Source of the DNA: a virus
Virus record (IMG/VR): IMGVR_UViG_3300023082_000001
Coordinates: 1-64,000 of that record
Length of the DNA: 64,000 nt
Reading direction: 5' to 3' (one strand)
The position numbers and the translations under genes were made by a program. Of this stretch, positions 1 through 64,000 are shown piece after piece. Position 1 is the first letter of the stretch, and each line of letters starts with the position of its first letter. Below the pieces are notes generated by a model. That model did not search any database and was not told the DNA's origin. It saw nothing but the letters and a program-made list of their open reading frames with translations.

Positions 1-41
1 AATGTCCAGAATACAATCAGTATAAACCCTATGATGATCAT
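1..41 (-). CDS. Partial small membrane protein (start only)
   Basis: An ATG at 41-39 overlaps the TGA stop of the upstream gene in an ATGA arrangement and opens a frame that runs off the left edge. The visible residues (MIIIGFILIVFWT) are almost all hydrophobic, so this is probably the first transmembrane helix of another small protein in the leftward early operon. Only 13 codons are visible and no family can be assigned. Confidence 0.5.
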   Translation of the reverse strand, partial: MIIIGFILIVFWT

Positions 42-331
42 GATGCAAGTATCTCAGCAAGTAACATTTCTTTCTGCTCTGTTGTCAGATACTTTGCACG
101 AACAATTATTGAATTGTGCTTACGTGTCACAGCACCAAAGATTGTATCTGCCTTATTCTCAGCATCTTTGATACGTTGCAGCAGTTCTTTACGTTCACTG
201 TTGAGCAATGGAAGCTCTAAACTCTCAGTATCCCCTCCAATAGTGAACACTGTCCCTGCAATCAACACCTTGTCACCCTTCTTATAAGTCATGGAAGAAT
301 CATAAGGAGGTACACTCTTTTTATTAGCCAT
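38..331 (-). CDS. Hypothetical protein, 97 aa
   Basis: Not recognised. A soluble, charged protein. Residues about 20-32 (GDKVLIAGTVFTI) look like a short beta hairpin, and a lysine/glutamate-rich helix follows around residues 45-65. An AGGAGAA ribosome-binding sequence lies just before the ATG. It follows the 83-aa gene by about 11 bases and translationally overlaps the next gene to the left, so it belongs to the leftward early operon. Confidence 0.75.
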   Translation of the reverse strand: MANKKSVPPYDSSMTYKKGDKVLIAGTVFTIGGDTESLELPLLNSERKELLQRIKDAENKADTIFGAVTRKHNSIIVRAKYLTTEQKEMLLAEILAS

Positions 332-342
332 TGTCTTTTCTC

Positions 343-594
343 CTAAACTGAATTATGTAAGCCGAGTGAATCTGTATAACCCTCATGCAAATCACTATAA
401 GCACTAATCTGCTCATAAATTGTAAGTTGTTCAGCCATTTTAATAAGCTTTTTACACTGCTGAATGCTTGTCATAAGCCCTGAACACCCTACACGCTTAA
501 ATTCATCATCACTCACTTTGGATGCTGATATTTGCAGTTGAAATAGGATATTGTTCAAGGCTGACAGCTGTTCTTCACTAGTTAAGATGTTCAT
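343..594 (-). CDS. Hypothetical helical protein, 83 aa
   Basis: Not recognised. The sequence is mostly amphipathic helix with no cysteine cluster, membrane segment or catalytic motif. It overlaps the upstream membrane-protein gene by 4 bases (ATGA), which implies translational coupling within the leftward early operon. Both this protein and its upstream neighbour begin MNIL, probably reflecting a shared start context rather than homology. Confidence 0.7.
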   Translation of the reverse strand: MNILTSEEQLSALNNILFQLQISASKVSDDEFKRVGCSGLMTSIQQCKKLIKMAEQLTIYEQISAYSDLHEGYTDSLGLHNSV

Positions 595-905
595 TTTGTA
601 CTCTCTTTGTTTTTTGAACTCTTTCTGTTCAAACTTTTATCAAAACTCCAATTGAAAATACCCCACCAACCGCTACCACCTATAGAGAAAGACTCACACG
701 ATTTTCCTCTAAATATCCACCTAAATGGGTAAGTTGTGAAACTTCCCAGAAATTGTTTTAATACAGTTTTATAGCTGCAACCTGCTTTGTAATATAAAAC
801 TGTTTCAAACAGGCCCGCACTGACGCCTCTTAGAACAGGTCTGCAAACAAAGCCAAATATAATTGTCAAACACAAATAACCAAAAATCATTGCTAAGATA
901 TTCAT
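591..905 (-). CDS. Small membrane protein, 104 aa
   Basis: Residues about 3-22 (AMIFGYLCLTIIFGFVCRPV) form a clear hydrophobic segment at the N terminus. They are followed by a basic, aromatic-rich region with several cysteines and a lysine/serine-rich tail, suggesting one N-terminal anchor with a cytoplasmic basic domain. No family recognised. It overlaps neighbours on both sides by 4 bases, so it is embedded in the early operon. Confidence 0.65.
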   Translation of the reverse strand: MNILAMIFGYLCLTIIFGFVCRPVLRGVSAGLFETVLYYKAGCSYKTVLKQFLGSFTTYPFRWIFRGKSCESFSIGGSGWWGIFNWSFDKSLNRKSSKNKESTK

Positions 906-1087
906 TTCTTCACCTCAAAATACCAAATCTTGTAATTAGAAACCCAAGCTCCCAGCGTAGAGCTATAGGTTTCATGAATCTCAAAAGGTCTGCCTTCTTT
1001 TGAAGCCACTAGACATTCTGCTTTTAGAATCTCTTCATTCTTACTGAATCTGGTGACGCTACTTGATGCAAGGAATAGGTCTTTCAT
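902..1087 (-). CDS. Hypothetical protein, 61 aa
   Basis: Not recognised. The frame is open to an upstream TTG, but the ATG at 1087 has an ideal GGAGGAG ribosome-binding sequence and overlaps the stop of the tiny membrane ORF upstream, so I place the start there. The product begins MKDLFLASSS and has an alternating charged and hydrophobic pattern suggestive of a small beta domain. Confidence 0.65.
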   Translation of the reverse strand: MKDLFLASSSVTRFSKNEEILKAECLVASKEGRPFEIHETYSSTLGAWVSNYKIWYFEVKK

Positions 1088-1194
1088 TTCTCCTCCTTCA
1101 ACCACCAAGTCCAAGGATCACCATACAAGGCACCACCAGCAAACATGGATAAAATTGGTAGCATTACAACGTAGTATATTATAAATTCCATCAT
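1084..1194 (-). CDS. Tiny membrane protein, 36 aa
   Basis: The ATG at 1194 overlaps the TGA of the upstream gene and is preceded by GGAGAG at good spacing. The stop at 1084 overlaps the ATG of the next gene. The product starts MMEFIIYYVVMLPILSMF and ends in a basic/acidic tail (WWLKEEK): one transmembrane helix. Exact coupling at both ends and filling of the only gap here argue that it is a real gene. Function unknown. Confidence 0.6.
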   Translation of the reverse strand: MMEFIIYYVVMLPILSMFAGGALYGDPWTWWLKEEK

Positions 1195-1397
1195 TCTTTC
1201 TCTCCAAATAAACTATTCACCCAGAATATAGCAAAAGGAATACTAAGCAACATCCAGAACGGCCCTACTAAACTGAAGAATAACAGAACAATGACATCTA
1301 TGCCACTAATTCCATGTCCATCTAGACGAATGGCGAGGGCAATGAAGATTGAGCCTAGGATTCCCATGGCATACCAAGCTAGGATTGATGTAAGCAT
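1191..1397 (-). CDS. Small membrane protein, two TM helices, 68 aa
   Basis: Two hydrophobic stretches (about residues 3-22 and 33-60) are separated by a short polar loop RLDGHG, giving a hairpin membrane topology. It overlaps the upstream gene by 19 bases and the tiny downstream membrane ORF by 4. The family is not recognised. A cluster of small membrane proteins in a phage early arm often alters the host envelope or excludes other phages, but that is inference. Confidence 0.7.
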   Translation of the reverse strand: MLTSILAWYAMGILGSIFIALAIRLDGHGISGIDVIVLLFFSLVGPFWMLLSIPFAIFWVNSLFGEKE

Positions 1398-1564
1398 GCT
1401 TGTTCTCCTATTTCAATTAATGACTCTATTTGTGCTAATAGATTTTTAATATCATTGTTTTCAGGGATGTCCAATTTCTTTGCAATTTTGGACATACGCT
1501 TATCTACTTTGGCTAGATCAACCAAAAGGAGGTTGAGCTGTCGGTTTAGTTGGGCTTTGGTCAT
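1379..1564 (-). CDS. Hypothetical coiled-coil protein, 61 aa
   Basis: Not recognised. Leucine-rich heptad-like helix throughout (AQLNRQLNLLLVDLAKVDKR), so it probably oligomerises. It starts 4 bases inside the upstream gene (ATGA overlap) and ends inside the following membrane-protein gene, typical of the translationally coupled early operon. Confidence 0.65.
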   Translation of the reverse strand: MTKAQLNRQLNLLLVDLAKVDKRMSKIAKKLDIPENNDIKNLLAQIESLIEIGEQACLHQS

Positions 1565-2064
1565 TCTACCTCCTTACCCAGGATCGGTTTAAGAAACTGC
1601 TGCTCAAACTCAGGACGTATAAACTTAATTTGATTTTTATAAGCTTTCAGCAAGCCATTCTTTGTGCAATGCACATAAACCCTTTCCACCAACTTGCAAG
1701 CTTGGGCTTTAGTGAGGGTGTAGGCATCGATTTGGAAACATTTTTCATAGTAGCAGCCAGTAAGCTTACCGATGCGGCTGATTTCAGGTACAAAATTAAC
1801 ACCGTCAATAGTCTTAATCCAACTACTGTCGTGCAACTTAACTGCTGTATTGAAACTAATCACTTCGCAACCTTTAAATCCACAGCCATACTTTGCACCA
1901 AATGTGCTACGAAAAGCTGGGTAGTAGTCATAGCCAAGTGCATCCATAAACTCAATCACTGAACGAATCTGGATTTGTTTACTGTCTACATAAGTGTAGC
2001 CTTCAGTGTTAATAGGACTACCTTTGGTTTCTTTGTAATGTTGAAGCTGTTCTTTACGGTTCAT
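1561..2064 (-). CDS. Hypothetical protein, 167 aa
   Basis: Not recognised. A soluble protein with scattered cysteines (CGFKGCE, TGCYYEKC, VHC) that could bind metal but do not form a classic zinc-finger spacing. It is the first gene after the sigma70 promoter at 2117-2145, with AGAGGAAAG before its ATG, so it probably leads the leftmost early transcript in this window. Confidence 0.75.
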   Translation of the reverse strand: MNRKEQLQHYKETKGSPINTEGYTYVDSKQIQIRSVIEFMDALGYDYYPAFRSTFGAKYGCGFKGCEVISFNTAVKLHDSSWIKTIDGVNFVPEISRIGKLTGCYYEKCFQIDAYTLTKAQACKLVERVYVHCTKNGLLKAYKNQIKFIRPEFEQQFLKPILGKEVE

Positions 2065-2080
2065 TTCACTTTCCTCTGGT

Positions 2081-2135
2081 TAAAATAAAAGCCCGATATA
2101 CGTCCTCTGTTTAAAGATTATCGTACATTCGGGCT
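2081..2135 (-). terminator. Hairpin terminator after the dCMP deaminase gene
   Basis: Read on the minus strand, AGCCCGA (2135-2129) pairs with TCGGGCT (2096-2090), with an inner partial stem, and is followed by TTTATTTT. This fits an intrinsic terminator with a long loop, lying directly after the stop of the deaminase gene. The promoter at 2117-2145 overlaps its upstream arm, so the two signals are interleaved. Confidence 0.5.
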
Positions 2136-2145
2136 AGTTGGTCAA
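2117..2145 (-). promoter_or_regulatory. sigma70-type promoter, leftward
   Basis: On the minus strand TTGACC (2145-2140) and GATAAT (2122-2117) are separated by exactly 17 bases. The -35 box overlaps the stop codon of the deaminase gene and the first downstream gene starts at 2064. Consensus match and spacing are seen directly; activity is inferred. Confidence 0.65.
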
Positions 2146-2561
2146 GCTTTGTTTTCATCATACTTTTCTATTAGAACATTTGCCCTAGTAAGAAATGTTA
2201 ATGATGACGTGTCTCTATACTCTTCTTTGTAAACAACCTTTTTAATGCCAGCTTGCACAATAAGATTAGAACAGGACTGACAAGGACTCAATGAGCAGAA
2301 TAATGTACTCCCTTTTAAACTCACTCCTGCACGGGTAGCCTTCATAATTGCATTAGATTCTGAGTGAAGAACGTGTGAAAAAGTTACCCCTTGATCATCC
2401 TCACATTTATTGTCAAAACCGCTAGGCGTCCCATTCCACCCAATAAGAAGTACGTCATCTGGTGTGATTAAGACACTTCCCACCTTCTTACGCTCAGCCT
2501 GTGAACATTCTCCCACCCTTGAACACATGTCAGCATACAAGTGATACTCTCGATCCTTCAT
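2142..2561 (-). CDS. dCMP deaminase-like enzyme
   Basis: A zinc-dependent cytidine/deoxycytidylate deaminase fold of 139 aa. The signature is clear: a LHSESNAI block (zinc-ligand His and catalytic Glu), then LSPCQSCSNLI with the two zinc-ligand cysteines. This order and spacing is that of deoxycytidylate deaminases, which make dUMP from dCMP for thymidylate synthesis. The match with ThyX and NrdAB in the right arm makes a role in phage dTTP supply likely. It sits in the early operon, overlapping a 47-aa ORF upstream by 4 bases. A ComE-type or other deaminase function cannot be excluded. Confidence 0.88.
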   Translation of the reverse strand: MKDREYHLYADMCSRVGECSQAERKKVGSVLITPDDVLLIGWNGTPSGFDNKCEDDQGVTFSHVLHSESNAIMKATRAGVSLKGSTLFCSLSPCQSCSNLIVQAGIKKVVYKEEYRDTSSLTFLTRANVLIEKYDENKA

Positions 2562-2701
2562 TCTCCCATTACCACTGAGAAGTAATCACTAGGGTCTTGG
2601 TCATAGTCATCTGAACAAGTTTGTGCAGTGAGCATTTCTTGCAACTGATAGTGATCTGATTGATCAAGATCCAACAAGTCTGAAAAGCAAAAATCTAGCA
2701 T
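2558..2701 (-). CDS. Small acidic protein, 47 aa
   Basis: The ATG at 2701 is preceded by GGGAGAG at good spacing, and the TGA at 2558 overlaps the ATG of the deaminase gene. The product is very acidic and aspartate-rich (LLDLDQSDHY, SDDYDQDPSDY). Strong ribosome-binding site, coupling to the next gene and lack of any other content in the gap support a real gene. An acidic mimic or inhibitor is possible but unsupported. Confidence 0.55.
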   Translation of the reverse strand: MLDFCFSDLLDLDQSDHYQLQEMLTAQTCSDDYDQDPSDYFSVVMGE

Positions 2702-2744
2702 ATTTATCTCTCCCAAGATTATAAATTAAGTTGTATTTTACTAC

Positions 2745-2966
2745 TTACCAACTATCATAGTCTGTAAGAGTGATACCAATTTCCAACTCAGGACATTCTA
2801 TCGCACTATTCTGACCAATACCAGAAGAACGTGAAAATAAGTATTGAAATGTTAAAGTCCTCTTTGTATCTACACTAGAGCATGTGTATCCTTCGATTAA
2901 GTGACACATTTCAATAAACTCTTTGGCTTTCTTCTCTTCACTTTCGTTTAATTTAAATTCTGTCAT
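2745..2966 (-). CDS. Hypothetical protein, 73 aa
   Basis: Not recognised. Acidic N-terminal helix (KLNESEEKKAKEFIEMC) followed by a likely beta-rich second half. One base separates it from the upstream lipoprotein gene. No motif suggests a function. Confidence 0.65.
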   Translation of the reverse strand: MTEFKLNESEEKKAKEFIEMCHLIEGYTCSSVDTKRTLTFQYLFSRSSGIGQNSAIECPELEIGITLTDYDSW

Positions 2967-2967
2967 A

Positions 2968-3177
2968 TCAATAATCCTCTTTCTTGTATTTGCAAGTTTC
3001 TTTAGAAAGGTCTTGATTGAAATCTACAAAAACATTATCTCCTATGTTTTTCTTTACGATGAATGCACACCCGGTTTTATCCCATAAGGTTTTACCAGCA
3101 GTGTACTTTGCATCTGGATCAAGACCACAAGCTGTTATCATAAAGCATATGATGACCATAATCAAGTGTTTCATCAT
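2968..3177 (-). CDS. Small lipoprotein, 69 aa
   Basis: Begins with a lipoprotein signal peptide: basic MMKH, hydrophobic core LIMVIICFM and lipobox ITAC, giving Cys17 as the likely lipidated residue after cleavage by signal peptidase II. The mature part of about 50 aa has two further cysteines (GCAF, ETCK) that could form a disulphide in the periplasm. It overlaps the upstream gene by 4 bases. An early-expressed lipoprotein may act in superinfection exclusion, as T5 Llp does, but there is no sequence link. Confidence 0.75.
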   Translation of the reverse strand: MMKHLIMVIICFMITACGLDPDAKYTAGKTLWDKTGCAFIVKKNIGDNVFVDFNQDLSKETCKYKKEDY

Positions 3178-3449
3178 TTTTTCCTCGTGGCTGTGCCTCG
3201 ACAGCTTAATTCACCTGACTCAGATCGACTGACTGTCTTCTGAAGTTTACTTGCAACAATTGTGTACCGACCTTTTGAGTATACAGAGTCTACATAGTCT
3301 TGTGCAATAGCTCTTGATGAAGTATGTACAAAAATATATTCCCCCATCGCATTCTGAATGTAAAAGGTGGCTGGTGGAATGAACAGATAGTCTGTGAACG
3401 TCGCATAATCTACAATTGTAATCTTCAACTTTTTTTCTTTAGCTACCAT
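3174..3449 (-). CDS. Hypothetical protein, 91 aa
   Basis: Not recognised. Basic ends and a beta-rich middle, with no membrane segment. It is the first gene after a 75-base gap containing a small hairpin (TAGCACA-TGTGCTT) just upstream of the AGGAGAG ribosome-binding sequence. It is coupled to the lipoprotein gene by a 4-base overlap. Confidence 0.65.
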   Translation of the reverse strand: MVAKEKKLKITIVDYATFTDYLFIPPATFYIQNAMGEYIFVHTSSRAIAQDYVDSVYSKGRYTIVASKLQKTVSRSESGELSCRGTATRKK

Positions 3450-3524
3450 AAATCTCTCCTAAGCACATCCTTGTGCTACTTCTGTATAATCACTCTATAG
3501 TCGTCTATAATTGGCTATAAAAGA

Positions 3525-4289
3525 TTATTCTGGTTGGGTTGGTGGATTTGCTTTCTTGCGAGAAGCTTTCTTTTTCTCAGGCTTAGGAGCAAGAGCTAAA
3601 GCAACTGCTGCATCCACTTTTTCTTGAATGACATCCTCAAGAGAAAATTCTTCCAAACCTAAATCCTCACCTTCCGGTTGCATATCAGACCCGCATAAAG
3701 GGTCTCCACACTGACATGGCATATTTGCACGCAATTCATCACGATACTCTTTGTATTTAGGAAGACGTTCACGCAATTCATCTGCAAAGAAGTAAAGATC
3801 TTTTCCGTCCAAAACTTGCTGAAGCTCAACAGAATTTAGAAAGCCATTATAGGTGCGTTCAATCCACTCACGATTGAGACGTTCAGTATAACTCACTGAC
3901 AAACGTACATCAATCTCTTTACCCCAACCCGGAGAATACGAGCAGGCGTGGATCATGGCTGTTGAACTATCATCAATAACCCAATCATCAGCCTGCAACA
4001 TTAAGGCTGATGCCGCACTTGCGCAAGTCATACCAATCTCAACAACAATAGGTGCCTTACATTCATTCATACGACGGCACAAGAAATCACATGTTTCAAG
4101 GCTGCCACCTGGGCTCGACAGTTGAATAAAAATTAAATCATGCTCAGAGGCTTCTTCCAAAGCCATAATTTCTTCTTCAAAATCGTCAATTTCAGTAATA
4201 GGGCGAGCAATACGGATTTTGTATTCGTGATTATTAAATGCACGAGTCATCACACGCTTTGGTTGCATAAACGGAATTAGTTCTGTCAT
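3525..4289 (-). CDS. ClpP-like serine protease
   Basis: A ClpP/crotonase-fold peptidase of 254 aa. Residues about 51-64 (DLIFIQLSSPGGSL) give the beta strand and oxyanion glycines. TCASAASALML carries the catalytic Ser (about residue 94) and TAMIHACS the catalytic His (about 114), as in ClpP. A following GKDLYFFADE block matches the ClpP region holding the third triad residue. A CxC-x4-C patch near residue 190 and a lysine-rich tail are extra. It is in the early arm, far from the capsid genes, and a separate S49-type head protease exists at 23671, so this one is more likely aimed at host or phage regulatory proteins. Confidence 0.82.
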   Translation of the reverse strand: MTELIPFMQPKRVMTRAFNNHEYKIRIARPITEIDDFEEEIMALEEASEHDLIFIQLSSPGGSLETCDFLCRRMNECKAPIVVEIGMTCASAASALMLQADDWVIDDSSTAMIHACSYSPGWGKEIDVRLSVSYTERLNREWIERTYNGFLNSVELQQVLDGKDLYFFADELRERLPKYKEYRDELRANMPCQCGDPLCGSDMQPEGEDLGLEEFSLEDVIQEKVDAAVALALAPKPEKKKASRKKANPPTQPE

Positions 4290-4299
4290 TTTTATTTCC

Positions 4300-5421
4300 T
4301 CAGTCAGTGATTTCTACTTCGTATCTATGGAGTGCTTCATACACACGATTATCAATAAGGTGTTTGTACTTTTCAGCTTGTCGTTTGATTATAACTTCTT
4401 TGTTTACTTTATACCAATTAAAACACTCTTCAATTGTCCCTCCACCACAACCCGTAATACGCTTGCCAAGGTCTGGATCACAAACACTAGCGTGCAGGCT
4501 CCAGTTGCCCTGCCGGGTTTTATACCGCATCACACCAATTGGATAATCTCCACGTCCAGCTTCCCTCTTAGTAAATAGGGCGTTTAACTGGCTTGGCACG
4601 TAAGCGCAAAACTCAGGTGAGTACACCTTATTACCTTTGCAAATAATATCTTTGTCTAATTGCCATCTAGGTGTCCTTGAACCCATTTGATATTTTGCCC
4701 ACTCATAAAAATTTGCAAAAGTGTACCACTCTTCTGTAATACTGCACTGTCTGTACGTTGGTCTTTTATCTAATGCTTTGGTAACATGAACTCGCTCTAT
4801 CATCCCTGACCATGTCATGTAAATAGGTTTGCATGTGTGCCAATCATCTGAAGGCTCTCCATAACAACCAACACCATATACGCTTTTATGGTAAGGGTTA
4901 GCAATCTGACCTAACTTACAGCTCTGTTGAGTTGTTTTTACCCTTCCTTTGAACTCATCCAAAAATTCAACAGTTAGATTGGAGTGCTTTACATATTCTA
5001 CTATTTTTACTCTATAACCTTCATTGGTGTCAAATTCATCCCCTACACAAACAGAAGGAGCATATCCAGGTTTCTTATGTGTACAGCCACAGCACCTTGT
5101 GCCTTGCCTCAAAGATTTTATCTGATGCTTTACAATATTGCCACAGGCACATTCTAGCAGAAACATTCTTACAGGTGCCTTACCTGTAGTTTTTGGTTCA
5201 ATTTCTTTGATAACAGACAACTGCCCAAATTTATACCCTTCTTCAAAAATTTCACGAGTTGGTTTCCTGTAACACAAACACATACGAGTTTTCAAACTGT
5301 CTTTGCGAACCCTACTTAGATGATCTCCACAGTCTGCGCACTCAGCTTCAACATATTTATGATTCTTTTCCTCAATTTCTGAGTAAATTTTCCATCTACT
5401 ACTATCGATATCCATAATCAC
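4300..5421 (-). CDS. Homing-endonuclease-like zinc-ribbon protein
   Basis: 373 aa with N-terminal paired cysteines (AECADCGDH, MCLC, LECACGN, CCGC) that look like two zinc ribbons. A central block (WQLDKDIICKGNKVYSPEFC) is typical of phage HNH/AP2-type homing endonuclease-like proteins, and the C-terminal part resembles their DNA-binding module. The classical catalytic HNH histidines are not obvious, so it may be degenerate or only DNA-binding. It lies between PhoH and ClpP genes with a 4-base overlap with phoH, as expected for an intergenic mobile gene. Confidence 0.6.
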   Translation of the reverse strand: MIMDIDSSRWKIYSEIEEKNHKYVEAECADCGDHLSRVRKDSLKTRMCLCYRKPTREIFEEGYKFGQLSVIKEIEPKTTGKAPVRMFLLECACGNIVKHQIKSLRQGTRCCGCTHKKPGYAPSVCVGDEFDTNEGYRVKIVEYVKHSNLTVEFLDEFKGRVKTTQQSCKLGQIANPYHKSVYGVGCYGEPSDDWHTCKPIYMTWSGMIERVHVTKALDKRPTYRQCSITEEWYTFANFYEWAKYQMGSRTPRWQLDKDIICKGNKVYSPEFCAYVPSQLNALFTKREAGRGDYPIGVMRYKTRQGNWSLHASVCDPDLGKRITGCGGGTIEECFNWYKVNKEVIIKRQAEKYKHLIDNRVYEALHRYEVEITD

Positions 5422-6221
5422 CCCTCATTAGCTCTATCTTTCATCATCCCAATTGCAATATCTCGAACCAGACCGCCGCGAACAATATCCGAAGGGTCAG
5501 AGAAATCAATTACTGCAACTCCTTTCAAATTGTGACGCTCCGCAAAAGACATAAACCATTCAAGACCCGACTCACCTCGAATATCCTTCTGTAAAATGTC
5601 CCCGCACAGAATGAGCTTACACTGGTCGGAAACTCTCGTCACAATACTTTGCATTTCTTCTTTAGTAGTTTGCTGTGCTTCATCAATTACCAAGTATGAT
5701 GGCAAATCAAAAGACCGCCCACGAATACTTTCAACTTCTTGTACCTGAATTTCACCAGACTCTCCATCCTTCAGTGCAATCTCATAAGCTCCTGCCCCAA
5801 TACGAGATTTAATAGTATCTAGTACGTTACGCACATACGGATAGAGTTTTTGAAGTGAACTCCCGGGTTTAAATCCTGATGTTTTACCTGTTTGAACATA
5901 CGCACGAGCTACAATGATCTGTTTAATTTCATTTTTACGAAACTTATCAGCAGCAACCACAGCTGCACAAAAGGTTTTTCCCGTACCATGCAAGCCAAGG
6001 CATACAATTGCTTTGACTTCAGGATCTTCCAATAGACGGAAGTATTCTTTCTGTTTTGCAGTTTTAGCTGTCACAGGTGGTGGATTATTACGTTCTTCTA
6101 GGAACTTCTCTTTAACTTCAGGTTTAACACCACCATTTCGAGTTGATTTAGTCCTTTTTCTAGGTACGAGCACATCTTCACCATTGATAGGGACTACGAA
6201 ATTTCTATTTGATGCACCCAT
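5418..6221 (-). CDS. phoH: PhoH-like P-loop ATPase
   Basis: 267 aa matching the PhoH ATPase domain. The Walker A-like segment is CLGLHGTGKTFCAA (about residues 97-110), Walker B is SYLVIDEAQQTT, and a downstream CGDILQKDIRG block is the conserved sensor region of the family. The first 60 residues are basic and low complexity. PhoH proteins are common in phages and have been linked to RNA metabolism and phosphate stress; the phage function is not settled. It is the first gene after a strong promoter at 6264-6291. Confidence 0.88.
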   Translation of the reverse strand: MGASNRNFVVPINGEDVLVPRKRTKSTRNGGVKPEVKEKFLEERNNPPPVTAKTAKQKEYFRLLEDPEVKAIVCLGLHGTGKTFCAAVVAADKFRKNEIKQIIVARAYVQTGKTSGFKPGSSLQKLYPYVRNVLDTIKSRIGAGAYEIALKDGESGEIQVQEVESIRGRSFDLPSYLVIDEAQQTTKEEMQSIVTRVSDQCKLILCGDILQKDIRGESGLEWFMSFAERHNLKGVAVIDFSDPSDIVRGGLVRDIAIGMMKDRANEG

Positions 6222-6263
6222 ACATTCACCTCTTCATCAATTAATTTAATTTACCACTCTCAC

Positions 6264-6291
6264 ATCTTACTACAACTTCCCCACTTGTCAA
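6264..6291 (-). promoter_or_regulatory. Strong sigma70-type promoter before phoH
   Basis: On the minus strand consensus TTGACA (6291-6286) and TAAGAT (6269-6264) are separated by 16 bases in the 71-base gap upstream of phoH. The leader to the ATG is about 40 bases and A+T rich. This is one of the best promoter matches in the window. Confidence 0.75.
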
Positions 6292-6292
6292 A

Positions 6293-6598
6293 CTATTTCT
6301 TCTCCTTTACAGCCTTCAAAGTATCTTCAGCAGCCTTAAGTGATTCCTTAGCTTTCTTGACAGCCTCTTCTGCTTGCAGTTCCTCTCGTGTCTTACTTAT
6401 AAAAATTACTCTTTCAAAAGTAAGTTCCCTAGCCCCACCACTCTCCTGATAATCCTGAGTTAAATAATATTTATGAACAGCTTCTTTAACTTTTATTTCA
6501 ATAATTCCGCCGTTTACCCCAGCCATAAGGTTACGGGAATATAGTTGTTCATTATCATATATCTTAATAATATTATTAGGGCCGTATTTAAGTTTCAT
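6293..6598 (-). CDS. Hypothetical protein with alanine/lysine helix, about 101 aa
   Basis: Not recognised. The C-terminal third is a long alanine/lysine/glutamate helix (EEAVKKAKESLKAAEDTLK), likely a coiled coil; the N-terminal part looks beta-rich. I chose the ATG at 6598, which has GGAGGG at 7-base spacing. An in-frame ATG at 6619, with GAGG upstream, is an alternative. Confidence 0.65.
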   Translation of the reverse strand: MKLKYGPNNIIKIYDNEQLYSRNLMAGVNGGIIEIKVKEAVHKYYLTQDYQESGGARELTFERVIFISKTREELQAEEAVKKAKESLKAAEDTLKAVKEKK

Positions 6599-6620
6599 GC
6601 CGTTACCCTCCCAAAACATA

Positions 6621-6908
6621 TTAATTCAACCTCCCCGATTCATTCTGCGTCAACACCAATTCCAACAAGTCAGCAATGCTCCTAGTACACGCTAACACTG
6701 ATGCGGCTACGGCAGTGTCATATTTCTTAACCAATTCACTTGCAAGTATTTCCTCCACCACTTGTTGCTCATCTGGGGTGATACGTGAATATAGCTCTTT
6801 GTTGAACTGCACACTGAGTTTATCAAAAGATAGTTGGTCAAACATGTCGAGTACAGCAGGACTGTCACGATAGGCTGCATATAGGGATTGCTTAAGAAGA
6901 TTACTCAT
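6621..6908 (-). CDS. Hypothetical helical protein, 95 aa
   Basis: Not recognised. All-helical prediction with alternating hydrophobic and charged residues and no cysteine motif. It overlaps the upstream gene by 4 bases. Function unknown. Confidence 0.65.
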   Translation of the reverse strand: MSNLLKQSLYAAYRDSPAVLDMFDQLSFDKLSVQFNKELYSRITPDEQQVVEEILASELVKKYDTAVAASVLACTRSIADLLELVLTQNESGRLN

Positions 6909-7102
6909 GACACAAACTCTCCCAGATAAAAAGCCTTTGTATAGAATTCTGGTGCAGGACCAGTTCCGGGATACCTACGGCTTACTTCGCCAATAGCTTT
7001 AAAGGCTTCTTCCTCTGTTGAATATTCAACAATATAGTCTCGACAATCCGATGGGCTCCAAAGGTCACGATCTTGGAATTTTACTTTGTATACTTTATTC
7101 AT
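6905..7102 (-). CDS. Hypothetical protein, 65 aa
   Basis: Not recognised. Starts MNKVYKVKFQDRD, a pattern of short phage accessory proteins with an N-terminal beta strand and a helix over the acidic STEEEAFKAIGEV segment. Overlaps the upstream gene by 8 bases. Confidence 0.65.
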   Translation of the reverse strand: MNKVYKVKFQDRDLWSPSDCRDYIVEYSTEEEAFKAIGEVSRRYPGTGPAPEFYTKAFYLGEFVS

Positions 7103-7370
7103 TATAATTAACCCTCTTACTCAAGTCAAAAATACATTGACCACTACCACCACAGGAATCACTAAGCGTAACTATCATGTAGCCATCTAGTTCTTGTGGT
7201 TCATCCAGATTCATTTCTGAGTAGGTTTCTCCCTCTCCGTTAAAAAGGTGTTCCTCATTATTTTCACTATTCCACGAAACAGTGTTGCCATCAAAGTTCC
7301 AAATGTAGTTAGTACAATCTTCTGGCATTGTGATCAGACCAGCTTGGTAAAATTTATCTAAGATATTCAT
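7095..7370 (-). CDS. Hypothetical acidic protein, 91 aa
   Basis: Not recognised. Strongly acidic, with many Asn and Glu residues and a SCGGSGQC cysteine pair. No membrane segment. It is coupled to the upstream gene by a 4-base overlap. Confidence 0.65.
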   Translation of the reverse strand: MNILDKFYQAGLITMPEDCTNYIWNFDGNTVSWNSENNEEHLFNGEGETYSEMNLDEPQELDGYMIVTLSDSCGGSGQCIFDLSKRVNYNE

Positions 7371-7567
7371 TCTTCCACCTTATACAAAATCGCATTATTC
7401 CAAACACAAGGGTAGTTTACAAATTCTCTTGTATCAATTACCCCATGCACACGAATACCACTTTCAGTGTAGCCACTAGTTAGCACATCAAACCCTTCTC
7501 GTGTAGGCATCGGAACAAAGTCCTCATCCATTGCTACATCACCAAGCATTCCTAGATTAATTGTCAT
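7367..7567 (-). CDS. Hypothetical protein, 66 aa
   Basis: Not recognised. The start is placed at the ATG giving MTINLGML, which has GAGGAG at good spacing inside the end of the upstream zinc-protein gene. A longer frame reaches a few codons further but lacks a ribosome-binding sequence. Confidence 0.6.
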   Translation of the reverse strand: MTINLGMLGDVAMDEDFVPMPTREGFDVLTSGYTESGIRVHGVIDTREFVNYPCVWNNAILYKVEE

Positions 7568-8042
7568 TTTGCTTCTCCTCAAATACAGTCACAATATCAG
7601 AATAGTCGTAATTGCAATCTTCTACGTTTTTATCCCAATCTAGTGTTGCAACATATTCAAAAATACCATGAGGGTCTGAATCGTTATGCTCTAAATCAAT
7701 AACAGCTAGAACATTTTTCATATAATTTGTTGGACATGTGTGTTCATTATAGTAGTATTCATGATTGCTTTCGGCATCAGAGAAAGACATCCCCTCAACT
7801 ACCAAACCCACATTACCGTTTTTAAGCAACACAATGTTTTTATTTACACGCTCTCCGATTGCTTGGGTAAACACCTCACCACTTTTTTTAAAAATAATAC
7901 GATAACGTTCACCACAACTATCACAATACCAAGAAGTTGAAATATCAGTATTCAATAGATGGTCAATACTACTTGTTTGTTTTTCACAACATGGACATAC
8001 AGCATAGTTTTTTGTTTCTACCACAGGTATCATTTGTTTCAT
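7557..8042 (-). CDS. Zinc-ribbon protein, 161 aa
   Basis: An N-terminal CPCC-x(n)-CDSC pattern (about residues 17-43: AVCPCCEKQ, WYCDSCGER) forms a typical treble-clef or ribbon zinc site. The rest is acidic, with no recognised catalytic motif. Such proteins often bind nucleic acid or host transcription factors, but a specific role cannot be given. Overlaps the upstream gene by 4 bases. Confidence 0.65.
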   Translation of the reverse strand: MKQMIPVVETKNYAVCPCCEKQTSSIDHLLNTDISTSWYCDSCGERYRIIFKKSGEVFTQAIGERVNKNIVLLKNGNVGLVVEGMSFSDAESNHEYYYNEHTCPTNYMKNVLAVIDLEHNDSDPHGIFEYVATLDWDKNVEDCNYDYSDIVTVFEEKQNDN

Positions 8043-8395
8043 TCTATATACTCCACTTCAACGACATGATAGCCATGAAAGTCATCTGTTGTATTCAAAT
8101 CATAATCGGGATACTTTGCTGAAATGTCTTCAAAGGCTTTCTCCTCAACCTCATTGATCATTTCCTCATACTTATCCCAACCTTCGCTGTCATAATCATC
8201 CACTGGCTTTTTAATGTCAATAGATAATTCTGAAATAAGCTTCTGATATTCATTGTCAATAACCTTGTCATATTTGCAAGGTGTCACTGAAATATATTTA
8301 TCAGCATCTTCTTTCTTTGCAAATGCCTGCACAGGCCAGATCATGTAGTCATCATACATTCCAGCGGCTGCTTGGACTAAGTAGATTTTATTCAT
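8039..8395 (-). CDS. Hypothetical acidic protein, 118 aa
   Basis: Not recognised. Starts MNKIYLVQAAAGMYDDYMIW, a pattern of one beta strand with small residues, then a long acidic helix (EGWDKYEEMINEVEEKAFED). Overlaps both neighbours by 4 bases. Confidence 0.65.
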   Translation of the reverse strand: MNKIYLVQAAAGMYDDYMIWPVQAFAKKEDADKYISVTPCKYDKVIDNEYQKLISELSIDIKKPVDDYDSEGWDKYEEMINEVEEKAFEDISAKYPDYDLNTTDDFHGYHVVEVEYIE

Positions 8396-8745
8396 TGCTT
8401 TTGCTCCAAATGGAATTCCATAATCAACGCTCCAAGGCTACGTGAGTTCCAAGTAGGATTCAACGTTACCAATTCATTCAAATTACTGCAACCTGTTGTC
8501 TCCAAAAACTCTTTGATATCAACGCCCAGATTTTTAGCAACCTTACGAATTCCTTTGGCTCCGATATCGTGCTTCTGGGGAAGACGGATATTCAGTTCAC
8601 TAGCTTTAGCGGCCCAGTAGGGCTCATCCACGTAAATGAGTTTAAGATTCTTCTCAGCATACACTTTCTTAGCATCTCTTGACGCTTGAGCTTTCTGCTG
8701 AGAAATTAGGCGTTCTTCTGCATTCATGCTTGGGAGGTTACTCAT
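8392..8745 (-). CDS. Hypothetical helical protein, 117 aa
   Basis: Not recognised. The chosen ATG at 8745 (MSNLPSMNAEERL) sits just inside the end of the upstream gene with AGGAG nearby; the longer frame to 8781 has no ribosome-binding sequence. The middle (KHDIGAKGIRKVAKNLGVD) looks like a small helix-turn-helix, so DNA binding is possible. Confidence 0.6.
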   Translation of the reverse strand: MSNLPSMNAEERLISQQKAQASRDAKKVYAEKNLKLIYVDEPYWAAKASELNIRLPQKHDIGAKGIRKVAKNLGVDIKEFLETTGCSNLNELVTLNPTWNSRSLGALIMEFHLEQKQ

Positions 8746-8929
8746 TAGCTGATTGCTCCTGTGCCCACTTGACTCCAGCAAGGAAAGCTTTTTCTAGCTC
8801 TTCTTTCTCATCAAGACCTTCCCAATCTGCCAAGTCACCCAAAGTCACATTCATCTCTTCTCCATGCCAATCCCACCAAGTACGTGGGGATTTCAAGTAT
8901 TCCTTAAAAGCTTCAAATTTATCCACCAT
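8738..8929 (-). CDS. Hypothetical protein, 63 aa
   Basis: Not recognised. Tryptophan-rich (TWWDWHGEEMN) with an acidic helix and no cysteines. It is the first gene after a 127-base gap holding a possible extended -10 promoter, with TAGGAGAG ahead of the ATG. Confidence 0.65.
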   Translation of the reverse strand: MVDKFEAFKEYLKSPRTWWDWHGEEMNVTLGDLADWEGLDEKEELEKAFLAGVKWAQEQSANE

Positions 8930-9023
8930 TCTCTCCTAAATAAACCTATTGATTTTAACACCATAAAACAACGCTACTATGTGGGGTCTGTGTACTGCAT
9001 CAAAATTATCTTTAACGCAGCTA

Positions 9024-9029
9024 ATCATA
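9024..9029 (-). promoter_or_regulatory. Possible extended -10 promoter, leftward
   Basis: On the minus strand the gap 8930-9056 contains TGGTATGAT, that is TATGAT with the TGn extension, but the region 17 bases upstream (GTAGAT) is a poor -35. The gap is the longest between genes in this arm after the control region, so a weak internal promoter is plausible. Confidence 0.35.
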
Positions 9030-9056
9030 CCACATTTTCCCACGATATCTACTATA

Positions 9057-9305
9057 TTACGTCGTTTCTGAGGGGTATTTCCTCCACTCTTTCTCTAACA
9101 GCAATTTATAGTGATCATGATAGATCAAACCGCGAGTTTTACACTTCAAAGCCAGTCTACGTGAAATACCTTCTTGTTTACCTTTTCCGGGGTAGAAGAA
9201 AAACTTATCCCACGCATTAGCTTGCTTTATGAAATCTTCAGCCAAACCATACCACTTCTCTAACACAACTTTAGCATGCTCAAGATGCCACGTTGATGTT
9301 TTCAT
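9057..9305 (-). CDS. Hypothetical basic protein, 82 aa
   Basis: Not recognised. Basic and aromatic, with several Trp and His residues (STWHLEHAKVVLEKWYG). No signal peptide. It follows its upstream neighbour with no gap. Confidence 0.65.
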   Translation of the reverse strand: MKTSTWHLEHAKVVLEKWYGLAEDFIKQANAWDKFFFYPGKGKQEGISRRLALKCKTRGLIYHDHYKLLLEKEWRKYPSETT

Positions 9306-9509
9306 TTATTCATCTCCCAACATAATCTCAACAGCCTTCTTCACATGCACAGGAATATTCCCCAATGCTATCTCCCCCACTTCCCCTGCACTCCCTCCAT
9401 TAACATAGCCTATGTACTCCACTTTAGCAATAGTGTTGTCAGTATTAATGTGGACAATGTATGTTGATTCCTCTGAAGGGGAGGATATTCGTATGTGGAT
9501 TGTTTTCAT
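9306..9509 (-). CDS. Hypothetical protein, 67 aa
   Basis: Not recognised. Predicted beta-rich N-terminal half and a short amphipathic helix at the C terminus (PVHVKKAVEIMLGDE). It overlaps the upstream gene by 4 bases. Confidence 0.65.
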   Translation of the reverse strand: MKTIHIRISSPSEESTYIVHINTDNTIAKVEYIGYVNGGSAGEVGEIALGNIPVHVKKAVEIMLGDE

Positions 9510-9805
9510 TGATCACCCTTCATAAGTTTCAAACACTCTGCACGCATTGGTGAAAACATCCACTGATGCTTTTCATTTGGCATAGCATTGTCATTTTCTT
9601 TAACCAAACGACTTAGCATATCTTTTATGCTATCCAATTCTTTATCAAGTTTCTGGATGTCCTCATCTTGCTCATCAACACACTGATCCAGCAGGTTAAG
9701 GACCAAAATAACTTCCTCTTTAGTTGCCTTAATTTCAGGATGACCACCAGCAGCTTGCCACACTTCTTGCAAGGAAATCATTTCACAATTCTCATAATCT
9801 TTCAT
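9506..9805 (-). CDS. Hypothetical coiled-coil protein, 99 aa
   Basis: Not recognised. The middle is an acidic coiled coil (LDQCVDEQDEDIQKLDKELD), so it likely forms dimers. Four-base overlaps on both sides place it in the early operon. Confidence 0.65.
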   Translation of the reverse strand: MKDYENCEMISLQEVWQAAGGHPEIKATKEEVILVLNLLDQCVDEQDEDIQKLDKELDSIKDMLSRLVKENDNAMPNEKHQWMFSPMRAECLKLMKGDQ

Positions 9806-10245
9806 TTCAGATTTCCTTCATCGAAGACATCAAAGTCAGGATATTTTATAAAATCAATTTTCTTAGGCCATTCCCATTCTGCTTCATAGGCATTGGTTCC
9901 ATTAACTTCCATATCCTCTTGAGAATTTCTGTGTAAAGTCCAATTACTGCACTCTTCATACTTGCTTTCCAGCATCCACCTATTGGCAATCACTGGTAAC
10001 ATCTCCAAAAACTTCTCAATCGTGTAGTCATAATTCTTAAGCTCACTGTGGAATTTAACAAGACTGCCTTGAGCATATTTTATGCTGTCACCGGAAAAAG
10101 GTATCCAATGTAGTCGGCTGTACCCAACATAAGGTTTAACTTCCACCACTAACTCAGCAACCTTCTCCCAACTAGTCACGAATGCCTCGGCAATCTCTCG
10201 TGACTTGAACTCTACCGTACCTTGCAGTTCTGTATACATCCCCAT
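9802..10245 (-). CDS. Hypothetical protein, 147 aa
   Basis: Not recognised. Starts MGMYTELQGTVEFKSREIAEAF and is rich in Trp and Tyr across its length, suggesting a compact beta/alpha domain. Its ATG is joined by TAATG overlap to the 53-aa GTG-start ORF upstream, with AAAGGAG ahead. Confidence 0.7.
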   Translation of the reverse strand: MGMYTELQGTVEFKSREIAEAFVTSWEKVAELVVEVKPYVGYSRLHWIPFSGDSIKYAQGSLVKFHSELKNYDYTIEKFLEMLPVIANRWMLESKYEECSNWTLHRNSQEDMEVNGTNAYEAEWEWPKKIDFIKYPDFDVFDEGNLK

Positions 10246-10406
10246 TACATATTCTCCTTTACGTATTTCTCAGCAGACCTTCCCGTCACATACCAGTCCA
10301 TCATTTTGCTGTAGTCTTTCTTTGAAAGCTCAGTGTCAGGGACAAGTTCTTTGACAGATTGCACAAATGCTATCCATCCGTTTTGTGTGGGAGGGGTGGT
10401 TTTCAC
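10245..10406 (-). CDS. Small GTG-start protein, 53 aa
   Basis: No ATG is available early in this frame. A GTG at 10406 overlaps the TGA of the upstream gene (GTGA) and has CGGAG about 9 bases upstream; the TAA at 10245 overlaps the ATG of the next gene. The product begins MKTTPPTQNGWIAF and has a helical second half with KKDYSKMMDWY. Coupling at both ends makes it a real gene that simple ATG calling misses. Confidence 0.6.
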   Translation of the reverse strand: MKTTPPTQNGWIAFVQSVKELVPDTELSKKDYSKMMDWYVTGRSAEKYVKENM

Positions 10407-10789
10407 AAGTAGCACTCCGAGTATAGAACACCCTCTGTGAACACTTCTTTAATTTGACCGGCACCATTTGCCACACCCCAAGCCTCCTCTCGTGACATCC
10501 ACACTCCCCACTGATCTACAAATCCTTGATCTGTTGCTACAGAATGTGCCTTACAGTCAATGTTCAGGTTATCAATAGTCATTCGCATGATTGGGCAGAA
10601 ATGTTCATTGCCTACGATCAGATGTCCATCTACAATACAAGCTGCCATGCTCACCACACGCTGTACATTATTAAACCTCTCCCACACAGGTATGTAAGAT
10701 CCATCTGTCATACCATGAACCCATGACAAGTGGTTCAGGAATTCACTACCGTATTTAGTAATCTCTTGCATAATTTTCTCCGCACACAT
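10403..10789 (-). CDS. Hypothetical protein, 128 aa
   Basis: Not recognised. Contains several His, Cys and Asp residues (HFCPIMRMTI, DCKAHSVATDQG) that could coordinate metal, but no known motif. First gene after the promoter at 10816-10844. Confidence 0.65.
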   Translation of the reverse strand: MCAEKIMQEITKYGSEFLNHLSWVHGMTDGSYIPVWERFNNVQRVVSMAACIVDGHLIVGNEHFCPIMRMTIDNLNIDCKAHSVATDQGFVDQWGVWMSREEAWGVANGAGQIKEVFTEGVLYSECYL

Positions 10790-10815
10790 TTGTGCATTTC
10801 TGTTTGTCTGTAGCC

Positions 10816-10844
10816 ATTCTAAGGTATACTTGTGGAATGTGCAA
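10816..10844 (-). promoter_or_regulatory. sigma70-type promoter, leftward, with CCCCTTGCACA box
   Basis: On the minus strand TTGCAC (10844-10839) and TAGAAT (10821-10816) are 17 bases apart in the gap between the metallopeptidase gene and the 128-aa gene. The -35 lies in ATTCCCCTTGCACA, which is repeated exactly at the promoter at 11323-11351. Confidence 0.65.
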
Positions 10845-10851
10845 GGGGAAT

Positions 10852-11292
10852 CTAAAGCATTCTGTCATAAGAATGAAAAACATCTGTTGCCTTCTGAGCA
10901 CAGCCATATTCTCTTTTAGCTCTTTTCCAATAAGTCTGGAAAAGCTCCCTTGCACGGGTGCTGTCAAACCTATTCTTTTGCACCCTTTTTGCAAACTTCC
11001 AAGCGATGTACTCTTCTTTCATCGTATCCGCCACAGATTGCTCATACTCAGCACAAGACTTTGCACGATAATACATTCTACGGTGTCTTAAGATGTGTCC
11101 AACCTCGTGCAGAAAAGAATCCATGAAACCTTGATAGAATGGGTTGATAAACACTGTACACTCTGTTTTCTTGTAATCTTTATAATAAGTCATTTTGAAT
11201 TCAGCATGAGACAATCTGAAGACTGGCATCCACAGAATATTGTATTTCCTGCACAGCTTGTAAGCGTAAATCCATTGTGCTAGCTTGTTCAT
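10852..11292 (-). CDS. HEVGH zinc metallopeptidase-like protein, 146 aa
   Basis: Residues about 60-70 (SFLHEVGHILRH) contain the HExxH zinc-peptidase motif with flanking hydrophobics, and a downstream acidic helix (MKEEYIAWKFAKR) gives the E-x2-A-x2-FA pattern typical of ImmA/IrrE-like (M78) peptidases. Size also fits. That family cleaves repressors or anti-repressors. It is the first gene of the leftward early arm, so it would be made right after infection. Start is the ATG at 11292 with AGGTG at 6 bases; an in-frame GTG three codons earlier is an alternative. The target is unknown. Confidence 0.7.
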   Translation of the reverse strand: MNKLAQWIYAYKLCRKYNILWMPVFRLSHAEFKMTYYKDYKKTECTVFINPFYQGFMDSFLHEVGHILRHRRMYYRAKSCAEYEQSVADTMKEEYIAWKFAKRVQKNRFDSTRARELFQTYWKRAKREYGCAQKATDVFHSYDRML

Positions 11293-11322
11293 GTCAATCA
11301 CCTATGTGTTGTGTATGGCATG

Positions 11323-11351
11323 ATTTTATCTGAGGATAGTGCTGTGTGCAA
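11323..11351 (-). promoter_or_regulatory. Head promoter of the leftward early arm
   Basis: On the minus strand TTGCAC (11351-11346) and TAAAAT (11328-11323) are separated by 17 bases, about 30 bases upstream of the metallopeptidase start. It shares the ATTCCCCTTGCACA sequence with the promoter at 10816-10844. Confidence 0.7.
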
Positions 11352-11419
11352 GGGGAATTTGAGATTATTTTTAGGAGGGCATCATAGATGCTGTTGGATA
11401 TTATTTGTGAAGAAAGGGG

Positions 11420-11447
11420 TTGACGTGGGGAGAAAGCGTGGTATTCT
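11420..11447 (+). promoter_or_regulatory. sigma70-type promoter, rightward
   Basis: TTGACG (11420-11425) and TATTCT (11442-11447) are separated by 16 bases in the divergent control region between the early arm and the polymerase-like gene. The leader to the TTG start at 11619 would be about 165 bases. Nothing convincing is coded in 11302-11618. Confidence 0.5.
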
Positions 11448-11542
11448 GTGTCTTATCTGTGGGAGAGCAGTAAGGTTTCTTTGGAGAAAGTACCGAGTAG
11501 CAAGGGGTACAAACCCATATAAACCGTGGGCTGTAGGCTAGT

Positions 11543-11571
11543 TTGTGTACTGGAATACATGTATCTAGTAT
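11543..11571 (+). promoter_or_regulatory. Second rightward promoter candidate
   Basis: TTGTGT (11543-11548) and TAGTAT (11566-11571) are separated by 17 bases, about 48 bases upstream of the polymerase-like gene start. Weaker -35 than the neighbour at 11420, but better placed. Confidence 0.45.
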
Positions 11572-11618
11572 CACCACTATCTATCTACTAATATTTACAA
11601 CCAATAGGAGGAGAGTAG

Positions 11619-12977
11619 TTGATTTATGAATTAAGTAAGATGAAAGAATCAGAAGTATATTCTACTAATCTAAGATGTGTAAGAAGCTATATTTATTATC
11701 ATGAATCTAAATACTACAAGAAGATAGTAGATCATATACTAGAGCATACAGAGGAAAGATGGGAAGAAGCAGTTAGATGGTGGATAAGTAATAGTGCTCG
11801 TGCCATTAAACATAAGGCTACTGGATTTGTATTTAGCTTAGATAAGAATACATATACCAAATCTGTTCAAGGTATTGGATACAGGAAAGTTAAATCTTTA
11901 GTTGATTTTCTTGAGCAAAAGGGTTATATTGATCTTTATAAAGGTTATGTGAAGTCTTGGAAAACAGTTAACGGTAAACCAAAACCTGATGTTGTTGTTC
12001 CCTCATGCCTGATATTTCGTAAGCGAACACTAGATATGTGGGAAGGAGTGGACGTTTCCTATAACCTATGGCGAGACCTTGAAGAAAGTGATCTTGCTAT
12101 CATTCGTAATCGGGAGACTAAAGAATTAATGTCTACTCGTGGTCACAAAGGTTTTAAAGATATCAAATCTGAGGTGAGGAACATGAATAACAGTTTGGAA
12201 GGTGCAGACATTACATTCGATGGTAAGCCAATTGCTGATGTTGCATATCGTCGTATCTTCAGTGGTGATTTGGATAAAGGTGGTAGACTGTACACGCTCG
12301 GTGGTGGTGTCCAACTTCTTCCACAACACATTAGGGCATCGTCCTTAAGGATTGATGGTGAAGCTGTAGTTGAGCTAGACTACTCAGCTATTCACCCCAG
12401 TATCTGCTACCAACAGATGTATAATAACGATGGCTTTAATATTTATGATGTAATGGGAACTGAGTTCTCCCCTTATGATGCTGACTTATCATTCGTTAAA
12501 GTGGATGAGAAGCTAAAAGATCAATGGGAAACATTGACGGGTAAGAAGCACAATCCTAGGCGTTCACTGGCAAAGCTTGGAATTCTTATTGGTATGAATT
12601 CCGACGATATGAACAGCGCAGCGTGGACACTTGGTAACAAGGTGAAGCTTGACAGAGAGAAAGAGGTGGAAGACCAAGAGTTTTATGCTTTAGTTGGTAA
12701 GACAGACTACGGTAAAGTGTTAGAAGCTGTGAGAAGCCATAACGATTTTATTAGAGATATGTTCTTTAATGATGGCGGCATTATGCTTCAGAATATTGAC
12801 AGCAAGATTATGATGAACATTGTTGGTGCAATGGGTGAGAAAGGTCATGCTGTTTTAGCCTATCACGACAGTGTTTTGGTTAAGGAGTCAGCAGAAGATG
12901 ATTTGAGAGAAGCTATGTTTACAGCATGGAAAACAGTCTTAAGTGATACAACATTTTGTAAGGTGGATAAGAAATGA
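11619..12977 (+). CDS. Minimal family-A-polymerase-like protein
   Basis: 452 aa. The second half carries the order of motifs seen in the family A polymerase palm and fingers: GGRLYT near 221-226 (compare the GRL segment of Pol I), VELDYSAIHPS at 251-261 (motif A, Asp254), RRSLAKLGILIGMNS at 314-328 (motif B, Arg315 and Lys319) and AYHDSVLV at 414-421 (motif C, His416-Asp417). Spacing is like Pol I. There is no exonuclease domain. Residues about 85-115 look like a winged helix. The Ser after motif C Asp is as in T7-type RNA polymerases, so DNA polymerase, primase or RNA polymerase activity are all possible. The start is a TTG behind a strong AGGAGGAG. It is separate from the canonical polymerase at 61084. 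Confidence 0.7.
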   Translation: MIYELSKMKESEVYSTNLRCVRSYIYYHESKYYKKIVDHILEHTEERWEEAVRWWISNSARAIKHKATGFVFSLDKNTYTKSVQGIGYRKVKSLVDFLEQKGYIDLYKGYVKSWKTVNGKPKPDVVVPSCLIFRKRTLDMWEGVDVSYNLWRDLEESDLAIIRNRETKELMSTRGHKGFKDIKSEVRNMNNSLEGADITFDGKPIADVAYRRIFSGDLDKGGRLYTLGGGVQLLPQHIRASSLRIDGEAVVELDYSAIHPSICYQQMYNNDGFNIYDVMGTEFSPYDADLSFVKVDEKLKDQWETLTGKKHNPRRSLAKLGILIGMNSDDMNSAAWTLGNKVKLDREKEVEDQEFYALVGKTDYGKVLEAVRSHNDFIRDMFFNDGGIMLQNIDSKIMMNIVGAMGEKGHAVLAYHDSVLVKESAEDDLREAMFTAWKTVLSDTTFCKVDKK

Positions 12978-13168
12978 AAATCAATATTGAAGATGTCCTA
13001 GCAGCACAAGCTGTCCGACACGAAATAAACAATCAGGATATTTATGGCATTGAGTGGTATCAAGATGGTAAAAAGCTAAATATTCCAGACTCAGTATTAG
13101 AATCTTGGAGATTCACTGGATTGTCCAACACTGATTTTGTTAACTTTTGTTTGGATGAGATTGAATAA
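12974..13168 (+). CDS. Hypothetical protein, 64 aa
   Basis: Not recognised. Overlaps the polymerase-like gene by 4 bases (ATGA), so it is translationally coupled to it and may be a partner. Acidic and mixed alpha/beta by composition (KINIEDVLAAQAV, KKLNIPDSVLESW). Confidence 0.65.
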   Translation: MKINIEDVLAAQAVRHEINNQDIYGIEWYQDGKKLNIPDSVLESWRFTGLSNTDFVNFCLDEIE

Positions 13169-13181
13169 TATAAAATAACAC

Positions 13182-13210
13182 TTGACACGTCCGCGTGTCA
13201 TTGGTAATAT
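13182..13210 (+). promoter_or_regulatory. Promoter overlapped by a perfect palindrome
   Basis: TTGACA (13182-13187) and TAATAT (13205-13210) are 17 bases apart. The -35 and spacer contain the perfect inverted repeat TGACACG-TCCG-CGTGTCA (13183-13200), a likely operator. The zinc-ribbon gene starts at 13247. A related TTGACAC-N6-GTGTC element precedes the lysis genes at 43283. Confidence 0.65.
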
Positions 13211-13246
13211 CTATTAATCAAACAAAACTAAATTAAGGAATTAATA

Positions 13247-13456
13247 ATGTCACGCTGTCTCTGCTGCAACATTGAGATGAAGTGGAGAGATTTTAAAATG
13301 TTGCAGGATGATGGTAGTGAGGAAAATCTTTGCTCAAGTTGTCTTTCAATTGCTTACTCCCCAAATCATTGCAAAACCCATTTTTATCAATTTGAAGATA
13401 TCACTGAGGTATTTTTTGATGAAGGCATCACTAGACCTAAGCTATTAAACGATTAA
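13247..13456 (+). CDS. Small zinc-ribbon protein, 69 aa
   Basis: CLCCNIEMKW near the N terminus and LCSSCLSI around residues 27-34 form a CxxC-x(n)-CxxC zinc site. The C-terminal half is acidic and aromatic. Small phage zinc ribbons of this type are frequent but poorly understood; RNA polymerase binding is one possibility, with no direct support. It has its own promoter with an operator-like palindrome. Confidence 0.65.
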   Translation: MSRCLCCNIEMKWRDFKMLQDDGSEENLCSSCLSIAYSPNHCKTHFYQFEDITEVFFDEGITRPKLLND

Positions 13457-13459
13457 TGC

Positions 13460-13488
13460 TTGCAATATGTTATAATATACGGTATAAT
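13460..13488 (+). promoter_or_regulatory. Strong promoter for the tRNA/non-coding region
   Basis: TTGCAA (13460-13465) and consensus TATAAT (13483-13488) are separated by 17 bases. It begins just after the stop of the zinc-ribbon gene and faces about 760 bases without a gene, including tRNA-Asn, so it should produce a tRNA precursor or a structured non-coding transcript. Confidence 0.7.
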
Positions 13489-13823
13489 TATTTGCCACTT
13501 GTGTTCTGGGTGGTGAAAAAAGAATTCCCTTACGTGATATGGCACAACTTTGGCGATTTCCATATGCTTGTCGGCAGGGTGAGAAGTAAGAGAATAAAAA
13601 GTTAGGAATATCTGTTCTGTAAAGACAGATTCATTGAATACTTATTTGGCCTCCGTAAGTTAGTAGGTGATGTGACATTCCTGATAAGCCGTCTTATAAG
13701 AAACAGTACACAAACCCATCTCGCTAACGTTTGTGTGTATGCTTTGCAAGGTGCAAGATAGGGCGTAAAATAATAGAGTATTCTATCAATTCCGCCGTAG
13801 CCCGCACATGCGGAACTAATTAT

Positions 13824-13899
13824 TGGCGATTAGCTCAGTAGGTAGAGCGAGTGACTGTTAATCACTATGTCCCAGATTCGAGTTCTGGATCGCCAGCCA
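13824..13899 (+). tRNA. tRNA-Asn (GTT anticodon)
   Basis: A 76-base cloverleaf. Acceptor TGGCGAT pairs with ATCGCCA; D arm GCTC-AGTAGGTA-GAGC; anticodon stem AGTGA/TCACT with loop CTGTTAA giving anticodon GTT; T arm CCAGA-TTCGAGT-TCTGG; discriminator G and an encoded CCA end. All arms pair perfectly, so this should be functional. It decodes AAC/AAT, which are common in this A+T-rich genome. Confidence 0.95.
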
Positions 13900-13902
13900 A
13901 GC

Positions 13903-13966
13903 ATGCAGTTCGATTCTGCTCGTTAGCTGAGGGTTGGTACGAAATTGGGTTCGATTCCCTGATTAT
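13903..13966 (+). other. Two tRNA T-arm-like remnants
   Basis: Directly downstream of tRNA-Asn, GCAG-TTCGATT-CTGC and GGG-TTCGATT-CCC each reproduce the stem and TTCGATT loop of a tRNA T arm, but I find no matching acceptor, D or anticodon arms. They look like decayed tRNA genes in what was once a longer tRNA cluster, or tRNA-like processing signals. Confidence 0.4.
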
Positions 13967-13985
13967 CCGTTTGGTGACGGAAGCT

Positions 13986-14004
13986 TGACTGATGGAAAGA
14001 CATC
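13986..14004 (+). repeat. 19-base exact repeat, copy 1
   Basis: TGACTGATGGAAAGACATC occurs here and again at 16315-16333, each in a structured gene-free region. The core could fold as GATG-GAAAGA-CATC. Looser similarity extends some 60-70 bases upstream of each copy (TTGGTA-CGAA-TG pattern), so this is a diverged duplicated element. Confidence 0.7.
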
Positions 14005-14118
14005 ATTAATTCTAGTTTCACCCAGCACAGAGCCAGAAGTAAATTCTACATAAATCTGTGTTGTCCTCAAACCAACAACATTTTCTCTCCTCCTATCTTC
14101 AGTGTTGTCGGTTTATTG

Positions 14119-14162
14119 TGTCTTCTAAGTTGCTATCTCCCGATTTAGAAGACATTTCTTTA
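14119..14162 (+). terminator. Intrinsic terminator after the tRNA region
   Basis: TGTCTTCTAA (14119-14128) pairs perfectly with TTAGAAGACA (14145-14154), a 10-base stem with a 16-base loop, followed by TTTCTTT. It would end the transcript from the 13460 promoter before the gene at 14247. Confidence 0.6.
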
Positions 14163-14246
14163 AGTGCTGTTTATCGCTCAGCGAACACAATCTAATTGTA
14201 CCCTAACAGCCTTTAAATAAGTGTATGCACACATAGGAAATTAATC

Positions 14247-14636
14247 ATGGCTAACAAGACTCCTAACAAAGACACTAGATTTGATGGTCCTAAGTCAAAT
14301 CGTAATACAAAAAATAATAGTAAGGTTCGCATCACTAAGTCCAAACTTCGAGCTACTGCCGAAAAGCTTAGAGAAATCGAGCCTACTGCACTTGAGAATA
14401 TAAAGAAAAGTGTAGAAGGTGATAAGGTTGAGCAACAGCAATTGGATTCTTCCAAGTGGATCGTGTCTAGCATCATTGCGCTAGACCGTGCAGCCTCACA
14501 GGAAGAAGCATCTCTTACTAAGATTCGTCTTGAAGGCAAGCGTGATGAGTCTGAGGAAGATGAAGAAAACGTTGCAGAGATTGTAAAGCTTGTGCCTAGG
14601 TTGAAGCTTACGTTTGATGAGCCTGAAGAAAAATAA
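14247..14636 (+). CDS. Charged helical protein, 129 aa
   Basis: Not recognised with confidence. The N-terminal 35 residues are basic and Asn/Lys-rich, the middle is a long amphipathic helix (KLRATAEKLREIEPTALEN), and the C terminus is strongly acidic (DESEEDEENVAE). Size, charge pattern and position upstream of the virion genes recall small terminase subunits, but there is no diagnostic motif and large terminase is 6 kb away. Confidence 0.7.
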   Translation: MANKTPNKDTRFDGPKSNRNTKNNSKVRITKSKLRATAEKLREIEPTALENIKKSVEGDKVEQQQLDSSKWIVSSIIALDRAASQEEASLTKIRLEGKRDESEEDEENVAEIVKLVPRLKLTFDEPEEK

Positions 14637-14654
14637 TAATAAAAGGAAACAACA

Positions 14655-14819
14655 ATGAACCTCATTCTAATCCTATTGATTTTACTTCTCCTACTCCCAG
14701 CTTTGGGTGTGTACACAGTTGCCGTAAGTTTTGGATTGGTAATCAAGATCCTTTTGGTTATTCTCATTGTTGGCCTGATTTTGAATGTGCTTGGTGGCAA
14801 TCGAAACTTTTGGTTTTAA
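14655..14819 (+). CDS. Small two-helix membrane protein, 54 aa
   Basis: ATG at 14655 with AAAGGA ahead; product begins MNLILILLILLLLLPALGV and has a second hydrophobic stretch (VIKILLVILIVGLIL) before a short polar tail GGNRNFWF. The pattern resembles the small DUF3309-type membrane proteins. Role unknown. It follows the charged protein by 18 bases. Confidence 0.65.
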   Translation: MNLILILLILLLLLPALGVYTVAVSFGLVIKILLVILIVGLILNVLGGNRNFWF

Positions 14820-14822
14820 ACA

Positions 14823-14846
14823 AATAGTTTTTAAATTTAAACTATT
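14823..14846 (+). other. A+T-rich hairpin after the small membrane gene
   Basis: AATAGTTT (14823-14830) pairs with AAACTATT (14839-14846), starting 4 bases after the stop codon. There is no clear U-tract after it, so it may be a weak terminator or an RNA-stabilising structure. Confidence 0.35.
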
Positions 14847-14936
14847 CAAATTACTCTTGATGATAGAGAGATATAAGAATAGGAAATGAATCAAGATTGT
14901 CTGGTAATACCACAATAATTAAAAAACGGATGCACT

Positions 14937-16220
14937 ATGACACCAGATGAGAAGTACACAATAATTTCAAGGGTTGGTCCAGCTGCTGCTGCCCTATCTG
15001 GTGTCTACGGAGACGATCAGCTCGATACATATAAGCTAACCAAGAATCTTTTTGGTAGATTTAAAACTGTAGCACCTTCAACAGATCCTATTACCTTCAA
15101 TATGATGACAGAAGTTGAAACTGACTTTATGTCTGTACGTATTGCTATTCCAAACCTGCATACAAGTGCTGTGGCAGGCGTTAAGGTTAGCGTCTCTGTC
15201 TCATCTGAAAACTTTGTAGAAGACTTTGCAACAAAGGTTGATTCTGTTAATGGAAGCCCTTGGATTGATGCAACGTTCAAAGGAGCTACTTCAGTGAGTC
15301 TTCCTGTAGCCCTAGGAACGGATCGTCCATCTTGGACTTACACCGACATTATCCCTGTTCAAAGTGTCCCCACTACAAGCACAACACGTACAAAACCTTT
15401 TCTTATGGTGAGGATTGAATATCCTGCCAATAGCACTCTGACATGTCCTTACAATGATATCTATTTTTGGCGCACTATTGGTGTTCATCCAACATTGCGT
15501 GTAGCTCAACAAAATGTTCTTGGTGTCACCACTAAAAGTTCGTTCACACAATTTATCACAAGTGATACAAATGTAGTTGTTCCAGCATTCGAATACAATA
15601 CATCTGTACTAGGTAAGCAAGTTGTAATGTGTGGGGATAGCACTGTTGCAGGACAAGGAAGTCAAGTTAGAGACTTTGGGGCTGTCCAACGTGCTTGTGT
15701 CAAAATGAGCAGCAAATCATCTCCTATTGAATACTTCAATACAGCCAAGCTTGGATTAGGTCCAGCCGAGTATTCTAAAGGATTGATAGACGTTATCACT
15801 GAAGTGGCACCAACAGATGTTTTCTATTCCCCATATTCTGTAAATGATACTGACACAGGTGGATTGTCTGCCTTACAAGTTGGCAGAGTTTATGGATATC
15901 TTGGCTACGTTAACTCCAATATTGATGCACACAAAACTAATCTGTTTTTGCTGGAAGGATTGCCCTGTAATCCAACATTCAGAGATACAGGTGCTGGGGA
16001 TAGCAAACGGCGAGATATCAACGTAGCAATTAGTAAGTATAAGTTTGCAACTGTTGTTAAAGATTATGCCAAGGTGGTTAGTGGCAATATTGATGCAGAT
16101 GGACAAACCCTAATCAAAGATGGATATGATTCAGGAGATGGGGTCCATCTCACCGATGCAGGCTATGATTCCTTAAGTGATCAGATTACACCTTACTTTA
16201 AGCCTTATAACGTGGCTTAA
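14937..16220 (+). CDS. SGNH-hydrolase virion-type protein
   Basis: 427 aa. Block I of SGNH/GDSL esterases is visible as VMCGDSTVAGQGS with Ser235, and block V as DGVHLTDAGY with Asp401 and His404 near the C terminus. The first 190 residues are beta-rich with no known motif and may form an attachment or jelly-roll domain. In phages such domains sit on tail spikes and remove O-acetyl groups from surface polysaccharide. Neighbouring fibre gene at 16904 supports a host-surface role. A host-envelope esterase that is not part of the virion is the alternative. Confidence 0.75.
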   Translation: MTPDEKYTIISRVGPAAAALSGVYGDDQLDTYKLTKNLFGRFKTVAPSTDPITFNMMTEVETDFMSVRIAIPNLHTSAVAGVKVSVSVSSENFVEDFATKVDSVNGSPWIDATFKGATSVSLPVALGTDRPSWTYTDIIPVQSVPTTSTTRTKPFLMVRIEYPANSTLTCPYNDIYFWRTIGVHPTLRVAQQNVLGVTTKSSFTQFITSDTNVVVPAFEYNTSVLGKQVVMCGDSTVAGQGSQVRDFGAVQRACVKMSSKSSPIEYFNTAKLGLGPAEYSKGLIDVITEVAPTDVFYSPYSVNDTDTGGLSALQVGRVYGYLGYVNSNIDAHKTNLFLLEGLPCNPTFRDTGAGDSKRRDINVAISKYKFATVVKDYAKVVSGNIDADGQTLIKDGYDSGDGVHLTDAGYDSLSDQITPYFKPYNVA

Positions 16221-16601
16221 TATGTGAGTGGAAAGAATCAAGTAGTGATGCTTGGTATCGAACTGCCTAGTTCGTTTGCTCGACTCATTCTGGCGGATGA
16301 GGTTGTAAAATAAATGACTGATGGAAAGACATCGTTGTGGAGAAGCTGAGTAAATCTTGTACTCAGAGAGCTGTCAGGTCAGGTTAAGATTGTGGACGCT
16401 GGCACAACTATTCACGTAAGTACACTACGGACACAGTGATGTGTCTCCTCCTAACGTTATAGCCCAACGTGTGTACTAGGGCTAACTAATTAGATTTTAC
16501 ACAGGCTAGGCTGTCCTTTAAAAGCCGTCGCAGTCTGTACGGCTATATAAATCCTAGCAAGACACCTAAAAAATAAATATTAAAATCAAAGGGTGTTTGT
16601 A
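16221..16601 (+). other. Structured gene-free region
   Basis: About 380 bases with no credible gene on either strand. Hairpins seen: CGAACT-GCCT-AGTTCG near 16257, CTGAGT/ACTCAG near 16345-16367, TAGCCC/GGGCTA near 16460-16484, and a nested pair GCTAGG/CCTAGC enclosing AGCCGT/ACGGCT near 16503-16558. It contains copy 2 of the 19-base repeat and resembles the region after tRNA-Asn. It could be a structured leader for the 16602 gene or a non-coding RNA. Confidence 0.5.
16315..16333 (+). repeat. 19-base exact repeat, copy 2
   Basis: Identical to 13986-14004 over TGACTGATGGAAAGACATC. The upstream 60-70 bases show patchy similarity to the first copy. Confidence 0.7.
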
Positions 16602-16892
16602 ATGGCGGATTCGCTAAATGATGTTTTCTTGACAACCAATACTTGGGTAGATTTGTATAATCTTACGGGTATTGCACCGGGAACATCTTTGATCGTAAAC
16701 AACAAATCTTCTGCTACAGTTTTTCTATTGGTGCGTCCAAGTCAACCCGTAGGAACATCTAATGATGGTTGGCCCCTTCGGGCTGGTAATCTGGATGGTA
16801 ATTGGACTGTTGTTGAAAAAGTGCCAGCTTCAAGTAGAGTTTGGGCAAAAGGATCAACAGGTGGTCGTCTCTTTGTAGAAACTTACGAATAG
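16602..16892 (+). CDS. Small beta-rich protein, 96 aa
   Basis: Not recognised by family. Beta-rich composition with a pattern of virion decorating or fibre-accessory proteins (GIAPGTSLIVNNKSSATVFL, RLFVETYE). The ATG at 16602 has AAAGGG upstream; the GTG 3 codons earlier is less likely. It is 11 bases upstream of the tail fibre gene, so it is probably a fibre-associated structural protein. Confidence 0.65.
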   Translation: MADSLNDVFLTTNTWVDLYNLTGIAPGTSLIVNNKSSATVFLLVRPSQPVGTSNDGWPLRAGNLDGNWTVVEKVPASSRVWAKGSTGGRLFVETYE

Positions 16893-16903
16893 GAGATTAG
16901 ACT

Positions 16904-19138
16904 ATGTTTATTCCAAACAGAAATAAAACTACAGTTATTGAAGGTGAAGGCAATGACCTCTCAATGTGGCCGATTGATCAGTTGCCCTACAAAGCAGCCG
17001 ATGGGACTATCCAAGGTAGTGGCGTAAGAGTTCTGAGTTCCGGCACTCTTTTAGCCCCTGTAGGGTTTGCCGTAGAATCAGGTAGTGTGGACTTTGGTGA
17101 TGTAATTAGGCTTTCTGAGTCTGCTGGATTTCTTGCCTTTGAAAACTTAGTTGATAATATTAAGTATCAATTGGTTGATTACGCAACACCGAGAGACTCA
17201 GCCTCATCTAAACCTTACTATTTTTATCTCAAGGCTGCTGAAAGACGTGCTGATGCGCAGCCTAATGGTAGCATCACAATCTCGACTAATCCGCTCACTT
17301 TTGACTATACAACTCAATTCACAGCCCGTACAAATGCTTTGGTGTTCACAGCAACAGGCCCAATGACCAATGTGCGCCTTAGAATTACGGATAAGAAGAG
17401 TGGGGTAGCAATCAAGTATTTCCCCTCTAAATCTTCTTGGGTCACGGGAGAGAAAGGGACAACATTTGATGTTGGTGAAAACGTAATTGATTTCCAAGAT
17501 ACTGCCGTAATCTTTCAAGCTGGTACAGATATTGTTTTTGATATTCAAGCTGATCAAATGTATCTTGCTGGCAATAACGGCGTACCTAAGTTTTCAGGAA
17601 TCATTCAAGAAGGTATTTTCATTGGAGTAGCAGATGAAAATGATCTGGGTACACTTAGGGAGCAAGTGGAAGCTATAGGCGATGGTTTTTCTGGTAAATA
17701 CACTGATTTAACTGATGTTCCAGCTACGTTCGCACCATCACCACACACGCACCAGATTACAGAAGTAGAAGGTTTAGAGGCTCAATTAACCACAGTAAAT
17801 ACTGATATTAATTATCTGAAATCCCAAGCATCCAGTTTGGCTTCGGTGGCTTCAACAGGCAGTTATACAGACCTCATCAACAAGCCCTCTATACCAACAG
17901 CTACTAATCAACTAGATAACAATAGTGGTTTTATTACGATAGAGCATACGCATCCCATTTCAGATGTCGTTGGTTTACAAAATGCCCTTGATTCAAAGCT
18001 TGCAAGTAATGCGAATATTTCAGCAACTCATGTAACAGGTTTATCAAACGTAGCTTTGACGGGATCATACACAGACCTTAGCAATAAGCCAGTTTTCCCA
18101 AGCAAGATAAGTGATTTTGAAAATGATTCGGCTTACATTACTTTAGCACAAGTACCATCAGTTTCAATTAGCTGGGCTGACATTCAGAACAAACCCTTAA
18201 CCTTTGCGCCTTCTACACATAGTCACCCTATTAGTGATATTGCAAATCTTCAAGCAACCCTTGACGGCAAGCGTAATTCATTAGATCCAATTGCATACTC
18301 AAGTTTGACAGGGCTGCCTAGTCTGTTTTCAGGTGCTTATAATGACTTGACTGGCAAGCCAACACTGTTTAGTGGCTCTTATAGTGATTTGATTAATAAG
18401 CCCATCTATGCAACCGTTGCATCCACTGGTAGCTACACGGATCTTACGAACAAACCTGTAATTCCTACTGTAAACTATCCGGTAACGTCTGTTGCGGGGA
18501 GAACAGGAGCAATTACCCTTTCTGCTACAGATATTAGTGGCTTAAGTAGTGTTGCAACATCTGGGGCATACTCAAGTCTCACTGGCTTGCCAACTATCCC
18601 GGCAGGACAGGTTAACAGCGATTGGGCAGCAACAAGTGGTCTTAGTCAGATTCTGAACAAGCCTGCATTGTTCTCAGGTTCTTGGAATGACCTAACAAAT
18701 AAACCGACAACGTTTACACCATCAGCCCACACTCATCCAATCAGCGATATTACTAACCTTCAGTCAACTTTGGATACAAAGATTACAGCTGCAACATTGC
18801 CTATTACAAGGCGTGTTAACAACACAATCGTTGACAGAACAAAAGTTAAATATTACACAGTGGTAAGTGACAGCACATCGTCTGTTTGGACTGTAACAAC
18901 AGGCACAGACTTTACAGAAATTCTTGATGTTCAAGTGCAACCTGTGAGTACAGCTAACACAGTGGGTGGTATTAGGCAAGCAAGCCTTAATGCTTACACA
19001 ACAACAAGTACCAGCCTCACCGGCGTCACCTACGGTAACTCTGTATTGACAACAGTTCTAATCGGTGTTGGTGCCAATACTTTAAGTCTTCTGCCGAGCA
19101 CTACAGTTAGGGTTCGTGTTGAGGGTGTTGGATCGTAG
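16904..19138 (+). CDS. Tail fibre with repeated SYTDLxNKP units
   Basis: 744 aa. From about residue 265 it carries many copies of the fibre repeat TGSYTDLTNKPxxP alternating with HxHPISDIxxLQxxLDxK units, well known from phage long and side fibres. The HTH/HSH motifs may bind metal along the shaft. The first 250 residues are unlike this and probably form the virion-attachment part; the last 130 (from TRRVNNTIVDRTK) form a distinct tip. Start ATG has AGGAG at good spacing. It lies with the SGNH protein upstream of the packaging genes instead of with the other fibres at 40-43 kb. Confidence 0.85.
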   Translation: MFIPNRNKTTVIEGEGNDLSMWPIDQLPYKAADGTIQGSGVRVLSSGTLLAPVGFAVESGSVDFGDVIRLSESAGFLAFENLVDNIKYQLVDYATPRDSASSKPYYFYLKAAERRADAQPNGSITISTNPLTFDYTTQFTARTNALVFTATGPMTNVRLRITDKKSGVAIKYFPSKSSWVTGEKGTTFDVGENVIDFQDTAVIFQAGTDIVFDIQADQMYLAGNNGVPKFSGIIQEGIFIGVADENDLGTLREQVEAIGDGFSGKYTDLTDVPATFAPSPHTHQITEVEGLEAQLTTVNTDINYLKSQASSLASVASTGSYTDLINKPSIPTATNQLDNNSGFITIEHTHPISDVVGLQNALDSKLASNANISATHVTGLSNVALTGSYTDLSNKPVFPSKISDFENDSAYITLAQVPSVSISWADIQNKPLTFAPSTHSHPISDIANLQATLDGKRNSLDPIAYSSLTGLPSLFSGAYNDLTGKPTLFSGSYSDLINKPIYATVASTGSYTDLTNKPVIPTVNYPVTSVAGRTGAITLSATDISGLSSVATSGAYSSLTGLPTIPAGQVNSDWAATSGLSQILNKPALFSGSWNDLTNKPTTFTPSAHTHPISDITNLQSTLDTKITAATLPITRRVNNTIVDRTKVKYYTVVSDSTSSVWTVTTGTDFTEILDVQVQPVSTANTVGGIRQASLNAYTTTSTSLTGVTYGNSVLTTVLIGVGANTLSLLPSTTVRVRVEGVGS

Positions 19139-19148
19139 TAGATTAACA

Positions 19149-19174
19149 AAATTGCCTTGAAATATAGGCAATTT
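19149..19174 (+). terminator. Hairpin after the tail fibre gene
   Basis: AAATTGCCT (19149-19157) pairs perfectly with AGGCAATTT (19166-19174), an 8-base loop, then TCAATTAGTTTATT. The U-tract is imperfect, so termination may be partial. A new promoter follows at 19206. Confidence 0.5.
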
Positions 19175-19205
19175 CAATTAGTTTATTAAAGTTGATAAAT
19201 ATTAG

Positions 19206-19234
19206 TTGACAGAATTGACTTATCTTAGTACAAT
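19206..19234 (+). promoter_or_regulatory. Strong sigma70-type promoter of the packaging/virion region
   Basis: TTGACA (19206-19211) and TACAAT (19229-19234) are 17 bases apart, 38 bases upstream of the 19273 start. It follows a hairpin terminator, so it probably opens the morphogenesis transcript. Confidence 0.75.
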
Positions 19235-19272
19235 TCCCTTATCAGCTCAGAAAACAAAGAGAGAAAAGAATT

Positions 19273-19665
19273 ATGGCAAAGCAAATTGTTAACCTTACTT
19301 TTGGAAGTCCTGTAGACTTCGTTAACAAAGTATTGGAAATGGGTAAGCAAGGCTACACTCTTCATGAGAACACCTACCCGCGATTGAAAGGGTTCCCTAT
19401 TACAGCAAGTCTGGTGATTGAGACAGACAAGACTGTAAAACAAGAGCCGGGTGTGCAGACTATTCCAGTTCCTTTGGGTGAACAGGTGTACACTAAGGAA
19501 GAATTGGAAGCGATGCCAATTGAAGAGATGCGTCCTATCGTAGCTTCTCGTGGCGTAAAAGGTCGCGATAAAGTTAAGATGATCAAGCAATATTTGGCTG
19601 CTGTTGAAAGTGGCAAAGATAATGATGAGCAAGAATCTGAAGAAGAAAGTTCGGAAGATAAGTAA
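19273..19665 (+). CDS. Hypothetical protein with SAP/HeH-like C-terminal motif, 130 aa
   Basis: Not recognised over its full length. Residues about 75-112 (YTKEELEAMPIEEMRPIVASRGVKGR) match the helix-extended-loop-helix pattern of SAP, LEM or Rho N-terminal DNA-binding motifs, followed by an acidic tail (NDEQESEEESSEDK). As the last phage gene before terminase large subunit, apart from a homing endonuclease, it could be a packaging factor, but that is inference. Confidence 0.65.
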   Translation: MAKQIVNLTFGSPVDFVNKVLEMGKQGYTLHENTYPRLKGFPITASLVIETDKTVKQEPGVQTIPVPLGEQVYTKEELEAMPIEEMRPIVASRGVKGRDKVKMIKQYLAAVESGKDNDEQESEEESSEDK

Positions 19666-19671
19666 GTACAA

Positions 19672-19727
19672 TGAGAGCGAACGGATGGCCATCCCCGCTA
19701 ACTGCCAACTCAGTTAGCTAGCTCTCA
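19672..19727 (+). other. Possible three-way-junction RNA element
   Basis: An outer stem TGAGAGC (19672-19678) with GCTCTCA (19721-19727) encloses two inner stems: the palindrome GGATGGCCATCC (19683-19694) and GCTAACTG-CCAACT-CAGTTAG C (19697-19718). All pair perfectly. It lies between the 130-aa gene and the HNH gene and could affect expression, processing or be a mobile-gene target remnant. Confidence 0.5.
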
Positions 19728-19757
19728 CCTATTTAATCTAGTTGGAGATATTGAGTT

Positions 19758-20720
19758 TTGAATTACGAAAAGATTTACAACGCACTTGTAGAAAAAGCTA
19801 AAGTTCGTGGGTTAGATAAAAGTAAGGACTCTGGCTATTATGAGATTCACCACATTCTTCCGAGATGTTTGGGAGGGTCTGACCATAAAAGTAACCTAGT
19901 GATGTTTACGGGAAGGGAACATTTTATTTCACATATGTTGTTGTGGAAGATGTACCCTAGAAATTCTGATCTTATGCACGCAGCATGGATGATGAGCCAT
20001 ACTCGTAAAGGTTATAAAGTTAATTCAACGACTTATGAAGCTCTCAGTATTGACCACTCTATTTGGCTTTCTGAAAGAATGGGAGGGATAAACAGCCCTC
20101 AATTCAAGGACTTGACAGGTCAGCGAAATGGTAAACTAGTTGTACTTGAACATGTAGGCTGGAAACTGCTTAATAATGGGTTCAGTACATCTACTTGGCT
20201 ATGCCAATGTGACTGTGGAAATTTCAGAACTCTCCAATCTAAAGAAGTTAGCCTTTCTTGTAAATCATCTTATAAGTCTTGCGGTTGTCTTACTGCTGAA
20301 GTCTCCTCATTGAGGGTTGGTGATAAGAATGCTTTCTACGGAAGGACTCATTCAGAAGAATCAAAGGCTAAGATGGCTGAAAAGAAATTTGGGCGTTCAC
20401 CTTCTAACAAAGGTGTAAAAGGAACTCCAGAGAAAAGTCAAAGAATTAAAGATAGTTTGTCAAAAATTAAAAGATTTTCTTGGTTGCACCCCTCTATTAC
20501 ATCAGACCCAGTAAAGACTGAGATGTGGAAGATGGCAATGTTTTATTACGACCTTTATCTTACTAATACAATTTTGACAAAAGCAAAGTTCACAACACTT
20601 TACAATAAACTCTATTGTGATGATATACCTTCATCGGCTCTCTATATTATGCACGATAAATTCTCTGGCGGTTGGGTTCCTTTAGAAGACAGCGAGTGGG
20701 TTAAATTTTCTAAAGGATGA
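19758..20720 (+). CDS. HNH homing endonuclease
   Basis: 320 aa. N-terminal HNH motif: EIHHILPRCLGGSD then SNLVMFTGREHFISHMLL, the usual phage homing-endonuclease form with His-His and the second His of the REHFI-x-H segment. A zinc ribbon (CQCDCGNFR, CGCL) is in the middle. NUMOD3-type DNA-binding repeats follow (HSEESKAKMAEKKFG, PEKSQRIKDSLSK). The start is a TTG with GGAG upstream, in the context TTTTGAATTA, shared with the GIY-YIG-like gene at 34225. It sits immediately upstream of terminase large subunit, with 4 bases between, a typical intergenic insertion. Confidence 0.85.
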   Translation: MNYEKIYNALVEKAKVRGLDKSKDSGYYEIHHILPRCLGGSDHKSNLVMFTGREHFISHMLLWKMYPRNSDLMHAAWMMSHTRKGYKVNSTTYEALSIDHSIWLSERMGGINSPQFKDLTGQRNGKLVVLEHVGWKLLNNGFSTSTWLCQCDCGNFRTLQSKEVSLSCKSSYKSCGCLTAEVSSLRVGDKNAFYGRTHSEESKAKMAEKKFGRSPSNKGVKGTPEKSQRIKDSLSKIKRFSWLHPSITSDPVKTEMWKMAMFYYDLYLTNTILTKAKFTTLYNKLYCDDIPSSALYIMHDKFSGGWVPLEDSEWVKFSKG

Positions 20721-20724
20721 ATTA

Positions 20725-22170
20725 ATGAAAGATAAAAAATTACCGGGTCCAATTTCAGAACGTCAGCGAATGTATGTCACTGCTGATGTGGATGTGACCC
20801 TATATGGTGGTGCGGCTGGATCTGGAAAAAGTGAAATTGGCGTAATTGATTTTCTCAAGTATACCGACATCCCTAATTTTATCGGTGTTATGACTCGAAG
20901 AAACACCCCCCAGTTGACCGGGCCCGGTGGTTTGCTAACTAAGTGCAAAAGGATATTTGCTCAAGCTTACGATCCTGATGAATATACATGGCGTGCTAAA
21001 GATGGTAAGTTTGTCTTTCATAAATCTGGTGCGGAAATATATTTAAAACACTTTGAAAATGATCAGAGTGATGTGTCTTGGCAAGGTAGTGAAGCAAATC
21101 TTTTCTACGTAGATGAGGGAACACAGTTCACTCAGCACATGATTCAGTACATCATGTCTCGTATGCGTAATCCTTCGTGTCCTGAAGTAAAGCCTCATAT
21201 GAAAATTACCTGTAACCCTCACAATTCACATTTTTTGAGGAAATGGGTAGAGCCTTATTTGCAAGAGGACGGCACACCAGATAGGAATAAAGACGGAGTA
21301 GTTAGATACTTCTCATTCCAAGATGGTGATTTTGTGTGGGCTGATACAAAACAAGAGCTAGTTAGAGATTATGGCATTCCAGAAGAAGATGCTCTCTCTT
21401 TTACATTCATTAGTGCAACAGTTGATGATAACCCAATCGTTAAGCGCATAAATCCAAAATACGTCGCATGGCTTAAAGGTCTCAAGGGTGTAGAAAAAAG
21501 TAGACTTTTACTCGGAAATTGGTTTGTAAAAGAAAGTTCTGTTGGGTATTGGTCAGAGAAATGGGTAACTCCTGTAAGGCTACATGAACAACAAATAGTG
21601 TCATATTGTAGAGCTTGGGATATTGCAGGCTCTCTTCCCGCAGATGATACACCAAATCCTGACTGGACAGCTGGTGTGTTGATGGCAAAAACAAAAGGTG
21701 GTCGTTACATCATTTGTGATGTTGTCAGATTTAGAGCACGTTATGGTGAAGTTATTAGGCGTATTATTGAGACAGCTGGTGAAGATCCAGAAAACACACA
21801 GATTATACTGCCTCAAGAGCCCGGCCAAGCTGGTAAAGCAGCTGGTCAGATGATGATTAAAGATTTACTTGGTGAAGGATTTTACGCACGTATGCGACCT
21901 TCTAACAAAAGCAAAGTTATTAGGTTTTCTTCTTTCGCAGCAGCTTGCGAAGCGGGGCTTGTAGACTACGTGGAAGGCGCTTGGAACGAAGCTTACTTTG
22001 ACGAATTGGAGCGTTTTGATGGAACCCGCGCTGTAAAGGATGATCAAGTGGACGCCTCATCGGACAGCTTCATAACCTTAGCTCAAAAACTTCTAGTCCC
22101 AAACATCCTCTCCGGTCTTCAATCATTCGGCTTTGAACAAACAAGAAACCCCCTTAACAACATCCGATAA
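20725..22170 (+). CDS. terL: Terminase large subunit
   Basis: 481 aa ATPase-nuclease that packages DNA into the prohead. Walker A is LYGGAAGSGKSEIG at about residues 27-40; Walker B is NLFYVDEGTQF with Asp130-Glu131; TCNPH near 170 is the coupling motif. The C-terminal RNase H-fold nuclease starts at YCRAWDIAGS (first catalytic Asp near 300) and ends with DDQVDASSDSF (last catalytic Asp). The length is usual. It is followed after 9 bases by the portal gene. Confidence 0.93.
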   Translation: MKDKKLPGPISERQRMYVTADVDVTLYGGAAGSGKSEIGVIDFLKYTDIPNFIGVMTRRNTPQLTGPGGLLTKCKRIFAQAYDPDEYTWRAKDGKFVFHKSGAEIYLKHFENDQSDVSWQGSEANLFYVDEGTQFTQHMIQYIMSRMRNPSCPEVKPHMKITCNPHNSHFLRKWVEPYLQEDGTPDRNKDGVVRYFSFQDGDFVWADTKQELVRDYGIPEEDALSFTFISATVDDNPIVKRINPKYVAWLKGLKGVEKSRLLLGNWFVKESSVGYWSEKWVTPVRLHEQQIVSYCRAWDIAGSLPADDTPNPDWTAGVLMAKTKGGRYIICDVVRFRARYGEVIRRIIETAGEDPENTQIILPQEPGQAGKAAGQMMIKDLLGEGFYARMRPSNKSKVIRFSSFAAACEAGLVDYVEGAWNEAYFDELERFDGTRAVKDDQVDASSDSFITLAQKLLVPNILSGLQSFGFEQTRNPLNNIR

Positions 22171-22179
22171 GGAGCCATA

Positions 22180-23670
22180 ATGGCAGATGTAAATAAGGCT
22201 CCTGATGAGGACGCCACTCCTCTTTCTACCGGCACTGATTCGACTATACCTCGCATCAAGTTCTCAGAGAACGGTCAGCCGGGAATGAATATTCTAGGGG
22301 GTAATGTCTTTGATGATATGCAACGCGAACTTCAGTGGCCTTTCTGTATTAATACATTCAACAAGATGCGAAAGGATGCCACAGTAAGTTCTGCCATTCA
22401 GCTTGTTGAAACAATGATCAGTAAAGTTAAATGGAAAGTTGAAGTTCCTCACAATGCTTCTGATGATCTAAAACGTAAAAAGAAGTTTTTGGAAGAAGTT
22501 ATCCAAGACATGGATACAAGCTTATTCTCTGTTGTTAAAGAGATTAGTTCTTTCAATACCTTTGGCTTCTCAGTTATGGAAAAGATATTCCGTAAAAGAT
22601 TGAAGTCCAATGGCTCTTATTTTGATGATGGTTTGATTGGTCTTAAAGGTATGGTGCCTAGGGGTCAAGAAACTATCGCTAAGTGGGAGACTGACGATTA
22701 CAACAGGTATATCTTAGGTTTGCGTCAGTGGGTTGTAAAGAAAGACGGTCAGCTTGGTGAGATGACTCTTTCAGAGGGTAGGCTCATTCCTCGTGAAAAG
22801 TTCTTGTTGTTTCGCACAGGTGTTCGTAAGAACAGTCCTACAGGAACCTCCCCACTGGTTGCTTGCTGGGAGTCATGGAAATTTAAGAAAGCTTTGGAGG
22901 AATCTGAAGCTATTGGTATTGCAAAAGATCTTCGTGGCCTTCCAATTGTCTATATGCCTATTCAGTATATGGTGGAAGGGGCATCTGATGCCGATAAAGC
23001 CACTTTTGAATATATGAAGAAGGTTGTGCGTAACATTCACCGTGAAGAACAAGAGGGTGTAATCCTTCCAAGTCTTTATGAGGAAGGTAAGCGCATGTTT
23101 GAGTTTGAGTTGGCGGGTGTATCAGGTTCTAAGAGTTATGATGTTGGGGCTATCATTGATCGTTATTCAAATGAAATCCTCATGTCTTTTTTCGCTGATG
23201 TCCTAAAGCTTGGTCAAGGTGCAACAGGTTCATACTCTCTTGCAGACTCCAAGACATCCATTATTGCAACACGTATTGAAGCTGCTCTGATGGAAATTCA
23301 AGATCAATTCAACAATGATTTGATTCCCCAGCTTGCAACCCTGAATGGATGGAACCCTGTTGAGATGCCTAAGCTTTGCTACGGCGATATTGACGAACGT
23401 GACATCGGTACATTTGCATCTGCTGTACAACGAATGAAAGCTACTAACATGATTGTTCCTTCTCCTAAGAACATCAACTATGTAGCAGAAATCATGGGTA
23501 TGCCTGATCGTGTAGATGAGAACATGCCACAAGAAGAGTTGAATGAGCTTCTTGGTGTTGTTATGGATTCTAGCTCAGGTGATTCATTTACATCAGGTTT
23601 GCCGGGAGGCACTGGCGATAATATAGGTAGCTCGGGTGATGCCTCAGTTGCTAACAAGGAAAATAACTAA
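22180..23670 (+). CDS. Portal protein
   Basis: 496 aa. The sequence SSAIQLVETMISKVKWKVEVP and the later helical stem region (VGAIIDRYSNEILMSFFADVLKLGQ) match the DUF935/Mu gp29-like portal family. It forms the dodecameric ring at the capsid vertex through which DNA passes. Position between terminase and head protease is standard. It ends in a Gly/Ser-rich tail and its stop is adjacent to the next start. Confidence 0.87.
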   Translation: MADVNKAPDEDATPLSTGTDSTIPRIKFSENGQPGMNILGGNVFDDMQRELQWPFCINTFNKMRKDATVSSAIQLVETMISKVKWKVEVPHNASDDLKRKKKFLEEVIQDMDTSLFSVVKEISSFNTFGFSVMEKIFRKRLKSNGSYFDDGLIGLKGMVPRGQETIAKWETDDYNRYILGLRQWVVKKDGQLGEMTLSEGRLIPREKFLLFRTGVRKNSPTGTSPLVACWESWKFKKALEESEAIGIAKDLRGLPIVYMPIQYMVEGASDADKATFEYMKKVVRNIHREEQEGVILPSLYEEGKRMFEFELAGVSGSKSYDVGAIIDRYSNEILMSFFADVLKLGQGATGSYSLADSKTSIIATRIEAALMEIQDQFNNDLIPQLATLNGWNPVEMPKLCYGDIDERDIGTFASAVQRMKATNMIVPSPKNINYVAEIMGMPDRVDENMPQEELNELLGVVMDSSSGDSFTSGLPGGTGDNIGSSGDASVANKENN

Positions 23671-25026
23671 ATGTCTCATCAATTGATTAGATTGCGTGAC
23701 AAAGTTTATAACACACCTCAATTGATGTCTTTGGTATCCTTTGAGAATATCTGTGATTATCTGGATGCTCGTTGCTCTAAAGACTTCAAGCTTGAAGATG
23801 AAGCTGATGAAAAACAAGTAACAGACCGATACTCTTTCAACAGTGACATTGGTGTTGCTGTAATGAACATTCAAGGTCCATTGACTGATAAGCCAGTCAC
23901 TATGATGGGTTTTGATTGTGGTGGTACTAGCTATCAGCAACTCAAGGAAGACTTCACCTACCTTGCAGACAGTGGCGCTAAGACAATCGCGTTCATGACT
24001 GACAGTGGTGGTGGGGAGGCGTACGGAGTTTTTGATGCAGCCAACTACATACGATCTTATGCAGATGCTAAAGGCGTAAAGATTATTTCGTATGTTGACG
24101 GACTCAGCGCTTCTGCTGCTTATGCACTGACTGCAATCTCTGATGAAATTATTACAAATAGTCAGTCTGAGCTTGGAAGTATTGGTGTTGTTGTTCGTCT
24201 TATGAATGATAGCAAAGCTCTTGAGAAAGATGGCTATGAAAGGACATTTATTACAGCAGGTGCCGACAAAGTTCCTTTTGCAAACGATGGGTCATTCAAA
24301 CCAGAATTTCTTTCTGATATCCAAACAAAAGTAGATACTCTCTACGAAAGTTTTACAGAGTTTGTTTCTAGTAATAGAGGCATGTCTGTAGAAGCAGTTA
24401 GAGCCACAGAAGCAAAGACTTTCCTATCCGGGGATGCTTTGAAGCTTGGTCTAGCTGATAAAGTAATGACCCTTGAGGGTTTTTACGAATACTTAGCAGA
24501 TACAGCGCAAAGTCATAAAGGTGATGAGAAATCAATGCTCAAAGATAAACTATTTAAAATGAATAAAGAAGGGCAAAGTTTCGATATGAACGAACTAGAA
24601 CTCGCGAAGTCGGAACTTTCCGAACTTGGCACCAAATACGAAGCACAAGCTGCTGATCTTCAACTGGCCTTGGCAGGTGTTCAAGACCTTCAAGCTAAGT
24701 TGGCTGAAGCTCAAGGTGTTGTTGCTGAATTCAAAGCTGCTCAAGCTAAAGCTGAACTTGAAGCTAAAGAAGCTGTTGCAGCCACCCGTAAAGCTGCTCT
24801 GGTAGCTTCGATTGGCGAAGAACAAGCTGCTCAATTGTCTGCATCTCTTGAAGGTGTATCAGACGCGCAATACGAAGCTGTCGTTGCTGCTGTTACCAAA
24901 GCTAACGCTGCTCTTGTAGAAAACCCACTCTTTAAAGAAATGGGTGCTGATGTAGAGGTCGAGACTAACCCCGATATGGAAGACGCTCTCGCTAAACTTA
25001 TCCAAAAAACCTATAAAACTAAGTAA
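23671..25026 (+). CDS. S49-type head protease with C-terminal scaffold
   Basis: 451 aa. The N-terminal 285 residues form a SppA/S49 peptidase like phage lambda C: MTDSGGGEAYG (oxyanion glycines), then DGLSASAAYALTAISDE with the catalytic Ser, and GSIGVVV. The C-terminal 165 residues are a long alanine/glutamate-rich coiled coil ending in a basic tail, the usual form of a fused scaffold (Nu3-like). An internal ATG at 24535 (MLKDKLFKM), preceded by GGTGATGAG, could initiate scaffold alone, as in lambda. It has no gap from the portal gene. Confidence 0.87.
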   Translation: MSHQLIRLRDKVYNTPQLMSLVSFENICDYLDARCSKDFKLEDEADEKQVTDRYSFNSDIGVAVMNIQGPLTDKPVTMMGFDCGGTSYQQLKEDFTYLADSGAKTIAFMTDSGGGEAYGVFDAANYIRSYADAKGVKIISYVDGLSASAAYALTAISDEIITNSQSELGSIGVVVRLMNDSKALEKDGYERTFITAGADKVPFANDGSFKPEFLSDIQTKVDTLYESFTEFVSSNRGMSVEAVRATEAKTFLSGDALKLGLADKVMTLEGFYEYLADTAQSHKGDEKSMLKDKLFKMNKEGQSFDMNELELAKSELSELGTKYEAQAADLQLALAGVQDLQAKLAEAQGVVAEFKAAQAKAELEAKEAVAATRKAALVASIGEEQAAQLSASLEGVSDAQYEAVVAAVTKANAALVENPLFKEMGADVEVETNPDMEDALAKLIQKTYKTK

Positions 25027-25041
25027 GAGGACTATTTCCCA

Positions 25042-25461
25042 ATGGCAATTAACGACCTGACCTACCGCACCCTTGGCGACCTTGTTGTACACGAACTTGA
25101 TCCAAGTGTCGGCTATGCTCGTAAAGTTATCACCTTGAACTTCACTGCTGCCGGTGCTGTACCTATGGGTACTGTTGTAGCACGTGCTGCTGCTGACACC
25201 ACTTTTCACCGTGCTGTTGTAGCCGACCTCACCGCTGCTGGTACTCAGTTTGCGGTTGTGTTTGGTGATCGTTTGAGCTGGAAGCCTACTTTTGATGTAG
25301 CTGCCACCACCAACACCCCGGCTGTTGCTTTTGTTCGTGACGAAGTTATTTTGTCTGACTTCCTCATCAAAGCAGTAAACACTCAATTTAACGCTGCCCA
25401 GATTGTGACCCTAAAAGGTCTGCTCGAAGCACAAGGCGTATTGGTGGAGATTGCTTGCTGA
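25042..25461 (+). CDS. Head decoration protein
   Basis: 139 aa, matching lambda gpD-like decoration proteins: LVVHELDPSVGYARKVITLN near the N terminus, PMGTVVAR, and a central GDRLSWKP segment. It would stabilise the expanded capsid at three-fold axes. Codon use here and in the next gene is richer in C-ending codons, as expected for highly expressed proteins. Position between protease and capsid is standard. Confidence 0.85.
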   Translation: MAINDLTYRTLGDLVVHELDPSVGYARKVITLNFTAAGAVPMGTVVARAAADTTFHRAVVADLTAAGTQFAVVFGDRLSWKPTFDVAATTNTPAVAFVRDEVILSDFLIKAVNTQFNAAQIVTLKGLLEAQGVLVEIAC

Positions 25462-25505
25462 AAAGCGGCTTTCTCATCAAAATAAATAATCTGGAGCTTA
25501 TATAA

Positions 25506-26579
25506 ATGGCAATTGCTTTTCAAACCAACAACACCACTCAGGTAACTGAGCTTACCAACCAAATCGTAACCATCCCTAACCGCTGGGGTTTGATCAACAG
25601 CATGGGCCTGTTTAATGAACAGGGTGTTACTCAGGAAAACGTTACTGTTAGCCTGCTGACTGAAGTTGACGGCCTGCCAATTGACCGTAACTGGGATGAG
25701 CGTAACAGCACTATCAAGCCTACAAAGCGCGGTAGCCTGAGCTTCCCAATTCCTCACTTCCCACTTGATACCATGATCACTCCCCGTGACCTGCAAGGTA
25801 TCATCTCTTGGACTAACTTTGCCCAAGGTCTGGAACTGGAAACTGTAGCAGCTGTACGTCTGCGTAAGATGCAAGAAATCCGCAACCGTTACGAGCGTCT
25901 GTCCGAAGTTGCCCGTATGCAAATCATCACCACTGGTTCGGTTTATGCACCAAGCGGTACTCTGGCACGTAGCTATGGTCCTACTGTAAACTACTACAAC
26001 GAGTTCGGCGTAACCCGTACTGAGATTGTCACTGATCTTGATAACGTTAACGTTGACCCACTGAGCTACACTAACACCATCATCTCCGGTATTCAAGACG
26101 GTCTGTTGAATGGTCAAATTGCTGATGATTTCGTTGTAATCTGCTCGCCAGAATACTTCCAAGCGTTGATCACCAACCCTTATATCACCGAAGTTTACAA
26201 GTACTTCCGTCGTGATCAAGATCCATTGGTTAATCGTCTGTCTGCCGCTGGTATGGGCTTGCCAGCTAACTACCAAGTCTTCAACTTTGGTGGTCTGACT
26301 TTCATTGAATATCGTGGCACCTACACCGATCAAAATGGTGTTGTTCAACGCTTCATTCCAGCTGGTGATGCTTATGCTTTCCCACTGGGTGTAACTGATA
26401 TGTTCCAGACCTACTATGCTCCTGCTCTGACTTTCCCAAGTGTTAACACTGCTGGTCAGTCTGTTTACTATGCAGAGTACATGGGCGACAAGATGGACAA
26501 GATTGAAATTATGTCTGAGTCCAACCAGCTGAACGCTGTTCTGCGTCCACAAGCTATTGTACGTTTGTCGTTGACCTAA
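25506..26579 (+). CDS. Major capsid protein (HK97 fold, lambda E-like)
   Basis: 357 aa. The pattern EVDGLPIDRNWDERNSTIKP, the FPIPHFPLDTMITPRDLQG segment and the long helix KMQEIRNRYERLSEVARMQ match the E family of major capsid proteins. It has more C-ending codons than neighbours, consistent with very high expression. It is followed by a short G/C hairpin which may protect the mRNA 3' end or lower read-through. Confidence 0.9.
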   Translation: MAIAFQTNNTTQVTELTNQIVTIPNRWGLINSMGLFNEQGVTQENVTVSLLTEVDGLPIDRNWDERNSTIKPTKRGSLSFPIPHFPLDTMITPRDLQGIISWTNFAQGLELETVAAVRLRKMQEIRNRYERLSEVARMQIITTGSVYAPSGTLARSYGPTVNYYNEFGVTRTEIVTDLDNVNVDPLSYTNTIISGIQDGLLNGQIADDFVVICSPEYFQALITNPYITEVYKYFRRDQDPLVNRLSAAGMGLPANYQVFNFGGLTFIEYRGTYTDQNGVVQRFIPAGDAYAFPLGVTDMFQTYYAPALTFPSVNTAGQSVYYAEYMGDKMDKIEIMSESNQLNAVLRPQAIVRLSLT

Positions 26580-26586
26580 GATGAAT

Positions 26587-26612
26587 GGGGGATGAAATAT
26601 GCCCCCTATTTT
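26587..26612 (+). terminator. G/C hairpin after major capsid gene
   Basis: GGGGG (26587-26591) pairs with CCCCC (26602-26606) and is followed by TATTTTAAAA. Likely a partial terminator or 3' stabiliser setting the level of downstream head-tail connector genes. Confidence 0.5.
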
Positions 26613-26625
26613 AAAAGGAATAGTT

Positions 26626-27087
26626 ATGGCTTTGACTCCCATTCAGGCTGTACGTCTCTTTATTGGAGATAGTTCGGAGCCTTACACTTTCACGGACGAA
26701 GACATTCAATACTTCCTTGATATGTCAGGGAACAATGTAAGACAAGCATCTATATTTGCTATCTATGCTATTATCGCTGACCTTGCTAAAAACAAGTCAG
26801 TTTACCGAGAGACAGCAGGGCATTATGAAGTTTGGAGTAATGCGCTAGACTGGTATAAGCTGCTTCTTGGCAATATAAATAGCAATCCAACTTTAGGTCT
26901 TGGCAGTTTGATGCCTTATGCTGCTGGTATCGACACAGAGGATGTGTGGAATAACAGAGCAGACTGTGGTGCCTACTCGGGTAAAATCGTACACACCGTT
27001 GACGAAGTTGGTTGTAAAACTGGGCATTGGTTGGATCGTTTTAGCTGTGGTATTCCTGACATGCCCTATTGGGTAGTGAGGCGCTAA
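26626..27087 (+). CDS. Head-tail connector (gp6-like adaptor), 153 aa
   Basis: Starts MALTPIQAVRLFIGDSSEPYTFTDEDI, the usual opening of phage head-tail adaptors with the helical YFLDMSGNN and AIYAIIADLAKN segments. The ATG at 26626 has AAAAGGA at good spacing; an in-frame ATG at 26599 lies within the hairpin and is rejected. It follows the capsid gene, as adaptors do. Confidence 0.75.
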   Translation: MALTPIQAVRLFIGDSSEPYTFTDEDIQYFLDMSGNNVRQASIFAIYAIIADLAKNKSVYRETAGHYEVWSNALDWYKLLLGNINSNPTLGLGSLMPYAAGIDTEDVWNNRADCGAYSGKIVHTVDEVGCKTGHWLDRFSCGIPDMPYWVVRR

Positions 27088-27089
27088 TA

Positions 27090-27458
27090 ATGAGTATTGC
27101 CCAGTTTAGTTTAGTCAATAAAATCCCCGTCACAATCCTTCGCCACTCTCAAGGCTCATGGGTAGACGGAGATTGGGTAGAAGGTGCTGAACAAGAGGTT
27201 ATTATTCAAGCTAACGTTCACCCTTTCTCAGACTATCAAGTGATGATGCTTCCTGAATCAGATAGAACCAAAAGCTGGATGTGGTTATTTACAGCAAGCT
27301 TGGTTAGACAGAAGAAAGAGGGAATTGGCGGATATGACGCTGACCGCTTTATGTGGGAAGGTGATTTGTACGAAGTAAGAATGGTACAAACCTTTTCTAT
27401 GGGCGTAAGGGATCACCGCGAGGCGAAGTGTGTACGTGTAGAATTGAGTCCCAATTGA
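27090..27458 (+). CDS. Probable head completion/stopper protein, 122 aa
   Basis: A beta-rich small protein (PVTILRHSQGSWVDGDWVEG, EVIIQANVHPFSDYQVMML) with the pattern of stopper or head-completion proteins. The ATG at 27090 has GAGG upstream and gives MSIAQFSL; a longer frame overlaps the previous gene. Assignment rests on order (adaptor, stopper, neck, terminator) more than on motifs. Confidence 0.6.
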   Translation: MSIAQFSLVNKIPVTILRHSQGSWVDGDWVEGAEQEVIIQANVHPFSDYQVMMLPESDRTKSWMWLFTASLVRQKKEGIGGYDADRFMWEGDLYEVRMVQTFSMGVRDHREAKCVRVELSPN

Positions 27459-27465
27459 GGCAGCT

Positions 27466-27927
27466 ATGGCTAATAAAGTTATTAAAAACGTAGCTGCTTG
27501 GGATAAAGTTAAAGCTAATCTTCTAAAGAATATCCCAGAACTCAACACAGGCTTCTTTTCAGAATCTATTTACGGCCCTGAGAATGATAACCTACCAGTT
27601 GCTCAAGTGGCCCAGCTTAACGAAGAGGGTAGTCGAGACAATCCACCAAGACCCTTTATTCGTGCAGGATTTGGCGGTGCTTTACGCAGTGGAAAGCTAG
27701 ACAAGAATATATCTGTTGCAATGAAGAGCATCCTTGAAGGTGGTGATATTCAGCAACAATACAAGATTCTTGGCCCTGTATTCGTTAATGAGATGAGGCA
27801 ACAAATCATCAATTGGGATACCCCACCAAACAGCCCTAAAACTGTTGAAGCTAAAGGTAAGAATGATCCTCTAAGGGATACAGACACTATGCTCAACTCT
27901 GTTGACTATAAAGTTGGGAGTGTTTAA
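27466..27927 (+). CDS. Neck/tail-completion protein (HK97 gp10-like), 153 aa
   Basis: The segment VAQLNEEGSRDNPPRPFIRAGF is typical of HK97 gp10-type and Mu-like virion morphogenesis proteins (hydrophobic-x-EEG, then P-x-RPFIR). It ends adjacent to the tail terminator gene with a 1-base overlap. A role in joining head and tail is inferred from the family and position. Confidence 0.7.
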   Translation: MANKVIKNVAAWDKVKANLLKNIPELNTGFFSESIYGPENDNLPVAQVAQLNEEGSRDNPPRPFIRAGFGGALRSGKLDKNISVAMKSILEGGDIQQQYKILGPVFVNEMRQQIINWDTPPNSPKTVEAKGKNDPLRDTDTMLNSVDYKVGSV

Positions 27928-28472
27928 TGGCAAGCAATCTGTTCAGCCAGCTTAGAGCTAATATCCGTAAAGTGGTTATCACGGCTCTATCAGAATACCC
28001 AAACGCCGCCAACACAACGATTTTCTCAAACTCAAATGGTTCTGAGCCTGCTGAATCTTATGTTGTTATCAATATCTTGAGTATTACACAGCAAGGTCAT
28101 CACGTTACAGCTAGTAAACTTGATAGTCAGAATAGACAAGCAACTCAAGCTGCTTATGAAATTTTATGTCAGATAAGTTTTATCGGAAGTGAAAGCGGAG
28201 ACATGTCTCACAGTTTTAATCAAAGAATCAATAACAACTATAAAGTGTTTGAGGATTTGAAAAGAAACAAACTAGGGATAATGAGAAAGAGTAGTGTAAG
28301 GCGTGCTCCTCAAAAGAGGGATACGAAGTGGGTGGAATATCACAACATGGATGTAACATTCTCCTACATTGCTGTAACGCAAGATGTTGTTGATATAATT
28401 GAGGCAGTAGTTGTTGAAGATGTAATCACAGATACAATTTTCAGAGTGCCGGAAGGCCCAATCCCCGTATAA
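27927..28472 (+). CDS. Tail terminator-like protein, 181 aa
   Basis: N-terminal helix (QLRANIRKVVITALSEYP) and a beta core (SYVVINILSITQQGHHVT, YEILCQISFIGS) match phage tail terminator/neck proteins of myoviruses. It comes just before the sheath gene, the normal position. The tail of about 25 residues is acidic. Confidence 0.65.
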   Translation: MASNLFSQLRANIRKVVITALSEYPNAANTTIFSNSNGSEPAESYVVINILSITQQGHHVTASKLDSQNRQATQAAYEILCQISFIGSESGDMSHSFNQRINNNYKVFEDLKRNKLGIMRKSSVRRAPQKRDTKWVEYHNMDVTFSYIAVTQDVVDIIEAVVVEDVITDTIFRVPEGPIPV

Positions 28473-28495
28473 ACATAACAAAGGAATAAAGCCTA

Positions 28496-29779
28496 ATGGC
28501 CGAAATTGACAATATCGTACAGATCACGATTAGTCGGGAGTCTACTTCTGTTGCTACAGCAAGTTTCAACATCCCACTAATCCTAGCATCTTTCACAAAC
28601 TTCTCTGAACGTGCTCGTGTCTATACTGATATCGATGCCGTTGGTGAAGATTTCAATGCAACAGACAAAGCATACATCATTGCACAAAAGCTTTTTGGTC
28701 AAAGTGCTGTAGGTGCTGTACCTCCTAGCATTGTGATTGGTCGTCGTCAAGTTGATAGTGCAGTTCTTACTCCTGTTGTTGCTGACACTACCACCTACAC
28801 TGTCACTGTAAACGGTAGTCCTTATAGCTTCACTTCAGGCACTGGTGCTACAGCAACAAGTATTGTAACTGGTTTGAAAGCAGCTATCGGCACCCCTACC
28901 GGCGTAACTGTAGGTGGTACTTCCACTCTAACTTTGGCCCCAACTACTCCGGGTGCTGCTTGGAGTGTGTCGGCAAGCACTAACGTCAATCAAGTGAATG
29001 GTGCTTCCACTGAAGCTATGGCTGATGCGTTGGATGCAGTGTCTCAGGTTAACAGTGTTTGGTATGGTGTTGTTTCTGATAGCCATATCCAAGCTGAAGT
29101 AGTAGCCTTGAGCGATGCAGTTGCAAGCCGTCGTAAAATCTTCGGTACTTCTAGCCAAGATGCAGCTGTAATCACTACTGGTACAACTGACGTTGCCGCT
29201 GTTCTGGATGCTAAGAGTGCATCGCGTACCTATGGCGTTTATCTGCCAACGGCTGACACTGAATACCCAGAGGCCGCTTGGATGGGTGCTCAACTTCCCT
29301 ACACTCCGGGTAGCAACGATTGGGACTTCAAGCGTGTATCCGGTGTCACTGTAAGTGGCCTGAGTGACACTGCTCGTGCAAACCTTCGTAGCAAGAACAT
29401 GAACATGTACACCACAGTCGGTGGCGTCAACGTCATGCAAGACGGTAACATGTTTGATGGTACACCGATTGATGAGGTGGTGGGAACAGACTGGCTTTAT
29501 GCTCGACTTCAAGAACAAATCTACTTCCGTCTGATTAATAGCTTGAAAATTCCAATGACCAACCAAGGTTTGGTAATCATTGAGAATGAAATTCGTTCGG
29601 TACTCTCTCAAGCAGAGGCTAATGGCCTGATTGCTCGTGGATGGACTGTGACTACCCCTGACGTTAATGATATTCCTGTCACTCTTCGTGCAGCCCGTAC
29701 TGCTGGTGTATTCCAGTTCCGTGCTCGTCTCGCAGGTAGTGTACGGAAAGTTATCGTTAATGGCTTCCTTTCTGTATAA
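28496..29779 (+). CDS. Tail sheath protein (DUF3383-like)
   Basis: 427 aa contractile sheath. The start NIVQITISRESTSVATASFN and the end GVFQFRARLAGSVRKVIVNG match the DUF3383 sheath family. Residues about 91-160 hold an inserted beta domain with a TSGTGATATSIVTGL core that recurs in the J-like baseplate protein at 38841-39065. This gene marks the phage as a myovirus. The second half has more C-ending codons, like capsid. Confidence 0.87.
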   Translation: MAEIDNIVQITISRESTSVATASFNIPLILASFTNFSERARVYTDIDAVGEDFNATDKAYIIAQKLFGQSAVGAVPPSIVIGRRQVDSAVLTPVVADTTTYTVTVNGSPYSFTSGTGATATSIVTGLKAAIGTPTGVTVGGTSTLTLAPTTPGAAWSVSASTNVNQVNGASTEAMADALDAVSQVNSVWYGVVSDSHIQAEVVALSDAVASRRKIFGTSSQDAAVITTGTTDVAAVLDAKSASRTYGVYLPTADTEYPEAAWMGAQLPYTPGSNDWDFKRVSGVTVSGLSDTARANLRSKNMNMYTTVGGVNVMQDGNMFDGTPIDEVVGTDWLYARLQEQIYFRLINSLKIPMTNQGLVIIENEIRSVLSQAEANGLIARGWTVTTPDVNDIPVTLRAARTAGVFQFRARLAGSVRKVIVNGFLSV

Positions 29780-29796
29780 TCTAGGAGAATATTAAT

Positions 29797-30324
29797 ATGG
29801 CAGATGCTCTGCTCGGCAGTTACTCTCCAGAGAGTATGGTTATCGTCATCAGTAAAGGTGACTTCATTCACACCATCAGCGGATTTGCCGATGGTACTTT
29901 TCTAAACTTTGCACGGCGTGTACCGGCCTCCGACTTGTATGTCGGCGCTGATTTGACCACAGGTCGAGTTAAACGTCGTAACAAAGCAACTGATATTACG
30001 ATCACACTTCATCAGTTTGCTACATCTAATGCAATTCTGCAAGCTCTTCAACGAGCTGACGAAGAAGATGATTTGGGTAATACTTGGGTGTTTAACATCA
30101 CAATCAAGGATTTGTCCGGTACTGGCGTTTGGTCTTCCAACCAAGCTTTCATCGCCACTGTTCCTGATAGCCCATTCTCCACCACCACTGAGACTCGTGA
30201 CTGGGTGATTAGCGCTGTTAGCTTGTCTTCCAACATTGGATCTAACACATTGTTTGATGCTGCTGAAGTTGCAGCTATGAATGCTGTTGGTAGTGAAGTT
30301 GACCAACGCTGGCAGTTGACTTAA
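29797..30324 (+). CDS. Tail tube protein 1 (DUF3277-like)
   Basis: 175 aa, directly after sheath as tube genes are. Beta-rich, with the segments SYSPESMVIVISKG, TVPDSPFSTTTETRDWVISA and a repeated pattern found in the next two genes. Of three tube-like paralogues it has the codon use of a highly expressed gene, so it is most likely the main tube subunit. A GNRA hairpin follows it. Confidence 0.8.
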   Translation: MADALLGSYSPESMVIVISKGDFIHTISGFADGTFLNFARRVPASDLYVGADLTTGRVKRRNKATDITITLHQFATSNAILQALQRADEEDDLGNTWVFNITIKDLSGTGVWSSNQAFIATVPDSPFSTTTETRDWVISAVSLSSNIGSNTLFDAAEVAAMNAVGSEVDQRWQLT

Positions 30325-30337
30325 GTATACAAGCTAA

Positions 30338-30355
30338 AGGGGCAGCAATGCCCCT
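30338..30355 (+). terminator. GCAA-tetraloop hairpin after tube gene 1
   Basis: AGGGGCA (30338-30344) pairs with TGCCCCT (30349-30355) across a GCAA loop, followed by CATTTAAAA. A stable hairpin of this sort after the first tube gene probably lowers expression of the following paralogues or stabilises the upstream mRNA. Confidence 0.5.
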
Positions 30356-30373
30356 CATTTAAAAGGTGTGGAC

Positions 30374-30874
30374 ATGACTACATTAGCTACATACATGCCT
30401 GATGCTTGTACATTTCTAGCTTTCGGTATCCCCCTTGATGGCTTTGTTTCTGGAACATTTATCTCAGTTACAAAAGATGTTAATCCATTCACCACAGTTA
30501 AAACTCCAGATGGAACTGTAGCACGCCTTTATAATAGTGATCAAACCTACACAATTGCTTTAACACTCTATAGCGGTAGTGACTCAAACGATGTACTAAG
30601 TAAACTTTGGTACTTGGATGAAATTACTCAGCGAGGGAAGTTTCCAGTCTTCATTAAAGATGGAAGTGGGTCGGACTTGTTCTTCTCAACCACAAGTTGG
30701 ATTGAATCAGTTCCTCCTCTTGTTAAAAGTGATAATTTTGAAGCTCGTACATGGATTATAAGATCTTCCCAAGCTGTGATCAATATTGGTGGTAATGGAG
30801 ATGCAAGTTCTATCCTTCGTGACTTAACCAACCTTGCTATCTCAGCTATACCTATTCTTGAGGACGTACTGTAA
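30374..30874 (+). CDS. Tail tube-like protein 2
   Basis: 166 aa from the ATG at 30374 with AAAAGG upstream; the frame also opens at a GTG 2 codons earlier. It shares with neighbours the pattern VTKDVNPFTTVKTPDGT / TIALTLYSGSDSNDVLSKL / FEARTWIIRSSQ. It is a diverged paralogue of tube 1 and may make the tube initiator or a terminal ring at the baseplate. Confidence 0.7.
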   Translation: MTTLATYMPDACTFLAFGIPLDGFVSGTFISVTKDVNPFTTVKTPDGTVARLYNSDQTYTIALTLYSGSDSNDVLSKLWYLDEITQRGKFPVFIKDGSGSDLFFSTTSWIESVPPLVKSDNFEARTWIIRSSQAVINIGGNGDASSILRDLTNLAISAIPILEDVL

Positions 30875-31371
30875 TGGCAAATGGATTTACAGTAAACAGT
30901 TTTAGTCCAAAAGATGTCCAGCTGATTGTGGCAGGTTATGTTATCACTGGCTGGGAAAGGATCACCATTACACGAAGAGTTAAAGGTTTCACACCTATTC
31001 CCGGTATTCGCGGTAAGAACACTCGTGTAGCCTCTCAGGATACATCAGCCACTATCACAGTACCTGTGCTTCAAACCTCTCAAAGTAATGAAGTATTATC
31101 TTCAATTCATGAGCAAGATTTAGATAAGAAGACAGGTAGACTTGGTATTACACTTAAAGATGTATCAGGTAACAGCATTTTCTCCTCTGATGAAGGCTAC
31201 ATTACAGGGTTTCCTTCTGTCACTTATTCTGGTCAGTTTGAATACAGAACTTGGGAAATATTTTTACAAAGAACGTCTAGTTATAATGTTGCAGGCAATG
31301 CCCGTCCATCAACATCTCTATTGGATGGTGTACTAGGTGAAGCTTCCAACTTTATTAACGATTTATTTTAA
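30874..31371 (+). CDS. Tail tube-like protein 3
   Basis: 165 aa. The pattern ITITRRVKGFTPIPGIRGKNTRV / ATITVPVLQTSQSNEVLSS / FEYRTWEIFLQR aligns with tube 1 and 2. It starts at the last base of tube 2. Same interpretation: a baseplate-proximal tube ring or adaptor. Confidence 0.7.
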   Translation: MANGFTVNSFSPKDVQLIVAGYVITGWERITITRRVKGFTPIPGIRGKNTRVASQDTSATITVPVLQTSQSNEVLSSIHEQDLDKKTGRLGITLKDVSGNSIFSSDEGYITGFPSVTYSGQFEYRTWEIFLQRTSSYNVAGNARPSTSLLDGVLGEASNFINDLF

Positions 31372-31385
31372 ACAACATTTAGGAA

Positions 31386-31709
31386 ATGATGATGGCATTG
31401 GGCCTTGAAGTATTGGAACAAACAGAAATCGAAGTTGATGGTGTTAGCTATTTGGTTAGTGCTATGCCTACAACTAAAGGTTTGCAGTTTCTTGAACAGT
31501 TTCAAGAAGAACTGGACAGTGGCAAAGATAATCTTGCTATGCGTAAACAAGTTATCTGTAACTATGTCTCCAAAGACAATCAGATGATTACAGAGAAACG
31601 CTTTGATGCTGTGTTCTCCCGTAAGTACAAGCATCTGTCTGAGCTTTACAAAAAAGTTATTACTTGGAACTTCCCTGATTTTTTTCAGGAACCCGCTACA
31701 GACGAGTGA
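31386..31709 (+). CDS. Tail assembly chaperone, zero-frame product (gpG-like)
   Basis: 107 aa. Between tube and tape measure, as tail chaperones are. Acidic helical protein with LVSAMPTTKGLQFLEQF and a C-terminal aromatic segment NFPDFFQEPATDE. Near the end lies the slippery T7 run at 31679-31685. It begins with three successive ATGs; any may be used. Confidence 0.75.
   Translation: MMMALGLEVLEQTEIEVDGVSYLVSAMPTTKGLQFLEQFQEELDSGKDNLAMRKQVICNYVSKDNQMITEKRFDAVFSRKYKHLSELYKKVITWNFPDFFQEPATDE
31679..31685 (+). promoter_or_regulatory. T-TTT-TTT slippery site for -1 frameshift
   Basis: Codons GAT TTT TTT CAG form the perfect heptamer T TTT TTT. After a -1 slip translation enters a frame that is open to 31948 (next residues SGTRYRRVKKES). 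The -1 frame has a stop just upstream of the site, so the frame opens exactly there. Same genetic location and direction as the lambda G-GT frameshift. Confidence 0.75.
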
Positions 31710-31948
31710 AGAAAGAATCTGTACGGGCTGTATCAAGCTTAGATAAAGAGATACAAGATAAGTTTTCAGGAAGCTGGCATATTTATCGAGTTAGTGTTCA
31801 CGAGAAGGGCGGGATGATGCTTGCTGCTGAGTTTATGTCAGACAGATACAGTGTTAGAACCCTTTTTAATACCCTCGAAATGTTAGATATGTACGATGCA
31901 ATGAAAGAACAAGCGGCTGCAATAGCTAAAACCAATAAACAAAAATAA
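31706..31948 (+). CDS. Tail assembly chaperone, frameshifted part (gpT-like)
   Basis: 80 aa if started at a GTG (31706), but there is no good ribosome-binding sequence, and it is in the -1 frame relative to the upstream gene with the join open from 31679. It is most likely made as a fusion of about 100 + 88 residues via the slippery site. Helical, with VHEKGGMMLAAEFMSDRYS and a Lys-rich end. Precedes the tape measure gene. Confidence 0.75.
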   Translation: MKKESVRAVSSLDKEIQDKFSGSWHIYRVSVHEKGGMMLAAEFMSDRYSVRTLFNTLEMLDMYDAMKEQAAAIAKTNKQK

Positions 31949-31959
31949 GGAATTAACAA

Positions 31960-34161
31960 TTGCAGATCGCAGACTACTTCGCTAGCTTTTCCTTGAAGAT
32001 TGATAAAGCTTCCGTAAAGAAAGCTGATGCCACACTTGACCGCATTGAAAGTCGTCTTAATGGAATGGGCGGTGGTAGTGGGTTTAGACTTGGTAAGTTC
32101 TCTATCAACCAAGGTAAACTTGATGCCACACTTGCCAAAGCATTGGACGCCGCTAGCCTTAAAGCTGTACTCAACATCACTAAGTTTGATGTAAACCAAA
32201 CAGCTTTGAACATTGCACTAGGTAATGCTCTTGACTTAGCCAGTGCTCGTAATACATTTCACATTGCACGGTTCAATGTTGACCAATCTCATTTGAATGC
32301 ACAGATGGTTAGTGCAATGGCAAATGCTGCAAGGATTGCATCGGCTACAACTACTCTTCGACCTCATGTTGCTAATCAGCACATGCAGCCAACAGCAGAG
32401 CGGGGAGTTAGTCGTAGGGTCGCTGCCCTGACAGGTGGTATTGCTGGTGGGTTGTCTCGCCTTTATGCTCCGGCACTTGGGTTGGCATTGGGTGGGTATG
32501 GACTTTCACAGTTAAACCAGCGTAACCAACAAGTGGTTAGTGCTCAACTTCAATCTCAAGCTGTTGTTCAACAAGCTGGTGGAACTACTGAACAAGGCCA
32601 GCAATCTTTCCAATGGCTGAGAAGTGAAGGCAACAGGATTGGTTTTAACTACCTTGATGCATCTGGTGACTATAATAAATTGCTATCCGGCCTCACAGGT
32701 GCAGGGATGTCTGTTGCACAGGGGCAAGGGGTATTCAAAGGATTCTCTGAGCTATCTCGTGTAAACAAACTTGATCGTACACAACAGCAACGTGTGTACC
32801 GAGCTTTGAGCCAAGTGGCGGGTAAGAATAAACTTCAATCAGAAGAATTGACAGGCCAGCTTGCAGAAAGCCTGCCGGGTGCAGTTAGTATATTTGCACA
32901 GGCTTATCAGAATCAACTTGCAGCAACTGGCAAAGGTGGTGGTAAACAAGGACAGGATGCTATCACAGAACTTCTTGCCGCAATGAAGAAGGGTCAAGTT
33001 AAAGGTGATATCCTAACTTATGCTGGCACTGTCGCATCACAACGTGCAGCTCCCGGATTAGCAGCTGCATCCACAGCATCTCAAGCTGAGCAGGCACGTT
33101 ATCAGAACAGCGTGAATGACCTTGCTGTAGTAGCCTCAAACTCAGGCGTAGAAGAGGGTTTTGCTCGTATTTTTCGTACCCTTAACGCAGGTTTGAGTGA
33201 AAGCAATGACTTGGTTAAGACTCTGGCTGAAGGCTTTAATGATGCCACTAAATGGGCAGATGATTTGCTTCTGTGGCCTCAATCATTTATCAGAGCTTTG
33301 GAAGGTAAAGACAGTCTTGTAGCTGATTGGTTAGGTGTTGGTCAGACAGCACAGCTTCAGGAAGACTGGAAACAGATTAAACAAATCTTTACAGACATCT
33401 CATCTTTGAAGTTTGATTTCCTCCCAACTCTTCAAGCAACATCCAGAGAGATTGCCTCTATCCTTGGTGCTATTGCAGAGTTTGAAAAGTGGAAGAATGG
33501 TGGTAAGGATACAACAGCACCTAAAGATTTGCAGTATAAATCAGATACGGAAAAAGCAAGCCTGTTTGGTTTTGAATACACAAGTCCTGCTGCTATCGTT
33601 AGTGATATTTATAACAACGCAGGTGTTGGATTAAACAAAGCTCGCATTCGTGGACGTGCTGTGTATGAAGACCCGACATCTCCCTTCTATCAAAATCCTG
33701 AAAAGTTTGATGCTGACAGAGAAACAAACACTCTCTACTATCAGAACTTGTCTGCTATTAAGACTGATCCAAATGCTGAAGGTTTAGGTAGTGCCGTTAG
33801 TCAGGCAATGGATAATGACAATCTTCAGAGTAATTGGAATAATCTACTCTCTGGTAAAAACTCATACAACTCTTTGTCTACACCTAGTGGTGAACCTTTC
33901 CAAGATTTGTCTCAATACAGCCCTAAATCTCCAGAAGAAATTGCTGATTGGAATAAGTCTGCTGCAATGGCTGCTGCTGACCAGAATGTTACAAATAACA
34001 GTACCCAAAGCAATCAGTTTGATATCCAAATCTCCATTGATGGTGCAACACTTATGGGTATGGATGTTGCTGGTCAAGGACAAGCTTTGGCAGATGCGTT
34101 TACAGCACAAGTGACAGCAGCCTTTGAACATGCTCAAACCAATTTTCCACTGCGAGAATAG
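31960..34161 (+). CDS. Tape measure protein
   Basis: 733 aa, TTG start with AAGGAA upstream. The tape-measure domain is seen at about 215-330 (GFNYLDASGDYNKLLSGLTG, SRVNKLDRTQQQRVYRALSQ, EELTGQLAESLPGAVSIFAQ), as in Mu-like tape measures. Residues about 46-130 hold three approximate repeats of about 30 aa (GKFSINQGKLDATL / TKFDVNQTALNIAL / ARFNVDQSHLNAQM). Length determines tail length; at about 0.15 nm per residue it implies a tail of roughly 110 nm. Confidence 0.85.
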   Translation: MQIADYFASFSLKIDKASVKKADATLDRIESRLNGMGGGSGFRLGKFSINQGKLDATLAKALDAASLKAVLNITKFDVNQTALNIALGNALDLASARNTFHIARFNVDQSHLNAQMVSAMANAARIASATTTLRPHVANQHMQPTAERGVSRRVAALTGGIAGGLSRLYAPALGLALGGYGLSQLNQRNQQVVSAQLQSQAVVQQAGGTTEQGQQSFQWLRSEGNRIGFNYLDASGDYNKLLSGLTGAGMSVAQGQGVFKGFSELSRVNKLDRTQQQRVYRALSQVAGKNKLQSEELTGQLAESLPGAVSIFAQAYQNQLAATGKGGGKQGQDAITELLAAMKKGQVKGDILTYAGTVASQRAAPGLAAASTASQAEQARYQNSVNDLAVVASNSGVEEGFARIFRTLNAGLSESNDLVKTLAEGFNDATKWADDLLLWPQSFIRALEGKDSLVADWLGVGQTAQLQEDWKQIKQIFTDISSLKFDFLPTLQATSREIASILGAIAEFEKWKNGGKDTTAPKDLQYKSDTEKASLFGFEYTSPAAIVSDIYNNAGVGLNKARIRGRAVYEDPTSPFYQNPEKFDADRETNTLYYQNLSAIKTDPNAEGLGSAVSQAMDNDNLQSNWNNLLSGKNSYNSLSTPSGEPFQDLSQYSPKSPEEIADWNKSAAMAAADQNVTNNSTQSNQFDIQISIDGATLMGMDVAGQGQALADAFTAQVTAAFEHAQTNFPLRE

Positions 34162-34164
34162 TGC

Positions 34165-34193
34165 TTTACTTATCTAACCAACATCTGTATAAT
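34165..34193 (+). promoter_or_regulatory. Promoter of the GIY-YIG-like gene
   Basis: TTTACT (34165-34170) and consensus TATAAT (34188-34193) are 17 bases apart in the short gap between the tape measure and the endonuclease-like gene, 32 bases upstream of its TTG start. Freestanding homing-endonuclease genes often bring their own promoter. Confidence 0.6.
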
Positions 34194-34224
34194 GTAACTC
34201 TAAATTTACTCTGAGGGTTAACTT

Positions 34225-35238
34225 TTGAATTATGCAGATGTTGGGGAAATAATAAGAGATGATTTTAGTGGCTTCGAGTATGGTCATGAGGGTCAAATTT
34301 TAGTTTTAGGTAAAACAGAGAAAATTGCAAACGGTTCAAAATACGAAAGATTCTACGCTATCCTATGTTCCAGATGTGTAGGTGATTCTGAGTTATTTGG
34401 TGAAGGCATATTTCTAGCTACTAAAAGTAGTCTTAAACGTGGTCAAATACCTTGTGGCTGCTCTTTTGCCTATAGGAAAACAAAAGAGTATTACGAAATC
34501 GTATGCCAAAGAAAAGCAGACTCCATGGGTTATATTTTTCTTGGTTTCGCTGAAAATTTTTCAGACCGAAAAACTAAACTATGCCTTTCTTGTCCCACAC
34601 ATGGTGAATGGAGGTCTGGTATTATTAATAACTTCCTTGGTCGTGGCATTGGATGTCCGGGTTGTAAAAGAACTGCTGTAGGATTAAGAGCTAGCAAAGA
34701 AGATAAGGAGATCACTGATCAATTCTTTTCAACGGGTGCTTATCATCCCGAAAGTATTTTTGAAAGAAGTGATCGTGTTAATAAAAATGGTCATAAACTT
34801 TATTGGAAGTTCACTTGTGGTTTGTGTAAAGTATCTGCTGAAAGTGATATTTCAAGTTTTAAATTGGGATGCTACCCTTGTGCATGTTCAAATAGAATAC
34901 AAACCGCAGCGTACGTAAACTTACTCTCCGACAATGGAACGCCTTTATTCTTAAAGGTTGGTATTTCAAAAAGTCCAGAAGCAAGACTCAAGGATCAACA
35001 GAGATACTCTAGATTTGAAGTATCTAGTTTGTTTATTTATGACTTCAAATCAAAAGAAGAATGCCGCAGGGCCGAACGAGAGTGTATTAATAGTTTGCAA
35101 ATGGGGCTGGTGGGGGAATCTGAATTTCCAGATGGTTACACCGAAACAACATACATTCATAATCTAGAAAAGATCCTACAAATTTTTCATAAGAATAACG
35201 GTGTAAAAAGGGTATTGTCAAATGACATTAGCTATTAG
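34225..35238 (+). CDS. GIY-YIG-like homing endonuclease
   Basis: 337 aa. The C-terminal domain (AYVNLLSDNGTPLFLKVGIS then EARLKDQQRYS, with later ECRRAERECINSL and SEFPDGYTET) resembles the GIY-YIG/T5orf172-like nuclease fold. The N-terminal part has zinc-finger cysteines (LCSRC, CLSCPTHGEW, GCPGC). TTG start within TTTTGAATTA, the same context as the HNH gene at 19758. It separates tape measure from the Dit-like gene and overlaps the latter by 17 bases. Confidence 0.7.
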   Translation: MNYADVGEIIRDDFSGFEYGHEGQILVLGKTEKIANGSKYERFYAILCSRCVGDSELFGEGIFLATKSSLKRGQIPCGCSFAYRKTKEYYEIVCQRKADSMGYIFLGFAENFSDRKTKLCLSCPTHGEWRSGIINNFLGRGIGCPGCKRTAVGLRASKEDKEITDQFFSTGAYHPESIFERSDRVNKNGHKLYWKFTCGLCKVSAESDISSFKLGCYPCACSNRIQTAAYVNLLSDNGTPLFLKVGISKSPEARLKDQQRYSRFEVSSLFIYDFKSKEECRRAERECINSLQMGLVGESEFPDGYTETTYIHNLEKILQIFHKNNGVKRVLSNDISY

Positions 35239-35998
35239 TTGGGGTGTTGATGACAGCCAAGATTCAGGCTTCATTGTCTTTGATTGTACAAGTTCATATA
35301 GTAGAAGCAGGAAAGGTCAAGTAACAAAGCATCCTATTTCACTAGGTTCCTCTATCACAGACCATTACTTGGCAGACAACCAAAGTATTACATTGTCAGC
35401 TGTTATCTCAGGTTCTGACTTATCAAGTAGCACATTCTTGATTCAGGACTTGAAGGGTAATGCTGCTTTCAATAGCTTCTCTCCCACAACCGAAGTAAAT
35501 GTAAATAGCACTGATCAGAGTGTTTTAAAGAAGTTTATCCCAGACAGCATTGGACAATTTCTTTCTGACAGTGCTCCTACTATTACAATGGATACAGCTA
35601 GAGATGATTTGCTTGAGCAAGTAAGAGAATCTTTAGAGAATCTTACTTCAGGGAAGAAGTACAACGACAAGACTGGGCAGTTTGATCCTAACATTCAACT
35701 TGTTCAGCTTTATGAATATGATGGAACAATTCTTCGTAAAGTCATTAACAATCTTGTTGTGACAAACTTGGTATTCAGAGAAGATGCCAATACTGGTTAT
35801 GCTTTGTACTTTGATATGACTCTTGAACAAGTTACATTTGCTTTCTTGAAAAAAGCAACTATCCCTAAAGATATCACTAACAGCCTTAAAAAGAAGGCTG
35901 CAAAGAAAGATACTAAAGGTAAGGTTGATAGTACGCCTGATGCGGGGACACCACCTAAAGACACAGACCCACTAAGGCAAGCTAAGGAGAACGGATGA
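35222..35998 (+). CDS. Dit-like distal tail/baseplate protein, 258 aa
   Basis: First baseplate gene after the tape measure (interrupted by the endonuclease). Beta-rich N-terminal domain (SRSRKGQVTKHPISLGSSITDH, NQSITLSAVISGSDL) as in Dit-like baseplate proteins of simple myoviruses, then a helical middle and a lysine-rich flexible tail. Exact family not certain. Confidence 0.65.
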   Translation: MTLAISWGVDDSQDSGFIVFDCTSSYSRSRKGQVTKHPISLGSSITDHYLADNQSITLSAVISGSDLSSSTFLIQDLKGNAAFNSFSPTTEVNVNSTDQSVLKKFIPDSIGQFLSDSAPTITMDTARDDLLEQVRESLENLTSGKKYNDKTGQFDPNIQLVQLYEYDGTILRKVINNLVVTNLVFREDANTGYALYFDMTLEQVTFAFLKKATIPKDITNSLKKKAAKKDTKGKVDSTPDAGTPPKDTDPLRQAKENG

Positions 35999-36330
35999 CT
36001 GATCATTTTGTTACACTATCCCTCTATCCTGATGCAGATTATAACTATGCTGTCAGCCTTCAAGGTCAATCTTACATCTTAGATTTTAAATATAATGAAA
36101 GGTGTCAGCTCTACTTTCTCTCTGTTTATACAGCGGAGAACGTTCCTGTTGTCTTAGGTGTAGGCTTGGTTCCAAGTTACCCCATTACAAAAGATTATGC
36201 TTTGTTTCCTTTGACTGGATTTTTCTGGATGGAAGAGAAAGCAGACATTATCACAGAACCTTATAAAACTTATCCAGATAAAATAGATGAGTATTACAAT
36301 TTCTATTACATTTGGTCTGAGGAAGATTAA
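35995..36330 (+). CDS. Baseplate plug-like protein, 111 aa
   Basis: All-beta protein (FVTLSLYPDADYNYAVSLQ, SYILDFKYNERCQLYFLSVY) with the size and position (between Dit-like and hub genes) of the baseplate plug family (DUF6983-like) in small myoviruses. Overlaps the upstream gene by 4 bases. Confidence 0.65.
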   Translation: MTDHFVTLSLYPDADYNYAVSLQGQSYILDFKYNERCQLYFLSVYTAENVPVVLGVGLVPSYPITKDYALFPLTGFFWMEEKADIITEPYKTYPDKIDEYYNFYYIWSEED

Positions 36331-36333
36331 TAG

Positions 36334-37233
36334 ATGGAAGGATATCAAAAAAATCGTGTATATGAATTGATTGTAGGAGATTCAAGATCTGGTGAGGCTT
36401 TCAAAATCACCAATGACCTGCAAGTTACTTTTGATATCTCTAAGTCTGTTAATAACAAAAAGCGTACTAACTCAGCAGCGATAGAAATTTACAACCTTTC
36501 TCCTGATCAGATAAAGTTGCTTGATACAGACTACCCAGCTGCTGCATTTAGTGTTGGGTATTTGGATGTGGGTAATATCAAGCGTATTTTCGGTGGTCAA
36601 GTTAATCACGTATCAACTCGTAAAAACGGAACAGATATTGTCACACAATTGCAAATTGGTTCTGGTTATACTGATTTAAACCATGAAGTATTAAGTGAAA
36701 TTGTACCTCCCGGTAAGACTGTCAGGGAAGTTGCAGAAACTCTTCGTAAAGCACTGCCCGGAGTTAGTCGTGGTGTCTACAACGGAACTAACTTAAACAA
36801 TGAAATTCTTTATGGCTATCCTCTTATGGGAAGTCCTAAAGAGATGCTTGATCAACTAGCTGATAAATACGCATTAGATTGGCAAGTTGATGACGATGTT
36901 CTTTATGTGAAAAACAATGATAGGGCTAATAATGAAAACTTTAACCAAGCTTACGTTATCTCTGCTTATACTGGGTTGATTGAAAATGCTTATCGTGTAA
37001 GTGGTGAGCGTAAAAGATCCAAAAAAGATAAGGCTAAGAAACCCGGCATTCAGATGAAGATTCTTTTGAATCCTGATATTAACGCTGGAGATATTATACG
37101 ACTCGAAGACACTTACATCACTGGCTGGTTTAGGGTGGACTCTCTAAGGCACACAGGTGGTTGGAGAAGTCGAGAGTGGGCAACAGAAATTAAAGCTTCG
37201 TATCTTGAGAAGGTGGATAGAGATGGCAGTTGA
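36334..37233 (+). CDS. Baseplate hub protein (gpD/gp27-like), 299 aa
   Basis: N-terminal beta domain with IEIYNLSPDQIKLL, typical of hub proteins in this group; middle GKTVREVAETLRKALPGVSRG, LLDQLADKYALDWQVDDD and a C-terminal DTYITGWFRVDSLRH block which is the conserved OB-like end of phage hub proteins. It overlaps the spike gene start by 11 bases. Confidence 0.78.
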   Translation: MEGYQKNRVYELIVGDSRSGEAFKITNDLQVTFDISKSVNNKKRTNSAAIEIYNLSPDQIKLLDTDYPAAAFSVGYLDVGNIKRIFGGQVNHVSTRKNGTDIVTQLQIGSGYTDLNHEVLSEIVPPGKTVREVAETLRKALPGVSRGVYNGTNLNNEILYGYPLMGSPKEMLDQLADKYALDWQVDDDVLYVKNNDRANNENFNQAYVISAYTGLIENAYRVSGERKRSKKDKAKKPGIQMKILLNPDINAGDIIRLEDTYITGWFRVDSLRHTGGWRSREWATEIKASYLEKVDRDGS

Positions 37234-37996
37234 TACAAATTTAGTTGCTGCTATTCAAGACACTGTTAATTCTGCTTTTGATTACAAGATGGAGAGTGTC
37301 AACACCGCCATTCCATGCATTGTGTTAGGTATTAGGGACAACGGCGGTACACAGATGGTGGATATACAACCCACCATTAATCAGAAGCTTCAGGATGGTA
37401 GCATTAAAGAAAGACCACCTATCCTTGGTGTTCCTGTAAGCTTTCCCGTATCAAGTACAGCCGGTATGACTTACCCGATTAAGAAAGGTGACACAGGCTT
37501 AGCTGTATTCTCTATGCGAGATATGGATACATGGAAGAGTGGTAATGGTAGACCATCAACACCAAGCAATGCTTCCAAAATGGCAGCAGGGGATGCGGTA
37601 TTTTATCCCGGTATCCAGCCTCCAGGTAATGCTGTAAACAACCCATCTAAGCACGTGCTGACACATAGCACAGCAGACACAGTGATGTTTGCCAACCTAG
37701 GCGCGGTTGAATGTGAAGTAAGACTTAAAGCTGATGGTAGTATTGAGATTAACACAAGCAACCAGCCTGTCACTATCAATTGCTCCAACGCTACAGTTAA
37801 TGCATCTGAAAGTATTAATCTGAATAGCCCACAAATGACTGTAGACGTTGCTAGCTCGGTTTGGCTAGGGGACATAGTTCACACAGGTAACTACACAGCT
37901 GTTGGCGTGCAAACCTTTAATGGGATCGTCTTTTCCACACATCGCCATTTGGGCGTGCAAACTGGGAATGGTACTTCAGGTATTCCTACACCATAA
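37223..37996 (+). CDS. Central spike protein (gpV/Gp138-like), 257 aa
   Basis: N-terminal OB domain (TAIPCIVLGIRDNGGTQMVDIQP, PILGVPVSFP, GMTYPIKKGDTGLAVFS) followed by a beta-helical needle with NAT/ASESINLNSP repeats. It ends in THRHLGVQTGNGTSGIPTP, the HxH metal-binding apex of P2 gpV-type spikes. The start is the ATG at 37223 with AAGGTGG. Pierces the outer membrane on contraction. Confidence 0.85.
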   Translation: MAVDTNLVAAIQDTVNSAFDYKMESVNTAIPCIVLGIRDNGGTQMVDIQPTINQKLQDGSIKERPPILGVPVSFPVSSTAGMTYPIKKGDTGLAVFSMRDMDTWKSGNGRPSTPSNASKMAAGDAVFYPGIQPPGNAVNNPSKHVLTHSTADTVMFANLGAVECEVRLKADGSIEINTSNQPVTINCSNATVNASESINLNSPQMTVDVASSVWLGDIVHTGNYTAVGVQTFNGIVFSTHRHLGVQTGNGTSGIPTP

Positions 37997-38007
37997 GGAG
38001 GTGTATC

Positions 38008-38382
38008 ATCGATCTTAAATTAGATGAAGTAACGCATGACTGCCTTTGGGTAAATGGCCCGCTCCGTAAATCTGAAACTACTCAGCCTTACACAGAAACT
38101 GTGGCGCAACGGTTGAAGATACGTCTTCTTACGTTTATGGGAGAATATTTCTTCGATACATCTTACGGTGTCCCATGGTTCCAGCGTTTGTTGGGCCAAA
38201 AGCAAACATCCAAAGCAGCAATTGACCTAATCTTTAATCAAAAGATCCTAGAAGAACCCGGCGTTAAAGAGATTGTAACATTCAACTCTACATTTTCAAA
38301 CAGAATTTACTCCCTGACTTTTAGTGTCCGTGTGGTGGATGGTTCTGTGACTGATGTTATTTCAGTCTCCCCAGTTAACTAA
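38008..38382 (+). CDS. gp25-like baseplate wedge with apparent ATC start
   Basis: The protein from 38008 begins (I/M)DLKLDEVTHDCLWVNGPL and continues VAQRLKIRLLTFMGEYFFDTSYGVPW, matching the gp25/W family of sheath initiators along its full 124 aa. The frame has no ATG, GTG or TTG before the GTG at 38101, which would delete 31 conserved residues. An ATC at 38008 lies 6 bases after a perfect GGAGG, so it is the best start candidate; a sequencing error at this codon is the alternative. Confidence 0.75.
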   Translation: MDLKLDEVTHDCLWVNGPLRKSETTQPYTETVAQRLKIRLLTFMGEYFFDTSYGVPWFQRLLGQKQTSKAAIDLIFNQKILEEPGVKEIVTFNSTFSNRIYSLTFSVRVVDGSVTDVISVSPVN

Positions 38383-38399
38383 AATTAAAAGGAAATAAA

Positions 38400-39839
38400 A
38401 TGGCGGGTATTTCTGACCAAGGCTTTACAATAAAGAGGCTCAATGATGTTGTCTCAGACTTACGCGCAAAAGCAGTAGAGTTGTTTCAGGATCTTATTGA
38501 ACCCGGACAACAGGTCGACACATCTGACAGTGCTGTTTTGGGTAGGTTAATCAACACAATCTCTCCATCCCTAGCTGACCTATGGGAAGCTGCCCAACAA
38601 GATTATGCAGCCTTTGATCCCAATACATCTACAGGTATTGCTCTGGATAATCTGGTAGCTTTGGGTGGCCTCACTCGACAAGAGCAAACATTCTCTACAG
38701 CACAAGTGTTGCTGACAGGTGATACAGATACTGTTATTGCTGTTGGCCTAACTGTTGGCAGCTCTGTTGATAGGTCACAGTGGACATTGGTTAGTCCTGT
38801 CCCTCTTAGCACAAGCAATGCAAGTGGTGCAAGCTTCTCCCCTCTTGTTGTTGCTGATAGCACTCTCTACACCATCACCTATGCTGGCAATACTACAACC
38901 AACACCATCAATTACACATCTGGAACAGGTGCTACAGCTGAATCTATTGTAGCTGGTATTGCAGGTGTCGTCACAACAAGTCATCCAAGTTTTGCTGCAA
39001 GCATTAACGGCAACGTGCTGACCCTCACACGAGTTGATCCATTCTCGGTGGTGACTTTAAGCACATCTGCGAACCTTGGTGTAACTAAGATTCAAAAGCT
39101 CGGTGAAGTGGTGTCATCCGTTGCAGGGCCTGTAGGGTCTGAGGTTGGATCACTTACAAATATCCTCACTCCTCAACTTGGTTGGGACAGTGTAACCAAC
39201 CCTCTTCCAGCTTCTGAAGGAAGAGACGTTGAAACTGATGAGGAACTTCGTCTAAGGTTTCGTGACACCAAATTTGAACGTGCCAGCTCAACAGTTGACA
39301 GTGTTTATTCAGCGCTTCGTGACTTGGATGGTGTACAGCAAGTTGTAGTGTATGAAAATGATCTAGACACAACTGACTCTAATGGAATTCCATCGCATAG
39401 CTTCATGCCTATTGTTCTTGGTGGCTTGAATAGTAATATTGGACAAGCTATTTGGGAAAACAAACCAATGGGAATTAGAAGCTTTGGTGATACCACCGTA
39501 GTCATCTATGATACTCAAGGTTTTGCTCATAATATTCAGTTTAAGCGTCCTGATCCTGTACCTATCTATATTACTATGAGTCTAACAAAGGATAGTACAT
39601 ATCCCGGTAATGGTGATGCTGCAATTAAATCGGCTTTGGTGCAATTCTTTCAAGATAATTTTGGTATTGGTGATGATGTTATTTATAGTCGTCTCTACAC
39701 GCCGATCAATAGTATACCCGGCCATTTTGTCAACTCGTTAAAAATAGGAACGACTGCAAGTCCTACGGGGACTGTCAATATTCCTATTAGCTTCCAACAA
39801 ATCGCAACTCTTGACACTACACACATCGTCATCACTTGA
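38400..39839 (+). CDS. Baseplate J-like (gp47-like) protein, 479 aa
   Basis: Baseplate wedge. N-terminal VDTSDSAVLGRLINTISPSLADLWEAAQ and ALDNLVALGGLTR, and the middle EGRDVETDEELRLRFRD, are hallmarks of the J family. C-terminal GNGDAAIKSALVQFFQDNFGIGDDVIYSRL is also conserved. Residues 148-222 hold an insertion with TSGTGATAESIVAGI, similar to residues 91-160 of the tail sheath. Confidence 0.87.
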   Translation: MAGISDQGFTIKRLNDVVSDLRAKAVELFQDLIEPGQQVDTSDSAVLGRLINTISPSLADLWEAAQQDYAAFDPNTSTGIALDNLVALGGLTRQEQTFSTAQVLLTGDTDTVIAVGLTVGSSVDRSQWTLVSPVPLSTSNASGASFSPLVVADSTLYTITYAGNTTTNTINYTSGTGATAESIVAGIAGVVTTSHPSFAASINGNVLTLTRVDPFSVVTLSTSANLGVTKIQKLGEVVSSVAGPVGSEVGSLTNILTPQLGWDSVTNPLPASEGRDVETDEELRLRFRDTKFERASSTVDSVYSALRDLDGVQQVVVYENDLDTTDSNGIPSHSFMPIVLGGLNSNIGQAIWENKPMGIRSFGDTTVVIYDTQGFAHNIQFKRPDPVPIYITMSLTKDSTYPGNGDAAIKSALVQFFQDNFGIGDDVIYSRLYTPINSIPGHFVNSLKIGTTASPTGTVNIPISFQQIATLDTTHIVIT

Positions 39840-39857
39840 TAAAGGAGGTATTTAAAA

Positions 39858-40649
39858 TTGATTACTCCCTTTATCGAAGAGGACTACCTTGGTATTGCCC
39901 GATCACGAGTAACTGAACAATTCAAATCGAAGGTGGTATTTGACAAATTCCTACAATTACTTATCGCCGCTCAAGTAGAAATCCAGTCTGTCCTAAAAGA
40001 TCTTATGCAGCTTCGCTCCCTTGATACAGCCACAGGCGAGCAGCTTAATATAATTGGACGTATTGTTGGTCAAGACAGGGTGTTGCTCAACTCTGACCTA
40101 TATACTTTCTTTGGTTTTCAAGGGGCTTTGAAAGCAGGATCAATGGGCACACTATCTGACCCAACGGTTGGTAGTGTGTTCTACAGCTTAGGCGGATCAC
40201 TTGGTGGTAACATTGAGCTTGACGATGAAACTTACCGTCTGTTCATCAGAGCTAAGATTTTAAAGAACACCACAGCATCAACTTCTGAGGAATTCATCAG
40301 AGCTGTCAACTTAATATTTGGGAACAGTGCTGTGATTGCTATTGAAGATGAATCAAGTGAGCAATCAGGTAATGTGCTTGTATTGTTTAATAGACACTTG
40401 TCAGATTTTGAAAGAGGTCTACTGCTTTATGAAGATAGTTCATCTGGTTATCCATCAAGTCTAATCCCCAAAACTATTGGTGTGAATGTGAGATACGGCG
40501 AATATATCCGTATCGACCCACCAATTAGTTGGTCTGTACGTTACGATAACTCAGGTAATTGGGCGTATGACCTTCCTTACACTTATGACTCTGTGCCATC
40601 TTATTCTGCAACGTTTGATGAATCAGATATTGAAATTACTTTATACTAA
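39858..40649 (+). CDS. Baseplate protein (DUF2612-like), 263 aa
   Basis: TTG start with a perfect AAAGGAGG at 9 bases. SLDTATGEQLNIIGRIVGQDR and DETYRLFIRAKILKNTTASTSEEFIRAV are characteristic of the DUF2612 family, in the place of phage P2 gpI/T4 gp48-like proteins between J and the tail fibre. Likely links the wedge to the fibres. Confidence 0.8.
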   Translation: MITPFIEEDYLGIARSRVTEQFKSKVVFDKFLQLLIAAQVEIQSVLKDLMQLRSLDTATGEQLNIIGRIVGQDRVLLNSDLYTFFGFQGALKAGSMGTLSDPTVGSVFYSLGGSLGGNIELDDETYRLFIRAKILKNTTASTSEEFIRAVNLIFGNSAVIAIEDESSEQSGNVLVLFNRHLSDFERGLLLYEDSSSGYPSSLIPKTIGVNVRYGEYIRIDPPISWSVRYDNSGNWAYDLPYTYDSVPSYSATFDESDIEITLY

Positions 40650-40658
40650 AGGATGTTT

Positions 40659-42281
40659 ATGGCTAATTTAACTGAGAGTCCTATTTATGAACCGGGGATT
40701 TTCCAACTAGAGAAATCTACCCCACCATTGGGTGGTGCTCCAGTTATTGATAATGGTGTTCCAAGTGCAGGTCACGCTAACGCTCAAGGGCTTCAGCTGG
40801 CTAATCGGACAGCTTATCTGAAGCAAGAAATTGATTCGCTTGATACACGAACTGCCGCTGTTGAACAAAGCACAACTGATCTTGATGCGCGTGTTGATTC
40901 AGCTGAGGCGGACATTGACAATCTTCAAACAAGAGCTGGTTATGGATCTGTAAATGTAAAGTCACTTGGTGCAATGGGCTCACCAACAGATGATTCTTCA
41001 ATATTTCAAGCAGCGGTAGATTCCCTTCCTGCATTGGGTGGTACAATTGAAGTCCCTCCCGGAACTTACACAATTAATACAAAACCCACAGAGGGAAGTA
41101 AGTCTATTCTGTGGCTGATTAGTCCCGGCGCCAGCTTCTCTGGTACGGGAACTGGCGAGGGTAAGTTTCCTTATATGTTGAGCAACCCTGCTCAGATGGC
41201 AGTGGGGCCTTACATTCGATCACACTCAGCATTAGCCTCCACTAATAGTAACGGTGGCATCGCAGCTCTTAATGCCGAAATGATCCAACCTAGCTCTTAT
41301 TCTGGACAAAGCGTTGCGGCTTATTTTGGTGCTATCGGTTCAAGCCCTCAAACAACTGCAAATGTTTGGGCAATGAACACACTTGTTAGAGCAGAGTCAG
41401 GCGCTGCTGGCACATATCAGTGTATTGAAGTTGACGTAGATAATTTTGCATCAAGCGCTCTTGTAAAAGGTATTAGTATTTCAGGAGCTGGTACTGTTAG
41501 CCCCAAGGTAGCTCTGGAAATTGTAAGAGCTAACAACACACCTTGGCTTTATGGTATAGACGCCCTTAACTGTGTAACGGGCGTCAGAGTTAGGGCTTCG
41601 ACACAAACAACGTGTGGTGTGATTGTGGGAGCACCAGCAGTTAATACAGGTGTTGTTTTCACTGGTCAACAACTGGCTAATGCTGGGGAAGGTCTGATGT
41701 TGCAGAGGTTTACTAACACCTCCCCAACTGGTAACTTTATTCGTTGTGTAAATGCTGATAATACAGCAAGTCTGTTCACTGTAGGTATAAACGGGGATTT
41801 AGTGGCGGCTTCGATTGTTTCAGGGGCTATTGTAAGGGTTGGTTCACCAACGCAAACGACTAGTGCTGCAATTTCGTCAAAACAACTTGCTAATAACCAA
41901 GACAACATTGTACTTCAGCGTTTTACTGACACATCCCCTACAGGTAGTTTTCTAAGGGGTGTTAACGCTGCAAACAGTGCTGTTCTGTTTACCCTCGGTG
42001 TAGACGGAGGATTTAGCACCGTGGCATCTATTTCAGCAAACACTGGTATTACAACTTCTACAGGAAACATTACAGCATCATCTGGTTATGTTCGTGGTAG
42101 TGTGCTAGAGGCAACAGGGCCAGTAACTGCTTCAGCCGCAGGGTCCATCAGATTTTCTGCTAGTACAGCAACAACTGTTGGAGCAGCAGGTGGTGCATCT
42201 GCTTTACCGGCAACTCCTGTCAAATATCTGGTTGTCAATCAGGACGGGGTTAACTATAAAATACCTCTGTACACGGCATAA
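40659..42281 (+). CDS. Tail fibre/spike with predicted beta-helix, 540 aa
   Basis: N-terminal attachment part (IYEPGIFQLEKSTPPLGG, GLQLANRTAYLKQEIDSLDTR coiled coil), then NVKSLGAMGSPTDDSSIFQAAVDSLPALGGTIEVPPGTY, the classical opening of a pectate-lyase-like beta helix (tailspike). The rest has approximate repeats (TGQQLANAGEGLMLQRFTNT / SKQLANNQDNIVLQRFTDT). The ATG at 40659 has AAAGGA upstream. Possibly a depolymerase or adhesin; catalytic residues not visible. Confidence 0.8.
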   Translation: MANLTESPIYEPGIFQLEKSTPPLGGAPVIDNGVPSAGHANAQGLQLANRTAYLKQEIDSLDTRTAAVEQSTTDLDARVDSAEADIDNLQTRAGYGSVNVKSLGAMGSPTDDSSIFQAAVDSLPALGGTIEVPPGTYTINTKPTEGSKSILWLISPGASFSGTGTGEGKFPYMLSNPAQMAVGPYIRSHSALASTNSNGGIAALNAEMIQPSSYSGQSVAAYFGAIGSSPQTTANVWAMNTLVRAESGAAGTYQCIEVDVDNFASSALVKGISISGAGTVSPKVALEIVRANNTPWLYGIDALNCVTGVRVRASTQTTCGVIVGAPAVNTGVVFTGQQLANAGEGLMLQRFTNTSPTGNFIRCVNADNTASLFTVGINGDLVAASIVSGAIVRVGSPTQTTSAAISSKQLANNQDNIVLQRFTDTSPTGSFLRGVNAANSAVLFTLGVDGGFSTVASISANTGITTSTGNITASSGYVRGSVLEATGPVTASAAGSIRFSASTATTVGAAGGASALPATPVKYLVVNQDGVNYKIPLYTA

Positions 42282-42289
42282 GGAATAAT

Positions 42290-42445
42290 ATGATTTACAC
42301 TATTAAATTTGATGAACAGCAACTCTCAATTTTAAATGAAGCTATTATAAATCTTCCTTATAAAATTGCTGTATCTATTATTGAACACATCAATAGAGAG
42401 ATTTCTGAAAATCAACTTGATGCTCAGGCTAAGGTTAAAGAGTAG
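42290..42445 (+). CDS. Small helical protein, 51 aa
   Basis: ATG at 42290 with AAGGAATAAT upstream, just after the fibre gene. Sequence MIYTIKFDEQQLSILNEAII followed by an amphipathic helix. Small proteins of this kind between phage fibre genes are often fibre-assembly helpers, but no family is certain. Confidence 0.65.
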   Translation: MIYTIKFDEQQLSILNEAIINLPYKIAVSIIEHINREISENQLDAQAKVKE

Positions 42446-42451
42446 TCAATT

Positions 42452-43276
42452 ATGCCTAACATAACAAAACCCAATGATATAAACAACGTATGGGCAGCTA
42501 CGGGTGATATTGTTGCCCCTGCTGCTGATTATGTTGCCAATGGATGGGAAGCTATCATCCCCCCTCGTGAGTATTTCAACTGGCTTGATAATCGTCAAGA
42601 TAGATTCAATGCTCATGTAAATCAACATGGTATTCCTGTATGGGATTCTACAACAGAGTACCAAGGATCACTAAGCTACACTAAAGGTAGTGACGGTAAT
42701 ATTTATCGCGCTGTCACAACCAATAGTAACGTAAACCCTGTAGGGGATACAACTGGTGCTTGGACTCTTTTTGGACCTATCATTGCCTCACAAGCTGAAG
42801 CAGAGGCTGGTACAGAAAATTCCAAGACAATGACAGCACTTCGTGTTGCTCAGTCTATTGCAAAGCGTGTAGTTCAAGCCACCACTGCAATCACAGGTAT
42901 TGCCAAGATTGCCACTGACGCACAAGTGACAGCTGGTACTGATGAAACCACTATTGTAACACCCGGTACACTTAATAATGGTAGTGTAAAGAATGTTACA
43001 AACATTGGTTATGTTGTGTTCCCAACGTGGCTAGGTGGCCTTACTATTCAATGGGGTAATGCTGTTCAGACAGGTACGGGGATTAACGTTACATTTCCTC
43101 GTGCATTTAATACGGCTTGCTATGCTGTGGTTGGACAACCTGTTCCCGGCACTAACCAAGCTCAAGGGGTTAACCTTACATGTTTTATCCAAGCACGTAC
43201 TAACTTCTTGGCCTACCTTACACGTAATGATCAATTCATTAATGGTGGGTTTTATTGGATTGCTATTGGTAGGTAA
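42452..43276 (+). CDS. Second tail fibre/receptor-binding protein, 274 aa
   Basis: The start DINNVWAATGDIVAPAADYVANGW and IPPREYFNWLDNRQDRFNAHVNQHG is typical of phage gpH-like fibres. The middle has EAEAGTENSKTMTALRVAQSI and IAKIATDAQVTAGTDETTIVTPGTL repeats, and the C-terminal part (GYVVFPTWLGGLTIQWGN to GGFYWIAIGR) is the gp53-like receptor-binding tip. It precedes the lysis cassette. Confidence 0.82.
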   Translation: MPNITKPNDINNVWAATGDIVAPAADYVANGWEAIIPPREYFNWLDNRQDRFNAHVNQHGIPVWDSTTEYQGSLSYTKGSDGNIYRAVTTNSNVNPVGDTTGAWTLFGPIIASQAEAEAGTENSKTMTALRVAQSIAKRVVQATTAITGIAKIATDAQVTAGTDETTIVTPGTLNNGSVKNVTNIGYVVFPTWLGGLTIQWGNAVQTGTGINVTFPRAFNTACYAVVGQPVPGTNQAQGVNLTCFIQARTNFLAYLTRNDQFINGGFYWIAIGR

Positions 43277-43282
43277 TAAATA

Positions 43283-43309
43283 TTGACACATGGAGGTGTC
43301 TACTAATTT
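43283..43309 (+). promoter_or_regulatory. Promoter/operator-like element before lysis genes
   Basis: TTGACA (43283-43288) starts TTGACAC-N6-GTGTC (43283-43300), the same dyad layout as the promoter at 13182. The -10 is poor (TAATTT at 15-base spacing). It may be a regulated weak promoter or a hairpin in the lysis mRNA. The endolysin has GGAGG and starts at 43321. Confidence 0.45.
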
Positions 43310-43320
43310 TTGGAGGGTGT

Positions 43321-43830
43321 ATGGCAGATAATAGATCTGAAATTACGAAGAAATTGTTGGCTTACGGATTTACTGCTGCCGTAGCTCTTAGTGGTGGCTA
43401 CCTAATCGCACCAAACGAAGGTAAAGTTAATGCGACTTACCTTGACCCTATCAACATTAAAACGAGTTGTTATGGTCATACAGGCCCAGAGTTGAAGCTT
43501 GGTCAAAAGTTTACAGATGCACAATGTCTGGATCAGTTGGCTAAAGATTTGTCTGAGCATGATAAACAGATGATGAATCTTATCCGTGTACCTATAACTG
43601 ACTACCAGCATGCAGCCTTCCTGAGCTTTACATATAATGCAGGCGTTGGTAATTTTAAAAACTCCACAATGCTTCGTAAGCTCAACTCAAAAGATTATAG
43701 GGGTGCCTGTGAACAGCTAACAAATTGGGTATTTGCTCAAGGTAAGAAACTCAAAGGACTGGTTAACAGGCGTGAACAAGAAATGGCAATGTGTCTTGGA
43801 GAAACTAAAATTGAAATTGTCCCTAGTTGA
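43321..43830 (+). CDS. SAR endolysin, GH24 lysozyme-like
   Basis: 169 aa muramidase. Glu33, Asp42 and Thr48 in NEGKVNATYLDPINIKT have the E-x8-D-x5-T spacing of T4-type lysozymes, and the C-terminal PITDYQHAAFLSFTYNAGVGNFKNSTML is the typical GH24 block. The N terminus has a weakly hydrophobic stretch (AYGFTAAVALSGGYLIA), rich in Gly/Ala/Ser, immediately before the catalytic Glu: a signal-anchor-release domain, so export does not need holin lesions. First gene of the lysis cassette. Confidence 0.87.
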   Translation: MADNRSEITKKLLAYGFTAAVALSGGYLIAPNEGKVNATYLDPINIKTSCYGHTGPELKLGQKFTDAQCLDQLAKDLSEHDKQMMNLIRVPITDYQHAAFLSFTYNAGVGNFKNSTMLRKLNSKDYRGACEQLTNWVFAQGKKLKGLVNRREQEMAMCLGETKIEIVPS

Positions 43831-44059
43831 AGGGTGGAAGAAGCTCTGGAAATCCTATTCAGTAATCTTCAGTCTAGCTAATATTCTGCAAGCGCTCTCT
43901 ATGACAGGGTTGTCTGTTCTTGGTGTGGTGAACGTCTATTTCGCATTCAAGCTTGTTATCGGCATGGCTATCTTGTTTGGTGTGCTTGGGTTGGTTGGTA
44001 GACTTGTAAAGCAGCCTGTGTTAGTAAAAGATCCCGCTGTTGAGAATACTGATGTTTAA
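43811..44059 (+). CDS. Probable holin/pinholin, 82 aa
   Basis: TTG start at 43811 with GGAG 9 bases upstream; the longer frame begins in endolysin sequence without a ribosome-binding site. Product starts MKLSLVEGWKKLWKSYSVI and has two hydrophobic helices (LANILQALSMTGLSVLGVV, FKLVIGMAILFGVLGLVG) followed by GRLVKQP, the pattern of DUF7940-type phage holins. Position next to a SAR endolysin suggests it collapses membrane potential. Overlaps endolysin and i-spanin genes. Confidence 0.7.
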   Translation: MKLSLVEGWKKLWKSYSVIFSLANILQALSMTGLSVLGVVNVYFAFKLVIGMAILFGVLGLVGRLVKQPVLVKDPAVENTDV

Positions 44060-44474
44060 TTTCTTAGCTTCCCTCTCCTCTACAATCTATCTCTACATCA
44101 TAGCTGCCTTGTTGGCAATGACAGTGTTATTTGGTGGGCTTTTATACCGAGAAATCGGTAAAACTTCAGCAGCTGAGTCAGCACTCGACTCTGTTGTTCA
44201 AACCAATTCTGACCTTCAAAACCTAATAGAAACACAGGAAAAAAGCTGCGAATTGACAGATAAACTCCTTGCTCAATATCAATCTGAAAAGAGTGGTGAG
44301 GAAGAAAGTAAAAACGATAAGCTTTCCTCTCTTGATAAGATTCCCTCATCCACTACGGTAAAGTCTAATGAAAGCAATGTTGTCAATATTGATGGTAAGT
44401 TGCCTTCTGAGCTTATACGGTTGCTCGGAGAGGATAGTGTACAAAACACAGGAAGTAAACCTGTACACCCCTGA
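44052..44474 (+). CDS. i-spanin (Rz-like) 1, 140 aa
   Basis: N-terminal transmembrane helix (LSSTIYLYIIAALLAMTVLFGG) with the rest periplasmic and helical/coiled coil. The Rz1-type lipoprotein gene at 44368 overlaps its C-terminal part in a different frame, the classical spanin arrangement. The ATG at 44052 is chosen; a TTG 4 codons earlier is possible. Confidence 0.75.
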   Translation: MFNFLASLSSTIYLYIIAALLAMTVLFGGLLYREIGKTSAAESALDSVVQTNSDLQNLIETQEKSCELTDKLLAQYQSEKSGEEESKNDKLSSLDKIPSSTTVKSNESNVVNIDGKLPSELIRLLGEDSVQNTGSKPVHP

Positions 44475-44646
44475 TAGCTTCCTAGTAGATCCTTGTAAAG
44501 TAACTCCTGCTGGAGAAACAGTTAGGACTTTGGCACGAGGGTACATTAGCAACACAAGTTGCCTGAAGCAGTATCAATTACTAATTCAAAAGCAAAGGGA
44601 TTGGAAAAAGTCGCAGATTGACTTACATGAAAAGAAGGATAAGTAG
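44368..44646 (+). CDS. o-spanin (Rz1-like) 1, lipoprotein
   Basis: 92 aa. Signal peptide MKAMLSILMVSCLLSLYGC with lipobox LYGC gives lipidated Cys19, then a 70-residue periplasmic part with 2 cysteines (DPC, TSCLK). Starts inside i-spanin 1 in another frame. Together they link inner and outer membranes and disrupt the outer one at lysis. Confidence 0.8.
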   Translation: MKAMLSILMVSCLLSLYGCSERIVYKTQEVNLYTPDSFLVDPCKVTPAGETVRTLARGYISNTSCLKQYQLLIQKQRDWKKSQIDLHEKKDK

Positions 44647-44648
44647 AT

Positions 44649-45140
44649 ATGGAACGATTTAAATCTTTCTTTGAGAATGTAGAGTATTGGATGCTGGAAA
44701 GGGATCTTCATATTTATGCTGCCATCCTTTCTGTGATAGCAATCAGCATTTTAGGTTGGATGTTGTACACTGAAGCTGATAAAAATCACAGCCTAAGAAA
44801 CCACAATATTGAGCTTACAAGTCAATTGCTAGATAAGGAACGTCGCCTGCTCTTGCTGCAATCTGAAATGGACATGACTAAGGTTAGCGTAATCAATACA
44901 GACCCCAAGCCTGTTCAAGAAACTGTTGAGAAAGTAAGCAACAAACTTAATGCTAAAATTGAAAAAGTTCAAAATACACTTATCAATTCTAAGTTAGACA
45001 CTAAAATAATCACAAAGACAGAAACTCAAACCATTGAAAAGCCAGTTCCTGTAGACTCAGAACTGAAGAATATGATGAAGCAAAGTTTCTGTAACAGCAA
45101 CCCTCAAGATAAATCTTGTGCCAAGGTAATTAAGAAATGA
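44649..45140 (+). CDS. i-spanin-like 2, 163 aa
   Basis: N-terminal anchor (LHIYAAILSVIAISILGWML) then a long coiled-coil periplasmic part (ELTSQLLDKERRLLLLQSE, KVSNKLNAKIEKVQNTL), the shape of an Rz protein. It ends in a basic CNSNPQDKSC-containing tail. It overlaps a second lipoprotein gene by 4 bases. This looks like a duplicated, diverged spanin unit. Confidence 0.68.
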   Translation: MERFKSFFENVEYWMLERDLHIYAAILSVIAISILGWMLYTEADKNHSLRNHNIELTSQLLDKERRLLLLQSEMDMTKVSVINTDPKPVQETVEKVSNKLNAKIEKVQNTLINSKLDTKIITKTETQTIEKPVPVDSELKNMMKQSFCNSNPQDKSCAKVIKK

Positions 45141-45409
45141 GATATATCTTTTTAGTGATGGCTTGCTTATGTATTACTTCTTGCTCTAATTATCAGAAAC
45201 CAATTGTAATTCTTCCAACTGATGAAGCTCTGGCTGAGTGTATTATCAGTCCTCCTCCTGAACTGACAGGCAAAGACGGAAAAGATAAACTTGTTTTAGC
45301 TTCTGCGTGGTCATTGCAAACAACCAATCTTGGTAAGTGCAATGAAAAGCTAAAACGTTTACAGGTTTGGAAAAGAGTTAATCAGGAAAGATTTGGGGAA
45401 ACAAAATAA
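45137..45409 (+). CDS. o-spanin-like 2, lipoprotein
   Basis: 90 aa. MRYIFLVMACLCITSCSNYQ has a signal peptide with lipobox ITSC (Cys16). The mature part has 2 cysteines (ECII, LGKCNEK) at places like those in o-spanin 1. The gene follows i-spanin 2 with 4-base overlap, so together they form a second spanin pair. Confidence 0.72.
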   Translation: MRYIFLVMACLCITSCSNYQKPIVILPTDEALAECIISPPPELTGKDGKDKLVLASAWSLQTTNLGKCNEKLKRLQVWKRVNQERFGETK

Positions 45410-45687
45410 TGCCTAATTCAGAGTTAAACGCTCAGCGTGAGAAGAGTTACGAAACAGTTAAAAGCGCCCTGATTGGCTTGTTATTCATTCTGTGTGGGTG
45501 GTGCTACAATAGCATTCAGAAGGTTGAAGAGCGTGTTTACACCATGCAAGCTACGGCAATGACACAGCAGTCAGCTCAGCAACTTGAGGAAAGAATATCG
45601 AGGTCTATTGAAGTTAGATTTGCTGATTTAAGTAACAGACTCGATTTGATCTTGAAATTGGTCCAAAGTAACAACGATAAAAAATAA
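45409..45687 (+). CDS. Membrane-anchored coiled-coil protein, 92 aa
   Basis: One TM helix (SALIGLLFILCGWCYNSI) near residue 20-36 and a coiled coil (QLEERISRSIEVRFADLSNR). Starts at the last base of o-spanin 2. Perhaps an antiholin or an accessory lysis protein by position. Family not recognised. Confidence 0.65.
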   Translation: MPNSELNAQREKSYETVKSALIGLLFILCGWCYNSIQKVEERVYTMQATAMTQQSAQQLEERISRSIEVRFADLSNRLDLILKLVQSNNDKK

Positions 45688-45722
45688 TCTCCTTATAACA
45701 AAATAAGCAGTAGGGGATTCGT

Positions 45723-46265
45723 ATGTTTTTGAAAGTACTAAATGGGTTTTCCCAAGCCACTATCATAACCCTAGCGCTTGTTTTAATTGTTACGATAACA
45801 AACAAGCATTCATCCAATGTGGTGATGGAAGACTACCAGCGACAAGTGAATGAAAGGCTTGATGCAGACAGAAGTAAGTTTGAGTCAAAGATAAAAACTG
45901 TTGAAGATAGCTTGAATAGATATCAACAAATTAGGGAAGCAAGGGCACAGCTATTTGGTAAAAGACTTGATGAGCTTTATGATAAGTACAAAAAAGATCC
46001 AGCACCAATAGATAATGCTAATATGGCTGTATCTCAAGTACCTTCTCCCGCACAGCCAAAAGAATCTTTTACTGATAAAAACTTTACTTACTTGGAAAAC
46101 AAGTGTAATAGAAGTGATGAAAAGATAGACACTCTGGATAATAAGGTAATGTCTAGGTTAACAGTGTTAGAACAAAAGATTGAACTGTTGCAACAAGACA
46201 AAAAGAATAATAGTAAGGTGATACAGAACAACATTACAACTGTTGGGAATGTCACAACCAGATAA
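45723..46265 (+). CDS. Membrane-anchored long coiled-coil protein, 180 aa
   Basis: N-terminal TM helix (ATIITLALVLIVTIT) and two coiled-coil parts separated by a proline-rich linker (PAPIDNANMAVSQVPSPAQP). It is the last gene before the late terminator. It could be another i-spanin-like or lysis-regulating protein; no known family. Confidence 0.65.
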   Translation: MFLKVLNGFSQATIITLALVLIVTITNKHSSNVVMEDYQRQVNERLDADRSKFESKIKTVEDSLNRYQQIREARAQLFGKRLDELYDKYKKDPAPIDNANMAVSQVPSPAQPKESFTDKNFTYLENKCNRSDEKIDTLDNKVMSRLTVLEQKIELLQQDKKNNSKVIQNNITTVGNVTTR

Positions 46266-46294
46266 TAAAAATAATAATACAGATACAAGACCTT

Positions 46295-46328
46295 AGCTCC
46301 CTTCCTCGCGGTTGGGAGCTTTTTCTTT
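46295..46328 (+). terminator. Strong intrinsic terminator of the late operon
   Basis: AGCTCCC (46295-46301) pairs with GGGAGCT (46314-46320), followed by TTTTCTTT. It lies between the convergent late operon and the minus-strand helicase gene and should end rightward transcription. Confidence 0.9.
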
Positions 46329-46341
46329 GCCTAAAGGAAAG

Positions 46342-47583
46342 TTATTGTGAATACAGCCAATCTTGAAATAGCTTCCTCATACGCTTACTGAGAATACACA
46401 GCCTTATTGGTTTACCATCTCGTATCTGTGAACGCCAAATCCATTGGGTAAGTTCTGAAAGAGCAAACTGATTATTATCTACTTCAGCACCATAATCTTG
46501 CAAGAAAGATGAAACACTTACGTGTGGAAATCTATTATATGCATGAACCATTACAGACCTGTCACGATAGGCATTGGTAGCCCTACTACTGCACTGTAAG
46601 AAACAACCATCAGCAATCATTGTCTCAAGATCAATATCACCACTACCTGCTCTATATCCACTTGGAGCAACCTTTCTTCCATTCTTACGGTCCGGTTTAC
46701 TTAATGCAGCTGGCACACACCAGACTAGATCCTTATTCAAAGCTTTGGTAGAATCTCCAATACCTCTGATAGATTTAGCTAGTTGAGTTAGTTCTTTCTG
46801 TGTAGCTTTAGCGTACCAACTAGAAGACAAACTTTCACCAGCCCACTCTCTAATCTGTTTATCACCTACAAACTCAATCAAAGGTATCAAATCCTCTTTA
46901 CTTCTTTCTTTTACACTGACTTCAGTAAAATCAACAACAGATACACCTTTAAGTTTTAAGAAGGAAGAAAGAATACTACCTTTAAAAAGATAAGTGAGAA
47001 GAATTACTCTCTCAGCACAAAGAATTAAATCCATAGGTAGTTGAGTAACAAACATATCTTCACTGCGTTTAGCTTGATAAATCATACCTAACTTGCACAT
47101 ATTAGCAAGCTTTGAATACTTAGTGCCTTCTTCAATGTTTTCATTTAACCATACTACTTTACCATCAGTATCAACACTGATTTGACTAAGGCTTTTTAGA
47201 TACCTGAAGTCTTCTTTAGTGTAGCCGTCTCCTAGTGGCTCTATAAATGACACTTCTTCATCCAGAATCACAATGTACTTATTCTGCCTGATCCAGCTTA
47301 GATGAGGGTCTTTAAGCATAGAATAGAGAGAATGAGTAATGGAGATGTTAACACCAGACTGTAACAAATCTAAAAGATGGTCACTCTTGTTATTATGTTC
47401 TTCTGTATTAGGTGCAATGAATTTAGCCTCTACACAAGCATCAACTACTCGTTGTTCACTCTCACTTAGAAGTGGTGTTACATAAAGATAGGATGTATTT
47501 GGATTAGCTTCACACCAGTTAAGGATAGAAGTGCTCTTTCCTGATCCCATTATCTTATCTAAAAGCTCTATTTTAAGTGTCAT
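46342..47583 (-). CDS. P-loop helicase-like protein, 413 aa
   Basis: Walker A MGSGKST at residues 12-18, Walker B-like YIVILDEEVSFIE around 110, and an arginine-rich C-terminal motif (QCSSRATNAYRDRSVM, LTQWIWRSQIRDGKPI) resembling motif VI of SF2/origin-binding-protein-type helicases. It is the last gene of the right arm, with its own promoter and a 130-base leader. A role in recombination or replication initiation is inferred, not shown. Confidence 0.65.
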   Translation of the reverse strand: MTLKIELLDKIMGSGKSTSILNWCEANPNTSYLYVTPLLSESEQRVVDACVEAKFIAPNTEEHNNKSDHLLDLLQSGVNISITHSLYSMLKDPHLSWIRQNKYIVILDEEVSFIEPLGDGYTKEDFRYLKSLSQISVDTDGKVVWLNENIEEGTKYSKLANMCKLGMIYQAKRSEDMFVTQLPMDLILCAERVILLTYLFKGSILSSFLKLKGVSVVDFTEVSVKERSKEDLIPLIEFVGDKQIREWAGESLSSSWYAKATQKELTQLAKSIRGIGDSTKALNKDLVWCVPAALSKPDRKNGRKVAPSGYRAGSGDIDLETMIADGCFLQCSSRATNAYRDRSVMVHAYNRFPHVSVSSFLQDYGAEVDNNQFALSELTQWIWRSQIRDGKPIRLCILSKRMRKLFQDWLYSQ

Positions 47584-47674
47584 CTTTTCTCCTAAAACTT
47601 TGTATTATTAGTAGGTCTTTGTACTAAGGAATACATTAAAAACTATATATAAAACAATAACTTATGTGACTACT

Positions 47675-47693
47675 CTCGGAGTGTTATTCCGAG
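47675..47693 (-). other. Hairpin in the helicase leader
   Basis: CTCGGA (47675-47680) pairs with TCCGAG (47688-47693) in the leader between the 47715 promoter and the helicase gene at 47583. Such a leader hairpin could be an mRNA stabiliser or protein-binding site. Confidence 0.4.
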
Positions 47694-47714
47694 TTAAACA
47701 CAAACGTCCCAACA

Positions 47715-47743
47715 AGAATACTCCTATTGGGTGTAGTGTGCAA
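47715..47743 (-). promoter_or_regulatory. sigma70-type promoter of the helicase-like gene
   Basis: On the minus strand TTGCAC (47743-47738) and TATTCT (47720-47715) are separated by 17 bases. It overlaps nothing coding and gives a leader of about 130 bases. Confidence 0.65.
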
Positions 47744-47749
47744 GCTTTA

Positions 47750-47995
47750 TTAAAAGTATTTCTTAATATCTTTAATGTCAGGCAGTTCAAGTTCCCACTC
47801 CATTTTAGGAAAATAATGGTACGCAGGAAACTTACCACCTCTATGTTCAATTTTATTCATAATTGCTGTTAGTAGGTTGTGAAATACAAACTGAAACCCT
47901 TCTGTGGTTGGAAGCATATAAATTGTATTACCCTCAATTCTTACTGAAACATGTTTGGCTAAAACACTAAATAGATATTTAACATCTCCTTTCAA
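47750..47995 (-). CDS. Hypothetical protein, 81 aa
   Basis: Not recognised. Alternating hydrophobic and charged pattern (KYLFSVLAKHVSVRIEGNTI) and an acidic C terminus. Overlaps the upstream T5orf172-like gene by 17 bases. Confidence 0.65.
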   Translation of the reverse strand: MKGDVKYLFSVLAKHVSVRIEGNTIYMLPTTEGFQFVFHNLLTAIMNKIEHRGGKFPAYHYFPKMEWELELPDIKDIKKYF

Positions 47996-48359
47996 ATCTA
48001 ATCTTTTCTCCTTCCCACTTATTCAATTGTGCTGATTTCTTTTTAATCTTACCACCAGAAAGGTCTTCTAATCCTTTAACAAGATTATTAACATCATTCA
48101 TTACTGAACTACAAAACCATTCAGTGTACCCGTCACATTGCTCTTCTAAGGGTTGTCTTTTATCTTCAAACAATCTGTGCAAAAGAAATTCCAAGTCGTA
48201 GGCCGCTTGTTCTGAATCAACCTTTTTTATAAGACTTCTTGAGACATCAATAATATCACCTCTGCCAACTTCAGCACCACGAGTTTCCCAGCACAAAGCT
48301 TTGCCAATTTTCACAAGAGGCTTAGTCTTATGTTGAAAGAAATACACATAAGACATCAT
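47979..48359 (-). CDS. T5orf172/GIY-YIG-like protein, 126 aa
   Basis: SYVYFFQHKTKPLVKIGKA then ETRGAE and a downstream LEFLLHRLFEDKRQP with GYTEWF fit the T5orf172/MUG113 version of the GIY-YIG nuclease fold (YVY...KIG...R...E-x3-LH-x2-F...EWF). Such small single-domain proteins are seen in many phages; it may be a mobile nuclease or a domesticated one. It overlaps genes on both sides. Confidence 0.7.
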   Translation of the reverse strand: MMSYVYFFQHKTKPLVKIGKALCWETRGAEVGRGDIIDVSRSLIKKVDSEQAAYDLEFLLHRLFEDKRQPLEEQCDGYTEWFCSSVMNDVNNLVKGLEDLSGGKIKKKSAQLNKWEGEKIRFERRC

Positions 48360-48562
48360 TCCATCTCCGTTCTCTTAACTACAACCTCGAAGCTCTTAGG
48401 CGCGTACTTTTCCATAACACTCTTCTCATGCTTCTGTTCTGGGTGAGCTTTTTGCTGAATTATTTTATCAGCCTCAGATGTTAGCCACCAGTACCCTAGA
48501 ATGCCTACTGTAAGCATAACCATTAAGGTGGCTAAGATGTCGATAATAGGGTTAGGTTTCAT
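48356..48562 (-). CDS. Small membrane protein, 68 aa
   Basis: One TM helix at about residues 8-27 (DILATLMVMLTVGILGYWWL), then a polar helical part with KYAPKSFEVVVKR. No family. Four-base overlaps on the downstream side. Confidence 0.65.
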   Translation of the reverse strand: MKPNPIIDILATLMVMLTVGILGYWWLTSEADKIIQQKAHPEQKHEKSVMEKYAPKSFEVVVKRTEME

Positions 48563-48565
48563 TTA

Positions 48566-48742
48566 TCAATCCTTCCTGTATTCAACACAGAGTAGCCAAC
48601 CACGCCACCGACCTTCAACCCATTCAAGTTCATAAGTACCATCTTTATGACGACCAAGGAACTGACGGTATTGAATAACCCCTTCAAATTTCTTACGTTC
48701 AACTTCCACATCAAATGGGACGTAATACAGAACTTTTTCCAT
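48566..48742 (-). CDS. Hypothetical protein, 58 aa
   Basis: The frame beginning MEKVLYYVPFDVEVERKKF at 48742 has AAGGAG at 7 bases; the longer frame to 48781 includes non-coding-like leader. Beta-rich with many aromatic and charged residues. A frame overlapping on the same strand (48559-48747) is rejected. Function unknown. Confidence 0.65.
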   Translation of the reverse strand: MEKVLYYVPFDVEVERKKFEGVIQYRQFLGRHKDGTYELEWVEGRWRGWLLCVEYRKD

Positions 48743-48743
48743 A

Positions 48744-48902
48744 TCAATTCTCCTTAATTCCAACAATATTAACACTATCAAAATCAGAAAGAAAGCCTAA
48801 TTTTGAAATAAAATATCCTGTAGGACGGCTCCATAGTAATAGGATAGAGTCGCCTGTTAGGGGCTGGGATGAGTATGGTGTGAATGTGGATATTGGGTGC
48901 AT
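48744..48902 (-). CDS. Hypothetical protein, 52 aa
   Basis: ATG at 48902 with TTGGAG 6 bases upstream; stop at 48744 just before the next gene. The product begins MHPISTFTPYSSQPLTGDSI and has LLLWSRPTGYFIS and DFDSVNIVGIKEN. It fills an otherwise empty gap between the promoter at 48952 and the next gene. Confidence 0.5.
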   Translation of the reverse strand: MHPISTFTPYSSQPLTGDSILLLWSRPTGYFISKLGFLSDFDSVNIVGIKEN

Positions 48903-48951
48903 TGTGTTCTCCAAAAAGAAAGCCCAAGGGACATCTCTGTCCGATGAGCTA

Positions 48952-48980
48952 ATGGTAGTTTATTTTGGTTTGATGGTCAA
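48952..48980 (-). promoter_or_regulatory. Promoter candidate for the small-gene cluster
   Basis: On the minus strand TTGACC (48980-48975) and TACCAT (48957-48952) are 17 bases apart, directly after the RNA ligase gene stop. Moderate -10. Confidence 0.5.
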
Positions 48981-48983
48981 GAA

Positions 48984-49916
48984 TTAATCCAAAGCTTTTA
49001 CAAATTGCTCACGAACGGTCTTCCCAACTTCAGCTTGCAACAGTTTCAAGAATTGCTTCCAATTTGCCTCAGCCTCTGTCTTAGGATCACGTTCAGTTTC
49101 CTTTGTAAATTCCTCAAGAATATCTTGTGTGGTCAATCCAAGAATACGACCAAAGTCTTTATTAGTGATAGCACCAATCTTGCTGATTACGTTTGACACA
49201 CGTTGTTCAGTGTTGTAGGAAAGAAGATCATTGAGTAGAGTATTCTCTTCCTCAGACAAGTCAAACACTTCATTCCTAGGTTTAGCTTTCTTCTCACTAA
49301 AACTTTCAGTCTTATTCTTGAAGTAGATACGGCTTCCGTTGTTGAACCACTTTGGCTCCACAGGTTCAATCACCAAACCTTCAGATGTATTCCCGTCTTG
49401 GTAATCTTCAGGTGTTAGTGTAGATTTGAATGTATTGGACAGAGCTAGACATTCAGCGAACGTGCCAACAGTAAGCGTAGGAACAAAGGGTATTCCTGCC
49501 TCGTTACAACCTTGTTGTGCAAGTCCTTTATTAATTGGCGTACCATTCACTACAACATCAAAAGCATGAAAATCCTTTTCACCATACTCAACTTCTTTTT
49601 GGATATTACCAACAAACAACTCACCATAAACTACTAACTGAATTGAGTCATTACCCATAGACTCATTCTGCCAAAGTTGCATAACTTTATCTTGGTATTT
49701 ATTAATGACAGCTTGGCAGTTGAAAAATGTTCCGTCAACAAACTGTGTACGAGAGGCAACCTTAACTTCAGTACCATCACACCAGAAGCTGAAGTTAGCT
49801 CCGTGCAGTTTTTCTGTAGCCATCCACATACCAGCGTCTTTACCTTCATACTGAACTTTGTCAACTAGGTTCTGACGGTATGTATTTTCTAGTGAGCTAA
49901 ATTTTACAAATTCCAT
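48984..49916 (-). CDS. RNA ligase (Rnl2-like)
   Basis: 310 aa. ATEKLHGANFSFWCDG (about residues 33-48) has the nucleotidyl-acceptor Lys36 of the KxHG motif seen in T4 Rnl2. Further nucleotidyltransferase motifs are YGELFVG (motif III), EGLVIEP (motif IV) and YFKNKTESF (motif V, with Lys). It seals nicked or broken RNA, likely repairing tRNAs cut by host defence nucleases. It has its own promoter at 49973. Confidence 0.88.
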   Translation of the reverse strand: MEFVKFSSLENTYRQNLVDKVQYEGKDAGMWMATEKLHGANFSFWCDGTEVKVASRTQFVDGTFFNCQAVINKYQDKVMQLWQNESMGNDSIQLVVYGELFVGNIQKEVEYGEKDFHAFDVVVNGTPINKGLAQQGCNEAGIPFVPTLTVGTFAECLALSNTFKSTLTPEDYQDGNTSEGLVIEPVEPKWFNNGSRIYFKNKTESFSEKKAKPRNEVFDLSEEENTLLNDLLSYNTEQRVSNVISKIGAITNKDFGRILGLTTQDILEEFTKETERDPKTEAEANWKQFLKLLQAEVGKTVREQFVKALD

Positions 49917-49940
49917 GTGAGTCTCCTATTTTTTGATTAA

Positions 49941-49972
49941 AGAAAAAGCTCCTAAGCTTTCACCTAGGAGCT
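49941..49972 (-). terminator. Intrinsic terminator/attenuator before RNA ligase gene
   Basis: On the minus strand AGCTCCTA (49972-49965) pairs with TAGGAGCT (49954-49947), followed by TTTTTCTTT. It lies downstream of nrdA and just after the -10 of the 49973 promoter, so it will end the nrd transcript and may also attenuate the ligase transcript. Confidence 0.7.
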
Positions 49973-50001
49973 AGTATTGCAGATTGTTGGTGGTTAGTCA
50001 A
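49973..50001 (-). promoter_or_regulatory. Extended -10 promoter for RNA ligase
   Basis: On the minus strand TTGACT (50001-49996), 17-base spacer, then AATACT (49978-49973) preceded by TGC (extended -10). The transcript would begin in the terminator hairpin just downstream. Confidence 0.6.
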
Positions 50002-50010
50002 CAATTTGTT

Positions 50011-51699
50011 TTATTGACAAGCAATACACTCGTCCTTGCTGGCCTGAACGCCTGCCATACTATACACATAATACAATCCAAGAATATCAGGATTTAAGAA
50101 CGCCTCCTTATGTACTTCATTAATATAACTCTCATCTTCACCAGCAGCAAAGAACAAGTTCAGTGACTGCCATTGATCCATGAATTTCCCACGACCTGCT
50201 GCAAGTCGAATGATCGTGTGTTGGTTGATTTCAAAGGCTGTACGGAATACAAGCTTCTCATCATCAGTCAACCAACTAACATGCTGCACACTGCCCATCT
50301 TATCTCGGATATCCTCAACGTTTTGCTTGTTAAAAACGCCTTTCTCCTTCATAAGCTTAAGTAGGTAGGGGTTCACTCGATCAACCTCACCACCAGCACT
50401 TTTCTGGGTATAAACCATTGCAGTATCAGGACTAATACCTTCACTAACACCACCCATGATAAGTGCCGTAGATTTAGTTGGTGCGATTGCGATTAAATGT
50501 GTATTAGCTCGACCATAACCCTTCATCCACTTTGGCTCCCCCCAAACAGTTGCAAGCCACTCAGACGCTTTAACAGCCTCATCTTGAATATACTTGGCAA
50601 TCTTATTGTTCAGCATGTGAGCATCAAAACTTTCAAACGCAACCATCTTCTTTTGAAAGTATGATCCCAAGCCGCATTGACCTAATCCCAAGGCACGACT
50701 ATTCTTAGTGAAAGCTACAGCCTTTTCAAGCCCCGGAATATTCTTAGCCCGTTCAATGAATTCCTGACAGACAGCATCCAAGAACACAATAGCTGTTTGA
50801 ACAGCATCTGTGCCATGCCAATCATCAAACAATTCAATGTTCATAGAAGCTAGAACACATGTGTACGTGTAGTCTTTGCTTGAATGAAGCATGATTTCAT
50901 TACACAACTGTGGTGCTTTGACATCAAGGTTCTGCTCTACATACCACTTAGGGCGTTTACGTTCTGCCTTCTGAGGAAAAAAGTAATATCCTTTGCCTGT
51001 AACCATTTTAGTTTTTAGAGACTTACCATACCGCTCTACAGCATCTTTATCACCAGCTTTCAAGCGTTCAATAAACTCATCACTAATATTCCAGCCGATA
51101 TTATTGCCGTCAGGATGTTGTTCTAGATAAGTGCAAACTTCATTGAAATCACCATGATCGATAGGCAAATAACCAGCCCAAGAACCACGCCGTGCTGTTC
51201 CCTGAGCTACGTACTCCATATCAGACTGAAAGCCCTCAATGACCTGCATAACCCCAGTAGATTTACCACCTACGCTGATTGATTCACCACGAGCACGAAC
51301 GTCACCAAGATAACCTGCTGTACCAAAGCCCATCTTAGTGAGCATTGCCGTTTCATGCTTTGCTTTGTAAATACCGTCAATACTATCTGGAATGTAACTA
51401 CCAGCACAACTTACAGGAAGCCCACGGTTAGTACCAGTATTAGCCAGAATAGGTGTGCTAGGACTCAGCCACCCTTTCCACATAATATCAAAGAACTTTT
51501 CCTTCCACTCAGAAGGGTCAGGAGTATGTGCAGCCAATGTTGCAGCAATACGCTGGTATTGCTCTTTTGGGTTAGCTGCCTGATACAAGTACTTATTCTT
51601 AAACAACTGCCATGAGCCAGTGGACCAATGGAGCGGCATCAAGCCATCTTCTTGCATTTTCTTACGTTCGTCACTCAATACACGATAGCTGTTTGTCAC
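50011..51699 (-). CDS. nrdA: Ribonucleotide reductase alpha subunit
   Basis: 562 aa, shorter than E. coli NrdA (about 760), lacking the N-terminal ATP-cone. The PVSCAGSYIPD segment holds the first active-site Cys; NNIGWNISDEFIERLKAGD and TNRGLP, and the C-terminal CIACQ redox pair for thioredoxin/glutaredoxin, are visible. Starts with GTG (TAAGTG with the upstream endonuclease stop) and AAGGAG. With NrdB it makes deoxyribonucleoside diphosphates. A homing-endonuclease-like gene separates it from nrdB. Confidence 0.88.
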   Translation of the reverse strand: MTNSYRVLSDERKKMQEDGLMPLHWSTGSWQLFKNKYLYQAANPKEQYQRIAATLAAHTPDPSEWKEKFFDIMWKGWLSPSTPILANTGTNRGLPVSCAGSYIPDSIDGIYKAKHETAMLTKMGFGTAGYLGDVRARGESISVGGKSTGVMQVIEGFQSDMEYVAQGTARRGSWAGYLPIDHGDFNEVCTYLEQHPDGNNIGWNISDEFIERLKAGDKDAVERYGKSLKTKMVTGKGYYFFPQKAERKRPKWYVEQNLDVKAPQLCNEIMLHSSKDYTYTCVLASMNIELFDDWHGTDAVQTAIVFLDAVCQEFIERAKNIPGLEKAVAFTKNSRALGLGQCGLGSYFQKKMVAFESFDAHMLNNKIAKYIQDEAVKASEWLATVWGEPKWMKGYGRANTHLIAIAPTKSTALIMGGVSEGISPDTAMVYTQKSAGGEVDRVNPYLLKLMKEKGVFNKQNVEDIRDKMGSVQHVSWLTDDEKLVFRTAFEINQHTIIRLAAGRGKFMDQWQSLNLFFAAGEDESYINEVHKEAFLNPDILGLYYVYSMAGVQASKDECIACQ

Positions 51700-52221
51700 T
51701 TAAATCTCCTTAGAATTAGTATATTCACAAGTCCAACCAAGATGTTGGGCATAGATACCTCTTGCACAACCTGAAAGACTTCCTGCACTCAAACCCATAT
51801 CTCGGGTAAACTTTGATATATTATAGCCTGTAAAAACCTCCCCCGTAGGGGAAGTAGCTTTAAACTCTTTACTTAATTTCTTGGTCCTTCGTTCCGTACC
51901 GCCGTTTTCATTCCTTTCTTGAATATTCTGAGCGTTAGTGATAAAGCGACAATTACCAATCACGTACGGCCCAACATCGCCCAACCGACCCATTCCGTAT
52001 TTATCTAAACCTCTACCTATTGAATTTGGAGAACTCAGCCCAGACTCAGCAGCAATTGTAACATAGTCCTCAAAAGAAAGAAGAAACTCAGTCTTACGGA
52101 TTGCTGATGTGCATTTCAGGCCTCTCCATTTATTTTGCCAAATTACTAAATCCTCTGGGTTTAAGTTGATTGATAAGAGAAAGCTCTTTCTCTGTTCAGT
52201 TTGAATCTTAGGTACGCCCAT
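51700..52221 (-). CDS. Homing-endonuclease-like protein between nrdB and nrdA, 173 aa
   Basis: Sequence TIAAESGLSSPNSIGRGLDKYG and GPYVIGNCRFITNAQNIQERNEN are features of phage HNH/NUMOD-type proteins. The C terminus (ATSPTGEVFTGYNISKFTRDMGLSAGSLSGCARG) is a NUMOD1-like DNA-binding module. No clean HNH catalytic set is visible, so it may be a degenerate or a minimal nuclease. Inserted exactly between the two reductase genes with TAATG and TAAGTG junctions. Confidence 0.65.
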   Translation of the reverse strand: MGVPKIQTEQRKSFLLSINLNPEDLVIWQNKWRGLKCTSAIRKTEFLLSFEDYVTIAAESGLSSPNSIGRGLDKYGMGRLGDVGPYVIGNCRFITNAQNIQERNENGGTERRTKKLSKEFKATSPTGEVFTGYNISKFTRDMGLSAGSLSGCARGIYAQHLGWTCEYTNSKEI

Positions 52222-53207
52222 TAGAACTTAAACCCCTGTGAATCCCAATCCCTGACGTACTGGTTCCCTTGGCTGTTAAAGAAGTCAATAGAACTAAAGC
52301 CATTGATACCTTTATAAAACCAATCTGACACAGGATTGTAATCAACCTTATACAAGTTCTCGTAGCCCATGTTACGAAGGCAAAGGTTGATACGGCTCTG
52401 TGCAAAGTATTCTAGCTGCACATCTGTGATACCGTCAATCTTTCCTTTCTCAAAAATCTTTTTAATAATAGCTTTTTCATGCAGCAATACAGTTTCGGCA
52501 GCTTCAATAATGTCAGCTTTCAAGTCAGCTTCAAATGCTTGATCAACCAAACCATCATCTTTCATTTCTTTAAGTAGTGTGCGGAACAACCAAGCTGCTG
52601 CTTCTGAGTGAAGAGCCTCATCACGGGCAGAAAAATTGATACCACTCACAACATTCAAAAGTTTGTTCTTTCCTTGACTCTGAAAATGCTTGAGGAATGC
52701 AAAGCTTGAATAGAGAATAGCACCCTCACCAAATGTAAAACACCCTAAAGCACGAAGATCATCTTTAGTTGCAAGCGTGTTTTCTAGAAACTCTACACGA
52801 GCAGTTAGATCAGGGTCATTCAAATATTCGTTATAGAAATCATCTGTTGCAAGACCAAGCTCTTCATTCAATGTACTATAGAATTTTTGATGGACTGCCA
52901 ACTCCATTGCACCAAACATAGCAGCCATTGGTTGAATGTCAGCAGGACGTGGAAACTTCTGCATAACAAAGTTAATCCAAAATTCATTACCAATGATAGC
53001 TTCGTACTTAGAGAATAGCTTCAGTGTTGTCACTGTGCCATGACTCTCTGCTTCTGTCATGTTTACCAGAATATCTTGTTTATCCTTACCAACCTTAACT
53101 TCAAAATGGGGCCAGAAGACTGCTGCCTGTTGATCTGTGTAGGCACAAGCTTCTGGATAGTCCACAGTGAATTCAGACTTTGGTGTTTGAATTCGTGTCT
53201 TTTTCAC
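52221..53207 (-). CDS. nrdB: Ribonucleotide reductase beta subunit
   Basis: 328 aa radical-generating subunit. Carboxylate/histidine ligands of the di-iron site are in EAESHGTVTTL, ELAVHQKFY, EGAILYSSFAFLKHF and SARDEALHSEAAAW. It makes the tyrosyl radical for NrdA. The C terminus ends in DWDSQGFKF; the acidic tail seen in E. coli NrdB is shorter. Operon of small genes upstream reads through from ThyX. Confidence 0.9.
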   Translation of the reverse strand: MKKTRIQTPKSEFTVDYPEACAYTDQQAAVFWPHFEVKVGKDKQDILVNMTEAESHGTVTTLKLFSKYEAIIGNEFWINFVMQKFPRPADIQPMAAMFGAMELAVHQKFYSTLNEELGLATDDFYNEYLNDPDLTARVEFLENTLATKDDLRALGCFTFGEGAILYSSFAFLKHFQSQGKNKLLNVVSGINFSARDEALHSEAAAWLFRTLLKEMKDDGLVDQAFEADLKADIIEAAETVLLHEKAIIKKIFEKGKIDGITDVQLEYFAQSRINLCLRNMGYENLYKVDYNPVSDWFYKGINGFSSIDFFNSQGNQYVRDWDSQGFKF

Positions 53208-53225
53208 GTCATATCCTTATTTAAA

Positions 53226-53606
53226 TTATTTACATTGATTCTGCAAGTCATTATTCCACATACCATCAGCACTACTGCCACCATGAAGCATCCCAAGCAA
53301 TTCACCCTTCATGTGTGCTCCGTGGCTTGATGCCTCGATTCGAGCATAAATACTAGCCATGCCCGATGCAAGATATTCTTTATCAGTACGCTCAGCACCA
53401 TTATAACGTGTACAGTTCACAACAGTGTTCTGAAGATTACGATGTTGACACTGTACTTCTTCAAACTCTTTATTCTTTGTATCCATTCCGTATTTCCACA
53501 AAATCTCCTTTATCTTTGGAATATCATTTTCACCATAGGCTTTTACAAAGTTTTTATCTAGAACAAGATCACTAATACTGAGAGAATAGGCTGCGAGGTA
53601 CGACAT
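53226..53606 (-). CDS. Hypothetical protein, 126 aa
   Basis: Not recognised. Between nrdB and a small gene, so it may be linked to nucleotide metabolism. Helical by composition, with several His and Cys. No known motif. Confidence 0.65.
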   Translation of the reverse strand: MSYLAAYSLSISDLVLDKNFVKAYGENDIPKIKEILWKYGMDTKNKEFEEVQCQHRNLQNTVVNCTRYNGAERTDKEYLASGMASIYARIEASSHGAHMKGELLGMLHGGSSADGMWNNDLQNQCK

Positions 53607-53609
53607 AAA

Positions 53610-53804
53610 TTATTCCTTCCAAAACAAACTGTAAGCCTTCTTTACAGGCAAGCCAAGCTCATAATACCCAATGAACTCACTAAGATTTTCCAACACACGA
53701 AGATTACTTTCTCTTTTCTTCAAGCCTTCTCTCACAGACATCAACTCAGAAAGCTCTGCCATCCAATATTCTACAGCATAGTCACTATTATTCTCGAAAG
53801 CCAT
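53610..53804 (-). CDS. Hypothetical helical protein, 64 aa
   Basis: Not recognised. Leucine-rich amphipathic helices (YWMAELSELMSVREGLKKR). One base from the thyX stop. Confidence 0.65.
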   Translation of the reverse strand: MAFENNSDYAVEYWMAELSELMSVREGLKKRESNLRVLENLSEFIGYYELGLPVKKAYSLFWKE

Positions 53805-53805
53805 C

Positions 53806-54489
53806 TTAACTCTCCTTACTAATCAACTCTTCCAAAAATGGAAAGTGTTCTGTAATTACTGGTTTAATCTTCCGTGCCAAATCAACGTGTTCTTTTTGGG
53901 TTACTCCAAAATCATCACGAACTTTCAGATAAGTAATCCACTGACGCACAGTGCCGTTAGCATACATGTAGCTCATTGTGTTACCTTCAGGTAGAATAAC
54001 ACGAGCACACTCTTTAGCCAACCCATTATCTAGTGCCCAATTGTAATTCTTTTTAACTAGCTGAATCACTTCTTGCTGCTTGTTCTCCCATGCAAGCATC
54101 AGATTAAAATCATCTTCGTTAAACTTATCAAGCTCAATACTGTTCTGACGATTCTTTGTATCTTGCAGCCGAGCTTCACGAATGATGAAATTTTGAGCTA
54201 CTGCATAACGCTGACTAAACTCTTGGAACTTAATGCTTGAGTGTCGCAGCACTTGCCTTGCAATATCCCGTGGAGCTTCGATTTCTACAACGATGTTGGA
54301 CATATCAAATACTGACCAATGCCCTACACGCATACAGTATTTCAAAAGACCAGCTGCTGTATCAAAGTTCTTTTGGTTATCTGGATTGCTCACCCTTGCA
54401 CAAAATGCTGGCAAATCCTCTGCTGTCGGGATGAAGTCAACAGTTGGTGTTGTTACGCCAATCACTTGTGCTTTAATGAAATCAAACAT
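53806..54489 (-). CDS. thyX: Flavin-dependent thymidylate synthase
   Basis: 227 aa. The ThyX signature RHxxxSxxxxSxRY is present as RHSSIKFQEFSQRY at about residues 82-95, with flanking ARQVLRH and VLPEGN segments and RQWITYLKVRDD near the C terminus. It converts dUMP to dTMP with methylene-THF and FADH2. It works with the dCMP deaminase at 2142 and NrdAB. Confidence 0.92.
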   Translation of the reverse strand: MFDFIKAQVIGVTTPTVDFIPTAEDLPAFCARVSNPDNQKNFDTAAGLLKYCMRVGHWSVFDMSNIVVEIEAPRDIARQVLRHSSIKFQEFSQRYAVAQNFIIREARLQDTKNRQNSIELDKFNEDDFNLMLAWENKQQEVIQLVKKNYNWALDNGLAKECARVILPEGNTMSYMYANGTVRQWITYLKVRDDFGVTQKEHVDLARKIKPVITEHFPFLEELISKES

Positions 54490-54490
54490 C

Positions 54491-55126
54491 TTACTCTTTA
54501 TCCTTATATTCCATTTCCAAAATCAGTTCTAGGTAGTGAATAGCCTTCTCAATATCTTTCCTACCATTCTTCTTGCTATGGCGGGTGGTGTACTTAATAA
54601 CATTTCCTTCAAGGTAGCTCAAGCCGTTGGCATGAATATACTCAATAGGTTGAATCTTACAATCTTTATAGTGATCACCGCTCACTTGTTTGTCTAGTGC
54701 TGATGTTGGTTTAGTCTCTTCAATAGATGATTGATGCTGTGAAGCAGTCAACAGCTCCAACTCATCTTCTTTAAATGTAAAACTTTCAAGGCGCTCGTAA
54801 CTCTTAACAATATAAGGAATATCCCCGTATTCATAGGAAGAACTTGTAATGTAGCCAATCCACCCCTCTTGAACGAATGGTGTATTCTTAACACAAATTA
54901 CTTTATCACCAACAGCAAAACGATTCTTCACTTTCTCTTCCTCAACAAGCTCAAAATAAGCTGCGTCCCACTGATAACTTCCAGACTCTTTGAAGCATAC
55001 CAAAGGAAACTTACAGTCGCTGAAGTATGCACTAACTTCAAACTTATCAAAAGGTTTTAGTGTGAAAGCCTCAATACCTTTCCACATACTCTCTTTGCGC
55101 TTTACGACATCACCCTGTTTAAACAT
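54491..55126 (-). CDS. DUF3310-containing protein, 211 aa
   Basis: The start is the ATG at 55126 (MFKQGDVVKRK) with AAGGAGAG; a longer frame exists. Two N-terminal SH3-like beta units (GDVVKRKESMWKG; VGDKVICVKNTPF) are followed by a linker and a C-terminal DUF3310 domain (DHYKDCKIQPIEYIHANGLS, GNVIKYTTRHSKKNG, DIEKAIHYLELIL). The domain is frequent in phage nucleotide genes and is sometimes annotated as nucleotide kinase-like; function not proven. Confidence 0.75.
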   Translation of the reverse strand: MFKQGDVVKRKESMWKGIEAFTLKPFDKFEVSAYFSDCKFPLVCFKESGSYQWDAAYFELVEEEKVKNRFAVGDKVICVKNTPFVQEGWIGYITSSSYEYGDIPYIVKSYERLESFTFKEDELELLTASQHQSSIEETKPTSALDKQVSGDHYKDCKIQPIEYIHANGLSYLEGNVIKYTTRHSKKNGRKDIEKAIHYLELILEMEYKDKE

Positions 55127-55136
55127 TCTTCTCTCC

Positions 55137-55514
55137 TTACGCCACAGCTTCAAGTGTTTGTTTACTGCTTGCTGGTGGACTGTCCAGACATTCAATAAAC
55201 TTAATTCGTTTACCAATACTTTTACAATAAGCTATCTCTGCTTGAACGCCTCGTGATTGTTCCCAACCGTCCATCTTCAGCACCCAGAGAGCATCACAAT
55301 TGTCCAAGTAATTGTAATCCAATTTCTCCCAGAAAGCAAACTCACAAGGCATGTCATAAACAACAGACATTGGATGTGAATGGATGATAGGGCTGAACAC
55401 TGGAATGCCTTTAAGTGTGTATTCTGTAGCACGTTTCAAAGCATATTCATAGCGTTGCTGACGTAAATCGGCGTCAGCGTTTAGGCTGTATACAGAGGCA
55501 AGATAGTACATCAT
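55137..55514 (-). CDS. Deoxyribosyltransferase-like protein (DUF1937-like), 125 aa
   Basis: MYYLASVYSLNADADLRQQRYEYA, IPVFSPIIHSHP, WEKLDYNYLDNCDALWVLKMDGWEQSRGVQAEI and KSIGKRIKFIE follow the nucleoside 2-deoxyribosyltransferase-like fold (DALWV...GWEQSxGVQAEI). It may salvage or modify nucleosides. First gene after the 55541 promoter. Confidence 0.78.
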   Translation of the reverse strand: MMYYLASVYSLNADADLRQQRYEYALKRATEYTLKGIPVFSPIIHSHPMSVVYDMPCEFAFWEKLDYNYLDNCDALWVLKMDGWEQSRGVQAEIAYCKSIGKRIKFIECLDSPPASSKQTLEAVA

Positions 55515-55540
55515 AACATTCTCCTATTTTATTTCAGGCT

Positions 55541-55569
55541 ATATTGCGCCTTTTGCAAGGCGCTGTCAA
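55541..55569 (-). promoter_or_regulatory. sigma70-type promoter with palindromic spacer
   Basis: On the minus strand consensus TTGACA (55569-55564) and CAATAT (55546-55541) are 17 bases apart. The spacer contains GCGCCTT-GCAA-AAGGCGC (55563-55546), a 7-base-arm palindrome, a likely operator or a hairpin. It drives the nucleotide metabolism operon (55514 to 50011). Confidence 0.7.
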
Positions 55570-55573
55570 GGGT

Positions 55574-56050
55574 TTACTTACTATGACGGCTCAAAGCACC
55601 CAGTTGTGAATTAAGGCTTTGTGTAATCCAACGAATATTCCCCATCACATAGCCCTTATCTGTTTCAATACGATCAATAGAAGGGCCAACCTTCACATCA
55701 TAGTCTGAATCAACCCAATTAGCAAACAAAGTTTTATAGTCTTCATTCTCTAATGACCAAGCATAGAAAGTTTCTTTGTCAAGTATTTCTAGCCCTTCAT
55801 AAAGATGTGCCTTCTGTTTCTGAACACCACTTACACGAGACAGCATGTTCCTATATGTACGCATTAAATACCCTTTAAAACTCTTCTCGTATTTCTTTGT
55901 ATCAGAGTCGCCTGTTAAACTTCGACGCTCTTGCTGCCTAATATTCCTACAACTTTGACAGACTCTTCCATGTTGTTTTGGGAACTTTGAACGCTCTTGT
56001 TCAATTCCACATTGGCTGCAAACTTTACTTAGAACCAACCCATCGTCCAT
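55574..56050 (-). CDS. HNH-like homing endonuclease, 158 aa
   Basis: N-terminal zinc ribbon (KVCSQCGIEQE, RVCQSCRNIR) and C-terminal GPSIDRIETDKGYVMGNIRWIT, the typical end of phage HNH-like homing endonucleases. It overlaps the end of the metallophosphoesterase gene by 26 bases in another frame. A mobile intergenic gene. Confidence 0.7.
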   Translation of the reverse strand: MDDGLVLSKVCSQCGIEQERSKFPKQHGRVCQSCRNIRQQERRSLTGDSDTKKYEKSFKGYLMRTYRNMLSRVSGVQKQKAHLYEGLEILDKETFYAWSLENEDYKTLFANWVDSDYDVKVGPSIDRIETDKGYVMGNIRWITQSLNSQLGALSRHSK

Positions 56051-56927
56051 CAGAATTCAACCTCATAGGCTCCAATACAGGCATAGAATCAATAATCAAC
56101 CCTGTGCCAATGATTGGACGCTTAATATTTACATTGTTGTAGTTAAATGCAAGTTTGTCATCATCAATCAGACAACCACACTGCATACCCCAGTAAAGAC
56201 CTGTGCTGTTACCCCAGTAGTCAATCTTGAATGTCTCGTGGTAATGGCCTTGCACCGCATTCATGCCCATCTGTTGACTAAGCTGAATGATGTTGCTTGT
56301 TTTACCGTGGTGCATGTAGCACTTCTGACCATTAGGTAGATCAACTGTCAGATCAAAGCTCCACTTCCAGCCGCTGTCTACACCCAAGACCTCATTGTAA
56401 CTTTTGATGTAGTGCTTAGGGATACCAAATACTTTAGCCTTACGCCACACCAAACTACCATGATTACTTTCCAAGATATCCATGTTAGGAAAGATTTTAA
56501 AAAGTTCGGCAATGACTGGCAATGACTGACGAATTTCATCACCAGCGCTCGGCAAGTCAGGATCACTGTCATGAAAGCTCAGGGCATGACCATCGACCTC
56601 GTCACCCAAGCAGATTACTCGTGTAGGGTTGTACTTTTCTTTTAAGTGTTTCAGGAAAGCAATTGAATCTTGATGGTGATAAGGAATATGCAAATCACTA
56701 ATCAACAAGATTCGGCTATTATCATACTCTGATTTATCATTTTTACGTACAGAGTATGTATCAGAAGATTTACGGTTATCCACTACGGCTTGGCTGAACT
56801 CTTTGCGAAGATAGTCGCTTACAGTGCTGCGAGCTACACCAAGCATCTCGGAAATCTTTCTCCAGCTCTTACCAGTCTTAGCTAGCTCAATAGCCTCATC
56901 TTTCCAGTTCAATTCACTCAACTTCAT
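56025..56927 (-). CDS. Metallophosphoesterase with N-terminal helix-turn-helix
   Basis: About 300 aa. Residues about 15-40 (TGKSWRKISEMLGVARSTVSDYLRK) form an HTH. The calcineurin-type core is at ISDLHIPYHH (D-x-H), LGDEVDGHAL (GD-x2-D), LESNHGS (NH) and VQGHYHE (GHxH). It may hydrolyse phosphodiesters in nucleic acid. The fused HTH suggests DNA binding. The ATG at 56927 is close to the AAGGAG; TTG at 56921 (7-base spacing) is an equally good start. Confidence 0.8.
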   Translation of the reverse strand: MKLSELNWKDEAIELAKTGKSWRKISEMLGVARSTVSDYLRKEFSQAVVDNRKSSDTYSVRKNDKSEYDNSRILLISDLHIPYHHQDSIAFLKHLKEKYNPTRVICLGDEVDGHALSFHDSDPDLPSAGDEIRQSLPVIAELFKIFPNMDILESNHGSLVWRKAKVFGIPKHYIKSYNEVLGVDSGWKWSFDLTVDLPNGQKCYMHHGKTSNIIQLSQQMGMNAVQGHYHETFKIDYWGNSTGLYWGMQCGCLIDDDKLAFNYNNVNIKRPIIGTGLIIDSMPVLEPMRLNSDGRWVGSK

Positions 56928-57093
56928 TCTCCTTATCCAGAATTGTCTTAATCTGTTTAGCACCAAAATACATGGCTGACAACAAACTCAATGTACCCAA
57001 TGCAGCAGCTACATAAAACACCCAACCTGTTGTTATGGCCGCTAAGATAAACCAAAGCACGGCAATGACTTCTTCTGTGTTTGACTTACTCAA
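56914..57093 (-). CDS. Small two-helix membrane protein, 59 aa (TTG start)
   Basis: The TTG at 57093 has a perfect GGAGG at 6 bases and gives MSKSNTEEVIAVLWFILAA. A longer frame to 57129 also needs TTG but lacks a ribosome-binding sequence. Two hydrophobic segments (VIAVLWFILAAITTGWVFYV and ALGTLSLLSAMYFG). Function unknown. Confidence 0.6.
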   Translation of the reverse strand: MSKSNTEEVIAVLWFILAAITTGWVFYVAAALGTLSLLSAMYFGAKQIKTILDKENEVE

Positions 57094-57221
57094 TTCAAAC
57101 CTCCAAGATAACCAACCTGATTCAACCAAACAATTGCAAACGTATAGTACATAGCAAAGTGTTCAAAGTCTATAAAGTAATCATTTACCGTTAAATATGT
57201 ATAAGCCCTACTTACTATCAT
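57090..57221 (-). CDS. Small hydrophobic protein, 43 aa
   Basis: ATG at 57221 within the end of the upstream gene; the TGA at 57090 overlaps the TTG start of the next. Product begins MIVSRAYTYLTVNDYFI and has a hydrophobic aromatic segment (MYYTFAIVWLNQVGYLGGL). Coupled at both ends, but the ribosome-binding sequence is weak. Confidence 0.45.
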   Translation of the reverse strand: MIVSRAYTYLTVNDYFIDFEHFAMYYTFAIVWLNQVGYLGGLN

Positions 57222-57537
57222 CTTCATAAATCATCGCCTCATTATATTGACCAATACGCTTTAGGTAATCTGTGTAAGGTTCGTTAGGCCATTGGGCTGG
57301 TTTGTTAAAAGAAAGGTTGTGTTCCCAATCTGAATCTGGGTAACGATTACCCCCACCAGCACCCATACCCGGTGATGTTCGACCAGAATACGCAACAGCT
57401 CCATTTGTTCCGTGTTGTTGAGTCTGCGAAGCAGCGTACCATTTAAGCTGATTGACTTCTGTGCGCAGCTCTTTCAATTCCCTATCCAGCTCAATCCACT
57501 TCTGATACAGATTTGTAATGTCAAAATCAGTTGCCAT
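57208..57537 (-). CDS. Hypothetical protein, 109 aa
   Basis: Not recognised. N-terminal coiled coil (NLYQKWIELDRELKELRTEVN) and a Gly/Ser/Asn-rich low-complexity middle (GRTSPGMGAGGGNRYP) followed by a Trp/Tyr-rich C terminus. Overlaps the HNH nuclease gene by 11 bases. Confidence 0.65.
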   Translation of the reverse strand: MATDFDITNLYQKWIELDRELKELRTEVNQLKWYAASQTQQHGTNGAVAYSGRTSPGMGAGGGNRYPDSDWEHNLSFNKPAQWPNEPYTDYLKRIGQYNEAMIYEDDSK

Positions 57538-58102
57538 TCTTCAATACCTCTCTAATAGCATTACGCCTAGCTGCTGGATTCTTTGCACAAACTACATTCC
57601 GATCTTTCAGCCACTTATCAATCTGTGCAGCTTTCATTTTACACAACTTAATCACTTCACGCTCTAGCACTGCTTCTTGAAAAGTAATACCAAGCTTCTC
57701 ACTCAGGGTCTTGCTGAGGTGATCGTCCTCACAGAGTATTTGAAGATCATCAAATCCAACCATCAGGATGTTGTTAAAATAGTTCTCAAAGTCTGAAACC
57801 TTAGTAAAACTATGATTACCCAGCCTATGATCAATCTGAACATCTGTAAGTTTAAACAATTTATCACAAATCTCACACTTAACCAACCATTTTGTACGTG
57901 TGCTATCATCCATGTCTGGAATTGTTTTACTGTACAAGTAAGCTAACTTGACATCACTTTTCATCCATGCTGATCGGATAGCAGAGCGTACAACAGACAC
58001 AACGTGCTTTTCTTGTGGTGAGCCATCTTCGTTGAGCTTCTTCATGAACTCTTTAAGCTTATCTTCACGCTTCTTTATATCTGCTTGTGATGGAACTGTC
58101 AT
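57527..58102 (-). CDS. HNH nuclease-like protein, 191 aa
   Basis: KCEICDKLFKL (CxxC), VQIDHRLG (first His) and DDLQILCEDDHLSKT (C..xxH) spell the HNH/recombination-endonuclease pattern (Cys2, Asp-His, Asn/Asp, Cys-His). Placed in the replication operon next to the 5'-3' exonuclease, it may process recombination intermediates (endo VII-like) instead of being a homing nuclease. C-terminal tail is basic. Confidence 0.75.
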   Translation of the reverse strand: MTVPSQADIKKREDKLKEFMKKLNEDGSPQEKHVVSVVRSAIRSAWMKSDVKLAYLYSKTIPDMDDSTRTKWLVKCEICDKLFKLTDVQIDHRLGNHSFTKVSDFENYFNNILMVGFDDLQILCEDDHLSKTLSEKLGITFQEAVLEREVIKLCKMKAAQIDKWLKDRNVVCAKNPAARRNAIREVLKNGN

Positions 58103-59055
58103 ACGATACCCATCTTCAACATAACTTCACGCACATCTATAAAATCACCTTCCCAGCGAAGCATGTGAATCCCATCCCAATACACTTGCGCAAGCTTCAA
58201 ATAATCAGCAACTTGAGGGCGTCCACACTGATCAATATATTCAACTTCAGATGGATACCAAGACTTGTAAGTGTCATGAACAGCTTGCCAGCATTCTTGT
58301 TCTGTTGTCAGGTCTTTAAGAATCTTGTAGCCAGCCTTCTCACCAAACTTAATCCCAGCAAGATAGCAAGGGTTCAGTCCGTCAATAGAATCTCCAACCA
58401 ACCATTGAAGATACTTCCACTTACTACCATACCCCCTTACCTTATTCTTCTCATCAATGTACAGATCACCCAAACCTTTTACAAGCATTGGTTCTGACAT
58501 CTTATCCCAGTTGTAAACCCAACCATCAGTTCCCATGCTATCTTTATCGGTCGAGCAACCGATAATTTTAGTTTTTGTTTTAATCCCTTCATACTGACGA
58601 ATGGAGATTTTATCGTCTGCCTCGCCTATCACCACTTCAGCCTTGTGAACACCCTTCAGATACTCCATTACTTCTTTAAGTTGCAGGGGTTTTACAAGGT
58701 TTAAACGGTTTCCTTTGTACTTCTGAGGCAAGGGTAGCTCATCCCTGAAGTTGTCCTTTCCACTGATATAAATCTCATACTTATCAGTCTTACATGTCTC
58801 ACAAATACTTTCAATCATTCGTTTAACTGTGAACAAAGCATGTGAGATATCTTCTGTCACTTGTGTATCTGAGATATCAAAATCTTCTAGTGGAAACTTC
58901 TCACCAATAAACTCTTTAAACTCTGTGCGATGTTTGAATGCACGACTACGATTGCTTGGTTTGTGCAGTGCAATAACACCACGAGTTTCATTTGCAGCAG
59001 ATGCTTTGAATGCTAAAAGATCGCCATCGATGATGCAGATTGGTTTCTTTGCCAT
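58099..59055 (-). CDS. 5'-3' exonuclease (FEN-like)
   Basis: 318 aa. Metal-binding carboxylate motifs of the T5/T7 flap exonuclease group: CIIDGDLLAF at the N terminus, VVIGEADDKISI, IIGCSTDKDSMG and WLVGDSIDGL, in the right order. Removes RNA primers and flaps during T7-like replication. The gene follows a terminator-like hairpin and overlaps the HNH gene by 4 bases. Confidence 0.88.
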   Translation of the reverse strand: MAKKPICIIDGDLLAFKASAANETRGVIALHKPSNRSRAFKHRTEFKEFIGEKFPLEDFDISDTQVTEDISHALFTVKRMIESICETCKTDKYEIYISGKDNFRDELPLPQKYKGNRLNLVKPLQLKEVMEYLKGVHKAEVVIGEADDKISIRQYEGIKTKTKIIGCSTDKDSMGTDGWVYNWDKMSEPMLVKGLGDLYIDEKNKVRGYGSKWKYLQWLVGDSIDGLNPCYLAGIKFGEKAGYKILKDLTTEQECWQAVHDTYKSWYPSEVEYIDQCGRPQVADYLKLAQVYWDGIHMLRWEGDFIDVREVMLKMGIV

Positions 59056-59072
59056 ACGTATCTAACTCCTAT

Positions 59073-59093
59073 AGAAAAGGGCCGTGAGGCCCC
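59073..59093 (-). terminator. GC-rich terminator/attenuator before the exonuclease gene
   Basis: On the minus strand GGGCC-TCAC-GGCCC followed by TTTTCT, immediately before the AGGAG of the exonuclease gene. It will partly stop the SSB transcript and adjust expression of the exonuclease. Confidence 0.6.
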
Positions 59094-59107
59094 ATCTTTT
59101 TACTACA

Positions 59108-59359
59108 TCACTTAGAATACATATCCTGCAACTCTTGCAGTTTAGTCAATTCTTCAGCTTTACCTTTAAGGTCATCCTGTTTGACTTTAGCCTTGGCTGC
59201 TTTCATCAAATCACTAACTTCATCTTTTGGATAGCCATCAACATTGTATTCTTTTTCATAAGTGTATTCAGACTTCAACTCTTTCAAGTCTTCTTGCAGA
59301 ACCAAGATTTCTTGCTCAAGTTGATAAGCGCGGTCAAATAGTGCTTGTTTCTCTTTCAT
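59108..59359 (-). CDS. Coiled-coil protein, 83 aa
   Basis: Not recognised. Continuous helix (FDRAYQLEQEILVLQEDLKELKSE and KAKVKQDDLKGKAEELTKLQ). Likely a dimer. In the replication operon between SSB and exonuclease. Confidence 0.7.
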   Translation of the reverse strand: MKEKQALFDRAYQLEQEILVLQEDLKELKSEYTYEKEYNVDGYPKDEVSDLMKAAKAKVKQDDLKGKAEELTKLQELQDMYSK

Positions 59360-59379
59360 TTGTTTCTCCTAAATCCTAA

Positions 59380-59616
59380 TTAATATTTAATTCGTTGAAT
59401 TGCTTTAGACGCTACATCAATAACGTCTGTGTGACCGTTGGCGGCAGCATTGGCTAGCAGCTTATAAAGCATTGGAAGTGGATCTACACTCTTACTTGCG
59501 TCAATAGCTTGTTGCTCAAGTTCTTTCTTCTTGAAATCAAGAAAGTCCTCATAACTCTTAAAAGAGAGTGTTACTGAAGCATCACCTACTTGTTCGGTTT
59601 GCGTTACGTATGGCAT
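59380..59616 (-). CDS. Hypothetical protein, 78 aa
   Basis: Not recognised. Helical with KSYEDFLDFKKKELEQQAID. In the replication operon, between SSB and the coiled-coil gene. Confidence 0.68.
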   Translation of the reverse strand: MPYVTQTEQVGDASVTLSFKSYEDFLDFKKKELEQQAIDASKSVDPLPMLYKLLANAAANGHTDVIDVASKAIQRIKY

Positions 59617-59668
59617 AAATCTCTCCTAAAAAGTAGCCATCCTTGGCCAAAATTCCTAATTGTTTAGA

Positions 59669-60355
59669 TCAAAATGGCAAACTTTCGTCCAGACCATCAT
59701 CCTCTGGTTCAGTCTGTGGTGCTGGCGTATGAACCTCTTTCTCATCAGCAACAACTTTAACATCAGCCTTTTTCACTTTGTAGCTGCCCAACACATCATC
59801 CACTACTTCATCAGACGAACTCTTACCTTCATAAGCGATGTGCTCAACTACTTGAACAGTATCCAGTGTCACAGTCAGTTGGCCTTCAGGGTTACGGTAG
59901 CCAAACAGTTTCAGAGTGCAGACTGAGCCGTTGCCAATGTCCTGTGTAAACGCTTGACCTTCTTTGTCAATGACATTCACAGTCATTGGATTACCTTTCT
60001 TACTGAACTCAGGCTTAGCCAGACCAAAACCATACATACCTTCTACAACATCATAGTTGGTCTTACCTTCCTCAACTTGCGAAGACAAGGGATATTTAAC
60101 CCGACGTGGTGGCTTAGTTGTCTTGTCCTTACCGACCAGAGCAAAGCCTTTATTGAGCATGACCTCATCAAGCAATTTGTCCTTTGTTGCCTCATCCACA
60201 AACGCTGTCAGACTGAACTCTTTGTCTGTGCTTTGGTACTTGGTCTTTGGAGTATGTACAGCAGCATAGAATACAGGAGCATTCAGTACATATACGTTAA
60301 AGGTTTCCAGAGTGCCGGACTTAGGAAGCTGCTTTACAATTACAGAAGTAGTCAT
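59669..60355 (-). CDS. Single-stranded DNA-binding protein
   Basis: 228 aa. OB-fold-like core of the DUF2815/T7 gp2.5-like type and a long linker ending in EDDGLDESLPF, the acidic C-terminal tail that binds replication partners. It would protect ssDNA and organise the T7-like replisome. Followed by a weak hairpin. Confidence 0.85.
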   Translation of the reverse strand: MTTSVIVKQLPKSGTLETFNVYVLNAPVFYAAVHTPKTKYQSTDKEFSLTAFVDEATKDKLLDEVMLNKGFALVGKDKTTKPPRRVKYPLSSQVEEGKTNYDVVEGMYGFGLAKPEFSKKGNPMTVNVIDKEGQAFTQDIGNGSVCTLKLFGYRNPEGQLTVTLDTVQVVEHIAYEGKSSSDEVVDDVLGSYKVKKADVKVVADEKEVHTPAPQTEPEDDGLDESLPF

Positions 60356-60439
60356 TTAATTTTCTCTATTAAGTTGTGTATTAAGTTTTAGTTCACATTA
60401 CGTTGAGGCTATTTATAACATCCTATCTCTAGGAATTCT

Positions 60440-60616
60440 TTATCGAACCTGTTTCTCCACTTCCAATTTAAACTTACGCTGCACAATCTTCGCACTAAAC
60501 CCCGATGCCTTCCACTTGCCCATCTCTTTGCGCGCATCTTCGCGATTATTGCGAATAAAGCCAAATTGATTATCGCCTACTACCACTTCATATTCATAAC
60601 GGATGGTGTTGCTCAT
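60440..60616 (-). CDS. Small basic protein, 58 aa
   Basis: ATG at 60616, 3 bases after the upstream stop, with GGAGAG ahead. Product begins MSNTIRYEYEVVVGDNQFG and has a basic helix (RNNREDARKEMGKWK). It uses GCG and CGC codons more than its neighbours, so it may be recently acquired. Function unknown. Confidence 0.62.
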   Translation of the reverse strand: MSNTIRYEYEVVVGDNQFGFIRNNREDARKEMGKWKASGFSAKIVQRKFKLEVEKQVR

Positions 60617-60619
60617 TAT

Positions 60620-61006
60620 TTACTCTCCAGTTGATTCAAGATTTACTTGTTCCAAGTATTGTTTAAACTGCTCTGCTGCCACTTCACCGTAACTTGGCTC
60701 ATTCCCACCAAGCTTCTCACTCACATGACGCATTGCTGTATCATAGCTTGTTTCAAATGATTGTGGGTCGTTAATATACGTGTCCATCCACATGTTGAAG
60801 GCTGCTGCATAATCAGGAACCTGTTGATGTACCTCTGTGCCATTAAGTTCATCAATGATTCGTGTACTAATTTCCGTTACCTCCTCTTCAGTGCGTCCGT
60901 AAACAATAATCTTTGAGGACCAATCATTACCACAATCAATTGTATGCTCAAAAATACCACAATCGTTAGGTGGGAACAATGTACCTTTGCTATAATTATC
61001 CATCAT
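60620..61006 (-). CDS. Hypothetical acidic protein, 128 aa
   Basis: Not recognised. Acidic, with GNDWSSKIIVYGRTEEEVTE and a helical C-terminal part (EVAAEQFKQYLEQV). First gene after the 61050 promoter. Confidence 0.68.
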   Translation of the reverse strand: MMDNYSKGTLFPPNDCGIFEHTIDCGNDWSSKIIVYGRTEEEVTEISTRIIDELNGTEVHQQVPDYAAAFNMWMDTYINDPQSFETSYDTAMRHVSEKLGGNEPSYGEVAAEQFKQYLEQVNLESTGE

Positions 61007-61049
61007 CTTCTCCTTTCATTTCTATTTAAAAACGTTTGTCTACTTTAGT

Positions 61050-61078
61050 AGTTTAGCGCATTATTTTGGGTGGGGCAA
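61050..61078 (-). promoter_or_regulatory. Promoter for the SSB/exonuclease transcript
   Basis: On the minus strand TTGCCC (61078-61073) and TAAACT (61055-61050) are 17 bases apart, with CCC just before TTGC as in the CCCCTTGCAC promoters of the left arm. Confidence 0.55.
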
Positions 61079-61083
61079 GGGTT

Positions 61084-63228
61084 TTAGTGAATTTCTGAAT
61101 ATCGTTCGCCAAACTGTGTTTCACACCCAAGCTTCCTACGTAGTTTATACTTTTCATTTACAATGTCAATTGCTTTACCAATTATCTCCTTAAACTCTTC
61201 ACGATACTTCGGTAAGTCTTTGATTACAAAGACATTTTCGTCATGAAACTCACCGGTCAACGTTTTTCTGTTATACCGACGCTGTTGCTCTTCTAGAATC
61301 TCATCCACCCACATATCAAAAAAGTATGAGCCAGTCCCTTGGGCCAAGGTTGAGAACCTATCTGCCTCTGAGCGAAGGGCATAGCAAAACCCGTTAATGG
61401 GGTTTACAAGCCATTTACGACCTCGGCTGTCACGAATAACAACTTGTTCATCTGCAATAGCCTTCACAGACCAATTCAGCTTCCAGTAAGCCTCGTGCAA
61501 AGTTTTGCCTTCTTTAAGGCTTACGCCTGCTGCTTGGGCGATCTTGGCAGCCCCAGCATTATACACAGAAGCATAGTTGGTTGTCTTACCCTTCTTACGG
61601 GCTGCCTTTGCATTGCTAGACTTCTCTCCACGTTTAAAATCGTCATACTCTTTTTGAGTAACCATCTTAGCAGTAAGTGCCATAAGAATGTGAGGATCGA
61701 AGTCGTCCTCTTGCATAGTTGCTACATACTCAGGGTCATAAGGCAACATAAAATGGTGTTTGGTTCGATCCTCAAGGCTGCTAAGGTCGGAACCAACGCT
61801 TATTTTTCCTTTGCCTGAAATCAAAACTCCTCGAATCAAATCCCCGTGAGGCTTATCTACTCCCGGCAAGTTTACAATTTCACGGTGCATGACACGCAAA
61901 GTGTTAGTGAAACCGCCGATACGAGCCTGAAGCCACTTACCATCTTTAAGGTCACGAATAAAGCCTTTAATAACGCCCAGACGATGTTTGGCTACGTTGT
62001 ATTCTGCATACTTACGAATAGCTGGAACATCTTCGGCCAGCTCTAATACAGACTCACACAGCTCTTTACCATCATCGCCACCAACACTGATTTGAGGAAT
62101 TGCACGCTCTTCTGGCTTACTGTTTTTCCATTCAGTCCATTTGCTATTATGAGAGCCTTCCTTTGGTTTCTTTTCAATCCAAGCATTAAAAGCTTCTTCG
62201 TCTTTTTCATAACGGAACGATGTAGGAACCCAACCGTGTGAATAAAGCAATGCTTTCACTTGCGCCGGTGAAGATGCCTTTGGTTCCTCGTAACCGTTTA
62301 GTACCTTAAAAACCCCCTTAACTTCTGTATCTTCAACCTTAAGTGTGCCGTACTCATCAACCTCTTTAGCTTCATACACCTGCATAAGCTCATTCCACTT
62401 AACGCCAAGTGAAGAAAGAGATGTGTCTTTCTTAAACATCTTCTTAGGCTTTTCTTTCTTTACGTACTGAGGAACCTTTGGCATTACGGCCTCAAGGGCC
62501 ACAGTTGTCTCATTCACAATGGCTTCAAGTTTCTTTTCCGATTCCAGAAGCAACTCAGTATCAACTTCCCACCGTGTCTTTTCTTGAAGACGGGCACAAT
62601 CCATTTTGAACATAAGGAATGTCAGAAGACGATTGATATGCTCTTCTACAGACAAACCCCTAAGCTTATCAATAGCCAACACTTCATCGTCATCAATGCG
62701 TTTTCCCCCAACTGCTCCAGCATCAATTTCTGTCTTTGCTGTTGTGTACAACTCAATTAGACGTTTCTTAAGATCTTTCCATAAGGCTTGGTTGATCTTA
62801 ACGTCTTCTACTACTCGGTTTTGGTACACCTCATAAGGCTGTTCATTCCAATCCTCAACTGCTGGTTTTTCAATTCCATAGTCCTCGTGAAATGTGCCCA
62901 AACCGTGCATCTTGCGTTCTGGGTTGAGATACCAGCTTAAGGCCAAGGTGTCAATCAGCATTAACTTAGACAGATCAATACCAAACAACTTCTCCATGAG
63001 CGGTACGTCAAATGAAATACCGTTATGCATAACAATTGGAGTTTCGTTATCAATATGCCACTGAAAGAATTTTACAATTCGTTCTGATTCACTTGAACCT
63101 TTAAATGTCAAGATATCTTTCATATTCATCTGGAAACCAAGAACATGAAGCTTTGTGGCTACATCGAGGAAGCCATCACTTTCCAAGTCTGCGACTGTTG
63201 CTTGTTTCCAGTTATAAATATTCTTCAA
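61084..63228 (-). CDS. Replicative family A DNA polymerase with 3'-5' exonuclease
   Basis: 714 aa from a TTG at 63228 with AAGGAG at 7 bases. Exonuclease motif I VADLESDGF lies at about residues 10-18 and further exo motifs follow. Polymerase motif A is SVGSDLSSLEDRT, motif B ARKKGKTTNYASVYNAGA and motif C GEFHDENVFVI (HDE). Size and order match T7 gp5-type polymerases (about 704 aa). This is the main replication enzyme. Confidence 0.93.
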   Translation of the reverse strand: MKNIYNWKQATVADLESDGFLDVATKLHVLGFQMNMKDILTFKGSSESERIVKFFQWHIDNETPIVMHNGISFDVPLMEKLFGIDLSKLMLIDTLALSWYLNPERKMHGLGTFHEDYGIEKPAVEDWNEQPYEVYQNRVVEDVKINQALWKDLKKRLIELYTTAKTEIDAGAVGGKRIDDDEVLAIDKLRGLSVEEHINRLLTFLMFKMDCARLQEKTRWEVDTELLLESEKKLEAIVNETTVALEAVMPKVPQYVKKEKPKKMFKKDTSLSSLGVKWNELMQVYEAKEVDEYGTLKVEDTEVKGVFKVLNGYEEPKASSPAQVKALLYSHGWVPTSFRYEKDEEAFNAWIEKKPKEGSHNSKWTEWKNSKPEERAIPQISVGGDDGKELCESVLELAEDVPAIRKYAEYNVAKHRLGVIKGFIRDLKDGKWLQARIGGFTNTLRVMHREIVNLPGVDKPHGDLIRGVLISGKGKISVGSDLSSLEDRTKHHFMLPYDPEYVATMQEDDFDPHILMALTAKMVTQKEYDDFKRGEKSSNAKAARKKGKTTNYASVYNAGAAKIAQAAGVSLKEGKTLHEAYWKLNWSVKAIADEQVVIRDSRGRKWLVNPINGFCYALRSEADRFSTLAQGTGSYFFDMWVDEILEEQQRRYNRKTLTGEFHDENVFVIKDLPKYREEFKEIIGKAIDIVNEKYKLRRKLGCETQFGERYSEIH

Positions 63229-63239
63229 AACAATACTCC

Positions 63240-64000
63240 TTAAAGTGAATCTCCTTCCCATTCATATTGGAGGAGCAAACCTGTGTTGGGTTGATACTGA
63301 GTCTTAAACTTATCCTCACCGCCAAACATACGATTCTTAATACAACCAATAAAGCTGTTGGACTTCAGATCGCCAAGTGCATGTTTATTTCGCTCAAAAC
63401 TCATAAGTAAGGGGAAAGCACGCATAATACCACGGCTACCTGTGAATTGGGAAGCAAATACTTCGCCGCCGTTCTCGTGGTCCCGAACGTCCTTACCTTT
63501 TGGTGGGTTCAAGTGGCTGTACACACCAATATGAATGTCAAGCTCTGCTGCTAGGTTAGCAATCTCAGACGACCACTTGTTGATAAATTCGTTAGCTTCA
63601 GCACTTGACAAATGATCGACCAAACGGGTCATGTTATCAATCTCAACAAACCTAACACCATATTCCATTGCATTGTAACGGATAGCTTTTACAATCTCTT
63701 CAATATCAAATCTGTTAGCTGCTGCTTGACCATCACTCTCCCACAAAAACAATTTACCTTCAAGGCTATAAGCTGTCTCCAAATATTGTTCACGGTGTTG
63801 TTCGTGAGCACTTGGAAGATGATAAGGGATGCCATCAATCTTGCCTGCAATATTGTACAAAGTAGAACGGTTAGGCTCTTCCAACAAAACAGAAAAGACT
63901 TTTTCTTTATGCTCAATAATGTTGTGGGCCGACTTCATATGAGACAAGAGAGTCTTCCCAAGGCCGACGCCAGCCCCTGTACATGTTGCCTCACCCATAC
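63240..64000 (-). CDS. DnaB/T7 gp4-like replicative helicase, partial
   Basis: The gene runs off the right edge. Visible part: Walker A GAGVGLGKT, Walker B-like VRFVEIDNMTRLV, and HLNPPKGKDVRDHENGGEVFASQFTGSRGIMRAF with FERNK, the arginine-finger and DNA-loop motifs of T7 gp4/DnaB. A primase domain, if present, is outside the window. Directly upstream of the DNA polymerase gene. Confidence 0.88.
   Translation of the reverse strand, partial: MGEATCTGAGVGLGKTLLSHMKSAHNIIEHKEKVFSVLLEEPNRSTLYNIAGKIDGIPYHLPSAHEQHREQYLETAYSLEGKLFLWESDGQAAANRFDIEEIVKAIRYNAMEYGVRFVEIDNMTRLVDHLSSAEANEFINKWSSEIANLAAELDIHIGVYSHLNPPKGKDVRDHENGGEVFASQFTGSRGIMRAFPLLMSFERNKHALGDLKSNSFIGCIKNRMFGGEDKFKTQYQPNTGLLLQYEWEGDSL

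Follow-up and report, generated by a model that had tools for sequence, protein, structure and literature searches.

A divPolA2-type polymerase in a phage with its own T7-like replicative polymerase: possible accessory DNA synthesis and a variable active-site triad

DivPolA2 proteins were named by Yutin et al. in barbaviruses and other viruses, which carry one to three copies per genome, and were proposed to be repair DNA polymerases or RNA polymerases (Virol J 21:200, 2024; PMC11348598). The published Dali comparison also retrieved the mitochondrial and N4 RNA polymerases, and that text mentions TV-Pol for other viruses only. The TV-Pols are predicted primase-polymerases found in the setting of resolvases and lambda-type integrases (Iyer, Abhiman and Aravind 2008, PMC2579912). 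CcPol, a truncated family A polymerase that is counted among the TV-Pols, uses dNTPs for priming in the pair it forms with the protein MP (PMC7581432). No assay or activity of any divPolA2 family member was found in the literature.

The gene described here lies in a 64,000-nt stretch of DNA (the window), which is part of a virus record with a total of 89,412 bases. A preliminary description, made from the letters alone, had recognized a 452-aa polymerase-like protein of a little-studied family. The reading frame is present on the plus strand as described, and the family is indeed little studied, corresponding to PHROG 4756/divPolA2, which was published in 2024. PHROG 4756, whose function is unassigned, is matched by residues 3–450, i.e. 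the full length of the protein (E = 2e-81). The divPolA2 representative AUR84708 matches the same group at full length (E = 2e-91) and the protein here in a pairwise comparison (E = 7e-9), and the Barba19A protein also belongs to the group. The shared features are the size, an N-terminal domain in place of the thumb, the absence of an exonuclease, the presence of paralogues, and the occurrence in addition to a normal DNA polymerase. On sequence grounds, we assign the protein to divPolA2 and not to a new family. A tblastn search found relatives in 246 phage records, almost all annotated as 'hypothetical protein', from phages of Vibrio, Rheinheimera, Aeromonas, Pseudoalteromonas, and Shewanella. 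A search with one relative as the query gave 290 records in total, with ICP1 and Klebsiella phages as new entries among the top matches. Members of the family are found widely among phages of marine and fresh waters, ICP1 of Vibrio cholerae being one example, and genomes with two or three copies are common.

Sequence comparisons with known polymerases gave little. The protein had no match in Pfam (where PF00476, DNA_pol_A, gave none above the cut-off), NCBIfam, or PADLOC, and a phmmer search of the single sequence against the PDB returned nothing. The family profile gave only sub-threshold matches in the PDB, among them a DNA polymerase I whose alignment covers motifs A, B, and C (E = 0.07). 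Profile-profile comparisons with small alignments of DNA and RNA polymerases were not significant alone (E = 0.04–0.13), the DNA polymerase alignment being in register. The assignment to family A is therefore based on the structural model and not on the sequence-profile comparisons. The AlphaFold2 model, built with 27 aligned sequences (mean pLDDT 90.4, pTM 0.84), has the right-hand palm polymerase fold that the preliminary description had anticipated. The 50 best matches of a Foldseek search against the PDB were all family A DNA polymerases (probability 0.99–1.00), headed by Aquifex PolI (E = 2.6e-6) and including the apicoplast polymerase, T7 DNA polymerase, and Taq. The low TM-scores of these matches (about 0.3) reflect a different N-terminal part and probably also a different domain arrangement. 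In the model, Asp254 is located at the end of a strand (248–255) and Asp417 in the turn of a hairpin (413–415/418–422), which is a palm-like arrangement. The protein is almost certainly a polymerase of the family A type.

Table 1. Features of the polymerase gene and its upstream region (window coordinates).
Feature	Position	Strand	Basis
Sigma-70-like promoter TTGACG-16-TATTCT, extended TG (predicted)	11420-11447	+	consensus scan only
Conserved non-coding leader GAGAAAGTACCGAGTAG...ACAAACCCNTATAAACCGTGGNCTGTAG	11484-11537	+	alignment of 9 leaders
Shine-Dalgarno AGGAGG	11606-11611	+	sequence
divPolA2-type polymerase gene, paralogue 1, 452 aa, TTG start	11619-12977	+	PHROG 4756, AF2 + Foldseek, purifying selection
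N-terminal winged-helix-like domain, residues 1-139 (plausible)	11619-12035	+	AF2 of domain alone; non-significant PDB matches
Pre-motif-A beta-hairpin: GGR (R223), Q232, R239	12282-12335	+	(near-)invariant, family A register
Motif A: catalytic Asp254, sugar-gate position His259	12372-12404	+	alignment
Motif B / O-helix: R315, K319, N327	12561-12599	+	alignment; model helix 313-327
QxxDS motif (Q391, S395), before motif C	12789-12803	+	conservation
Motif C: His416-Asp417-Ser418	12864-12872	+	alignment

The predicted fold bears out the earlier view that an exonuclease is missing. The usual thumb is also absent from the model, and an N-terminal domain takes the place of both. When the N-terminal 159 residues were modelled alone (pLDDT 89.8), the PDB matches were mostly winged-helix proteins (CodY, MarR type, eS10, and TcpK), none of which was significant (E = 0.08 or worse). 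The winged-helix-like N-terminus of the preliminary description is therefore retained as plausible: the kind of best match agrees with it, and the significance does not.

The motifs quoted earlier are all present (GGRLY at 221–225, ELDYSAIHPS at 252–261, RRSLAKLGILIGMNS at 314–328, and AYHDSVLV at 414–421), and they are not chance resemblances, as R239, D254, and D417 are invariant in 55 distinct relatives. R223, R315, K319, S395, and H416 are each kept in 54 of the 55. Eight catalytic positions are in register with T7 DNA polymerase: R223, R239, D254, and R315 correspond to its R429, R452, D475, and R518, and K319, Q391, H416, and D417 to its K522, Q615, H653, and D654. In clear contrast to this common framework with DNA polymerase I and T7 DNA polymerase, which accompanies the common fold, the protein here has no exonuclease and no PF00476 match, and three positions that are Glu/Tyr/Glu in DNA polymerases (the sugar gate, the O-helix Tyr position, and the residue after the motif C Asp) are His/Asn/Ser. 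Among the relatives, the gate residue is His in 51, Glu in two, Trp in one, and Ala in one; a bulky residue (His, Trp, or Glu) is thus present in all but one of the 55, and Gly in none. The O-helix Tyr position is Asn in 50 of 55, and the position after the motif C Asp, which is Glu in family A DNA polymerases, is Ser in 52 of 55. Because T7 RNA polymerase has Gly/Tyr/Ser at the triad, most of the family matches neither polymerase class.

Some members have a different triad. ICP1 (locus L023, 7803–9107) and AUR84708 possess Glu/Tyr/Glu, in which AUR84708 differs from the protein here and from most relatives, indicating that a DNA-polymerase active site exists within the family. Vibrio phage P018-4 has Glu/Asn/Glu. 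Gate Glu and motif C Glu only co-occur within the set and are never found singly; ICP1-type members with both are seen at loci L023, L022, and L112. In the tree, ICP1 and P018-4 form one clade (support 100/98) inside the phage part, adjoining the barbavirus protein, whose gate residue is Trp. This position suggests that the Glu-type active site was a later change, in a tree that is midpoint-rooted and whose root is not established. With His/Asn/Ser and Glu/Tyr/Glu in one family, the question of DNA or RNA synthesis becomes reducible to a few mutants.

A second paralogue is located outside the window at 70390–71763 of the genome (L010 8391–9764). It runs rightward from a TTG start and is 33% identical to the first copy. 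Copies 1 and 2 fall in two well-supported old clades of the tree. The dN/dS values among close relatives are 0.03–0.13 for copy 1 and 0.04–0.10 for copy 2; judged from these ratios, both paralogues are under strong purifying selection. In 18 related virus records, at least one copy is found in 18 of 18 and two in seven, with a third diverged type counted. This third, more diverged divPolA2 type accompanies copy-1 or copy-2 types in six records (G002, G003, G008, G009, G013, and G016). In Pseudomonas phage M1, the single copy found belongs to the copy-2 clade and occupies the site equivalent to that of copy 1 here, the head of a rightward operon ahead of tRNA and terminase genes. Because M1 holds the copy-2 type at the copy-1 site, the types appear to replace each other.

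As the preliminary description had stated, the phage also has a T7-like replicative polymerase (61084–63261), with a DNA_pol_A match (E = 6e-12) and an RNase-H-like exonuclease in Pfam. The genome further encodes a Toprim primase-helicase. Given these two genes, the divPolA2-type product is probably not the replicase.

A scan of GTDB gave twelve bacterial proteins with 24–29% identity and one phage-like contig binned as Bacteroidota. Genes of serine resolvases (Pfam Resolvase) adjoin the bacterial relatives at L071, L072, and L074, and those of tyrosine integrases (Pfam Phage_integrase) adjoin relatives at L069, L070, L072, L074, and L078. In the deltaproteobacterial element at L074, two polymerase genes (4855–6603 and 10717–12396) flank genes for an integrase and a resolvase. 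The L070 relative appears to be part of a prophage, with terminase-like and portal-like neighbours judged by eye, and a further relative is on a Thioclava plasmid. The resolvase/integrase neighbourhood was seen for several bacterial relatives and not for the phage gene. The relatives on bacterial integrative elements suggest a source of the phage enzymes, and they would add further members to the non-classical primases.

This setting of gamma-delta-type resolvases and lambda-type integrases is also that of the TV-Pols, with which the protein shares a minimal family A core, the hairpin Arg, the two palm Asp residues, the RxxxK of the fingers, and the lack of a nuclease domain. The N-domain of TV-Pols is described as all-helical (PMC2579912), whereas it is alpha+beta here, and no D5 helicase was seen. 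The family profile did not match phage Ma-LMM01, a reported TV-Pol carrier and the only published one compared. The CcPol-MP and PolA-SSB primases of SCCmec and other Bacillota elements (PMC7581432, PMC10061031) are likewise truncated family A enzymes on mobile elements and additional to the host replicase, but they come from another host group, and no conserved SSB or helicase gene was seen next to the polymerase gene here.

The TTG of the phage gene is its real start, because TTG, GTG, or ATG is found at the equivalent position in relatives behind a Shine-Dalgarno sequence, and the DNA upstream is divergent. The TTG itself is kept in most relatives of both copies (window 11619; copy 2 at L010 8391), which suggests weak translation. 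Further upstream, a TTGAC-type sequence is retained in most relatives, and a leader element is conserved whereas its flanking sequence diverges in an alignment of nine leaders. The element occurs once within the window. Its 17-mer core was found in nine viral contigs, and in all eight with enough downstream sequence, a polymerase frame begins about 119–143 nt further on. A looser, hairpin-like version lies upstream of copy 2 (L010 8285–8323) and of the phage M1 gene. Individual paralogue-2 leaders fold well (z of −2 to −3), and structure is supported for the copy-2 leaders only; RNAalifold with shuffles gave no structure support over the whole leader set (mean z −0.8), so the leader was rejected as a proven RNA hairpin. 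An Rfam search returned tRNA only and no match for the leader. As a guess, the element may control translation of the polymerase gene.

We consider the chances about even that the protein is an accessory DNA polymerase that resembles the TV-Pols and may prime its own synthesis. DNA synthesis is favoured because the closest folds are DNA polymerases, the gate is bulky, a Glu/Tyr/Glu lineage exists, and CcPol primes with dNTPs; the catalytic residues, the mobile-element setting, and the purifying selection are also in line with an accessory enzyme of this kind. The enzyme would consist of a minimal palm and fingers unit with two metal-binding Asp residues, in which the winged-helix-like N-domain, probably DNA-binding, would substitute for the exonuclease and the usual thumb. 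Most likely it would be a second polymerase, non-replicative, that copies a DNA template into DNA and can start or re-start synthesis at sites picked by the N-terminal domain. Such a role would be akin to that of a primase-polymerase, a function that has been proposed for the TV-Pols and demonstrated for the CcPol-MP pair. Production would be low, given the TTG start and the conserved leader, and would take place beside the T7-like polymerase and the Toprim primase-helicase. Several observations oppose an accessory DNA polymerase: the His gate, the Asn of the O-helix, and an HDS motif C, which is that of T7 RNA polymerase, in place of Glu, Tyr, and HDE; the lack of a linked helicase or SSB gene, unlike CcPol-MP; the phage's own primase-helicase; the mitochondrial and N4 RNA polymerases among the published Dali matches; and the negative Ma-LMM01 comparison. 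The earlier statement that DNA and RNA synthesis cannot be told apart still holds formally, and the choice has been narrowed by the gate, the promoter scan, and phage KASIA (see below). A broader proposal, which we put forward as doubtful, is that divPolA2 and the mobile-element polymerases might constitute one superfamily of self-starting enzymes with sugar selection by His/Asn/Ser, start-site choice by the winged helix, and a switched triad in the ICP1 type. If this were true, the ICP1-type switch to the DNA-polymerase triad would be a natural experiment on the choice between DNA and RNA.

A primer-dependent DNA polymerase for repair or gap filling at phage or host DNA damage, the first option of Yutin et al. 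(PMC11348598), is unlikely in our estimate, albeit the foremost of the alternatives. The AlphaFold2 and Foldseek evidence fits it equally well, as do a non-replicative character without exonuclease and a variable neighbourhood. However, no link to repair genes was seen, a repair enzyme would not usually be present as several paralogues in one genome, and the winged-helix-like domain and the mobile-element relatives better suit an initiator.

Less probable still is an RNA polymerase that makes primers or transcripts and does not depend on T7-type promoters; it might, for instance, start RNA chains at a single origin or hairpin, or at a few of them. The HDS of motif C and the QxxDS motif resemble T7 RNA polymerase, the steric gate Glu is missing in most relatives, and both paralogues are preceded by the leader element, which is hairpin-like in some. 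Yet the gate (H259 here) is bulky and never Gly, the equivalent of Tyr639 is Asn (N327), the nearest folds are those of DNA polymerases, and no occurrence of the leader element was found away from the polymerase gene itself.

The HDS motif and the position of the gene at the head of a rightward operon would also suit a T7-like transcriptase that transcribes the phage genes from a promoter family of its own, raised as possible in PMC11348598; we regard this as improbable. No promoter family was found in the genome by a repeat scan that recovered the T7 promoter as a positive control: at most four copies (of a 14-mer) or seven (of a low-complexity 17-mer) were present, against 15–17 in the T7 control. 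The protein has the HDS motif C, an Asp, and the RxxxK in common with T7-like RNA polymerases but is half their size, with only 89 residues from motif B to motif C, versus about 171 in T7 RNA polymerase, and it lacks the specificity-loop insertion. Moreover, phage KASIA has a separate single-subunit RNA polymerase gene slightly upstream, on the same strand and in the same block. Least likely of all, and very improbable, is a catalytically dead palm protein that regulates through DNA binding or acts against the host. The winged-helix-like domain, small size, multiple copies, and unusual triad might speak for it, but both metal Asp residues, both hairpin Arg residues, and the RxxxK are kept in 54–55 of 55 relatives despite very large divergence.

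No mention of the triad pattern or the bacterial relatives, of the history of the two copies in this phage group, or of the leader element was found in the text consulted of Yutin et al. (2024). A 64-aa ORF downstream of the polymerase gene had been taken for its partner; this was rejected because the downstream gene differs among relatives whose polymerases are 69–96% identical. Small genes (about 60 aa) precede many family members, with no evident shared sequence. A tRNA-Asn(gtt) gene (13824–13899) separates the polymerase operon from the structural genes; the equivalent place in phage M1 is occupied by tRNA-Pro, -Asn, and -Thr. Three ORFs (4300–5421, 19758–20720, and 34225–35238), homing-endonuclease-like (HNH/GIY-YIG) by eye, are inserted among the phage genes.
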